Shown: positions 1 through 37,218 of the stretch, piece by piece
Layout: each line of letters starts with the position of its first letter
How positions within the stretch are numbered: position 1 is the stretch's first letter
Virus record (IMG/VR): IMGVR_UViG_3300035666_000081
Location: 1 to 37,218 of that record
Source of the DNA: a virus
DNA length: 37,218 bases
Direction: 5' to 3' (one strand)
The notes under the pieces: generated by a model
The model's input: only the letters and a program-made list of their open reading frames with translations
The model's database searches: none
Told to the model about the DNA's origin: nothing
Position numbers and translations under genes: made by a program

Positions 1-85
1 ACCCGAGAGCCTCCAGCAGTGGGCGAAAGCCAACCCGGGCCTTGCTTACCGCGAGATGTTGCGTCTAAAAGGAGGGAATCTGTAA
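1..85 (+). CDS. C-terminus of an unknown protein (partial, 5' end outside window)
   Basis: An open frame enters from the left edge (first full codon at position 2) and stops with TAA at 83-85. The 27 visible residues end in WAKANPGLAYREMLRLKGGN plus L. The stop codon shares one base with the next ATG (TAATG), the same coupling used by several genes in this window, which supports the frame as real. The product cannot be named from the tail alone. By position it is probably another virion or assembly protein. Confidence 0.6.
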   Translation, partial: PESLQQWAKANPGLAYREMLRLKGGNL

Positions 86-732
86 TGGCACCTAGAGTTG
101 GCATTCTTCCAGAAGAAGAAAGACTTGCTATTTTTCGTGGAGCCAAACAACTTGGTTTGAATCCCTATGAATTTGGCGCGTTTCTTTCCTTGGAATCCGG
201 CCCCAACATGGACCCAAACATTGTTGGTGGTGCTGGTGGTCGCCATAAGGGCATGATTCAGTTTGGACAAAACGAACAGCAACTCTATGGGATTACAGGA
301 CCTCAAACCAGGGCTGGCCAGATGCCTAAAGTCCTTCAATACTTTCAAGATCGTGGCTATAAACCGGGCATGGGTATTGGCCGAGCATACGCCACAGTAC
401 TTGGCGGCAATCCCAACGTTTCCTTAACGTCTAGGGACGCTTTCGGAACCTCAGTGCAAAGCGCACTTCCTCGCTTTAAAAAAGGCGGAGATCTTTACGC
501 AAACGCACAACGAGTTTTGGGAGACATTCCAGGTGAGTTATCAACGGTGGCAGCACAACCACCTGTGACACCACCACCTCCTGTTTCGTCAGTACTTGCT
601 CCAATTCTTGGTACCAACCTTGGGCGCTCTGAGCAAAAGAAAAACCTTTCTCAGCTCTTTATTCAGGAAGCCCTGAATAGCGTCTTACCTGCTCTTGGAA
701 CCATTCCGACTCTCTTTGGTACCATTCGATAA
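85..732 (+). CDS. Lytic transglycosylase-like virion protein
   Basis: This 215-aa protein resembles the lysozyme-like (SLT-type) domains of phage particles that cut peptidoglycan during DNA entry. Residues about 30-60 read GAFLSLESGPNMDPN then GGAGGRHKGMIQFG, a pattern of a catalytic-type Glu followed by a Gly-rich loop and a GLIQFG-like strand. Residues 155-180 are Pro/Ala-rich, suggesting a linker to a short tail. The ATG at 85 was chosen over an in-frame ATG at 19. It has a strong AGGAGG at 70-75 and overlaps the previous stop; the upstream in-frame extension is low quality. No signal peptide is visible, which fits a structural enzyme rather than a secreted one. The fold call is from motif pattern, not alignment. 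Confidence 0.6.
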   Translation: MAPRVGILPEEERLAIFRGAKQLGLNPYEFGAFLSLESGPNMDPNIVGGAGGRHKGMIQFGQNEQQLYGITGPQTRAGQMPKVLQYFQDRGYKPGMGIGRAYATVLGGNPNVSLTSRDAFGTSVQSALPRFKKGGDLYANAQRVLGDIPGELSTVAAQPPVTPPPPVSSVLAPILGTNLGRSEQKKNLSQLFIQEALNSVLPALGTIPTLFGTIR

Positions 733-995
733 TGGCCAGGTTTTCTGATTATTTAGAAACGGGGTATTTACCAGGTGAAGTGCGGCGCTCTTCTTATGGA
801 GAAGCGTCGCCTTTTTCTGCGTTAACTTACGAATTATCTAAGCGGTTTAAATTTAAACCCCAGAGTGATGTTGCTGGAAAATACATGAGCGAGTTTAGTA
901 ATCTATACGCCAATCCTGAATTTTTGGCTAACTCTTCAATGCAGTTGCCGGCAGACTTTCTTGGATTTCTTCAAGCATCTCAATCAGCAAGATAG
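732..995 (+). CDS. Hypothetical protein, 87 aa
   Basis: The gene starts on the last base of the preceding stop (TAATG), so it is translationally coupled to the transglycosylase-like gene. The product is soluble, with mixed charge and many aromatic residues (Phe, Tyr). It shows no membrane segment, cysteine pair or recognisable motif. Its place among probable structural genes suggests a virion or assembly role, but nothing in the sequence identifies it. Confidence 0.65.
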   Translation: MARFSDYLETGYLPGEVRRSSYGEASPFSALTYELSKRFKFKPQSDVAGKYMSEFSNLYANPEFLANSSMQLPADFLGFLQASQSAR

Positions 996-997
996 CC

Positions 998-1003
998 TAT
1001 AAT
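998..1003 (+). promoter_or_regulatory. Promoter -10-like hexamer TATAAT
   Basis: A perfect TATAAT lies in the 31-base gap between two + strand genes, 24 bases before the TTG start at 1027. The same hexamer recurs at 13215, 15538 and 35076, each 19-28 bases before a gene. No good -35 box is evident, so it may be an extended -10 or phage late-type promoter. Confidence 0.4.
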
Positions 1004-1026
1004 TATTAAAAACAGCGGTAAAGATT

Positions 1027-1806
1027 TTGAGCTCGACATCCACAAACAAGCAACCCCTTCTTGTAGATCGGCCGTTGTTTGATTCCGTGCGGATTACAAC
1101 GCAAACGGTTGGTAACGCAACTAGTAATACCATCTTTGTCCAAGGTGGTCAGGCTCCGTCCATCCTCGTAGATATGGATGCCGAGTTAGCCGAAGACAAC
1201 AATAATGGTGGCGTGGTTGACTCCATCACCATTGTCCGTAATGACAAATATCGCGACGCAGATTACACCATTAGCTCTGGCACTTCTGGCACTGTTATTT
1301 CTCTGACAAGCGGCCAGCTTGTTTTTATTCAACACACTGGCGTTCTGGGTACAGCCGCAATGAGCGGCTATGGTTATTACACGTATACCGGCGCAAGCAC
1401 GCTGACAGGTGTTAATACTTCTTTAATTTTCTCCGGGGGTACGACTAGCGGCTTTAGTTACAACGGTGCCGCTTATGGCTATCAGCCCGCCGTTACCTTT
1501 GTGTTCTATCACACCCGTGGCACGACCACGCCAATCCCCGGCAGCGGTGATTACCGAGTTCTTTTCTCCAAAACAATTCCCGCGAACAGCGGCCAAGTTG
1601 ACTGTGCAGACGCCATGCCTCAACTTGCCTATCCGATGCCACAAGCAGGCAACACAACAGGTTTAGGTACGACAGCTCCTTTACGCAACAAAGGCGTCTA
1701 TCTGGAGCGTGGTGATCGCATTTATGTTGGTGTGTTCACGGATGGCCCCAATATTTCCGGCTACACCCCAGGTGCACACATCTACGCACAAGGCGGATTC
1801 TTCTGA
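1027..1806 (+). CDS. Probable virion structural protein, 259 aa
   Basis: The product is rich in Gly, Thr, Ser and Tyr with alternating beta-strand-like segments, no membrane helix and no catalytic motif. This composition is typical of phage head-decoration, neck or tail proteins. It ends in a Gly/Phe-rich tail. The start is a TTG at 1027; the next in-frame ATG (1174) would remove a region that looks coding. A TATAAT hexamer at 998-1003 may drive this gene and the closely spaced ones after it. The family is not recognised, and the structural call rests on composition and neighbours. Confidence 0.55.
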   Translation: MSSTSTNKQPLLVDRPLFDSVRITTQTVGNATSNTIFVQGGQAPSILVDMDAELAEDNNNGGVVDSITIVRNDKYRDADYTISSGTSGTVISLTSGQLVFIQHTGVLGTAAMSGYGYYTYTGASTLTGVNTSLIFSGGTTSGFSYNGAAYGYQPAVTFVFYHTRGTTTPIPGSGDYRVLFSKTIPANSGQVDCADAMPQLAYPMPQAGNTTGLGTTAPLRNKGVYLERGDRIYVGVFTDGPNISGYTPGAHIYAQGGFF

Positions 1807-1809
1807 TTT

Positions 1810-3372
1810 ATGGCTAAACAGAGTGGAAGCTCTTTTGGCAATTTTCAAAAAGCAAAGAAATTTGATCCTCGGCCAGTAAAGCCGATTACTACAGAATTTT
1901 CCAAAGGATCAGTTCCCGACTCCCTATATACGATTAATCGTGAATCTGCATGGTCACGTTGGCGACGTGGCTATGAGATAGCAACTGCTTGTTTTTATGA
2001 TAATTCTTACGATTATCCTTTTCTGTATGCGGTTCCCGTGCCAAGCGGAACCCCTTCAACCACTGGAAACCCACCGACAATTCCGGGTGTTTTCAAAGGA
2101 TTTCCAACAACCAATAAAGAATTTGGCATGCATTGGGCTGGGGTTCGCACTGCGGGCAGCCTACGTTTTGACAACGTAAATGATAGTTCTGGAGTAACCG
2201 CTTCCATTGCTTCTGTTACAGAAGATTCAGAATATTGGTATGTACGGCTTTCTGGAAGCTGGAGTGTTTCAAATCCACTACCCCCACCGCTTTACGTTGC
2301 AATTCCAGGCGTGCCAGGTGGATTGAAAGCAATTAATGGCGAGATCTTAGAAGATAGAATCATCACTCAAGGCGGCGTTCCAGTCACTCGCGACACAATT
2401 GACCCCAATACGCAAACACGTTATGGATATGTTCAAGCAGTTTTAGTTGATACGAATCCCTTTACTGGAGTTTTAAAACTTCGCAAAGCAGGATCAGTGG
2501 AAGCAACACCTGATCGCACGTTGGTTACTCCTGCAACTAGGCCTCCAAACGTAGGGCGTTTCTTTATGACGGGAACGCGTTATTGTTGTTCTTGTCAGGA
2601 TTTCACGCGTCGAGACTACGCGTTTATGACCTCGTTAAACAAAGTTTCAGAGTCATTGCGTGACAAGTTTCCGCTTACTAGCCTTTCGTCTCTAAAACCA
2701 GGAAGATATGAGGTAATGACGGTCAGTGGACAGGTAAACAATAATGCAATGACAAATGCACAAACAAATCGAGATATGCGTATTATTTCGCCGTCGCCAC
2801 AATACAACGTGCCCCCAACCGTTACTTCAACAACTTCAACAAAACCTGGTGCCACCAGGGAAAATGCAGGGGTTTTTAGGGATTTTGGTGCGATGTATAT
2901 ACGCAGTACAGCAAACCCTTCTCTCCCTGGATCAAAGTCAGAAGGCATGCCTTCTTACCAAGATTATTCGAGCTCAGGAAATGTTATTACCTCGTTAACC
3001 GATACGTGGACGCCACTGCTTGATGAGATTCGTTATTGCAAACATATTTATGCAATGAAATATGAAGAAGGTGTGTTCCCTCCAGAGCCCTCTGATTTTC
3101 CAGTGGGAATCGAAAGCATGGCTGCTTGGGAACAAAAATTAGTTGATGAAACAGAAAAGGATCAAACAGAGGCCAGAGCGGCAAATTTACAGCGAAGTTC
3201 TTTGTCAACAATGGACGTTCCTCCTTACAATTGCCAAGCACCAATGATGATGCCTATGATGCAAAAACTGTTTAACATTCCTTCTAATTTTGTAAAAATG
3301 GCTGGTTTTACAATGATTGATAAGAACGGCAAAACATATGTTCCAGCATCTGGTGGTACGCCAAGTGTGTAA
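1810..3372 (+). CDS. Probable virion structural protein, 520 aa
   Basis: This long soluble protein starts three bases after the previous stop. The N-terminus is basic (MAKQSGSSFGNFQKAKKFDP). The centre is rich in Pro, Thr and Ser. Around residue 260 there is a Cys cluster, YCCSCQDFTRRDY, that could bind a metal or form disulfides. Near the C-terminus is a Met-rich stretch (QAPMMMPMMQKLF) just before a hydrophobic segment. No enzyme motif is visible. Its size and its place among tightly spaced + strand genes fit a tail, neck or baseplate component, but no family can be named. Confidence 0.55.
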   Translation: MAKQSGSSFGNFQKAKKFDPRPVKPITTEFSKGSVPDSLYTINRESAWSRWRRGYEIATACFYDNSYDYPFLYAVPVPSGTPSTTGNPPTIPGVFKGFPTTNKEFGMHWAGVRTAGSLRFDNVNDSSGVTASIASVTEDSEYWYVRLSGSWSVSNPLPPPLYVAIPGVPGGLKAINGEILEDRIITQGGVPVTRDTIDPNTQTRYGYVQAVLVDTNPFTGVLKLRKAGSVEATPDRTLVTPATRPPNVGRFFMTGTRYCCSCQDFTRRDYAFMTSLNKVSESLRDKFPLTSLSSLKPGRYEVMTVSGQVNNNAMTNAQTNRDMRIISPSPQYNVPPTVTSTTSTKPGATRENAGVFRDFGAMYIRSTANPSLPGSKSEGMPSYQDYSSSGNVITSLTDTWTPLLDEIRYCKHIYAMKYEEGVFPPEPSDFPVGIESMAAWEQKLVDETEKDQTEARAANLQRSSLSTMDVPPYNCQAPMMMPMMQKLFNIPSNFVKMAGFTMIDKNGKTYVPASGGTPSV

Positions 3373-3374
3373 CA

Positions 3375-3596
3375 ATGCCTGAATTTGGAGACGTTGTTGA
3401 TTCAAATTTTATTTATTCTGAGCAACAAATCTCAGGGCGAATTTATGGTGACAGTACGGTTTCTTACGAAGGTATTCCAACTGTTTATCACGTTGGTGAT
3501 GTTGTCCATCTTCCCTATGCTTCTGGGGAGTTATCGACCATGGAGGCAATCGGCCTTGCGTGGGCAGCCTTTGCAAGCGGTGTCAACCCAGCTTAA
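3375..3596 (+). CDS. Hypothetical protein, 73 aa
   Basis: A small acidic protein that begins two bases after the stop of the 520-aa gene, so it is almost certainly in the same transcript. It has a Gly/Val-rich centre (YHVGDVVHLPYASGE) and an Ala-rich C-terminal helix (AIGLAWAAFASGVNPA). A shifted ORF of equal length overlaps it (3385-3606). This frame is preferred because of the tight spacing and the more balanced composition. Function unknown. Confidence 0.6.
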   Translation: MPEFGDVVDSNFIYSEQQISGRIYGDSTVSYEGIPTVYHVGDVVHLPYASGELSTMEAIGLAWAAFASGVNPA

Positions 3597-3615
3597 TATA
3601 TTGTAAAATTAAATG

Positions 3616-3642
3616 GAGTCACCTAAGACTCATTAAGATTTC
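3616..3642 (+). terminator. Weak candidate terminator
   Basis: GAGTC (3616-3620) and GACTC (3627-3631) form a 5-bp hairpin with a 6-base loop. The T-rich sequence that follows is interrupted and begins several bases after the stem. It lies just after the first structural block. The weak stem and broken T-run make this tentative. Confidence 0.25.
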
Positions 3643-3704
3643 TTTTATCTCTTGCGTGTGGACCCCGCGCATTTATATGGTGCGGTTACCCACTCGTCAT
3701 AGTC

Positions 3705-4124
3705 ATGACTCACCAACCGCCAGTGGATCAGCGGATTGTGGACGAGTACTTCCAGCTGATCTCCAATCCAAAAACTAAAGACGTAGCTTGGCTCTACGGC
3801 ATGGTTGCTACCTATGGTCTAAAGCCAGAAGAATTGATGGGCTTCTCTTGGGGGACCGACGCCACAATTCTAATTTCTTCCAAAAAACGTCCTATTAAAC
3901 CTTTGCATCCGCAATGGGTTATTTTGTTTTCATTAAAGAAAAAGCAGCCCCGCAATCTGCAGAGCTGCTGGAATCCCCTTGAAATTTCCCTTTACAAGGC
4001 CATTTCTTATCAGCAAATTCGTTTGAATATTACTGATTTGTTACTGGCCTATCGCATACGCAAAACCAATTGCAAACCTGTCAAGCGGCTGCAAGCATCT
4101 TCTGTTTTTGCAGGTGCTTTCTGA
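3705..4124 (+). CDS. Tyrosine-recombinase-like protein, truncated and degenerate
   Basis: The 139-aa product contains AWLYGMVATYGLKPEELMGF (about residues 28-47). This resembles the start of the tyrosine recombinase catalytic domain, where a helix is followed by (T)GLRxxEL. Here the first catalytic Arg is Lys. A basic strand KKRPIKPLHP follows at the position of the beta-hairpin Lys. DLLLAYRIRK near residue 110 resembles the HxxR box with His changed to Tyr. No catalytic Tyr follows before the stop, so it is probably not an active integrase. From memory, similar short proteins occur in marine unicellular cyanobacteria, so a host origin is possible. The gene overlaps the convergent HTH gene by 44 bases. 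Confidence 0.5.
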   Translation: MTHQPPVDQRIVDEYFQLISNPKTKDVAWLYGMVATYGLKPEELMGFSWGTDATILISSKKRPIKPLHPQWVILFSLKKKQPRNLQSCWNPLEISLYKAISYQQIRLNITDLLLAYRIRKTNCKPVKRLQASSVFAGAF

Positions 4125-4296
4125 CGGCGGTTACGTTCCAGCGATAGCTGTCCCGTGAACGGGTCTCAGGAAAGGCAGCGAAATGCGGCCCCAACTTCAG
4201 GGTGCCGTCATCGCGGTACTTAAAGAGAGTCTTGCGGTCAAGCCCCAAGAGCTCTTCTGCCTTTTGGACGGAGACCCATCCAGTATTTTTGGTCAT
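4081..4296 (-). CDS. Small helix-turn-helix DNA-binding protein (excisionase/MerR-like)
   Basis: The 71-aa product has an N-terminal winged-HTH pattern: VSVQKAEELLGLDRKTLFKY (about residues 8-27), then DDGTLKLGPHF and a basic C-terminal helix (AVRKHLQKQK). This is the layout of excisionase and MerR-type small DNA binders. The ATG at 4296 is chosen because the longer frame would begin at a GTG (4323) and add an unlikely aromatic leader. It is convergent with, and overlaps by 44 bases, the recombinase-like gene. The pair recalls int/xis modules, but whether they cooperate is inference. Confidence 0.6.
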   Translation of the reverse strand: MTKNTGWVSVQKAEELLGLDRKTLFKYRDDGTLKLGPHFAAFPETRSRDSYRWNVTAVRKHLQKQKMLAAA

Positions 4297-4433
4297 GGCG
4301 CGGAAAAACGCGTACTCATACACCGTATCTAAAAAGACGCAGGCGTCAAGAGCCTTAACAAATTTTTTGGCTTTATGTTGCTTCTTGATACAAGATAGGA
4401 GAAATTAAAATAAGATAACGGCAACCAAAGAGT

Positions 4434-4802
4434 ATGTTCAATAGTGAACAGGATCCCCTCGCCCTGCTCATTGAATTAACTCCAAAGTTAGCAAAGAAAC
4501 GTTATCGACAATCTATTTACGACGCCTGGGATTGCAAATGTGGTTATTGCGGAGAAGAGGCCACTTCCCTGGATCATATTATCCCACGGTTTCGTTCTGG
4601 CTCAAGCAATAGAACTAATTTGATCCCCGCTTGTCGTCGTTGTAACACAAATAAAGCAAGCGCGAAGATGGAAGAGTGGTATCGCCAACAATCTTATTTC
4701 ACGGAAGAAAAGTACACCCGTATTAAAGCCTGGATGTCACAAGATGTGATTGACATTTTTTTGTATACTGTGTGTGATAACGCAATAACAGCGGCTAGTT
4801 AA
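4434..4802 (+). CDS. HNH endonuclease
   Basis: The 122-aa product has a classic HNH core. CGYCG (residues 36-40) is the first zinc pair. SLDHIIPRFRSGS (45-57) carries the catalytic DH. NLIPACRRCNTNKAS (62-76) carries the Asn and second zinc pair. HNH proteins of this size nick or cut DNA with one divalent metal ion; in phages they are homing nucleases or packaging-associated nucleases. No terminase gene is adjacent, so homing or general nuclease activity is more likely. The stop shares one base with the next start (TAATG). Confidence 0.85.
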   Translation: MFNSEQDPLALLIELTPKLAKKRYRQSIYDAWDCKCGYCGEEATSLDHIIPRFRSGSSNRTNLIPACRRCNTNKASAKMEEWYRQQSYFTEEKYTRIKAWMSQDVIDIFLYTVCDNAITAAS

Positions 4803-5269
4803 TGTCCTTCGCTGAATGGCTTGTTGATACAGCCCCTGCAATGAAAGGGGCTCAGCTTGCAGCTGGTAATAACAAGGATGCTTTGGATTATTTAATACAA
4901 CTTGGCTACTGTTGTCGCATCATTGATAACGTTTACGACCAAGACCGAAGGTATGACAACCAAGACTTAATGGATGTTTTCGAGCTTTTATTTACTCGGA
5001 TACCGAGCAATCCGTTTTACCAAGAAAATATTAAAACACTACAGCCGTTTCAAACACTGGGTTGGTGCGCATGGCAACAGGCCAACCACCTTTGCAAAGG
5101 CACCAATACTGAACGCATTTATGCTCATGTTTACCGAGAGTTAATACATGAACTCTATCCAGCGGTGGCTTTGTTAACCCAAGGGTATGATGAAATGATT
5201 GAAGTCCGTAAGTTTACTGAAACTTACCTTGTAGAAAAACACAGCTGGGAAAAATCCCTTCAAAAATAA
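4802..5269 (+). CDS. Conserved-looking hypothetical protein, 155 aa
   Basis: The product is mostly helical and soluble. It has an Ala/Gly-rich start (APAMKGAQLAAGNNKDALDY), a segment with two adjacent Cys (GYCCRIIDNVYDQD) and a Trp/His-rich centre. No known catalytic motif or membrane span is seen. Both ends couple to neighbours by TAATG overlaps (4802 and 5269), so it is translated together with the HNH nuclease upstream and the 854-aa protein downstream. Role unknown. Confidence 0.6.
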   Translation: MSFAEWLVDTAPAMKGAQLAAGNNKDALDYLIQLGYCCRIIDNVYDQDRRYDNQDLMDVFELLFTRIPSNPFYQENIKTLQPFQTLGWCAWQQANHLCKGTNTERIYAHVYRELIHELYPAVALLTQGYDEMIEVRKFTETYLVEKHSWEKSLQK

Positions 5270-7833
5270 TGGGCATTTATTACGAGCCTGCTTCCAGAAA
5301 GTGGAAAGTCACATACGAAAAAACCGATAATCCCACCAATTTAAAAACTGATTATCCTGAGTCTTATAACTATTCTGTTAAGACTAGTGATAGATGCGAT
5401 GTAAGGGACTTTTGGGGTAGTTGCGTCGGAAGGGACGAGTATCAAACACGAAGCGCACCCCTTCCCGATAATATTCGTGTTAACGAATTAAATAGAAAAG
5501 AAAACGCAAGTAACGCTGCAATTAACCAAACCAATACATATAAAAACCAAGCGTACGACACTACTATTGCTACTGCAAATTCAACTCGTGGTGGTGATTA
5601 CACAATCCAACGCCAGGTACTAATAAACATCGGCAACGTTGATCCCGCGTTAAAGAAAGATTTAGAAGAGCAGTATAAAACGTTTTATAGGACAGAAAAA
5701 TTACAAACCTGGGACACAAACCTGGGAGCTAAACCTTTGTATGGAGCTTTTGATCCTAAATATTACAAACAAACAAACCCGCAGGTAGAAGAAGCGTGGA
5801 AAAATGCGGTCGCCAATGACGATATTGACGTTACGGAAAGATACGGCGAAAATGGATATTATCTTCAGCATTACACGACTCAAGGCAAAGCAGCTGGGTT
5901 GCGCGGCAACGCTCCGGAAGCCACTTCCGCTGCTACTTCGTATGTAGAAAAAAAACCAACAGATGCAGACCTTCAAGCTGTTCGCGCCTTGCAATTAGGC
6001 GTGGACACACAAACACAAACAGATCGCTTGTTGAACGTTCCAAAGATTGCTGAAGAGTGGAATAAAGCTAAAAACGGTGACCCTTATTGGGACGACCTTG
6101 CAAAAAAGAATTATTTGGATGTCAATAACAAGGATGATTTTGCCGCATTATTCCGCCTTTCCCAAAGACCAGAAGACAAACAAATTTCTTTCAACTACAA
6201 CGCCAATGCCGGTTATGGCATCACAGAATTAGAAGATGCACTCAATCAAGCAGTTGGCGAGAAAGCGCAGGTTGATGTGAAAAAATTCGGCGCTTTAGCT
6301 CAAAACGTCTTGAAGGATACTATTGCTGAAATTACAAAAGCAAAACAAAAAGAGCAAATGCTCGATTTGATGAGAGGCTTTAGTGGCTTTAGTGAAATCA
6401 TGGATATTAATCAAACACTGTCCGATTCAATACTTGGTGATAGTGGGGTTGGGGGAGTACTCTCTTTTACGTCTGCAGGTAAAGCTGAAGAATCATTGCT
6501 TAAAAACCTCCGGGGAATCACTGGCGTTCAAAATAACGCAACATACAATTGGCAACAATGGTTTGATAGCACGCTTAAGGAGAAATACTCAAAGGCGCAA
6601 AAGCTTGGTTATACAACAGGCGAAGTTCAGCAAATGCTCGACATCGATGCAAATTTTGCTAAAGAATTTATTGAAAAATATCTTCAACCGCGCTTTGATG
6701 AATCTCGTTCAATGAATGAATTTGTTGAGTATTTAGATGTTCGCCAAGAAGAGCAAAACCCCTTTCAAACACAAGATATTGTAAACGCTGCTAAGCTTAC
6801 TGCAGATTTGCGCTCTAAAGCATACTTAGATAGTATCAGTAAAACACCGGATCGTTATTTTAACTCTGAGTTCTACTTTAATCCCTCTGGAAACACAGCA
6901 AAAGCAACTGCGTACGCTGATCAAGCAAACACGGTTAATTCAGACTGGGAAACAGCTAAAAAAGGAGATACTTATTGGGCTCAACAAGCATATCGATTTG
7001 GAATTGATTTAAACAATAAAGAACAATTTGCTCGCATGCATTTCCAGGTTAAAGGTCAAAGTAGAGGCTACGATTCCGCTGACGACATTCTAAATTCCTC
7101 TAAAGTTACAGATCAAATTTATAAAGATATACTTCCAGCCTTGAAAGAAGAGGCTTTAAAGCAAGGATCTGTTTTTGGTCAATTTATTACACCAGATGAA
7201 TTTGCCGACCAAATGCTTGCGGGTTTAGATCCGAATGATAAAGGCACCTGGGACGAAGTTTTAAAACGATATGGTTTAACAGACTTCAAAGGAACCGTCG
7301 AAGAATTAAAAGAATATATTAAGAACACTCTCCGCACTGGAACGGCAGAAGAAATTAGATCTGAAATTAAATACTTAAACGAAAAAAGGCAAAAACCCAC
7401 CCAAGAAATACTTGGTTTGACATATATTGAAAGACCGGAAGATTATAAAGATGAGATGTCTAAACCACAAACTGAACTATTTAAAACATTCCAAAGTGCT
7501 GGTTACCAAGGTACAGAAGATGAGTTTTACCAAAAGTTTTTCCCTGATTTAGATCGATCAGAACAAACATTATTAACAAAGGCTGGATCCAACGAAGCGC
7601 TTAAAACTTATGGCTTGGACTTAAGTGATCCCTTTGCATCCCTTGGTACAATTGAAAGCTTTTTTGATGAGCCAAAACCAACGACAACCTCTAAAACTAC
7701 AACGTCTTCCCCTGATTTGGATAGTTACTTTAAACTAGGATTAGGCACAGACGATGAAGAAGAAGGTTACCAGAAATCAAAATCTGGTCAACAAATTCTT
7801 GGTGAATTTACTTCAATGTTCAAAGGTTTCTAA
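5269..7833 (+). CDS. Large probable virion (internal or ejection) protein, 854 aa
   Basis: This is the longest gene in the left part of the window. The protein is hydrophilic, helical and coiled-coil-like in its middle, with no membrane segments or enzyme motif. It carries an internal repeat. WNKAKNGDPYWDDLAKKNYL followed by DVNNKDDFAALF near residue 265 matches WETAKKGDTYWAQQAYRFGI followed by DLNNKEQFARMH near residue 563. The C-terminus has a Thr/Ser-rich linker (PTTTSKTTTSSP) and an acidic patch (GTDDEEEGY). Similar long, soluble, repeat-bearing proteins in tailed phages are internal core or ejected proteins. That role is inference from size and context; a tape measure is less likely without hydrophobic segments. 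Confidence 0.5.
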   Translation: MGIYYEPASRKWKVTYEKTDNPTNLKTDYPESYNYSVKTSDRCDVRDFWGSCVGRDEYQTRSAPLPDNIRVNELNRKENASNAAINQTNTYKNQAYDTTIATANSTRGGDYTIQRQVLINIGNVDPALKKDLEEQYKTFYRTEKLQTWDTNLGAKPLYGAFDPKYYKQTNPQVEEAWKNAVANDDIDVTERYGENGYYLQHYTTQGKAAGLRGNAPEATSAATSYVEKKPTDADLQAVRALQLGVDTQTQTDRLLNVPKIAEEWNKAKNGDPYWDDLAKKNYLDVNNKDDFAALFRLSQRPEDKQISFNYNANAGYGITELEDALNQAVGEKAQVDVKKFGALAQNVLKDTIAEITKAKQKEQMLDLMRGFSGFSEIMDINQTLSDSILGDSGVGGVLSFTSAGKAEESLLKNLRGITGVQNNATYNWQQWFDSTLKEKYSKAQKLGYTTGEVQQMLDIDANFAKEFIEKYLQPRFDESRSMNEFVEYLDVRQEEQNPFQTQDIVNAAKLTADLRSKAYLDSISKTPDRYFNSEFYFNPSGNTAKATAYADQANTVNSDWETAKKGDTYWAQQAYRFGIDLNNKEQFARMHFQVKGQSRGYDSADDILNSSKVTDQIYKDILPALKEEALKQGSVFGQFITPDEFADQMLAGLDPNDKGTWDEVLKRYGLTDFKGTVEELKEYIKNTLRTGTAEEIRSEIKYLNEKRQKPTQEILGLTYIERPEDYKDEMSKPQTELFKTFQSAGYQGTEDEFYQKFFPDLDRSEQTLLTKAGSNEALKTYGLDLSDPFASLGTIESFFDEPKPTTTSKTTTSSPDLDSYFKLGLGTDDEEEGYQKSKSGQQILGEFTSMFKGF

Positions 7834-8132
7834 TGTCTGAAAAACGCAAAAAAGCAGCATCTGCAGCTAAGCTTGCAAAAGATAAGATGGCGTGCAACAA
7901 GCCCAAGCGCACCCCTGGGCACCCCACAAAATCACATGTGGTTAAAGCTTGTAAAGGCGGGGAGGAAAAGATTATTCGATTCGGCCAGCAAGGCGTGGAA
8001 GGCGCCGGCAAAAACCCTAAAACAGAGAAAGACAAGGCGAGAAGGCGTTCTTATTACGCTCGCCACAATGCCCAAGACGCTAACCCTGACATCATGTCGG
8101 CTAGATATTGGTCTCATCGTGTAAAGTGGTGA
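7833..8132 (+). CDS. Small basic conserved phage protein, 99 aa (DUF6321-like)
   Basis: The protein is Lys/Arg-rich with MACNKPKRTPGHPTKSHVVK, then a KIIRFGQQG segment, and ends SARYWSHRVKW. I recall this arrangement as a widely shared small protein of aquatic phages, possibly the DUF6321 family; the family number is from memory. The basic Cys/His-bearing core suggests nucleic acid binding or packaging inside the virion, but no activity is known to me. It starts in a TAATG overlap with the 854-aa gene, placing it in the same structural transcript. Confidence 0.65.
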   Translation: MSEKRKKAASAAKLAKDKMACNKPKRTPGHPTKSHVVKACKGGEEKIIRFGQQGVEGAGKNPKTEKDKARRRSYYARHNAQDANPDIMSARYWSHRVKW

Positions 8133-8176
8133 CAACGAATTTTTGATGTAGCATACGCAAGCCACATTTCAATACC

Positions 8177-8302
8177 ATGGCAAAACCAAAGAGCAGCTCT
8201 TCAGTCAAACTTGAGTCCAGGCCTAAGAAGACTCGTCAAGGTCAGGGTCAACATTCTTTGCCTAATCACGGGCGCAAAAAGATGCGCGGTCAAGGTAAAT
8301 AA
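8177..8302 (+). CDS. Small very basic protein, 41 aa
   Basis: An ATG at 8177 opens a 41-codon frame that starts MAKPKSSSSVKLESRPKKTR and ends GRKKMRGQGK. About a third of residues are Lys or Arg and there is almost no hydrophobic core, as in short nucleic-acid-binding peptides. I recall very similar small basic proteins in cyanophage genomes. It sits between the DUF6321-like gene and the lysozyme, 35 bases before the lysozyme ATG. Function unknown; the coding call rests on composition and on the remembered family. Confidence 0.6.
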   Translation: MAKPKSSSSVKLESRPKKTRQGQGQHSLPNHGRKKMRGQGK

Positions 8303-8314
8303 ATTGTGTATGAT

Positions 8315-8338
8315 TGGGGGTAATAATAGTTACCCCCA
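8315..8338 (+). promoter_or_regulatory. Perfect hairpin covering the lysozyme start codon
   Basis: TGGGGGTAA (8315-8323) pairs perfectly with TTACCCCCA (8330-8338) around the loop TAATAG. The last paired base is the A of the lysozyme ATG. There is no T-run, so it is not a standard terminator. A stem of this strength would hinder ribosome access. The T4 lysozyme gene e is known to be silenced on early transcripts by a comparable hairpin, so the same logic is plausible here. Confidence 0.6.
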
Positions 8339-9003
8339 TGAAATCTTTTTTTCGCGCAATTGAATTAATTCGCAATTACGAAGGTTTCAGCGAAAAAGCG
8401 TATTCAGACTCCAAAACAGGAGGAGCACCCTATACGTTTGGCTATGGAACTCAATTTTACCCTGACGGTTCGCCCGTTTTAAGAGGGCACTGTTGCACCA
8501 AAGAGAAAGCGTTGGAATACCTGGAATATGAATTACAAAATATCAGCGAAGATTTAGAAAAAATTAATTTAATCTTAGAGCCAACCATGAAAGAAGCACT
8601 TGTTTCTTTTGTGCATTCCATCGGTTGGCAACCATTCTTGTATTCCGAACTGATCGACTGCATTGCAAATGAAAATTGGTATGGTGTTGCAGCAGAAATG
8701 TCACGCTGGATCTTTGATGAAGACCATCGTGTCATTGGGGGTCTGATTGATAGACGCAGGGAAGAAGTTGAGTTGTTCCTATCAGAAGTAGAGGATTGTC
8801 CCTGGAGTTCCACAGAGGTTTTATTGACCGCATTTCGGAATTACACAGCATCCAAAAGGCAAGTCAATGCTATTCGCAAGCTGGAAAAAAACGTGAATCC
8901 CTATTTGCTGGCTGAATTTGCAAACGAATTTGACATCGTTTCTGACCCCTGGAATTTAAATTCCAAACATCGTTCTATTTTATCTACTGAAGATTGGGAT
9001 TAG
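8338..9003 (+). CDS. T4-type lysozyme (glycoside hydrolase family 24)
   Basis: This muramidase hydrolyses the MurNAc-GlcNAc bond of peptidoglycan. The 221-aa product shows the GH24 triad. Glu15 lies in IRNYEGFSE, Asp24 is nine residues later in AYSDSKTGG, and the YTFGYGT strand at 32-38 holds the Thr. Further signature blocks are ALVSFVHSIG (about 87-96) and GLIDRRREEVELFL (about 137-150). No signal peptide is seen, so it is either a holin-released endolysin or a virion enzyme. The ATG at 8338 is preferred to an upstream TTG at 8314, which would translate the hairpin itself. The last 70 residues are outside the usual GH24 core and their role is unknown. The NblA-like gene follows directly. 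Confidence 0.88.
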   Translation: MKSFFRAIELIRNYEGFSEKAYSDSKTGGAPYTFGYGTQFYPDGSPVLRGHCCTKEKALEYLEYELQNISEDLEKINLILEPTMKEALVSFVHSIGWQPFLYSELIDCIANENWYGVAAEMSRWIFDEDHRVIGGLIDRRREEVELFLSEVEDCPWSSTEVLLTAFRNYTASKRQVNAIRKLEKNVNPYLLAEFANEFDIVSDPWNLNSKHRSILSTEDWD

Positions 9004-9029
9004 AATCATTGAATAGACTCAGGTCATCC

Positions 9030-9326
9030 ATGGAGCGATCAGCCGAAGCACGAGGGTTTGAACTTCCTTTAGAGCTGCAATTCGCCATGCGAAAAGCAGA
9101 AATCCAGTCTGAGGAAATGACTTGGGACGAATTAAGGATTGCCCTGCTTAACCTGTATCACCAGCGGTTGCTTGAGTGGCAAGCAGTCAAAGAAATACTG
9201 GCAGATGAAAACATCCAACTTGACATGGATGTTCCCACGGAATTAGAGCTGGCCGAACTGGCCGCCGCCTGTTTCGCAGCTGACTACGACGAAGACGAAG
9301 ACGACGACCCGTTTCAGGTTGCCTAA
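9030..9326 (+). CDS. nblA: NblA-like phycobilisome degradation protein
   Basis: NblA proteins are small helical adaptors that bind phycobiliproteins and bring them to the Clp protease, dismantling the phycobilisome antenna. Residues about 11-58 here follow the family pattern: LPLELQFAMRKAEIQSEEM, then a helix with ALLNLYHQRLLEWQAVKEIL. The characteristic features are (L)SLEQEF-like, R..E.Q, a LY-Q core and a Lys-Leu near the helix end. The protein is 98 aa, longer than typical NblA (about 60 aa). It has an added acidic tail (ADYDEDEDDDPF). The ATG at 9030 follows a weak AGG; TTG starts at 8994 or 9009 are possible. NblA is known from Microcystis and Planktothrix phages and from an uncultured marine cyanophage. 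Confidence 0.65.
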   Translation: MERSAEARGFELPLELQFAMRKAEIQSEEMTWDELRIALLNLYHQRLLEWQAVKEILADENIQLDMDVPTELELAELAAACFAADYDEDEDDDPFQVA

Positions 9327-9805
9327 CCAGGCTCTTCTAATTCAATAAGGCGCTCAAGGTACCACCTTGCCTTTTTAAGGGACTCCAAGCCGCCCTTATG
9401 GCGCTCTCGCCACACATACTTAGCAATACACCCTTTTAAATAACCGCGATATTCTTCGTGGCTTAATTGTGCTTCAATTGCTTCAATACACTCAACACCA
9501 CCTTCCGTGTAATGGGAAGGATGGTTGACTACATCTTCTTGAATAATCGGTTTTGTCAGCCAGGGGACCGGGCAAACACCGTCTTTACACTCAGATTCTT
9601 CTACCGGAGTAAACCACGGCGCTTCGCTGACAGAGCGCCCTCGCTCGTTTGATCCGCTGGAGGAAGAACCAATAGTTTTGCTTTCGGCATCGGCAGCGTC
9701 CCAGGATACCGGCTCGCTTCTTCCACGCTCGGAATATAACCGGTCTTCCCTGGCCGATCCATCCCCTCCAATGCCAGATTCGTTCTCTCGAGTCCCTGCT
9801 CGCAT
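9323..9805 (-). CDS. DUF3310 family protein (start uncertain)
   Basis: The last 70 residues fit the phage DUF3310 family: VNHPSHYTEGGVECIEAIEA, then YLKGCIAKYVWRERHKGGLE and a KARWYLERLIEL helix. DUF3310 proteins are small, common in phages and of unknown biochemical role, often near nucleotide-metabolism genes. The N-terminal part is problematic. The frame stays open to 9901, but from about 9640 upstream it is Ser/Arg/Gly-rich and lies under a better-looking ORF (9601-9951) in another frame. The ATG at 9805 is given as the first usable start; a shorter start, or a -1 frameshift from the upstream ORF, is equally possible. The stop overlaps the convergent NblA-like stop by four bases. Confidence 0.6.
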   Translation of the reverse strand: MRAGTRENESGIGGDGSAREDRLYSERGRSEPVSWDAADAESKTIGSSSSGSNERGRSVSEAPWFTPVEESECKDGVCPVPWLTKPIIQEDVVNHPSHYTEGGVECIEAIEAQLSHEEYRGYLKGCIAKYVWRERHKGGLESLKKARWYLERLIELEEPG

Positions 9806-9951
9806 GCTGCTAATCCACGGTTGTACATATCGTACAACGGAACATCGTTCTCTGCATTGTCCAGAGGGGCACCAAAGTCCTCTTCTGTCAGACAACGACA
9901 ACGAACTTCGTCTTGTACAAAACTATCTAAGAAACCAGCAGCGCCGTGCAT
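9601..9951 (-). CDS. Hypothetical protein, 116 aa (possibly fused to DUF3310 by frameshift)
   Basis: An ATG at 9951 opens a balanced frame (MHGAAGFLDSFVQDEVRCRC at the start) with natural-looking composition until about residue 100, then a basic tail AKRRGLLR before TAG. It overlaps the open frame of the DUF3310 gene for most of its length. Protein-like character passes from this frame to the DUF3310 frame around 9640-9660. That requires a -1 shift, so the two may be one protein split by a programmed shift or an assembly indel. No clear slippery heptamer was found. Function unknown. Confidence 0.5.
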   Translation of the reverse strand: MHGAAGFLDSFVQDEVRCRCLTEEDFGAPLDNAENDVPLYDMYNRGLAACEQGLERTNLALEGMDRPGKTGYIPSVEEASRYPGTLPMPKAKLLVLPPADQTSEGALSAKRRGLLR

Positions 9952-9990
9952 GGGATATAGGTTTTATATACCTTCAATTACAATATTAAC

Positions 9991-10365
9991 ATGGCAGATG
10001 TATACAGCTCCCGCTATGATCCTCGGCAGTTCTCTGGTACGTCCGGAGCCGAGGTATCTGACTTAAGGCCTGAACAAGCTTACGACACCGACTTGCGTCG
10101 CGTTGATCCTGAACAAAGGGGAAATGTTGCCCCCATCAATGACGATCAAAGTCGTATTGCCAAATTCATGCGAGCCGCAAAAAGCGCTGGTAAGTTTCGC
10201 CAACAAGCTTTAGTCAACGAGCCGACCATTCGCGGCAAAACGCCCAGGACAGAAGCTTCAATCGCTGGTACCACCCTACCAAGTCAAGGTGATCGCTTCG
10301 GAAGGGGCGGTGGCACAAATTATGCCAACAAGCCCCAACCTAGATTTGGCCGTCCGTTTGGTTAA
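9991..10365 (+). CDS. Hypothetical protein, 124 aa
   Basis: A hydrophilic, probably disordered protein rich in Arg, Gln, Gly and Pro. It ends in a Gly/Arg/Pro-rich tail (RFGRGGGTNYANKPQPRFGR). It is a single + strand gene between minus-strand genes. Its stop abuts the stop of dCTP deaminase (10365/10366). The gap 9952-9990 must hold divergent promoters; TACAAT at about 9980 could be a -10 for this gene. No family is recognised. Confidence 0.55.
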   Translation: MADVYSSRYDPRQFSGTSGAEVSDLRPEQAYDTDLRRVDPEQRGNVAPINDDQSRIAKFMRAAKSAGKFRQQALVNEPTIRGKTPRTEASIAGTTLPSQGDRFGRGGGTNYANKPQPRFGRPFG

Positions 10366-10953
10366 TTAAGCCCGAGAAAACACCACTTGCTTTTCTTGGT
10401 TTTGATACTTGCCTTTGCGATCTTGGTAGGTGACATGACACGGGTTTCCGCGATAGAAAAGCAATTGTGTAATCCCCTCGTCAGCGTAAATGCGATTAAA
10501 GAGTCCGGTGCAGTTGCTGATTTCCAAAGTCAAGTAACCTTCCCAGCCTGATTCGGCGGGTGTGATGTTGACCAGGATCCCAGAGCGAGCATAGGTTGAC
10601 TTGCCGACAGCAACAACGGTTACATCACGCGGAAGTTTCAATCGCTCTTGGGCCACACCCAAACAATAGCCGTATGGCGGCAGTAAAAAATATTGGCCTT
10701 TCTCGTCTTCCAGCAATTCGGCAGGCTTCAAGATGTTCTCATCGAAATCCTTGGGGTCACAATCACCGGATTGAACCTTGCCAAAAATTAAGCATTGCTT
10801 GGGAGACAAGCGAATGTCATAGCCGTAGGAACTCAATCCATAGCTCAAGATCTTTTGTCCGTTTTTTTCACTGATAAGACGATCTTGAAACGGAGAGATC
10901 ATCTCTTCTTCTTCCGCAAGTTTCTTGATTTCCCAGTCGGCCAGAACAGACAT
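10366..10953 (-). CDS. dcd: dCTP deaminase
   Basis: Converts dCTP to dUTP and ammonia, feeding dTTP synthesis. The 195-aa length is normal for the family. The core is present: SYGLSSYGYDIRLSP near residues 37-51, then VAVGKSTYARSGILVNITPA, then ESGWEGYLTLEISNCTG with the catalytic-type Glu in TLEISN. The usual PLEPGWEGH is PAESGWEGY here, a modest change. It is the last gene of the minus-strand run starting at 12824, and its stop touches the convergent gene ending at 10365. Phage copies are usually thought to enlarge the thymidine nucleotide pool during replication. Confidence 0.92.
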   Translation of the reverse strand: MSVLADWEIKKLAEEEEMISPFQDRLISEKNGQKILSYGLSSYGYDIRLSPKQCLIFGKVQSGDCDPKDFDENILKPAELLEDEKGQYFLLPPYGYCLGVAQERLKLPRDVTVVAVGKSTYARSGILVNITPAESGWEGYLTLEISNCTGLFNRIYADEGITQLLFYRGNPCHVTYQDRKGKYQNQEKQVVFSRA

Positions 10954-10979
10954 AAGTCTTGGATTGTCAGGTGTTAAAT

Positions 10980-11570
10980 CTAAACTAAAACACGCCCTTT
11001 TGGAGAATAGATCTTGATAAATTTCTCAGTTGCGGCACTTGCATCTCCCTGGGGCTGAAGGTAAACAACTAATGATGTACAGGTCCGCTTCCGCGTCATT
11101 CCCGTGCTTGAATTGCAATTCAAAATAGGTGGAGTACGCAAGATGCAAACAGGAAAATCAAAGATCTTCTGTTCGTAACGAATCATGTCAGGGCAGTTGG
11201 TAAAATAAAGCCCTTGATTTACTTCCCCCTTTAACCATTCTTTGTAGAGACGACGAAACCATACGGCATGGGACGAGGACAAAGACGGAGAAGAAGCCCT
11301 AGTTTTTTTCCATCGCTCATTCTTCTTGTCAAAAAAGTATGCGCCAGCGGGAGGAAACAAGTACACATTCCCAAACCACTCTTGAACGTTTAGTCCATCG
11401 TCCAAAGGTGTATAGAACTTTTCAGCATTGACATGTTCATTGGCAACCTTGGAACTTGCAGGGTCAAGCTCGATGCCACCCATCAGCTCATGCGCCGATG
11501 CAATCAAATCGTAATTGCTGATCCATTCGCGGTCTTCATTTAGACCTTTATAAACGCTTGCAAGACCCAT
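10980..11570 (-). CDS. Phage Dam-like DNA N6-adenine methyltransferase homologue, catalytic motif altered
   Basis: The first half follows the phage adenine methylase family (Dam, PF05869 type): a W-containing N-terminus, GGIELDPASSKVANEHVNAE (about 31-50), and KFYTPLDDGLNVQEWFGNVY. In active members the next block is NPPY or DPPY, which binds the target adenine. Here it reads LFPPAGAYFF, so the first residue and the Tyr are both changed. The C-terminal half keeps the order of the family but has no other obvious replacement motif. It may be an inactive DNA binder or have different chemistry. The start overlaps the stop of the preceding gene by one base. Confidence 0.6.
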   Translation of the reverse strand: MGLASVYKGLNEDREWISNYDLIASAHELMGGIELDPASSKVANEHVNAEKFYTPLDDGLNVQEWFGNVYLFPPAGAYFFDKKNERWKKTRASSPSLSSSHAVWFRRLYKEWLKGEVNQGLYFTNCPDMIRYEQKIFDFPVCILRTPPILNCNSSTGMTRKRTCTSLVVYLQPQGDASAATEKFIKIYSPKGRVLV

Positions 11571-11956
11571 TACTTTTCTGTTGTCTTGTTGTAATCAATT
11601 TCAAAATAACGTATTCCTTCTGCATCATTAATGACGTAACCAGCTTTTTCTTCCGGATCAATCTTTTGTGCTGCTTCCAAAATGCGTCGAAAGCTTTCGG
11701 CTAGATCACCGTTATTTTCTTTTTCACAACTTTCCTGGGCCGAATGGATTTCCTTGAGTGTCCAGTAAAACATTGAGCGCCCTTTGTCTTCAGGCTGGAA
11801 GACCATGACGCCAGGTCCTTCGAGTTGCCACAGCTTGAAGTATTGCTGCCCCATGTCGCCAAGAATTAACTTAATGGTGGCATCAAGCATCTTGGCTTTG
11901 GTATTGTCAAGATCAGGGCCGATGACCGAAGCAACAAGTTTTTCGCGTCTGTTCAT
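11570..11956 (-). CDS. Hypothetical protein, 128 aa
   Basis: A soluble alpha/beta-looking protein. Segments include KMLDATIKLILGDMGQQYFK and a C-terminal IRYFEIDYNKT strand. No catalytic or metal-binding pattern is visible. It overlaps the upstream gene by four bases and touches the start of the Dam-like gene, so it is part of the same minus-strand operon. Probable role in phage DNA metabolism by context only. Confidence 0.6.
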   Translation of the reverse strand: MNRREKLVASVIGPDLDNTKAKMLDATIKLILGDMGQQYFKLWQLEGPGVMVFQPEDKGRSMFYWTLKEIHSAQESCEKENNGDLAESFRRILEAAQKIDPEEKAGYVINDAEGIRYFEIDYNKTTEK

Positions 11957-12411
11957 TTTTCAATCAACCCCTGCTTGACTAACGATTCTAAAAGTTTTGG
12001 GAGAGGTTCGTAGATTACCACTAATTTCCCTAAGTTCCCACGTTTTTTAATTAGTTTTCCTTTTTCGTCTTTTAATTTGTCAAATTCACCGGATCGAATC
12101 AAGTATTCCGCTACACATCGCAAGCGTCTTTTCAGCGGCAATTCCGCTTGTGGGAATTTACTGCAAATAGTATCTGGCTTCAAATCTCGAAACGCAAGCC
12201 GAAGACGATTCGCTAGCGTCATTCCAAGATTCGCATCCTCCTCTTCGTAGTTCTTAAGGTTTTCCAAATATCTTCTCAAGCAGCCGTCATCAAAGGACCC
12301 TTCGGGAGGCAAGAACATAGCAAGTTGTTGCGACAGAGATTCCGGCAAAAGCTCCCGGTGATTTTCAAGCGTCACCGCTGAAATGTCAATGTTTTTAAAA
12401 CGATGCGCCAT
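11953..12411 (-). CDS. Hypothetical protein, 152 aa
   Basis: A charged helical protein with many Leu, Lys, Arg and Glu residues and a C-terminal segment resembling a winged-helix tip (YEPLPKLLESLVKQGLIEK). It has no Cys clusters or membrane segments. It overlaps the previous gene by one base and the next by four, so it is co-translated with the HTH protein upstream. A DNA-binding role is possible from the C-terminal pattern but unproven. Confidence 0.6.
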   Translation of the reverse strand: MAHRFKNIDISAVTLENHRELLPESLSQQLAMFLPPEGSFDDGCLRRYLENLKNYEEEDANLGMTLANRLRLAFRDLKPDTICSKFPQAELPLKRRLRCVAEYLIRSGEFDKLKDEKGKLIKKRGNLGKLVVIYEPLPKLLESLVKQGLIEK

Positions 12412-12824
12412 TACTCCCTTAATGCCTCACGGTGCAGCTGATACATGCTCGGCTGGCCATACATATCGGTTAAACCGACCTTGCGGTTATTGGCAAACGA
12501 TTGGATCAGCGCGTTCCAAGGGATTCGAATCACCGCCTTCTTGGTGGGATCTACCATGATGTTGACGTATTGAATCCCTTCCTTCCAACCCTTTTCAGGA
12601 TTGCTGCGCCCCATGGAGATCCAGTTGCGAATTGTTTGGTCCGATACATTCAGGCGACGGGCGCATTCCTCTGTTGAAAGATATTCATCTGCAAACAGTT
12701 CTGGGTTAATTGCCTTGGCGCCGTCGTTTTGATATTGAACATTCCACATCGAACTCAAAATATTTTTGATTCCCTTGAGTTCCCGTGCAATATCTTCTAA
12801 TCCTTTCCGAATTCCGTAAGCCAT
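12411..12824 (-). CDS. HTH DNA-binding protein (excisionase-type HTH_17-like)
   Basis: The 137-aa product has a helix-turn-helix of the excisionase/MerR kind near its centre: LSTEECARRLNVSDQTIRNW, then ISMGRSNPEKGWKEGIQYVN, which resembles a recognition helix followed by a wing. It is the first gene of the minus-strand run down to dcd, the usual place for a regulator. The ATG at 12824 is preferred to a TTG three codons upstream. A GAAGAG lies just before it, closer than a normal ribosome site. Its operator is unknown; the short divergent gap at 12825-12876 is the obvious place to look. Confidence 0.65.
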   Translation of the reverse strand: MAYGIRKGLEDIARELKGIKNILSSMWNVQYQNDGAKAINPELFADEYLSTEECARRLNVSDQTIRNWISMGRSNPEKGWKEGIQYVNIMVDPTKKAVIRIPWNALIQSFANNRKVGLTDMYGQPSMYQLHREALRE

Positions 12825-12876
12825 TCTCTTCAAAACTTTTTAAAATGCTAGTGTATTTTCAAATGTTTTGCATCCC

Positions 12877-13197
12877 ATGGACGAACAGGTTTCGCCAAGC
12901 ACTCCGCCAGCCCCCCAGCCGATGTCTGGTTTTAATGAGATCACACCGCAAGCCTTGGAGGCCATGAAGGCCCGTGCCCGTGAAATGGCCATTCAACAAG
13001 TCATGTCCCAACCTGGCGCGACTCAAGGAAATGTTCCGTATGCACCGCCTTCAAAAGTGGTGTATGTACGTCGTAATTTAACAGTGGCCGAATTAATTCT
13101 TGTCTTTGCCATTGCCTGCGGTCTTGTCACAGGTGTTCAAGCCAGCTGGAACTTCGTATCAAACATGATTCCGCGCCTTGAAATTCGAGTTAAATAG
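12877..13197 (+). CDS. Single-span membrane protein, 106 aa
   Basis: The N-terminal half is Pro/Ala/Gln-rich and soluble. A basic stretch (VVYVRRN) is followed by one clear transmembrane helix, AELILVFAIACGLVTGVQAS (about residues 73-92), and a short tail. It has a single span and lies about 8 kb before the endolysin. The ATG at 12877 is used rather than TTG at 12868. It is transcribed divergently from the HTH gene and is followed by the fibre gene. It could be a holin-like or spanin-like protein or a membrane anchor; nothing decides between these. Confidence 0.55.
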   Translation: MDEQVSPSTPPAPQPMSGFNEITPQALEAMKARAREMAIQQVMSQPGATQGNVPYAPPSKVVYVRRNLTVAELILVFAIACGLVTGVQASWNFVSNMIPRLEIRVK

Positions 13198-13211
13198 CTT
13201 AAACACAGGTC

Positions 13212-13233
13212 TCCTATAATTCAATTTATAGGA
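13212..13233. promoter_or_regulatory. Inverted repeat overlapping a TATAAT promoter element
   Basis: TCCTATAA (13212-13219) and TTATAGGA (13226-13233) form a perfect 8-bp inverted repeat around a 6-base loop. The left arm contains most of TATAAT (13215-13220), and the right arm supplies the AGGA that is the best ribosome site before the GTG at 13248. It could act as an operator or as a hairpin hiding the ribosome site. Confidence 0.5.
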
Positions 13234-13247
13234 TTTGTGCTTGCGTA

Positions 13248-15533
13248 GTGGCCAATAGGCGGATAACAGAACTTCCTGCAATTTCTTCGTCAAATATCAA
13301 TGACGACGACCTTCTCATGGTCGTAGATGTTGCAGAAGTTGATCCGGGACTAAAAAATAAAAAATTAACGTTTACAAATACCAAACAATATTTTAATAAT
13401 TATTACCTTCAGTTAACTGGCGGTACGGTTGCGGGGTCTTTAACTGTTGAAGGCTCTCTGTCCATTAGCGGTGCTTTCAACCTAGCGAATGTTAACGTTA
13501 CACAAACAGGTACGTTTAGTTACCTAGTTGTCAATAGTGGCACCGTACTTAGCGGCACAACAAGTGGCGTTACTTTTACCGGTGATACATTTGCCGGTTT
13601 AAACGTTAATGCATCCACCGGTAATATTACAACTTTAACAGTTGGCACAGAAACTGTTGGTACAGGTGATTTTACTCGCGTAAGCGGTGTAACTGTAACG
13701 GGGACAACCGGCTTATTTAGCGTTGTTACTGGACAAACAATCACTGGTGCCACTGGTTTATTTTCTAGTCTTAGCGGGACAAATATTACCGGTGTATCCG
13801 GTGTTTTTACAACACAAGTCTCTGGTCTTACCGTCACAGGCAGCACCGGTTTATTTGCAAACTTAACTGGTGTATCCGGGGTATTTACAACCAGAGTATC
13901 TGGCTTAACTGTTACAGGTGCCACCGGTTTATTTGGTCAAGTAACTGGCGTTTCAGGTATTTTTACAACGCAAGTTTCAGGTTTAACAGTCACTGGATCT
14001 ACTGGTTTATTTGCAAACTTAACCGGTGTTTCCGGCACATTCACAACTAGGGTATCTGGTCTAACCGTCACAGGTACTACCGGTTTATTTAGAACCATCA
14101 CAGGCTCTGGCGCAACTTTTACCACTAGTGTTTCTGGCTCAACAATTACCGGAGACGCAGGTCAGTTTTCAAATATTACAGGTGTTTCTGGCGTCTTTAC
14201 AACACAATTATCCGGCAGTGTCCTAACGGGAGATACAGGAAGGTTTACGACAATTACTGGTGCAACTGGTATTTATACCGCAAGACTTTCCGGTGCAACA
14301 ATTACGGGTGTTAGTGGTTTATTCCAACGCATTGAAGCGTTGACAGGTGTTTTTACAAACACTCTTACTATTCCAGCAATCAGTACAACTGGCGACATTA
14401 CAGCTGCCGGAAACCTATCGATTAGCGGTAGTGGTACCATCTCAACCAACCTTGTTGTTAGCGGTACTGTTTCCGGCGGTACAATCACAGGAATTACCGG
14501 GATATTTGGAGAGTTAAACGGCAACGAGATTTATGGCGCAACATCTATTTCCGGTGCAACAATTACAGGCGCTTCTGGAAACTTCACAAGACTTACTGCC
14601 GTTACAGGTGTTTTTACAACAACATTAAGTGGAGCAACAATAACCGGATCTACGGTTAATGCAACAACAGGAAACTTTGTTTCTGGTAACTTTACCCGGG
14701 TTTCCGGTACCACGATCACAGGCGTAACTGGTCTTTTTGAAGCATTTACGGCTACCACTGGTACATTTACATCTCAACTATCGGGTGCTTTAATTACCGG
14801 TGTTACAGGACAGTTTCAAGCGCTCACCGGAATCTCTGGGACATTCACAAACACTTTATCTGGAGCTGTTGTAACTGGGGATATTGGCCAGTTTGCAAAT
14901 ATCACCGGTGCATCAGGTGTTTTTACAACACAGCTTTCAGGTGCTTTAATCACTGGTACAAACGCTGCTTTTAGTAATATCACCGGCGTCAGTGGCGTCT
15001 TTACTACACGAGTTTCTGGCGCAACAATTACAGGCGCCACCGGTCTGTTCACCAGAATAACTGGTTGCACCGGTGTTTTCACTGATGAGTTATCGGGTGA
15101 ATTTGTATTTGGAGAAGCCGCTACTTTCAATTACATCACTGGTTCCACACGAGTAGAAGCCCAAAACATCTCGGGTGGAACAATCACTGGTAATTATTTA
15201 AGCGCAGGTGGAGTTACCGGTGTTACCGGTATCTTTACCAATCTTTCCGGGGCAACCATCACCGGTCAAACGATTAACGTTACAACGATTAATGCAACGA
15301 CTGGTAATATTACATTCGCTAACTTCACCCAAACAACAACAGGTAGTATTCAGGTTAGCGGCAGTGGATTATTTGGTGGTGCTCTTCAGTCTTTAATTTT
15401 TGAAAACAAAATAGCAATTAATAGCGGTGTGACAATTGGCAGCGGCTACAACGGACTGTCTGCTGGTCCTGTGTCTATTGATTCAGGCGTCACAGTTGTT
15501 GTGCCGTCAGGTAGTTATTGGCGCATTGTGTAG
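13248..15533 (+). CDS. Long repetitive tail-fibre-like protein, 761 aa
   Basis: The N-terminal 60 residues (MANRRITELPAISSSNINDD and on) look like a virion-attachment domain. Nearly all the rest is an imperfect repeat of about 20-25 residues built on TGVSGVFTTQVSGLTVTG and TGLF. Such Gly/Thr/Ser/Val repeats form long triple beta-helix shafts in phage fibres. The end is a short non-repeat part (SGVTVVVPSGSYWRIV). The GTG start at 13248 has AGGA 12 bases upstream. The product probably recognises the host surface, and its companions downstream share the adhesion block. The mirror-image minus-strand ORFs here are artefacts of the biased composition. Confidence 0.75.
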   Translation: MANRRITELPAISSSNINDDDLLMVVDVAEVDPGLKNKKLTFTNTKQYFNNYYLQLTGGTVAGSLTVEGSLSISGAFNLANVNVTQTGTFSYLVVNSGTVLSGTTSGVTFTGDTFAGLNVNASTGNITTLTVGTETVGTGDFTRVSGVTVTGTTGLFSVVTGQTITGATGLFSSLSGTNITGVSGVFTTQVSGLTVTGSTGLFANLTGVSGVFTTRVSGLTVTGATGLFGQVTGVSGIFTTQVSGLTVTGSTGLFANLTGVSGTFTTRVSGLTVTGTTGLFRTITGSGATFTTSVSGSTITGDAGQFSNITGVSGVFTTQLSGSVLTGDTGRFTTITGATGIYTARLSGATITGVSGLFQRIEALTGVFTNTLTIPAISTTGDITAAGNLSISGSGTISTNLVVSGTVSGGTITGITGIFGELNGNEIYGATSISGATITGASGNFTRLTAVTGVFTTTLSGATITGSTVNATTGNFVSGNFTRVSGTTITGVTGLFEAFTATTGTFTSQLSGALITGVTGQFQALTGISGTFTNTLSGAVVTGDIGQFANITGASGVFTTQLSGALITGTNAAFSNITGVSGVFTTRVSGATITGATGLFTRITGCTGVFTDELSGEFVFGEAATFNYITGSTRVEAQNISGGTITGNYLSAGGVTGVTGIFTNLSGATITGQTINVTTINATTGNITFANFTQTTTGSIQVSGSGLFGGALQSLIFENKIAINSGVTIGSGYNGLSAGPVSIDSGVTVVVPSGSYWRIV

Positions 15534-15537
15534 ACGT

Positions 15538-15543
15538 TATAAT
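15538..15543 (+). promoter_or_regulatory. Promoter -10-like hexamer TATAAT
   Basis: A perfect TATAAT sits directly after the fibre gene's stop and 19 bases before the ATG at 15562. It resembles the sites at 998, 13215 and 35076. No -35 box is clear. Confidence 0.4.
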
Positions 15544-15561
15544 AAAAAATAAAAGAACACA

Positions 15562-15906
15562 ATGTCATACGGAACAGCCAAAGTCGATACGCTGGCATAC
15601 ACAACAATTACCGGAGAAACTACGGTTTTAGTTTCTGGTATTTACAACGTTGCCAGTACCGTTAGTGTTTTTGATCCTGTTACAAAAAACATTTCAACAA
15701 CAGGCGTTATCTCCGGAAGTGTTTATAAAGTCAGTGGCAACGTAACTGTTATCAGCGGTTCAGGAGATATTCGTCCCTACGGTCTATATTCCTTTCCTGC
15801 GATCACTGGCGTATCTGGACAAGTGCTTAGGACAAACGCAGACGGAACAACGTCCTGGACGGAGCCCACAACACTTACCACTGCAAAAACTATTGCCTTG
15901 AACTGA
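15562..15906 (+). CDS. Small beta-rich virion protein, copy 1 of a tandem pair
   Basis: This 114-aa protein and the next gene's product are paralogues. Both carry NISTTG(V/A)ISG then YK(V/T)SGNVTVISG and (R/S)PYGLY at the same relative positions. The Gly/Ser/Thr/Val composition matches the fibre protein upstream, so it may be a fibre tip, collar or chaperone-like piece of the same apparatus. A distinct C-terminus (TTSWTEPTTLTTAKTIALN) separates it from copy 2. No enzyme motif is seen. Confidence 0.6.
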   Translation: MSYGTAKVDTLAYTTITGETTVLVSGIYNVASTVSVFDPVTKNISTTGVISGSVYKVSGNVTVISGSGDIRPYGLYSFPAITGVSGQVLRTNADGTTSWTEPTTLTTAKTIALN

Positions 15907-15907
15907 A

Positions 15908-16255
15908 ATGACAACATTAAAAGTTGATTTCATTACGTTTGCAGGCGCATCTTCTGACGTAACGCTTGAAGTTTCAGGCATTGCAAGCAGCGGTAACTAT
16001 GCCATTGCAACAGGCTTGATTGATCCGACAACAAACAATATTTCAACAACAGGTGCCATCTCTGGAGGTACCTATAAAACCAGTGGGAATGTCACCGTGA
16101 TCAGCGGGGGCGGCGCCATTAGTCCTTATGGATTGTATGTTTTGGCTTCCGGAACTCCGTGGGCAGGTGCGTCGATCACATACAGCAGCGGTACGCAAAC
16201 TGTTTGGCAAACACTCACAAGTACTGCACTTTCTATTGCATTAGGTAAGTGCTAA
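15908..16255 (+). CDS. Small beta-rich virion protein, copy 2 of a tandem pair
   Basis: The start lies one base after the stop of its paralogue. It shares the central NISTTGAISGGTYKTSGN block and PYGLY but differs at both ends (N-terminal MTTLKVDFITFAGASSDVTL, C-terminal LTSTALSIALGKC). The central conservation with divergent ends suggests duplication followed by specialisation of the exposed parts. Likely a fibre-associated or surface protein by context. Confidence 0.6.
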   Translation: MTTLKVDFITFAGASSDVTLEVSGIASSGNYAIATGLIDPTTNNISTTGAISGGTYKTSGNVTVISGGGAISPYGLYVLASGTPWAGASITYSSGTQTVWQTLTSTALSIALGKC

Positions 16256-16279
16256 TATAAAAGAAAAGTAGATCCTAAA

Positions 16280-16615
16280 ATGCCTGAAGCGTTTACAAAT
16301 AGTGGTGTACAGCTAACAACGACTGGCATCACTGATGTTTATCAGGTGCCCACTTCGTCAGGCGCCCGGACCGTTGTGTTGTCCTCCCTGGCCGCTAACG
16401 TGACAGGAACTGTAGCCATCACTTACAACCTGGACGTTACAAATAGCAGCAATACTTTGGTTGCAAGCATCGCCAAGCAAATCACAATTCCCGCTGGTGC
16501 AACCCTGGAGCTGATCCCCAACAAGGTTGTGTTAACTTCTGGCCAAAAGCTGCGTGCTACAGCAGGTGCAGCAAGTGGTATTCATGTGGTCACATCCGTC
16601 TTAGAAATTACTTGA
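16280..16615 (+). CDS. Small virion protein, 111 aa
   Basis: A Val/Thr/Ser-rich beta-strand protein that reads like an immunoglobulin-like or jelly-roll virion domain: TSSGARTVVLSSLAANVTGT, then AITYNLDVTN and LELIPNKVVLTSGQKLRAT. I recall similar short proteins annotated as virion structural components in cyanophages. An AATATAAAAG sequence at about 16255 may be a promoter. It precedes the first repeat protein by seven bases. Confidence 0.6.
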   Translation: MPEAFTNSGVQLTTTGITDVYQVPTSSGARTVVLSSLAANVTGTVAITYNLDVTNSSNTLVASIAKQITIPAGATLELIPNKVVLTSGQKLRATAGAASGIHVVTSVLEIT

Positions 16616-16622
16616 TCTATAA

Positions 16623-18308
16623 ATGTCCTTAGAAACATTCGAAGCGGGATACGCAGGCGCACGTCCGCCTCGGAAGGGCACACAGTGGTCTGGCGTCTGG
16701 AGACTTCAACAGCAAGTTGATCGGATTATTGATACCGCATGGCCGCAGCCGTGGGGGTTGGCCGGTGCACGATCTGATTTTCCAATATTCAGCATTGCTG
16801 ACCAAGAGACAACTTCTACTGACGTGTTTTTTAAATCAGACGGTACTAAATTTTATATTGTTGGCAGCACAAACGATACAGTATATCAATACTCATGTTC
16901 TACAGCATGGGATATCAACACTGCATCTTATGACAGTAAATCATTCAGTGTTACAACGCAAGACACTAATCCAACAGGATTGTTTTTTAAATCAGATGGT
17001 ACTACGTTTTATATTATTGGCAGCGGAAGCGATACCGTATATCAATACTCATGTTCTACAGCATGGGATATAAGTACTGCATCTTACGACAGTAAATCAT
17101 TTAGTGTTAATGCGCAAGAGTCTGGGCCAACTGGATTATTTTTCAAAGATGACGGTACTAAGTTTTATATTATTGGCAGCGGAAGCGATACCATATATCA
17201 ATACTCATGTTCCACTGCATGGGATATAAGTACTGCATCATATGACAGTAAATCATTTAGTGTTGTAACACAAGAAACTACTCCAACTGGATTATTTTTC
17301 AAAGATGACGGCACTAAGTTTTATATTGTTGGCACTACAAACGATACCGTCTATCAATACTCTTGTTCTACCGCATGGGATGTAAGTACTGCATCGTATG
17401 ACAGTAAATCATTTAGTTTTGGAACACAGGAAACTAGTCCTGGAGGACTGTTTTTTAAATCAGATGGCACTAAGTTCTATATCATTGGTAATACAAACGA
17501 TACCGTACTTGAATACTCCCTATTAACTCCCTGGGATGTTAGTACGGCTTATGCCGCTTATTTCTATGTGGGTGGACAAGATACAAACCCAAGCGATGTA
17601 CATTTCAAACCTGATGGGACCAAGTTTTATATTGTTGGCAGCACAAACGATACAGTATATCAATACTCATGTTCTACAGCATGGGATATCAACACTGCAT
17701 CTTATGACAGTAAATCATTCAGTGTTACAACGCAAGACACTACTCCACAAGGATTATTTTTTAAAGATGATGGTACTACGTTTTATATTATTGGCAGCGG
17801 AAGCGATACCGTATATCAATACTCATGTTCTACAGCATGGGATATAAGTACTGCATCTTACGACAGTAAATCATTTAGTGTTAATGCGCAAGAGTCTGGG
17901 CCAACTGGATTATTTTTCAAAGATGACGGTACTAAGTTTTATATTATTGGCAGCGGAAGCGATACCATATATCAATACTCATGTTCCACTGCATGGGATA
18001 TAAGTACTGCATCATATGACAGTAAATCATTTAGTTTTGGAACACAGGAAACTAGTCCAACTGGATTATTTTTCAAAGATGACGGCACTAAGTTTTATAT
18101 TGTTGGTATTACAAACGATACCATCTATCAATACTCTTGTTCTACCGCATGGGATATAAGTACTGCATCGTATGACAGCAAGTCATTCAGTGTTAATACG
18201 CAAGAAAATGCTCCGGCAGGATTATTTTTTAAACCTGACGGCGCTAAATTTTATATTGTAGGCACAGCATTTGATACGATTTATCAATACTCTCTTCTAT
18301 TAGAATAA
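16623..18308 (+). CDS. Propeller-like repeat protein, 10 units of 52 aa (561 aa)
   Basis: After a 58-residue N-terminal region (GYAGARPPRKGTQWSGVWRL is typical) the protein is ten copies of a 52-aa unit. Its signature is GLFFKDDGTKFYIVGSTNDT, then VYQYSCSTAWDISTASYDSK and SFSV. A unit with F-Y-I-(V/I)-G strands and repeated Trp-Asp is what beta-propeller blades look like. Units 5 and 10 are divergent and lack the SCSTAWD block (they have LEYSLLTPWD and YQYSLLLE), so the copies fall into two sets of five. DNA of units 2-3 and 7-8 is identical over 267 bases, showing recent duplication. Probable adhesin or receptor-binding protein; no enzymatic motif is visible. Confidence 0.65.
   Translation: MSLETFEAGYAGARPPRKGTQWSGVWRLQQQVDRIIDTAWPQPWGLAGARSDFPIFSIADQETTSTDVFFKSDGTKFYIVGSTNDTVYQYSCSTAWDINTASYDSKSFSVTTQDTNPTGLFFKSDGTTFYIIGSGSDTVYQYSCSTAWDISTASYDSKSFSVNAQESGPTGLFFKDDGTKFYIIGSGSDTIYQYSCSTAWDISTASYDSKSFSVVTQETTPTGLFFKDDGTKFYIVGTTNDTVYQYSCSTAWDVSTASYDSKSFSFGTQETSPGGLFFKSDGTKFYIIGNTNDTVLEYSLLTPWDVSTAYAAYFYVGGQDTNPSDVHFKPDGTKFYIVGSTNDTVYQYSCSTAWDINTASYDSKSFSVTTQDTTPQGLFFKDDGTTFYIIGSGSDTVYQYSCSTAWDISTASYDSKSFSVNAQESGPTGLFFKDDGTKFYIIGSGSDTIYQYSCSTAWDISTASYDSKSFSFGTQETSPTGLFFKDDGTKFYIVGITNDTIYQYSCSTAWDISTASYDSKSFSVNTQENAPAGLFFKPDGAKFYIVGTAFDTIYQYSLLLE
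16797..18305 (+). repeat. Array of ten 156-base coding repeats
   Basis: The repeat period is 156 bases, matching the 52-aa unit, except around unit 5, which is six bases shorter. Segments 16995-17261 and 17769-18035 are identical, and 16851-16966 closely matches 17625-17740. These identical blocks are separated by 774 bases, the length of five units less six bases. Confidence 0.85.
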
Positions 18309-18323
18309 GGAAAAAATAAAGCG

Positions 18324-20816
18324 ATGAAAGGTAATTACATCGGTAAAAAACCTGTTGGTTACGGCCAAATCTCCTCGGGTAAACCTGGGATGTGGGAGAT
18401 TTATGACCAAGGGCAATTCACCCGGGATGGAGAGTGGACTGGACTCCCCTGGGAAGTGGACAAGGGATATTACACGAATAAGCAATGGCCGCTTGGATTA
18501 TCAGAAATTACTTTTCAAGACGTTCAATTCAGTACTGATGGAACTAAGTTTTATACTGTTGGCACTACGAACGATACCATCTATCAATACTCTTGTTCTA
18601 CGGCATGGGATGTAAGTACTGCATCCTATGACAGTAAATCATTCAGTGTTACAACGCAAGAAACTGTTCCAACAGGATTGTTTTTTAAATCAGATGGTAC
18701 TACGTTTTATATTATTGGCAGCGGAAGCGATACCATATATCAATACTCATGTTCTACCGCATGGGATGTAAGTACAGCATCTTATGACAGTAAATCATTT
18801 AGTGTTAATGCGCAAGAGGCTGGGCCAAATGGATTATTTTTTAAAGATGATGGTACTAAGTTTTATATTATTGGCAGCGGATTTGATACGGTTTATCAAT
18901 ACTCCTGTTCTACCGCATGGGATATAAGTACTGCATCATATGATAGTGTTTCGTTTAGTGTTGCTGGACAAGATACTATTCCATTCGGATTATTTTTTAA
19001 AGATGATGGCACCAAGTTTTATATTGTAGGAACTGCAAACGATACCGTCTTTCAATACTCATGTTCTACTGCATGGGATGTAAGCACTGCATCGTATGAC
19101 AGTAAATTATGTAGAGTTCAATTTGATGGAACCCCAGCAGGAATAACATTTAAAGATGACGGAACTAAGTTATACGTCATAGGTAATTCAACTAGTCGAG
19201 TTTATGAATTCACTTTATCTACGGCGTGGGACATCAGCACAAACAACCAAGCGGGAAGTGGGTTTTATATCGGTGGACAAGAGGGCACCTCAACCGATGT
19301 GCAGTTTAAGGATGATGGAACCAAGTTTTATATTATTGGTACTACAAACGATACCATCTATCAATACTCATGTTCTACCGCTTGGGATGTAAGTACTGCA
19401 TCCTATGACAGTAAATCATTTAGTGTTGCTGGACAAGATACTAATCCACAAGGATTATTTTTTAAAGATGACGGTACTAAATTTTATATTGTCGGTAGTA
19501 CAAACGATACTATCTATCAATACTCTTGTTCTACGGCATGGGACATAAGTACTGCATCGTATGACAGTAAGTCATTCAGTGTTGCAACACAGGACAATGC
19601 CCCAACTGGTATATTTTTTAAAGATGACGGGACTAAATTTTATATTGTTGGTAATACAAACGATACAGTCTATCAATACTCATGTTCTACTGCATGGGAT
19701 GTCAGTACTGCATCCTATGACAGTAAATCATTTAGTGTTGTTGGACAAGAGAATGGTCCAACTGGATTATTTTTTAAAGATGACGGCACTAAATTTTATA
19801 TTGTTGGCATTACAAACGATACGGTCTATCAATACTCATGTGCTACTGCATGGGATGTAAGTACAGCATCCTATGACAGTAAATCATTTAGTGTTACAAC
19901 GCAAGAAAATAATCCACTTGGATTATTTTTTAAATCCGATGGCACTAAATTTTATATTGTCGGTAGTACAAACGATACAGTCTGGCAGTATGACCTTCCC
20001 CTAGCCTGGGATATCGTAAACGCTGGCTTTACTGCTAAAAATATGAACGCGGCGTTGCAAGAATCAGCCCCACAAGATATTACATTTAAACCAGATGGCA
20101 CACGATTTTATGTTATCGGCAGCACAAATGATTCAATTTTCCAATACGACTGCAGCAATCCCTGGGATGTAACAACGGCAACATTTAATAAAACAGCTAG
20201 CGGTGCTTTTGCTAGGGCACGGGTTGGCTTGCAAGACACTGCTCCAACTGGATTATTTTTCAAAGATGACGGTACTAAGTTTTATATTATTGGCAGCGGA
20301 AGCGATACCATATATCAATACTCCTGCTCTACTGCATGGGATATCAGCACTGCATCTTATGACAGTAAATCGTTTAGTGTTGTAACACAAGATAGTCTTC
20401 CGGTTGGGTTATTTTTTAAAGATGATGGTACTACGTTTTATATTGTTGGCACTACAAACGATACCGTATATCAATACTCATGTTCTACCGCATGGGATGT
20501 AAGTACAGCATCTTATGACAGTAAATCATTTAGTGTTAATGCGCAAGATACTGGGCCAACTGGATTATTTTTCAAAGATGATGGCACTAAGTTTTATATT
20601 GTAGGCAATACAAACGATACCGTTTATCAATACTCCTGCTCTACCGCATGGGATGTAAGCACTGCATCGTATGACAGTAAGTCTTTAAGTGTTCTTGCGC
20701 AAACAACGGATAGTAGGGGTCTTGCGTTGGGCTATTCAGGAACAATTTTGTATATTGTTGATGGTACAGCAAGTGCAACTATTGTTCCGGGTGTTTACCA
20801 GTATTATTTAACGTAA
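18324..20816 (+). CDS. Propeller-like repeat protein, 15 units of 52 aa (830 aa)
   Basis: A larger paralogue of the preceding protein. A different N-terminal region of about 59 residues (GKPGMWEIYDQGQFTRDGEW) is followed by fifteen 52-aa units of the same GLFFKDDGTKFYIVG and VYQYSCSTAWDVSTASYDSK type. Strong divergence occurs at unit 5 (VYEFTLSTAWDISTNNQAGS), at units 10-11 (VWQYDLPLAWDI, IFQYDCSNPWDV) and at the last unit. This gives three sets of five, against two in the shorter paralogue. The two genes differ by exactly five repeats, as if a set is the unit of gain and loss. Likely a second adhesin or an alternative fibre; no catalytic motif is seen. Confidence 0.65.
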   Translation: MKGNYIGKKPVGYGQISSGKPGMWEIYDQGQFTRDGEWTGLPWEVDKGYYTNKQWPLGLSEITFQDVQFSTDGTKFYTVGTTNDTIYQYSCSTAWDVSTASYDSKSFSVTTQETVPTGLFFKSDGTTFYIIGSGSDTIYQYSCSTAWDVSTASYDSKSFSVNAQEAGPNGLFFKDDGTKFYIIGSGFDTVYQYSCSTAWDISTASYDSVSFSVAGQDTIPFGLFFKDDGTKFYIVGTANDTVFQYSCSTAWDVSTASYDSKLCRVQFDGTPAGITFKDDGTKLYVIGNSTSRVYEFTLSTAWDISTNNQAGSGFYIGGQEGTSTDVQFKDDGTKFYIIGTTNDTIYQYSCSTAWDVSTASYDSKSFSVAGQDTNPQGLFFKDDGTKFYIVGSTNDTIYQYSCSTAWDISTASYDSKSFSVATQDNAPTGIFFKDDGTKFYIVGNTNDTVYQYSCSTAWDVSTASYDSKSFSVVGQENGPTGLFFKDDGTKFYIVGITNDTVYQYSCATAWDVSTASYDSKSFSVTTQENNPLGLFFKSDGTKFYIVGSTNDTVWQYDLPLAWDIVNAGFTAKNMNAALQESAPQDITFKPDGTRFYVIGSTNDSIFQYDCSNPWDVTTATFNKTASGAFARARVGLQDTAPTGLFFKDDGTKFYIIGSGSDTIYQYSCSTAWDISTASYDSKSFSVVTQDSLPVGLFFKDDGTTFYIVGTTNDTVYQYSCSTAWDVSTASYDSKSFSVNAQDTGPTGLFFKDDGTKFYIVGNTNDTVYQYSCSTAWDVSTASYDSKSLSVLAQTTDSRGLALGYSGTILYIVDGTASATIVPGVYQYYLT
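18501..20813 (+). repeat. Array of fifteen 156-base coding repeats
   Basis: The same repeat family as 16797-18305. Variation concentrates in the two or three residues before each FFK motif (for example TVP, AGP, TIP, NAP, NGP), while the rest is nearly constant. The array is a hotspot for recombination between the two genes. Confidence 0.85.
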
Positions 20817-20833
20817 ATAAAGAGGCATCTAAA

Positions 20834-21946
20834 ATGACAATTTGTTTAAAAGATGCGGCAAAATACTATAACGAACTACCACATCAATCAAAAGCCTGGG
20901 ATTGGCTTGAGCAAAACACACCGCCAAACACACTGGCTGAGTTCGCTAAACAATACAGAAATCAACAGGCTCTTGCACAGCCTTACTCCAATACATGGGA
21001 AGGTTTGATCAGTGCTGCCAAAGAAGCCGGGGCCAAATACCCAGAATGTGTTGCGGCCCAGTGGGCATTAGAAAGCGGCTGGGGCAAACACACATCAGGA
21101 GCAAATAACTTCTTTGGTTTAAAGGGATCTGGAACCAGCGTCAACACTCAAGAATTCATAAACGGAAAATGGATCACCATCAAAGACGGTTTCATTGATT
21201 TTCCTGATCTTTATTCCTGTGTTTGTTATTTAGTTGATCGGTGGTACAAAGACTTTGGTAAATACAAAGGCGTTAATCGTGCCACAAGCAGAAATGAATG
21301 CGCTGAGCTATTGGTAAAAGAAGGGTATGCAACGGATCCCGACTACAGCAAGAAGCTCATTCAAATCATGGATCGAGAAACCAAGACGAGTGAGCCCATT
21401 AAACCGGAGCCAACACAAAATAAAATCTTAACTGTCCCATATGAATACCAACTTGATAATCAATCGCAAACTGGGTACCGGGAATGTTTCTCCTCCACAT
21501 GTGCAATGATTGCCAAATATTACGGAAAAGTAAAAAACGATGACGAATATAACAAAATCCGCAGCCGATATGGAGACACAACCGCCAAAAAGGCACAGCT
21601 TGCTGCATTAACATCCCTGGGCCTTAAAGCCAAGTTTATTACCAACGGAAACGCAACACTTTTGGAAAATGAAATCAACGCAGGCAGACCCGTTGCTGTC
21701 GGTTGGTTACACAAAGGAAGTATTGGTTATCCCACAGGTGGCGGCCATTGGAGCTGTTGTATTGGTTACACGCCAACCACGTTTGTTTTCAATGATCCAA
21801 ACGGAGAAGCTGACATGGTTAATGGCGGGTATGTCAGTAATCAAGCTCAACGCGGAAAAAGCGTACAATACAGTCGTAAAAATTGGCTACGTCGTTGGGA
21901 ATGCGACGGCAACAACACAGGATGGGCTCTTCTTGTCGTAAAGTGA
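20834..21946 (+). CDS. Two-domain endolysin: GH73-type glucosaminidase plus C39-type peptidase
   Basis: The N-terminal domain (about 50-180) matches endo-beta-N-acetylglucosaminidases of the FlgJ/GH73 kind. VAAQWALESGWGKH carries the catalytic-type Glu80, followed by the family marker NNFFGLKG (91-98). After a Pro/Thr/Glu linker (EPIKPEPTQNK), the C-terminal domain fits the peptidase C39-like fold: Cys218 in YRECFSSTCAM, His305 in GGGHWSCCIGY and Asp321 in FNDPNG form the expected Cys-His-Asp triad. Together the halves could cut glycan and peptide bonds of the host wall. A GAGG eight bases before ATG supports the start. No signal peptide is visible. Confidence 0.82.
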   Translation: MTICLKDAAKYYNELPHQSKAWDWLEQNTPPNTLAEFAKQYRNQQALAQPYSNTWEGLISAAKEAGAKYPECVAAQWALESGWGKHTSGANNFFGLKGSGTSVNTQEFINGKWITIKDGFIDFPDLYSCVCYLVDRWYKDFGKYKGVNRATSRNECAELLVKEGYATDPDYSKKLIQIMDRETKTSEPIKPEPTQNKILTVPYEYQLDNQSQTGYRECFSSTCAMIAKYYGKVKNDDEYNKIRSRYGDTTAKKAQLAALTSLGLKAKFITNGNATLLENEINAGRPVAVGWLHKGSIGYPTGGGHWSCCIGYTPTTFVFNDPNGEADMVNGGYVSNQAQRGKSVQYSRKNWLRRWECDGNNTGWALLVVK

Positions 21947-22104
21947 AAAAATATAAAGAACCCCACATACTGGTCAATGTTTGTTGGGAATTAGGCGATG
22001 AAAAAAAATGCGTCACTCTCAACAAGAATGACGCTTATGCAACTAGAGATTGGGTGGAAGAACAAGGTGGATGTGTTTATTGGTTCCAAGCTCTTCCCAA
22101 CTGA
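21943..22104 (+). CDS. Small hypothetical protein, 53 aa
   Basis: A GTG at 21943 overlaps the endolysin stop (GTGA), so it is translationally coupled to it. The product starts MKKYKEPHILVNVCWELGDE and ends GGCVYWFQALPN. A longer in-frame ATG at 21883 would overlap the endolysin's end in another frame and is not favoured. It has three Cys and no membrane span. A lysis-related role is suggested only by coupling. Confidence 0.55.
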   Translation: MKKYKEPHILVNVCWELGDEKKCVTLNKNDAYATRDWVEEQGGCVYWFQALPN

Positions 22105-22269
22105 TTAGCGTTGCTTGGCGCGGCCAACGACGAGGGCGGCAATTTCAATCAACCGATAAAATTTCCGCACAAGAGTATCGTCTTTCGGCGTCGGCGTTAA
22201 TGCGGTAATGGCAGAAGCAGCAGCGTGAATGGCAAGGGCCACTTCCAAGTACTCATTAAGTTTGTGCAT
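22105..22269 (-). CDS. Small conserved-looking phage protein, 54 aa
   Basis: An ATG at 22269 gives a 54-aa product that begins MHKLNEYLEVALAIHAAASA, has TPTPKDD in the centre and ends IAALVVGRAKQR. It forms two Ala/Leu-rich helices around a Thr-Pro turn. I recall similar short helix-TPTPKDD-helix proteins in many tailed phages, usually without function. Its stop is immediately next to the stop of the preceding convergent gene (22104). Hydrophobic helices near the endolysin make a membrane or holin-like role conceivable, but the hydrophobicity is modest. Confidence 0.6.
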   Translation of the reverse strand: MHKLNEYLEVALAIHAAASAITALTPTPKDDTLVRKFYRLIEIAALVVGRAKQR

Positions 22270-22288
22270 GATAATAATACCGTTTCTT

Positions 22289-22603
22289 TTATTTTAAATC
22301 TTTATCCCTATAAAAGAAAAATGCTTTATGTTCTTCATCGATTACCCAATGTCCTGGCTCATGTTTTAAAAACCAGCGTTTCCACACCCGAAACTGTTTA
22401 TCTGCCTTTGCTGATTCACAACGAAAAGCAACTGAATCTCCTGGAGGAATCCATGTTTGCATTTGACGTGTAAAACGAATCGCAATGGCTTGCGTTAAAT
22501 TTCCCGTCTTACCGGTCAAATTCATATCCAGGCGGCGGGCTCTGCCGTTTTTGCGGCGTTTCATCCAATCGTTGATTTGACGGTTCGATTTGGATGCGGC
22601 CAT
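22289..22603 (-). CDS. Hypothetical basic protein, 104 aa
   Basis: A strongly basic N-terminal half (SKSNRQINDWMKRRKNGRAR) is followed by a Trp/Phe-rich C-terminal half (RVWKRWFLKHEPGHWVIDEE). The frame stays open upstream to 22726, but that part runs under another ORF, so the ATG at 22603 is preferred. It still overlaps the next gene by 95 bases. The Arg/Lys patch suggests nucleic-acid contact; no family is recognised. Confidence 0.5.
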   Translation of the reverse strand: MAASKSNRQINDWMKRRKNGRARRLDMNLTGKTGNLTQAIAIRFTRQMQTWIPPGDSVAFRCESAKADKQFRVWKRWFLKHEPGHWVIDEEHKAFFFYRDKDLK

Positions 22604-22736
22604 GCTGGCTAGCCACACACAACCATTCGTTGTCATGATCCACGGGATAAGTCGTACCTTGACGTAAATCCCAGTCGGCAAAAAAATCTTCCCAGTCCTC
22701 TTCCGTCGTCTCGTACGAAATCCCATCTGTGCTCAT
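22509..22736 (-). CDS. Hypothetical acidic protein, 75 aa
   Basis: The product begins with an acidic, aromatic-rich segment (YETTEEDWEDFFADWDLRQG) and ends in a Pro-rich tail. It follows the 41-aa gene by a few bases; a TTG start at 22745 is also possible. The partial overlap with the basic gene downstream means one of the two may be shorter than given. Function unknown. Confidence 0.5.
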   Translation of the reverse strand: MSTDGISYETTEEDWEDFFADWDLRQGTTYPVDHDNEWLCVASQHGRIQIEPSNQRLDETPQKRQSPPPGYEFDR

Positions 22737-22741
22737 TTCAA

Positions 22742-22867
22742 TCAAAGATCATATAAACGACATTCAGGCGCCCATGGATTTTCCTGGCAGTACAAAAGAA
22801 AAAGCTCTTGTGTTGTTTTATTTTTTCTTTGTAATTTACAGCGCAAAAACCTAAGGAGCGAAATCAT
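22742..22867 (-). CDS. Small hypothetical protein, 41 aa
   Basis: An ATG at 22867 sits in an ATGA overlap with the stop of the upstream 247-aa gene. The basic N-terminus (MISLLRFLRCKLQRKNKTTQ) is followed by LYCQENPWAPECRLYDL, with two Cys spaced for a disulfide or a metal half-site. I recall short cyanophage proteins with similar C-x-E-N-P and ECR-YD endings. The coupling and composition favour a real gene. Confidence 0.55.
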   Translation of the reverse strand: MISLLRFLRCKLQRKNKTTQELFLLYCQENPWAPECRLYDL

Positions 22868-23607
22868 GGTTGGGTTGCTAAAGGAACAAGAACTGCTGGG
22901 AACGGAACACCTTGTTGATGTTCGCGCTGCCATGCTTCATCCCAATCTGATAATGAATGAGTATGAAGATCGTTCTCAACATAATCACTAACCGTGTCAG
23001 CAATTACATAGCTTTCCTGCGTGTCTTCATATAATAAGTAGGCATAATCTTCTAGGAGGATTTCAAACATTGTTGTTGGGAATTCAACAACAAATGCCAC
23101 TTCATAAGCCAAGGGTTCGTTTCGAGTTGTTGATACACACATCAGATACGAACCGGCATCAAGAGGATAATACCGATCGTCGCCTCGGTCTAATCGCGCT
23201 GGATCAAATGTGTTGTACAAGTCGGACTGTTTGTTCATCACGTGTCCGACATAGGGATAATAAATATCCCCGTTAACTTGTTCTGAAACGCTATCGCGAT
23301 CAAAAATAGAACGCCCCTCGATTGGGTTATGATTTAAATCGTATGTTGAAACATTGATATATTGAGGCCTTGGACCACCTTTGGCAATGATGATCCAAGC
23401 GGGAGAAACTAAGTCAATTTGAAACCAGTGATTGTAAGTGCCGCCGCCAAAACCACCGTTAGAAATAAAGTTTGTATCAGCACGCCCAATGACCTGGTTC
23501 TTTGGACCCAAAGTTCCAGTTAACTTTCGCACCGACAACTGACTAAATGACCCAAGCAAAAGAGGATCACTCTTTGTTCTTTGTCTTTGTTGTTGCGAAG
23601 TACGCAT
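22864..23607 (-). CDS. Probable structural protein, 247 aa
   Basis: A soluble protein, basic at the start (MRTSQQQRQRTKSDPLLLGS). A Gly-rich beta region follows (FISNGGFGGGTYNHWFQIDL), then an Asp/Tyr-rich domain. It ends in an acidic helical part (ILLEDYAYLLYEDTQESY). LDAGSYLMCVSTTRNEPLAY resembles a strand of a carbohydrate-binding or calcium-binding beta-sandwich domain, which would suit a virion surface protein. The assignment is by composition only. Upstream at 23608-23633 there is a TATAAT-like sequence but no ribosome site. Confidence 0.45.
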   Translation of the reverse strand: MRTSQQQRQRTKSDPLLLGSFSQLSVRKLTGTLGPKNQVIGRADTNFISNGGFGGGTYNHWFQIDLVSPAWIIIAKGGPRPQYINVSTYDLNHNPIEGRSIFDRDSVSEQVNGDIYYPYVGHVMNKQSDLYNTFDPARLDRGDDRYYPLDAGSYLMCVSTTRNEPLAYEVAFVVEFPTTMFEILLEDYAYLLYEDTQESYVIADTVSDYVENDLHTHSLSDWDEAWQREHQQGVPFPAVLVPLATQP

Positions 23608-23633
23608 TATAATCGCAATCTTTTTCTTACATT

Positions 23634-24296
23634 CTACTCGTCGTTTTCTAAGTGCTCCAGAGGATTTGAAATTGTGTTTTTAAACAAAGAATGAGCAAGG
23701 TCCGGGTCGCCTTTACGTCTGCTGTAGTGCATCAGCTTTTCAGGAACAAAATCCATTTCAAACGGATGGATGAATGATGGAGGGTAGAGACGGTTCCAGC
23801 TGGAAACCAAGTGCAAGGGATTGCCGCACCTTGGATTGCCGCAGATCCGAGTAACGACAGACGTTCCGATATCGCCCCACGCACATTGATAAATCGCTTT
23901 TTGAAACGTAATACCTTCTGATTTTTGTTTGCTGTAAAGCGAACGGTAAGACGGCATGCATACGCGTTTTGGCGTGTAGATGCTCTCAGACTTCACCTCC
24001 CAGCAATCATCGCGATCACCGATTTGAAGCTGGGACCATAGACGCTTGTACTTAATTTTGTAGTCGGTGTGTAAGTAGTTGATATCAAAGCCACATACGT
24101 TGGAAAGAATTTTCTTGACGCAGAAATAACACCAATGATTCTGTGAATCACGGATGAAATGGTTGTGAGGGCAAGGAAAACCAATGTAGTACCCATGTTC
24201 TTCCAGCTCTTGGGCGGAGAGCGTTTCAATGTCGTTGACGTGGCGGAAACCGCGAACAACTTCAGGATCCTTGACGGAACGATAACGATTAGCCAT
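23634..24296 (-). CDS. HNH/His-Me finger-type zinc nuclease, 220 aa
   Basis: The protein has two zinc-site-like segments. The N-terminal one is GFPCPHNHFIRDSQNHWCYF with a following Cys (C-H-H-C pattern, about residues 39-60). The second is TRICGNPRCGNPLHLVSS near residue 153, the C-x-N-P-x-C-x-NPxHL pattern of His-Me finger homing endonucleases. The catalytic His is less obvious than in the 122-aa HNH protein, so activity is uncertain. It overlaps the end of the preceding nuclease-like gene by eight bases; the two may work together or mark a mobile-nuclease insertion. Confidence 0.6.
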   Translation of the reverse strand: MANRYRSVKDPEVVRGFRHVNDIETLSAQELEEHGYYIGFPCPHNHFIRDSQNHWCYFCVKKILSNVCGFDINYLHTDYKIKYKRLWSQLQIGDRDDCWEVKSESIYTPKRVCMPSYRSLYSKQKSEGITFQKAIYQCAWGDIGTSVVTRICGNPRCGNPLHLVSSWNRLYPPSFIHPFEMDFVPEKLMHYSRRKGDPDLAHSLFKNTISNPLEHLENDE

Positions 24297-24645
24297 TGGA
24301 ATAACGAGACGCAGAATGAGATTTGGTGATGAGCAGTTCTTTGCGGTTATCCCGCTCCAAGTTGTCTGGACCGTGGGAAACCGTGCAGTGCGTTAAGTCC
24401 TTTTCAGTACGCATGTACTGAACAATGCGGTGAGCCAGATAGGTGGCGTTATCGACGCTCACCACATAGAACCCAGTGACTTTGTTCTTCCGTCCAGCCT
24501 GATCCCCCGGCTTGTAACCAGCCTTAGCAATCTTCCACTCCAGCCCACTGGGATAGCGATCAGACAAACAAAAGAGTTCGTTAAGCCTCCAAAGGGAAGG
24601 CAGAGGCATGCGATGACGGCCCATTGTGTCATTGAAACCAGGCAT
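24289..24645 (-). CDS. HNH-like homing endonuclease fragment, 118 aa
   Basis: The region AHRIVQYMRTEKD, then VSHGPDNLERDNRKELLI (about 72-109) follows the HNH_3-type pattern HRxV..., DHxNGNxxDNRxENL. The catalytic-type first Asp is Ser here (VSHGPDN). The N-terminal third has no homing-domain signature. Start choice is uncertain: ATG at 24645 or 24624. The first gene of this minus-strand unit, it begins just beside the large palindrome. It may be an inactive or partial nuclease. Confidence 0.55.
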   Translation of the reverse strand: MPGFNDTMGRHRMPLPSLWRLNELFCLSDRYPSGLEWKIAKAGYKPGDQAGRKNKVTGFYVVSVDNATYLAHRIVQYMRTEKDLTHCTVSHGPDNLERDNRKELLITKSHSASRYSNG

Positions 24646-24663
24646 AGGGTAGCAAGCGTGCAG

Positions 24664-24839
24664 GAAAACAGGGAATAGGGGTATTTTTTCTTTAGTTAGA
24701 CGTAAATGACATTGTTGATCAAAAGTGTCATGCTTTCCAGGAATTAATATTTCTCTTTATTCCTAGAAACAATTACACCCCTTACCAACAATGTCATTTA
24801 GCTCACGGTAGTAATAAACGGACGCTATTCCCTGTTTTC
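24664..24839. repeat. 176-nt concentric imperfect palindrome, no gene
   Basis: Three pairs of inverted arms share one centre (24751.5). The outer 15-bp perfect arms are 24664-24678 (GAAAACAGGGAATAG) and 24825-24839. The middle 15-bp perfect arms are 24703-24717 (TAAATGACATTGTTG) and 24786-24800. The inner arms, 10 of 11 bp, are 24734-24744 and 24759-24769. Stretches between arms pair only partly. It fills most of the 281-base gap between two minus-strand units, next to a terminator. It could be a replication origin, a cruciform regulatory site, an element of MITE type (no target duplication seen) or a folded transcript. Confidence 0.75.
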
Positions 24840-24888
24840 GTGTAATCCCATCAACTCAGATGCGTCTCACACCAAGACTTCTCAGCCA

Positions 24889-24911
24889 CAAAAAAGCCCC
24901 ATCTCTGGGGC
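24889..24911 (-). terminator. Intrinsic terminator of the replication operon
   Basis: Read on the minus strand, GCCCC, the loop AGAGAT and GGGGC form a 5-bp GC stem followed by six T residues (the A-run at 24890-24895). It lies 16 bases past the stop of the GT4 gene, closing the minus-strand operon 30774-24927. Confidence 0.8.
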
Positions 24912-24926
24912 CCTTGTAACACTTAA

Positions 24927-26171
24927 TTACTTCTTTGCTTTCTTCCTGGCTTTTGGCTTGACAATCTGCGGCTTCTCCTCCTCCCGCTTGGCAATGACCT
25001 CCTGGAAAACGTCGTCAAATTGATCGGCAACCGTATCCCAATCGAAGCAGGGATCCGTCACACGCTCATAACAAGCCTGTGCGGTCTCATCGAGCAGTTG
25101 ACGGTCTTCATACAGCTTTGCAAGCAGCTCAGCCAGATGGTTGTCATCGGGGCACGGCATGATACGACCAAAGTTTGTATCCACATCAGCATGGAGAGAA
25201 CGAATCAAGAGGCCAGCGCCTTCAAAAATTTCCTTACAAGACGTGTGATCAGGCACCACCTGGGCCACACGACAGGCGGCATGTTCAAAATTCACAAGCC
25301 CCCAGCCCTCACCCTTGCAGGTATTAACACCTACGTCGGCCACGTTATAGATGGTATTGAGCAGCTCCACCGGCACCGAGGGGGGATGCGGGTGCGGCGA
25401 AGTCATGATGATGCGGTTGTTGGGATCCAACCCTTGACGTGCCATCTCCCGTGCAAATAGCGGCATGATGTCCCATCCCTGGTCCTTCATCCCCATATGC
25501 ATGTAAAGCTTGGCGTTCGGGCGACCGACCGCAAACTTGGCAAAGGCACTGATTGTAATGTCTTGCCGTTTACGGAATTGATTTCGATTGCCATTGAACA
25601 CAATGAAATCATCTTCTTCCAGCCCCAGTTCTTTCCGCGCTTTTTTCTTATCAACGGGATAAAACTGTTTAGGCGTCATGCCATGAGGAATAACAGTAAT
25701 CGGCACCTTGGCACCCGCACGAATTGTTTCGTTTGCACCAAATTCCGTGTAGCAGATTGCTGCATCCCAATCATTGAGTGTATCCAGGAGAGCTGCATAC
25801 CACTCATACGAATCCATGGGGTAGTAGCCCACGAACTTGAAGTTGAGCGATTCCCTTAAATCAGCAATGCGCTTCCATTGTTCGTTAATGATCCAGCTGT
25901 CGTTAATCGTAAAGACAACATCTGGCTTAACCAACTCAACAATTTCGCGAATTCGATCTTCTCCAAAGGGCGCCTGCTGGAACCGATTGGAGGCTGGATA
26001 CATGCGGTACTCATCTTGCAACGGCGTGTAGTCACCGTGCCAGTTACAACCAAGCACATGAATTTCATATCGATCCTTCAGGCGGCTCAGTACATTTTCT
26101 GTGACCCGTGCAAAGCCAGTCATGGCGACGATATCGCCAATCCAAAGAAGTTTAGGTTTGTTTTCAGTCAT
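24927..26171 (-). CDS. Glycosyltransferase, family GT4 (GT-B fold)
   Basis: The 414-aa product has the GT-B two-domain layout. The N-terminus is KLLWIGDIVAMTGFARVTEN with the loop that holds the acceptor side. A linker-region VIPHGM leads to the donor-binding domain. The E-x7-E type motif appears as CKGEGWGLVNFEHAACRV. It transfers a sugar from a nucleotide donor, probably onto phage DNA, virion protein or host surface glycan. It ends with a Lys-rich tail (PKARKKAKK). The ATG at 26171 is preferred to a TTG three codons upstream. It is the last gene of the minus-strand operon and lies downstream of SpeD. Confidence 0.85.
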   Translation of the reverse strand: MTENKPKLLWIGDIVAMTGFARVTENVLSRLKDRYEIHVLGCNWHGDYTPLQDEYRMYPASNRFQQAPFGEDRIREIVELVKPDVVFTINDSWIINEQWKRIADLRESLNFKFVGYYPMDSYEWYAALLDTLNDWDAAICYTEFGANETIRAGAKVPITVIPHGMTPKQFYPVDKKKARKELGLEEDDFIVFNGNRNQFRKRQDITISAFAKFAVGRPNAKLYMHMGMKDQGWDIMPLFAREMARQGLDPNNRIIMTSPHPHPPSVPVELLNTIYNVADVGVNTCKGEGWGLVNFEHAACRVAQVVPDHTSCKEIFEGAGLLIRSLHADVDTNFGRIMPCPDDNHLAELLAKLYEDRQLLDETAQACYERVTDPCFDWDTVADQFDDVFQEVIAKREEEKPQIVKPKARKKAKK

Positions 26172-26200
26172 TACTTGCAAGTTGACTGAATTTACTATAC

Positions 26201-26554
26201 TTATTTTTCTAGAGTTGAAGAGCGAATAAGTTCTTTTTGTTCGGCAATTTCTGCCTTTAGTTTATGTTTTAAAAACTGAGCAGCCTTATCCGTATTCGTC
26301 TTATCACCACAAGTGTATAAATCGATTGCCACATAACCCAACTCGGGCCACGAGTGGATAGAGGCATGGGACTCAGCCAACAAAGCAAGCAGCGTGACGC
26401 CCTGGGGTTTAAACTTTTCGCCAATAATCCGAAGAATTGTGGCGTTCGACATTTGCAGCGCAGTTTCTAGCATCTGCTGCAAACGGTCGTAATCATCCAA
26501 CAGCTGCTGGTCGCAACCGTAAAGATCCAGAATTAAATGGCGCCCTTTACTCAA
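26201..26554 (-). CDS. speD: S-adenosylmethionine decarboxylase proenzyme
   Basis: Makes decarboxylated SAM, the aminopropyl donor for spermidine. The 117-aa length is that of the short prokaryotic class. The processing site is plain: AESHASIHSWPELGY, where cleavage between Glu61 and Ser62 would create the pyruvoyl group. His67 and Cys82 (DLYTCGD) match the known processing and proton-donor residues. The start is a TTG in a TTGA overlap with the primase-helicase stop, so translation is coupled. The gene is known in marine cyanophages; here it lies in a replication operon. Its role may be polyamine supply for DNA packaging or host growth. Confidence 0.93.
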   Translation of the reverse strand: MSKGRHLILDLYGCDQQLLDDYDRLQQMLETALQMSNATILRIIGEKFKPQGVTLLALLAESHASIHSWPELGYVAIDLYTCGDKTNTDKAAQFLKHKLKAEIAEQKELIRSSTLEK

Positions 26555-29190
26555 AATTCTTCGGCCACTTCCTCCATTTTGACATCAGTCTTCCCACTTA
26601 AAACATCTCCATAAAATTGAGACCATTCTTCTTTATTCAAGCCCGCTTCAACGATTGACGGATAGTCTTGATATTTGGTGGCATTGCTTGTCCGCGTAGC
26701 AATATTGTTGATCCTCAGGCCACGATTTGTCTTCATTTTGTAAACATTAAGACCCAGCTGGTGGATACAAACGTCTAAGACCAACGATTCAAAACGACTG
26801 CGGCCCAAGATGTTTCCATTGCTTCCACGACAAAATTCACAGTAGTTTGGATACAGGTGCTCCGAACTGTGCTCATAGATGCGAGATGGATTGTTGACAG
26901 CCATCTTGGCAACACCCACGGCAGACGAAATACCTGGATCAAAGATGATGCAGTGACTCATCCAATCCATGATCTGATTGGACTTCAGGATTTGTTCTTG
27001 ATGATGCTTTGCAAAGAACGGTACCTTCTTGTTGGTTTCCATCAGGTATTCCCGCATCTCAGCCTCACTCAAATCCAGGACCCAGTTGACCAACCCTGGC
27101 AGCAAGGAAGCAAATTCTCCGAACGGACGACCGCGATCATCCATGTCAATGAGTGTTTTTTGCTCTGCCGAGGAGCCAACAAACGGTTTATCAAATGGAA
27201 TTGTGAGGCGACGCCGCGCTAAACCAGAAGTCGGGTCAGTGGTTTGGATCGGTTCGTTGGCCGTAATCATCACGAGGCCATTGAACTTGAAAGGCTTCTG
27301 GCTGCCCGTCTGAAATTTCCGTTCATTACGGATGAGGTCACGTCCAGTAATCGCCTTTAACACGGAAACTGAACCGCCGTACCGCTCCACATCATTGAAG
27401 AGCAGCAGTTTTTTCTTATAGAGGTTTGCGGTTTCAAATCGGTTCTTCTCCAGATGCTCAAGGGAAGAAATCATGGCGTTGTCATCACCAACCAAAGCAT
27501 GAGCCAAGTTGGAATAAGTGGACTTACCCGATTTACCTGGGCCGACAATCTCCACAAACTTTTGAATATCAGAGTACCCAAGAAGCACTGCACGAAGCCA
27601 AGCCCTTAACACCTGGGTGCGACCCCAGTTATTTTCCTGTGTATTTTTCAACCATTTAATGATGGGTTCACATGTGGCAGCCGGATCGTACTCATAAGGA
27701 AGTTGTTGGGTGATGTACAGATCACGGTTGAACGGCATCAGTTCTTTTGAATGAACGTTCAAAATACCGTTCGTGAAGAGCAAAAGATCTTTGCCTTCAT
27801 ACCAATCATCAAAGATGACACTAATTCTTAATTGCTCCAGCACATCATTAATAAGGTTCATGCTGTAGCCATTCGGCAACAGACTCTCCTTAATCATTTC
27901 AAATTTATTTTTGATATCCCCCTTGATTTCGTGGTCCGACAGCAGAGACCAAAGTCCATTGCTGTGGTATTCATACATGAAAAAGCTGCCGTGCTGAGGG
28001 CTGTAATGCAAATTCCCTTTGTACATTTGCAGCAATACATCTGCAACAATGTCGGCAGAAGGATTGCGAGGCTTTTGATCTTTACCAGACTTGGAAGCAG
28101 TCTTTACCTTTGGTGCGGACCAAGTTGTTGCACGGATTTCAGTTGTTACGGGCATGTCGGGAGCTGCATTAATACCTAAGTCTTCTTCTAATTCGGCCAG
28201 TAGTTTTGACACATGATCAATCATGGCGTCATCCACGGGCATGGCCTTATAGTCCTCGGAAGGCTTCCAGCCATTTTCCTGGGCGATATGAATTAACGAA
28301 CCAAGCCTGCGACCACCGCCTTTACTAAAGGAAAGCCAACGGCGGTGACACTCACCATCTCGAAACTTTTCCGATTGTTTGGACCAGTTATCCCATTCAT
28401 CAAGTAACGATTCATCCAATGAATGAAGCGACTGACCAACCGTGATCCAGATGTCGTAATCATCAGCGGCTTCTGCAGGCAAGGACCACATTGCCTCCCT
28501 GGCGAGCTGAATGTCTCGATCCAACGAAACCTCAGTGTTAATCGCAAAGCCTGGACCAACAAAACGCGTTGTCTCTTTAGCAGGAACACCCTGCTTGACA
28601 TTCTTATTAATGATGAGATTCAGCAGCCATTCCGGAAATTCAGGCAGACGATCAATCCACTCAAACCCCATGCCCTCGGCGGTGTAGTATCCTTCCGTTT
28701 CAGGATGCAAACCCATCAGCACCCCCTGGTGCCGAGACCACAAGATTTCTAATTTCTCCCGATTGCCAGATGCATGCCAGGTGTATTTATTACGAACGAA
28801 ATGCTTTTGCTTATCGCGGTGCAGACGATAAAGCTTCCGTTCACGACCAGGCTTACCGCTACAAATGGTCAGCGTTGGAGGCAGAGCACTATTAAAGTCA
28901 GTCTCATTTGAGATTTCCTTGATCAGCTCATAAACCGTTGGGCCATCCACATCAACCCATACAAAACCATACGGATTGTTGTAAGCGGGACCCCCGATCA
29001 AGCCAACGGCCTTACAATCACCAGTCGTAATTTCTTCTTCAATTTCCGTTTTACTAAACGGTTTATCTTGCCAACCACGCACATACGGATCCTTGTTGGC
29101 ACCCAGTGGCGTCAGCGGCCAGTCGATGGGCAGAAGATCCAGGCGAATTTCACCAGGACGTAAAGCAAATTTTGAACTTCCACTCATCAT
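26551..29190 (-). CDS. Primase-polymerase / D5-like superfamily 3 helicase, 879 aa
   Basis: Synthesises primers and unwinds DNA at the phage fork. The N-terminal Prim-Pol domain (about 20-185) has the metal-binding Asp pair in VWVDVDGP (80 and 82). A PriCT-type domain follows (about 222-300), with DDYDIWITVGQSLHSLDE and GECHRRWLSF. The helicase domain has Walker A at 550-558 (GPGKSGKST), Walker B LLLFND (595-600), a motif C-like GLVMITANEP (638-647) and arginines at 659-661. A C-terminal D5-like helical region follows. This fused layout is typical of phage and plasmid replicases that work without a separate DnaG/DnaB pair. It overlaps the gene upstream by four bases. Two tandem Met codons make the exact start uncertain. 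Confidence 0.9.
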   Translation of the reverse strand: MMSGSSKFALRPGEIRLDLLPIDWPLTPLGANKDPYVRGWQDKPFSKTEIEEEITTGDCKAVGLIGGPAYNNPYGFVWVDVDGPTVYELIKEISNETDFNSALPPTLTICSGKPGRERKLYRLHRDKQKHFVRNKYTWHASGNREKLEILWSRHQGVLMGLHPETEGYYTAEGMGFEWIDRLPEFPEWLLNLIINKNVKQGVPAKETTRFVGPGFAINTEVSLDRDIQLAREAMWSLPAEAADDYDIWITVGQSLHSLDESLLDEWDNWSKQSEKFRDGECHRRWLSFSKGGGRRLGSLIHIAQENGWKPSEDYKAMPVDDAMIDHVSKLLAELEEDLGINAAPDMPVTTEIRATTWSAPKVKTASKSGKDQKPRNPSADIVADVLLQMYKGNLHYSPQHGSFFMYEYHSNGLWSLLSDHEIKGDIKNKFEMIKESLLPNGYSMNLINDVLEQLRISVIFDDWYEGKDLLLFTNGILNVHSKELMPFNRDLYITQQLPYEYDPAATCEPIIKWLKNTQENNWGRTQVLRAWLRAVLLGYSDIQKFVEIVGPGKSGKSTYSNLAHALVGDDNAMISSLEHLEKNRFETANLYKKKLLLFNDVERYGGSVSVLKAITGRDLIRNERKFQTGSQKPFKFNGLVMITANEPIQTTDPTSGLARRRLTIPFDKPFVGSSAEQKTLIDMDDRGRPFGEFASLLPGLVNWVLDLSEAEMREYLMETNKKVPFFAKHHQEQILKSNQIMDWMSHCIIFDPGISSAVGVAKMAVNNPSRIYEHSSEHLYPNYCEFCRGSNGNILGRSRFESLVLDVCIHQLGLNVYKMKTNRGLRINNIATRTSNATKYQDYPSIVEAGLNKEEWSQFYGDVLSGKTDVKMEEVAEEF

Positions 29191-29411
29191 TTAATTCCCA
29201 AGATATCTAGTTTAACTTCTGGATTTGAAGTTGTAGCCAACCCCTGGACGGACACGCCAAAGTTTTTAGTTTCAAAATATTGCTCTTTCAACAGCATGAA
29301 AGCGTGAAGATGCATGGCGGTGGGCAGACAAAAACAGTCCCCATCCACCGCATTATCCATGCGATTCATGAGACTATTCATCCACTCACCCACAGAAACT
29401 TGGATTTCCAT
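29187..29411 (-). CDS. Hypothetical protein, 74 aa
   Basis: A soluble protein with many Met and several His and Cys residues (AVDGDCFCLPTAMHLHAFML). The CxC and HxH could bind metal. It overlaps the primase-helicase start by four bases (ATGA), so it is translated just before it and may be an accessory replication protein. No family is recognised. Confidence 0.55.
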   Translation of the reverse strand: MEIQVSVGEWMNSLMNRMDNAVDGDCFCLPTAMHLHAFMLLKEQYFETKNFGVSVQGLATTSNPEVKLDILGIK

Positions 29412-29479
29412 GGGGTGTTTTTGGGTGTCTTCTTATCCTACGGCCACCAATCCGAGGGGTCCATTACAACTTTCTGAAG

Positions 29480-29692
29480 TTACTTGGTCTCATTAGACTC
29501 ATCTAAAGCCATGTGTCCATACATATCAACAGCCTTGAATTGTTCAAGCATTCTGTTGTAAATATCAATTGGTTGCTCACCCGTCTCAATTGCGCACGAC
29601 GTTGCGACAGACCAGGCTGTACGTCTACGCAACTCTTCCGGATCATTTGGATTCCACGGAGTCTTTTGATTGTCCGGCGTCCACTGTGTCAT
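29480..29692 (-). CDS. Hypothetical protein, 70 aa
   Basis: Trp-, Asn- and Arg-containing N-terminus (MTQWTPDNQKTPWNPNDPEE) and an acidic C-terminus. It overlaps the end of the upstream gene by 50 bases. Its composition is ordinary and its place in the operon argues for a real gene. Function unknown. Confidence 0.5.
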   Translation of the reverse strand: MTQWTPDNQKTPWNPNDPEELRRRTAWSVATSCAIETGEQPIDIYNRMLEQFKAVDMYGHMALDESNETK

Positions 29693-29939
29693 CTTGATAC
29701 CAAGGTGCCCTTAATTCCATTGCGCCACCAAGCTTCAGGGATTCCCCCGTCTGGAGCACAGGATCAACTTCATGTTCAATATAAATAGGTTTATTCTGCT
29801 CTTCGCGTTCTAACTCAGACTCAATTTGATTCTCAAGTTCTATCATCTTGAGACGAGCCGTGAGCTTAGCCTCAAACCAAACGCGTTTCCACCACTTGAT
29901 TATTTCTTGGAGGATGTCTTTAAACAAGGTCCGCATCAT
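29643..29939 (-). CDS. Hypothetical amphipathic helical protein, 98 aa
   Basis: The N-terminal part (about 1-50) is a long Trp/Lys/Glu-rich helix (DILQEIIKWWKRVWFEAKLT) that could be a coiled coil or membrane-surface helix. The C-terminal part is acidic. Start alternatives are ATG at 29939 or 29936 and GTG at 29945. It overlaps the nuclease gene by about 20 bases. Function unknown. Confidence 0.5.
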   Translation of the reverse strand: MMRTLFKDILQEIIKWWKRVWFEAKLTARLKMIELENQIESELEREEQNKPIYIEHEVDPVLQTGESLKLGGAMELRAPWYQDDTVDAGQSKDSVESK

Positions 29940-30774
29940 ACTCACCAACCTCCTCGATTTGCGTATAGTATTCTTTAAGAATTTTGCACCAATCTTCGCG
30001 CAAAAGGTTTAAAAAATTCCTAGAGATTTTAAAAACCTGAGTTCGCACCGGCGTTGAAACTAAGATTGCAGCCTGCTGGACCTTCATCCCCAAGGTTTGT
30101 TCAATAGCGATGTCGTATGCAGCGAGCTGCTTGCAAGTCTTTTTAAATTTCATGTGACCACCCAGGAGATCTCGCCATTCAGGCGAACCCTTTTCTAAGT
30201 CCTTGGGCCATTTACGGCTATAAGGTTTAACGCTAGTTTTCAAGTCAGCAAGAGTAAGCTTATTACCCACCACCCCAATAATGTCAGGAGCACCAGCAAA
30301 AGATCGCCCTTCAGAATCGCAACCCCACACGCGAGCCACGTCATCGGCACCAATAGTAAAATTAAACTTGTCAAGTACCGGTGATTCCGCCCAAAGGACC
30401 TCCTGGAACTGGTCCAATATCGATGGCATTCCCGCCCAAAAATCCCCATACTCTTCAGGAATATCCGGATTTTTGTTCCCTTTGAGGTATTGTTCCATCC
30501 CATAGTGAATGGCAGTTCCCCGTTCAGCAGCTTGTTCTTTAACACCCGGATTGTTTTTAGACCACATTTCAAGCTTCCGTTTGTTTGCCTCGGAAGCTGT
30601 TTCGCTAATAATTGTAGTTACGGAGGGCGCAGGTCCAGTGGGTAACGGAGTTGTATAGTGCCTTCTACCGTTAAGCGTAATTCTGGCTGCGGTCCTATTA
30701 AGGTTCCGCATTAGATCTGGTTGCTTATCCTCAGCTTCAATCCAAGGATCTGCTGTATTTAGTTTAGCAACCAT
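29920..30774 (-). CDS. PD-(D/E)XK nuclease, RecB/Cas4-like phage exonuclease
   Basis: The 284-aa product carries the nuclease core: AERGTAIHYGMEQYLKG with the motif-I His90, then GAPDIIGVVGNKLTLADLKT with Asp164 and the Asp177-x-Lys179 pair, then CKQLAAYDIAI (the Q-x3-Y motif typical of RecB-family nucleases). It probably processes DNA ends for recombination or replication. It is the first gene of the minus-strand replication operon. It faces the divergent hli operon across 49 bases. No Cys cluster for the Cas4 Fe-S site is visible, so a plain exonuclease is favoured. Confidence 0.82.
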   Translation of the reverse strand: MVAKLNTADPWIEAEDKQPDLMRNLNRTAARITLNGRRHYTTPLPTGPAPSVTTIISETASEANKRKLEMWSKNNPGVKEQAAERGTAIHYGMEQYLKGNKNPDIPEEYGDFWAGMPSILDQFQEVLWAESPVLDKFNFTIGADDVARVWGCDSEGRSFAGAPDIIGVVGNKLTLADLKTSVKPYSRKWPKDLEKGSPEWRDLLGGHMKFKKTCKQLAAYDIAIEQTLGMKVQQAAILVSTPVRTQVFKISRNFLNLLREDWCKILKEYYTQIEEVGEYDADLV

Positions 30775-30823
30775 TCCTGGTTTTTAGTATATTAATTAAA
30801 CAATAACGTATTTATCAGAAACT
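30775..30823. promoter_or_regulatory. Divergent promoter region between the replication and Hli/sugar operons
   Basis: Only 49 AT-rich bases separate the two start codons. On the minus strand AATATACT and on the plus strand AGTATATT (both near 30786-30794) could be -10 boxes. Overlapping promoters would link the expression of replication and of light-harvesting/sugar genes. A classical -35 is not clear on either strand. Confidence 0.45.
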
Positions 30824-30928
30824 GTGGAAGAATTCAGGAACGTTATTTTGGTTTTATTGCTTGCTATTCTTATAACCACAGCCATTGATGGCTATTTCCT
30901 CTATCACGAATTGGATACCTTCCAATGA
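30824..30928 (+). CDS. Tiny membrane protein, 34 aa
   Basis: A GTG at 30824 encodes 34 residues dominated by one hydrophobic helix, NVILVLLLAILITTAIDGYF (residues 6-25), with a charged start (MEEFR) and a short tail. Its stop overlaps the Hli start by four bases (ATGA). That coupling with a thylakoid protein and the size recall small photosystem or cytochrome subunits, but no such family can be recognised. It may be an anchor or a leader for hli translation. Confidence 0.55.
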   Translation: MEEFRNVILVLLLAILITTAIDGYFLYHELDTFQ

Positions 30929-31167
30929 TTCATAAGTTTGTCTTATGGTTACGTGGCTGGATCAGCAGCCTCGCTTGGTTTTTCCAAACAATTTGGAAAG
31001 AGTATCTCGTTGACCTCCACTTGAATAATTTCCCTTGGCACCGGGATGACTACATCGCCTTTGCCGAACGCTGGAACGGCAGGTTCGCCATGCTTGCTGT
31101 GGTGATCATTTTGCAACTGGAATTAATATACAAAATAAGTATCTGGCAGTTTTTAGGTTTTGTGTAA
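30925..31167 (+). CDS. hli: High-light-inducible protein (Hli/HLIP)
   Basis: A one-helix chlorophyll a/b-binding-type protein of the thylakoid that binds chlorophyll and carotenoid and protects photosystems under stress. The motif ERWNGRFAM (residues 48-56) and the following helix LAVVIILQLELIYKISIWQF match the family core ExxNGRxAM. It is 80 aa, longer than the shortest Hlis, with a Trp-rich hydrophobic N-terminus. Phage hli genes are thought to keep photosynthesis running during infection. It is coupled to the tiny membrane protein upstream and overlaps the CxxC gene downstream. Confidence 0.9.
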   Translation: MIHKFVLWLRGWISSLAWFFQTIWKEYLVDLHLNNFPWHRDDYIAFAERWNGRFAMLAVVIILQLELIYKISIWQFLGFV

Positions 31168-31339
31168 CTTAACCCGCTTTTACTACTGCGAACCTTGCCT
31201 TGGTCTAAAAGAATTCTTAAAACGTGATTACTACACCAAAAACGGTGTGGCATTCGAAGACGTAGAAACCGTCAACGCCGACAGATTTGAAGCTAAATTA
31301 ATTGAAGAAAACCAAGAGTACATTCGGGTTGATTTGTGA
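31160..31339 (+). CDS. Small CxxC protein, glutaredoxin-like
   Basis: A TTG at 31160, overlapping the end of hli in another frame, opens 59 codons. The product has a strand followed by CxxC and a helix (RFYYCEPCLGLKEFLKRDYY), then VAFEDVE, which is how thioredoxin-fold proteins begin. It is short and lacks the cis-Pro and C-terminal half of a full glutaredoxin. It ends in GTGA shared with the glycosyltransferase start. It may be a truncated redox protein or a zinc-binding protein. The coding call rests on tight overlap at both ends. Confidence 0.5.
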   Translation: MCNLTRFYYCEPCLGLKEFLKRDYYTKNGVAFEDVETVNADRFEAKLIEENQEYIRVDL

Positions 31340-32082
31340 GTAAAGATCCTGCGCCCATCGAACTTATCGGCACCATGATCGTCAATGGTGCCGATGATCT
31401 ATACAAACACTTCAATTCGATTGACTTTCCAGTCAAACGATATTTCATCGTTGACAACTCCATGGGGAAAGACCCCGCAGTTCGAGACGCAATTGAGACA
31501 ATTGTCAGCGAAAGCTCACAATACGTGGATGAAGTTGCCGTTGTTTTCAACCGTTTAAACGTCGGCTTCTCTGGGAGTGTCAACCAAATCATCAAACAAA
31601 ATACCGATTCCCCCTACTGGTGCATCTTTTCGGTTGATTGGCACGTTAAACCAGGAGAACTTAAGCGCCTGGCTAAACGCCTACAGGATCCGTTCGTTGG
31701 CATTCTTTGCGATAAAAGCCAAAATGGGTATTCGTCCCTGGTATTTAAACCCGCATTACTGTACGAAGTTGGTTATCTGGATGAAAACTTCTTCCCTGCG
31801 TATTACGAAGACAACGACCACCGCTATCGCATGAAGTTGGCGGGGCTGAAATGGGAATATTTCCCCCTGGATTACGACCACATTGTGAGTGCAACCCTCA
31901 AAAGGGACCCTGAATTTGCGACAAAAAACCAAAAAACTTTTAAAGAAAACGCACGGTATTACGTTGAAAAATGGGGAGGCATGCCAGGCCAGGAGAAGTA
32001 TCTCACCCCTTTTGACATGGACCTCCCCCTGGACTACTGGTTATACGACCCAGTGCGTAGCCAGAGACAACGATGGATTTAA
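31336..32082 (+). CDS. Glycosyltransferase family 2
   Basis: The GT-A layout is seen: FIVDNS near residue 37 (nucleotide-sugar loop), NVGFSGSVNQI, then WCIFSVDWHVKPG with an Asp at the metal-binding position, and FFPAYYEDNDHRYRMKLAG near residue 155 with the acidic catalytic-type residues. It transfers a sugar to another sugar or protein. The start is a GTG within GTGA of the CxxC gene. It is followed with overlap by the epimerase, so it belongs to one sugar-processing operon. Confidence 0.82.
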   Translation: MSKDPAPIELIGTMIVNGADDLYKHFNSIDFPVKRYFIVDNSMGKDPAVRDAIETIVSESSQYVDEVAVVFNRLNVGFSGSVNQIIKQNTDSPYWCIFSVDWHVKPGELKRLAKRLQDPFVGILCDKSQNGYSSLVFKPALLYEVGYLDENFFPAYYEDNDHRYRMKLAGLKWEYFPLDYDHIVSATLKRDPEFATKNQKTFKENARYYVEKWGGMPGQEKYLTPFDMDLPLDYWLYDPVRSQRQRWI

Positions 32083-32939
32083 GTTTATATGGTGCCACGG
32101 GAATTATTGGTTCCTATTACCGTGCCTTATTTCCGGTCCATTGCATACCCAGGGATCAGTACCATCCCGAAACAAAAGATGTTCTATACCTAATCAGTAC
32201 AACAGATAACGCCACCTACAAAGAAAACCCTCACATCGATATTGACACCAATTTGGTGCAACTCCTTAAACGGCTTGAGGCATGCCGTTTGGCAAACATT
32301 GATACATTCAATTTTGTGAGCAGTTGGTTTGTCTATGGACCTGACCATTCGTTTCCCAATGAATCGGCCATTTGCAACCCGAACGGTTTTTATTCCATCA
32401 CAAAGTATGCAGCGGAAAAATTAGTTAAAGAATACTGCTCAACCTTTGGGATTAATTATCGTATCTTGCGTCTTGGCAATGTATACGGCGGACCCGACAG
32501 CGGCTCCAACAAACGCAATGCATTACATTACCTTATCAATCACCTGCGCAATCATAATGACATTACCGTTCATATCAATATCTCCCGAGATTTCATTCAC
32601 ATCCTGGATGTATGCCGCGCTTTAAATCTCCTTTGTAGCAAAGGGAGCAACCATGAAATTTACAACATAGGTACAGGAATTTCAACCCGTTTAGGCGATG
32701 CCCTGGATAATGCCAAACTTTTATTGAATTCAAAGGGATGTGTTTTGCGAAGCAATGTACCCGCCAATTACAACCAAGCCGTACACTTTGCATTAGATTG
32801 TGGCAAACTAAAGTCTCACGGCTTTCAACATTTAATTCCCCTGGAAGAAGGATTGCGCGACCTATGTCTACATCAAAAGTTTTGTACTCCGGACCCTACT
32901 TTGATGGAACAGAGATTGAAGCAGCAATTGCCTGCTTGA
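32073..32939 (+). CDS. NAD-dependent sugar epimerase/dehydratase (SDR family)
   Basis: The product starts with the Rossmann nucleotide-binding loop YGATGIIGSYY and has the catalytic pair in FYSITKYAAEK (Tyr-x3-Lys), preceded by FNFVSSWFVYGP with the catalytic-type Ser. ILRLGNVYG and YNIGTG are further family markers. It interconverts or dehydrates a nucleotide-activated hexose (GalE/WcaG-type). It overlaps the GT2 gene by 10 bases at its start and the RfbH-like gene by 76 bases at its end. The substrate is unknown; the neighbour suggests a deoxysugar pathway. Confidence 0.85.
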   Translation: MDLSLYGATGIIGSYYRALFPVHCIPRDQYHPETKDVLYLISTTDNATYKENPHIDIDTNLVQLLKRLEACRLANIDTFNFVSSWFVYGPDHSFPNESAICNPNGFYSITKYAAEKLVKEYCSTFGINYRILRLGNVYGGPDSGSNKRNALHYLINHLRNHNDITVHINISRDFIHILDVCRALNLLCSKGSNHEIYNIGTGISTRLGDALDNAKLLLNSKGCVLRSNVPANYNQAVHFALDCGKLKSHGFQHLIPLEEGLRDLCLHQKFCTPDPTLMEQRLKQQLPA

Positions 32940-34129
32940 AAGAAGGGGCCTGGTATCCAGCGGGCAAAGAGGTAGATAAGTTTGAGCGCCAGTTTTCCAA
33001 AGTCTTTGGTTTTGGTTCATCGTTGATGGTGAATAGCGGCAGCTCTGCCAACCTTGTGATGCTTGCTGCGTTAAAAAAATATTTCGAATGGCCAGACGGA
33101 GCCGAGATTATTGTTTGTGTCGTTGGTTTTCCAACCACAATCAACCCAATCCTGCAAAATAATCTCGTCCCCAAGTTTGTTGATATCACTTGGGATGACC
33201 TTAACTGGAATCTGGATCATGTCGAAGCCGCCATCACGGATAAAACAGTCGCTGTATTTAGTAGTCCTGTTTTGGGTAATTGTTATGACCTGGATCGTTT
33301 ACTCGATATCTGCTCCAAGCATTCCCTGAAATACATTGCAGATAATTGTGATTCTCTTGGCTCCAAATGGGATGGTGATTACTTAACCAAGGAAGCAGTT
33401 GCAGCCTCCACTTCTTTTTATCCAGCCCACCACATCACAACCTTAGAAGGTGGAATGGTGTCATCCAACATTCCAGAGATTATTCAACTTGCACGCCAGT
33501 TTGCCTGGTGGGGGCGTGACTGCTATTGCGTTGGTGCTTGCAACACATTAGCAAAAGGGATGTGCGGCAAACGTTTTGATTACTGGCTGGAAGATTACGA
33601 TGCCCTGGTCGATCATAAATATGTGTTTAGTCAAATCGGTTACAATCTCAAACCCCTGGATCTACAAGGGGCAATTGGTCAGGTTCAACTAAAAAAATTT
33701 GATGAGGTCCATCGCATCAGAAGGAGTAATTACAAACAGATCAGCAGTCATATCGAAGATCGTTTCTATACAACAGATCTTCGCATCATCAAAGAAAAAC
33801 CCCAAGCAGAAACGTCATGGTTTGGTGTTCCCATTGTCTGTGACAATGCCCAATTAAAGACAGCTTTACAACAGCACCTGGAAACCAACGGTGTTCAAAC
33901 CCGCAATTATTTTGCTGGTAATTTACTGCTACACCCTGCGTACAAACATTTGGGCAACGCTAAAGATTTCCCTAATGCATATGACGTGTTGAAGCGTGTT
34001 TTCTTCTTAGGCACAGCCCCCTGCATTACCCGAGAAGACCTGGTATACATTAAAAAACAAATCAATTCTTTTGCATTAAAAACACCCATTGGTGCAGACG
34101 GCCACTCTGTACGGTTTCTTGTGAATTAA
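32864..34129 (+). CDS. rfbH: RfbH/ColD-like sugar 3-dehydratase with Fe-S cysteines (DegT fold)
   Basis: The 421-aa product belongs to the PLP aminotransferase-fold sugar enzymes, but the Lys that would hold PLP is replaced by His in SFYPAHHITTLEGG (His189-His190). This replacement defines the 3-dehydratases (ColD and the E1/RfbH enzyme) that remove the 3-hydroxyl of a 4-keto-6-deoxyhexose. Cysteines typical of the [2Fe-2S] E1 type are also present: Cys162 in ADNCDSLGSKW and the cluster DCYCVGACNTLAKGMC (Cys220, 222, 226, 234). The spacing of the last Cys is longer than in typical RfbH. The ATG at 32864 is used; a longer frame to 32738 lies under the epimerase gene. Needs a reductase partner, not seen here. 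Confidence 0.82.
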   Translation: MSTSKVLYSGPYFDGTEIEAAIACLKEGAWYPAGKEVDKFERQFSKVFGFGSSLMVNSGSSANLVMLAALKKYFEWPDGAEIIVCVVGFPTTINPILQNNLVPKFVDITWDDLNWNLDHVEAAITDKTVAVFSSPVLGNCYDLDRLLDICSKHSLKYIADNCDSLGSKWDGDYLTKEAVAASTSFYPAHHITTLEGGMVSSNIPEIIQLARQFAWWGRDCYCVGACNTLAKGMCGKRFDYWLEDYDALVDHKYVFSQIGYNLKPLDLQGAIGQVQLKKFDEVHRIRRSNYKQISSHIEDRFYTTDLRIIKEKPQAETSWFGVPIVCDNAQLKTALQQHLETNGVQTRNYFAGNLLLHPAYKHLGNAKDFPNAYDVLKRVFFLGTAPCITREDLVYIKKQINSFALKTPIGADGHSVRFLVN

Positions 34130-34233
34130 GGAGAGCTACCCGTACTAGAGCTAAGATAAAAATAATGACACAATATACCTAGTCGCAGTTTAATATGAAT
34201 GTAATTATTGTTCGCGAACCAAAGGAATCCGAA

Positions 34234-34446
34234 ATGTCTTTATCCACGCAAGTCAAGGAATCAGTCAACGAAGCTGGCAAACATCTGCGCGATGCATTGG
34301 CATTTGCAGCACGCTCCGAACATCCCATGACCATTAACGTGATTGCAGATTTACTGCAGCGGTTAGATTCTTTGGAATGCATGGATGAAATTATGAATCG
34401 TTTTAGCAAGGCCAAAGGTGACAAAGAAGATACACATTCCTACTGA
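34234..34446 (+). CDS. Hypothetical protein, 70 aa
   Basis: Helical and soluble: MSLSTQVKESVNEAGKHLRD at the start. The ATG at 34234 is preferred over 34195 because AAGGAA lies seven bases upstream. It overlaps the next gene by 29 bases. It resembles short regulatory or structural helical proteins, but no family is recognised. Confidence 0.55.
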   Translation: MSLSTQVKESVNEAGKHLRDALAFAARSEHPMTINVIADLLQRLDSLECMDEIMNRFSKAKGDKEDTHSY

Positions 34447-34591
34447 AGAAGAAAGATTAGAAAATTACTTTTGTGAGTTGTATCGTTTAATTCCTGAGCC
34501 ACCCAAAGACTGGGAAAAGTTAGCTCGTCCATGTAGGTGGGCTAAAATGTTGGAAGAAAAGAAAAATAATCCTGATGGCCCAGGACGATAG
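34418..34591 (+). CDS. Small hypothetical protein, 57 aa
   Basis: A GTG at 34418 inside the previous gene opens a frame that encodes MTKKIHIPTEEERLENYFCE and ends AKMLEEKKNNPDGPGR. It overlaps the following ATG at 34575 by 17 bases. Its composition is balanced and coding-like. Function unknown. Confidence 0.55.
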   Translation: MTKKIHIPTEEERLENYFCELYRLIPEPPKDWEKLARPCRWAKMLEEKKNNPDGPGR

Positions 34592-34859
34592 CAAATATTC
34601 CAAGCCGGAGTTACGCGAACGTATTAAAGATCGCGTGATGGCCGGAACCCGTGGCGGTAAAGCGGGTCAATGGAGTGCACGTAAGGCCCAGCTTGTAGCG
34701 CAGGAATATGAAAAAGCCGGAGGCGAATATAAAGGCGGTAAAGGCGAAAAGCAAAAGTCGCTAGAAAAATGGGGCAAAGAAAAGTGGATGACCAAAGATG
34801 AATATGAAAAACGCAATAAAGCTAAAGCTGCTGCCAAGAAATACAAGGACTCAAAGTAA
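34575..34859 (+). CDS. DUF5872-like basic protein, part 1 (94 aa)
   Basis: The sequence KYSKPELRERIKDRVMAGTR then GGKAGQWSARKAQLVAQEYE and KSLEKWGKEKWMT fits a short domain I remember as DUF5872, seen in large DNA viruses and aquatic phages. It is very Lys-rich and helical. The biochemical role is unknown; nucleic-acid binding is plausible. Its stop overlaps the start of the second part by one base (TAATG). Confidence 0.65.
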   Translation: MAQDDSKYSKPELRERIKDRVMAGTRGGKAGQWSARKAQLVAQEYEKAGGEYKGGKGEKQKSLEKWGKEKWMTKDEYEKRNKAKAAAKKYKDSK

Positions 34860-35065
34860 TGGCAGATAAAGCAATTCAAAAAGGATATACAAAGCGTTAC
34901 CTGCCGGAATCCGCCTGGGCCTCACTGTCAAAAGAAGAACGTCAAGAGACCGACCAAAAGAAACGCGCTGCTAGTCGAGAAGGAAAACAGTTTGTAAAAA
35001 ATACCAAGGCAGCAGAGAAAGCAGGACGTGCAGCGCGAGCAGCCAAACGTTACAAAAATAAATAA
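34859..35065 (+). CDS. DUF5872-like basic protein, part 2 (68 aa)
   Basis: Begins in TAATG overlap with part 1. The core KRYLPESAWASLSKEERQET then DQKKRAASREGKQFVKNTK resembles a motif often found next to, or in the same polypeptide as, the DUF5872 segment. Here the two are separate genes, perhaps a split protein. It is strongly basic with an Ala/Arg/Lys C-terminus. Confidence 0.6.
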   Translation: MADKAIQKGYTKRYLPESAWASLSKEERQETDQKKRAASREGKQFVKNTKAAEKAGRAARAAKRYKNK

Positions 35066-35075
35066 ACAATCGCAT

Positions 35076-35081
35076 TATAAT
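35076..35081 (+). promoter_or_regulatory. Promoter -10-like hexamer TATAAT
   Basis: Another perfect TATAAT in an intergenic gap, 24 bases before the ATG at 35105, consistent with the sites at 998, 13215 and 15538. No -35 box is obvious. Confidence 0.4.
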
Positions 35082-35104
35082 AAAACAAGCCAACTGGTTT
35101 AATT

Positions 35105-35470
35105 ATGGTATTCTTCCCTGGCGGCCAATCTTCAAATAACCAAGACTATTACACACCTGATCGCATGCGTCGCGATTATGAACGCAGCAACCCAGGCAAA
35201 AGTTTCGAAACTTTTTTAAACGAAGCAGAAGGTAGATATGGCAAAGGGTCTGTAGACGCGGTTCGCCGGGGAGTAACCCCCAAAAAAGAAATTACTACAC
35301 CCGGGTTCCCCAGCAAGCCAGAACCGAGGCCTCCTGCCAAACCGCCAAGTAAACCGGCACCTAAGCCTCCGGCCAAACCTCCTACTAAACCTGCTCCCAA
35401 ACCTCCGGCCAAACCCCCCGCCAGGCCGCCAGCAAAACCAACTCCTAAACCCGCACCAAAGAAAAAGTGA
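35105..35470 (+). CDS. Protein with Pro-Lys repeat tail, 121 aa
   Basis: The N-terminal 65 residues are a small, mixed-charge domain (DYYTPDRMRRDYERSNPGKS). The C-terminal 50 residues are repeats of PPAKPPSKPAPK type with no hydrophobic residues. Such Pro/Lys tails are extended and positively charged, and bind nucleic acid, anionic glycan or wall polymers. The tail's reverse strand gives false Gly-rich ORFs. Its function is unknown. It is the gene directly upstream of the structured RNA. Confidence 0.6.
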   Translation: MVFFPGGQSSNNQDYYTPDRMRRDYERSNPGKSFETFLNEAEGRYGKGSVDAVRRGVTPKKEITTPGFPSKPEPRPPAKPPSKPAPKPPAKPPTKPAPKPPAKPPARPPAKPTPKPAPKKK

Positions 35471-35478
35471 TATCTTAA

Positions 35479-35567
35479 CCCTGGAGCAATACCGCTCTGG
35501 GACTAATAGTCGAAAGTCCCTCCACGTTACAAACGTAGAGCTCAAAAGGGCAAGGAAGGAAGCTATG
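35479..35567 (+). ncRNA. Unclassified structured RNA or leader (three-way junction)
   Basis: The segment folds into a compact three-way junction. P1 pairs 35494-35498 with 35537-35541, P2 pairs 35499-35504 with 35515-35520, and P3 pairs 35524-35528 with 35532-35536. Only three bases are unpaired at the junction. An alternative hairpin, 35479-35487 with 35494-35501 (one bulge, one G-U), would break P1 and P2. A purine-rich segment with GGAAGGAAGC (35553-35562) follows, then the terminator at 35568. Such a mutually exclusive layout resembles a riboswitch or attenuator leader for the gene at 35595. It does not fit any RNA class I can name. Confidence 0.5.
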
Positions 35568-35594
35568 ATCCCGGTATAAACGCCGGGATTTTTT
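35568..35594 (+). terminator. Intrinsic terminator just before the 35595 gene
   Basis: ATCCCGG (35568-35574) and CCGGGAT (35583-35589) form a 7-bp stem with loop TATAAACG, followed by a T-run (35589-35594). The next gene's GTG begins at 35595. Either it ends transcripts from upstream, including the structured RNA, or it is an attenuator controlling the downstream gene. Confidence 0.85.
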
Positions 35595-36266
35595 GTGACA
35601 ACACTTGTTGCTAACGTACCGCCCGTAAGGGTTTGGGTCAGACGGGAATACTTGCGTGACCTACACGACGGCCATGGGGAATACACTCCCGGCTATTGGG
35701 TGACTTGCAAGTCCCTCACCGGTCGCGCCCTGTATTTTGAAACGTATTTAACTGAATACGGCGCCCTATACGACAAGCTGCCCATCAGTGCATTCTTAAC
35801 TTGGGACTCAGATCATCCAGACAAACCACAACCACCCACCCCCGATTTAGACCTGACCGACCTGCAGTTCTGGAACGGATTCGATCATGGTCTTACGATC
35901 ATTGAAAAGAACTTGATCTTCAATATGGAGTTTCAAGTGATGACGCGTAGCGCAGGTGTAATGAAAGGCACATATTTATTTACAATTGACAATTATCATC
36001 CACATAGGAATGAACCAGATTTTTACTTTGCTGAATTCCCTGATGAACATAAATCTCATAACATTGTGGTTTTGGATAACGGCCAAATTGGCGCTTATCC
36101 CAACAATCGTTGTCGCATGTGCGATCCATCGTTAACCAACCACAACCTCAAGACACCAGACTTCAAAGTGTCTACACGGTACTTCGATGTCGAAAGCGCA
36201 CCTAAATGGGGAAGGCTTGGTGAACAGGACGATTACTTCTGGAAAACGCCAAATGAAACTGTATAA
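35595..36266 (+). CDS. Conserved-looking hypothetical protein, 223 aa
   Basis: The start GTG lies immediately after the terminator T-run, so there is no normal ribosome site on a read-through transcript and leaderless or attenuated expression is possible. The protein begins MTTLVANVPPVRVWVRREYL and continues DGHGEYTPGYWVTCKSLTGR, with a Cys pair near residue 173 (NRCRMCDPS). I recall proteins with this N-terminus in several cyanophages, without function. It is soluble and rich in Asp, Tyr and Phe, with no signal or membrane segment. Confidence 0.6.
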   Translation: MTTLVANVPPVRVWVRREYLRDLHDGHGEYTPGYWVTCKSLTGRALYFETYLTEYGALYDKLPISAFLTWDSDHPDKPQPPTPDLDLTDLQFWNGFDHGLTIIEKNLIFNMEFQVMTRSAGVMKGTYLFTIDNYHPHRNEPDFYFAEFPDEHKSHNIVVLDNGQIGAYPNNRCRMCDPSLTNHNLKTPDFKVSTRYFDVESAPKWGRLGEQDDYFWKTPNETV

Positions 36267-36319
36267 TTTATCAGGGTACTCGCCAGGCAGATAACTGTCA
36301 TCGGATTGCTTAAAGTATT

Positions 36320-37039
36320 ATGTGCTCACGTATTTATACATATAAGATTACGTTTGAGGAAGTGCCCCATTGGTATTGGGGTGTTCATAAAGAGAAGAAA
36401 TATAATGATGGTTACATGGGATCACCTGTAACGCACAAATGGATGTGGAATTTTTATACACCTAAAATTCAAATTCTTGAGATATTTCCCTACACAGAAA
36501 AGGGTTGGATAGAAGCTGTAAATTTAGAACGTCGTTTAATTGTTCCGGATCTTAATAAACCGTTTTGCCTTAATGAACGAGTCGGAGCTATTCGCTCTTG
36601 GGCCATCCGGGAAAAAGCATGCAAACTTGGTGGAGAAAAAATTTATAAAGAAAAAAGGGGAATACATGGACGAACTCCTGAACAAATGACTATTGACTCC
36701 AATAAGGCAAATAAAAGACCCGGTGGTTTAAAGTGTAAAAACAATGGATTAGGTATTTTTGCAAGAAAAAACGAAGAAAAAAAATCTGATTCACAAAAGG
36801 GTGCGGCGTCAACTAATTCTCAGCGATGGATGTCCACTGCTGATGGTTTTATAAGCACACCAGGAAATGTTGCAAAGCACAACAAAGCAAACGGATGGGA
36901 TCCAGCAGCTAGAATTAAAATAGGAGGCCGAGAGGGTACAACAAGGAACGTTGTATTAAACGAAGAGTCCCCTAAGCCGCATCGTAGATTATCGTCGGCG
37001 GATACTCTCGCCCTACTCGCTGGATTAGCTCAGTGGTAG
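36320..37039 (+). CDS. GIY-YIG homing-type endonuclease
   Basis: Residues 5-35 carry the catalytic fold: IYTYKITFEE, then WYWGVHK and GYMGSP, which is the GIY(x)n-YIG pair with its spacing. An acidic residue in WIEAVNLERRLI near residue 70 fits the catalytic-type Glu. The rest is Lys/Asn/Gly-rich and looks like a DNA-binding tail (RGIHGRTPEQMTIDSNKANK then KPGGLKCKNNG-like segments). It probably nicks a target site to copy itself. Its last 21 bases overlap the tRNA-Thr gene, and the ORF stop falls in the D-loop. Base composition is more AT-rich than its neighbours, as in mobile genes. Confidence 0.8.
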   Translation: MCSRIYTYKITFEEVPHWYWGVHKEKKYNDGYMGSPVTHKWMWNFYTPKIQILEIFPYTEKGWIEAVNLERRLIVPDLNKPFCLNERVGAIRSWAIREKACKLGGEKIYKEKRGIHGRTPEQMTIDSNKANKRPGGLKCKNNGLGIFARKNEEKKSDSQKGAASTNSQRWMSTADGFISTPGNVAKHNKANGWDPAARIKIGGREGTTRNVVLNEESPKPHRRLSSADTLALLAGLAQW

Positions 37040-37091
37040 CAGCAGGGATTTTGTAAGTCTCAGGTCATCGGTTCAAATCCGATATCCAGCT
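37019..37091 (+). tRNA. tRNA-Thr (anticodon UGU)
   Basis: A 73-base cloverleaf. The 7-bp acceptor stem is GCTGGAT/ATCCAGC. The D stem has three pairs. The anticodon stem GGGAT/GTCTC (two G-U pairs) carries the loop TTTGTAA with anticodon TGT. The T stem is ATCGG/CCGAT with loop TTCAAAT. The discriminator is T and no CCA is encoded. It reads ACA threonine codons. The GIY-YIG ORF overlaps its first 21 bases. Confidence 0.92.
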
Positions 37092-37135
37092 TATAGAAAT
37101 TTAGTTATACTTATCGCAGCAACGTATTGGCTTTA

Positions 37136-37218
37136 GTGCCAACTTCCAAGCCAAAGCTTCAAGAGAATCGAAACAAGTTCTTGGAGTACAAAAAGACTTT
37201 GTCCTGCGACAGTTGCGG
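37136..37218 (+). CDS. Partial HNH/zinc-finger-type ORF (3' end outside window)
   Basis: A GTG at 37136 opens a frame that reads MPTSKPKLQENRNKFLEYKK then TLSCDSCG at the window edge. A helix followed by CDxCG is how many small phage HNH nucleases begin. Too little is visible to confirm the HNH core. A TTATACTTAT just upstream (about 37105) may be a promoter. Confidence 0.45.
   Translation, partial: MPTSKPKLQENRNKFLEYKKTLSCDSC

Follow-up and report, generated by a model that had tools for sequence, protein, structure and literature searches.

Tachylectin-2 is a five-bladed, sugar-binding lectin of high internal symmetry, and the YVTN, SGL and Lactonase propellers are 6- or 7-bladed. Five-bladed propellers are also found in phage receptor-binding proteins, as exemplified in PMC4901313 by Gp45 of the Staphylococcus phage phi11 and P2 of PRD1. 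The propeller family context of tachylectin-2 is given in PMC9218822, which also describes recently amplified propellers with near-identical blades and several rings per chain. Their WD40 members peak at 7 and 14 blades, and one protein of 15 blades was modelled as 7+8 (PMC9218822). Here, we analysed a stretch of viral DNA of 37,218 nucleotides (the window) with two neighbouring genes, the products of which, P1 and P2, are probably receptor-binding proteins of chained five-bladed rings, each ring being both folding unit and evolutionary cartridge.

Genomic context

P1 is encoded at 16623..18308 (561 aa) and P2 at 18324..20816 (830 aa), in agreement with the first-pass annotation; all features given here are on the plus strand. 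P1 consists of a short N-terminal region (16623..16787; W..GVWRLQQQVDRIIDTAWP) followed by two five-blade sets, as judged from the ORF, the repeat count and an AF2 model. P2 has an N-terminal region (18324..18485; MKGNYIGKKP..GMWEIYDQ..W) followed by three such sets, as judged from the ORF and the repeat count. The N-terminal region of P1, in which residues 1-40 have an AF2 pLDDT < 50, is conserved in the orthologues L009, L011, L012, L015, L016 and L099, and that of P2 in L009, L011, L012, L014, L015 and L099. Both regions are probable attachment segments.

Upstream of the two genes is a shaft-like ORF (13248..15533) with short (~26 aa) repeats, the N-terminus of which resembles the corresponding ORF of cyanophage S-EIV1. 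Downstream of P2 is an endolysin gene (20834..21946; glucosaminidase and C39-like peptidase), which has the same position in S-EIV1. In that phage, the same two genes, shaft-like and endolysin, flank a fibre of 601 aa whose C-terminus is of the S74 type (recognised by eye), and P1 and P2 are encoded in the place of this fibre, at the tail-fibre locus. The source is most likely an S-EIV1-like freshwater phage with a cyanobacterium as host.

Repeat units and sets of five

P1 contains exactly 10 copies of the anchor DGT(K)FY and P2 exactly 15, with a spacing of 52 aa throughout apart from three exceptions, 50 aa between units 5 and 6 of P1, 51 aa between units 4 and 5 of P2 and 58 aa between units 11 and 12 of P2. 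TRF recovered the same array (period 156 bp, ~25 copies), and the phase FSV..xxQExxP..DGTKFY..QYSC..WDIST gives exactly 10 and 15 blades. Inspection of the identity matrices revealed units 5 and 10 of P1 and units 1, 5, 10, 11 and 15 of P2 to be divergent. The first-pass annotation had reported ten and fifteen 52-aa units, with divergent ones at positions 5, 10, around 10-11 and 15; both statements hold, and unit 1 of P2 is to be added to the latter.

The protein identity of units in the same position modulo five is 0.078 above that of the rest; across 500 shuffles the mean was 0 and the sd 0.009, and p=0.002 is the lowest value attainable. In the same shuffle test on the P1 and P2 units, periods of 2, 3, 4 and 7 gave no identity excess, and a period of 6 gave a weaker one (0.043, p=0.012). 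Furthermore, units 3 and 8 of P1 are 100% identical across 120 nt. The pairs 2/7 and 4/9, also offset by five, share 94% DNA identity. The set boundaries are marked as well, the first unit of a set having (S/T/Q)D(V/I)xF in place of the TGLFF found in other units, and the last being without the YSC present in the others. Sets 1 (units 1-5, 16788..17532) and 2 (units 6-10, 17562..18305) of P1 are both predicted five-bladed propellers, based on the repeat matrices and AF2. In P2, set 1 (units 1-5, 18486..19227) is delimited by repeat spacing and identity matrices, and is followed by set 2 (units 6-10, 19263..20007) and set 3 (units 11-15, 20043..20813), in which unit 11 is lengthened to 58 aa.

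Predicted structure

AF2, which near-identical repeats can mislead, was run on P1 and on one P1 set (window positions 16758-17549). The model of P1 has four strands per unit (DSSP), i.e. four-stranded blades, and a short strand opens unit 6 like the N-terminal strand, placing a domain boundary after unit 5. Set 1 alone was predicted to be a compact domain (pLDDT 96.8, pTM 0.93). According to repeat phase and AF2 combined, an extra strand precedes blade 1 and the last blade is three-stranded, an order compatible with ring closure through the N-terminal strand.

The best Foldseek matches of the AF2 models were propellers. Comparison of the two-ring model with the PDB was uninformative as to ring size, since double 7-bladed proteins of low TM made up most of the matches. 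The single-set model gave a poor fit to 7-bladed propellers, with a TMq of ~0.5 and an rmsd of mostly 5-9 A, and likewise to the six-bladed Pizza6S (0.57). One viral protein in BFVD matched a 261-column stretch, equal to one set, at 1.1 A. Each set is strongly predicted to form a closed five-bladed ring.

Unit numbers and carriers among relatives

Most of the patterns used to scan for relatives were single-unit motifs, applied without selection for unit number. The resulting census comprised 186 non-redundant complete homologous ORFs, 159 of which had a multiple of five units in the automatic count (63 with 5, 71 with 10, 21 with 15, three with 20 and one with 30). Inspection added 15 ORFs in which spurious matches outside the sets had to be removed and six with a degenerate fifth blade, giving multiples of five in 180/186. 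The rest were four interrupted ORFs and two real exceptions, with 8 and 6 units; the intact exceptions are L011 and L068 (8 units) and L191 (6 units). The first count gave 13 units for L054 and 14 for L083, which we attribute to a contig end and an overlooked unit.

Whole-set differences are seen within a single orthologous gene, as P1 has 5 units in L015, 10 in the window, L009 and L012, and 20 in L099, while P2 has 15 units in all six other orthologues found. A 5-unit P1 was also found in L016, which is otherwise 100% identical over ~7 kb upstream. It was set aside as proof of recent whole-ring loss because its contig ends right after P1, just short of the P2 repeats, and may be a collapse of near-identical repeats by short-read assembly.

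Five-blade sets occur in aquatic phages and also in some cellular relatives. The isolated phages CRP-13, CRP-9 and CRP-2 have the layout 5+5+5 and CRP-738 has 5+LamG+5; ICBM2 and Molly_1 encode 5 units each, as do S-SKS1 and ctPCi537 with the last one weak. In more than ten of the ten-unit proteins, a ~47-aa insert sits precisely at the junction of units 5 and 6. In fibres of the Roseobacter-phage type, set and lectin-type domain are swapped, the fixed slots of one scaffold holding a set, LamG (PF13385, 2.3e-12) or nothing.

Five-bladed propellers, two in P1 and three in P2, had been proposed as the building block by the first-pass annotation, with structure prediction and repeat numbers in relatives as checks and gain or loss of a whole propeller at a time as a consequence. 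The set boundaries, the unit counts in window and census, and the P1 models, with a boundary after unit 5 and a compact lone set fitting 6- and 7-bladed folds poorly, support this prediction well, and comparison of relatives revealed gain, loss and replacement of whole sets.

Divergence and recombination

Phage G001 differs from the window mainly in P1 (91.9% identical) and P2 (84.1%), being 99.1% identical outside them. In set 2 of P1 from the sister phage L009, a stretch of ~150 bp is 98-100% identical to set 2 of P2 in the window, and P1 and P2 sets are partly mixed in the set-level tree. Between the window and L009, substitutions affect 76/242 positions in the D-A and B-C loops vs 24/274 in the A-B and C-D loops. 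The D-A and B-C loops form one, variable, face of the ring, and the opposite face is conserved. The dN/dS values for the same pair are low (0.24 and 0.19), which suggests that the divergence stems from recombination between old variants more than from fast positive selection.

Proposed model and alternatives

We propose that P1 would consist of a short N-terminal segment and two beta-propellers in a row, and P2 of the same with three. The ring of five four-stranded blades of ~52 aa would be the unit of folding as well as the cartridge of evolution, and the N-terminal strand of each set may supply the outer strand missing from the last blade (1+3 closure). Evolution could add or remove whole rings, place them in slots or loops of carrier proteins, exchange them for different binding domains, e.g. 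LamG, and recombine them in register with sister rings of the same or the neighbouring gene. The variable D-A and B-C loops might contact host surface glycans, and several rings per chain could provide avidity or several specificities. On balance, we lean towards the rings being interchangeable recognition cartridges, with recombination by itself sufficing to alter host binding through one-face loop variation and ring number.

P1 and P2 are putative tail-tip receptor-binding proteins, i.e. host-binding adhesins, a reading supported by the synteny with the S-EIV1 tail fibre, the replacement by LamG and the hypervariability of one face. We infer a virion location, glycan binding and an effect on host range; term searches of the papers describing ICBM2 and CRP-9/13 yielded neither virion proteomics nor binding data for these proteins. 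That the rings are real but act instead as gluconolactonase-like or polysaccharide-degrading enzymes, or as structural spacers, is unlikely. The Pfam SGL and Lactonase matches and the adjoining fibre and endolysin genes are in line with such a role, but the best SGL stretches span only ~37 residues, and a match to SMP-30/gluconolactonase (PF08450 SGL) that is above cut-off but covers 37/246 profile positions in its best stretch does not place the proteins in that family. Variable loops on one face opposite a conserved one resemble a binding surface, and a lectin-type LamG domain can take the place of a set.

The sets might instead not close alone, two of them pairing into a 10-blade ring or swapped dimer. 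This speculation draws on engineered WD40 fragments, which form varied homo-oligomers (PMC6805158), and on a sequence profile nearest to the 7-bladed YVTN/lactonase propellers, but we regard it as improbable given the many natural proteins with one set only, or three, the ~47-aa carrier pieces between sets, and the confident prediction of a lone set, with its poor 7-bladed superposition and its set-sized viral match. That the multiples of five merely reflect shared ancestry of whole genes from a 10-unit ancestor, without modular sets, is highly improbable. Most of the 10-unit proteins recovered by the first scan are indeed mutually related, but unit numbers among relatives range from 5 to 30, and over 5, 10 and 20 within one orthologous gene, sets are held by different carriers and slots, the scan was largely blind to unit number, and P1 and P2 sets intermingle in the tree.

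If the model of chained five-bladed rings is true, P1 and P2 belong to a widespread family that evolves by whole closed rings and whose repeat number is quantised by folding. A genetic route to changed receptor recognition would then run through gain, loss and exchange of cartridges and through recombination, two genes being the focus where phages are otherwise 99% identical. Because the same slot may carry a set, LamG or nothing, the idea is testable in cultured CRP-13, CRP-9, CRP-2 and CRP-738, and natural, highly symmetric five-bladed rings would be material for protein design.

Comparison with known systems

By sequence profile, P1 and P2 are closest to the YVTN/SGL/Lactonase propellers (archaeal surface-layer protein 1l0q, E 1.9e-19; SGL), from which they differ in the five blades of a set; P1 alone gave only weak matches in a PDB sequence search. 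Our literature search on phage fibres with tandem or modular propellers, most subscription journals lying outside it, did not find the family described. Tachylectin-2 is a single ring, unlike the multi-ring P1 and P2, and no tachylectin was matched in Pfam or PDB sequence searches, giving no indication of membership in the tachylectin-2 family. We know of no modular sets in PRD1 P2, which was not among the sequence matches.

Phage phi11 Gp45, absent from the PDB sequence-search matches, resembles the sets of P1 and P2 in having five blades of four strands each, and is closed by an N-terminal strand (PMC4901313). Unlike P1 and P2, it has one ring per chain in a trimeric stem/platform/tower protein. 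PRD1 P2 also has a five-bladed host-binding head, but as a single distorted ring (cited in PMC4901313). With these two phage examples, the first-pass annotation was right that five-bladed propellers are known, but slightly overstated their rarity.

Near-identical blades and several rings per chain are shared with the recently amplified propellers, whose blade numbers however form a continuum (PMC9218822), whereas the present family has nearly strict multiples of five and markers of set position. Five-bladed phage propellers are thus already known, while the strict set-of-five modularity, with a quantised blade number in contrast to that continuum, is new.

Repeat architecture of P1 and P2

The two adjacent forward-strand ORFs read in the first-pass annotation as repeat proteins of ten and fifteen units, P1 (16623–18308, 561 aa) and P2 (18324–20816, 830 aa), were borne out in both coordinates and repeat content. 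P1 contains 10 copies of the DGT(K)FY anchor and P2 contains 15, spaced by 52 aa with three small deviations. Every unit was compared with every other, within and between the two proteins, for periods two to seven. Units at the same position modulo five are more alike (excess 0.078, shuffled sd 0.009), the strongest signal among these periods; period six gives a weaker identity excess (0.043, p = 0.012) over the P1 and P2 units. Units opening a set of five carry D(V/I) in place of the GL of the remaining units, and those closing it are without the YSC motif. A phase starting at FSV yields exactly 10 and 15 blades, and leaves each set with an isolated initial strand and a final blade of three strands only, as a propeller with 1+3 closure should show.

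Predicted structure of the sets

An AlphaFold2 model of P1, based on an alignment with 28 homologues, has a mean pLDDT of 90.9 and a pTM of 0.80, with four strands in every unit. The opening strand of unit 6 is as short as that of unit 1, which divides the model into two domains with the boundary after unit 5, where the proposal of five-unit propellers places it. A single set (16758–17549), aligned with 71 other sets, was predicted with a pLDDT of 96.8 and a pTM of 0.93. Its top-scoring PDB matches are mostly seven-bladed propellers (TMq ~0.5, rmsd mostly 5–9 Å), and it scores 0.57 against the six-bladed Pizza6S. An open arc of five blades should superpose far better on a seven-bladed ring; given the poor fit, we infer from the model that a set probably forms a closed five-bladed ring. 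Among predicted viral proteins, one named baseplate wedge subunit gives a match at 1.1 Å that spans 261 columns, as long as a single set.

Unit numbers in relatives

The loci come from phage isolates, viral contigs and the genomes of bacteria and archaea; retrieval relied mostly on single-unit patterns, which leave repeat number unselected. As the first-pass reading anticipated, unit numbers are nearly always multiples of five: automatic counting gave 159 of 186 non-redundant complete ORFs (63 with 5 units, 71 with 10, 21 with 15, three with 20 and one with 30). About half of the other 27 were read as sequence and the rest judged by match spacing and position; they comprise 15 with spurious matches outside sets, six with a degenerate fifth blade, four interrupted ORFs and two genuine exceptions, L011 (8 units) and L191 (6 units). 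L068, also with 8 units, was left out of the exceptions as a redundant relative of L017–L020. Sets also occur in cellular genome records (L191, L198, L218 and L227 from genome_contigs; Patescibacteria MAGs, Draconibacterium and Halorhabdus), the Draconibacterium protein having a lipoprotein-like N-terminus.

In the lineage of the window, P1 orthologues have 5 units in L015, 10 in the window, L009 and L012, and 20 in L099; that of L011 has 8 and that of L016 has 5, the latter with uncertain assembly. P2 has 15 units in all seven phages with a complete copy. In more than ten ten-unit proteins a sandwich-like carrier-domain piece of ~47 aa exactly separates units 5 and 6, and in L083 (5185–8841) the sets sit inside a second type of carrier, the glycine-rich domain PF21722.

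The protein family of the Roseobacter phages CRP-13, CRP-9, CRP-2 and CRP-738 has three slots delimited by conserved spacers. These are filled 5+5+5 in the first three phages; in CRP-738 (L092, 2751–6146) a LamG-like domain (Pfam Laminin_G_3, E 2.3e-12) replaces the middle propeller, and sequence similarity places a LamG-like domain in slot 2 of metagenomic contig L182 as well. Slot 3 is empty in L180, and slots 1 and 3 in L185 and L186.

Divergence and recombination

The sister phage G001, which carries L009, shares 99.1% identity with the window in the first 13 kb, and the same value holds for a matched 8.2 kb beyond 22 kb. Identity is 96.0% in the endolysin, 91.9% in P1 and 84.1% in P2; a sharp island of divergence (16623–20816; L241, L242) thus coincides with P1 and P2 in genomes otherwise 99% identical. 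Within P1 set 2 of L009, a segment of ~150 bp is 98–100% identical to the window's P2 set 2. A set-level tree places L009 P1 set 2 with P2 set 2 and apart from the window's own P1 set 2 (support 0.84 and 0.95).

Between the window and L009, substitutions fall at 76 of 242 positions in the D-A and B-C loops versus 24 of 274 in the A-B and C-D loops (p = 0.002 by columns; Fisher p = 7e-11, which overstates independence because the units have a common history). The D-A and B-C loops sit on one face of the propeller fold, so one face is the variable one. With dN/dS values of 0.24 and 0.19 in this comparison, the divergence points to older variants having been brought in more than to new positive selection.

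Compared with positions 13248–18308 of the window, G006 (L243–L245) is much more divergent in the shaft and in the small ORFs that precede P1 (~66–76%), and the genes right of P2 are ~99% identical; exchange therefore seems to reach into the shaft.

Genomic context and comparison with known systems

Upstream of P1, on the same strand, lie a shaft-like ORF (13248–15533) with ~26-aa repeats (GVSGVFTTQVSGLTVTGATGLF), detected as a tandem array by TRF, and two small adjacent ORFs (15562–15906 and 15908–16255), apparently paralogues of each other. The N-terminus of the shaft-like ORF is similar to that of its counterpart in Synechococcus phage S-EIV1, a phage that shares 62% identity with the window in the primase and 59% in another ORF. 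In S-EIV1 a similar shaft-like gene and an endolysin flank a 601-aa fibre, with an apparent S74 chaperone domain at its C-terminal end, in the place of P1 and P2. This gene order supports P1 and P2 as putative tail-tip binding proteins. Glycosyltransferase, nucleotide-sugar epimerase and aminotransferase genes (31336–34129, plus strand; 24927–26180, minus strand) suggest that the phage encodes sugar modification.

A literature search, covering few subscription journals, found neither this propeller family described, nor near-strict multiples of five, nor slots shared with LamG. Phage receptor-binding proteins with five-bladed propellers are already known, namely phi11 Gp45 and PRD1 P2 (PMC4901313), as are tandem amplified propellers (PMC9218822). 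The blade numbers of the latter form a continuum, whereas those of the P1/P2 family are near-strict multiples of five.
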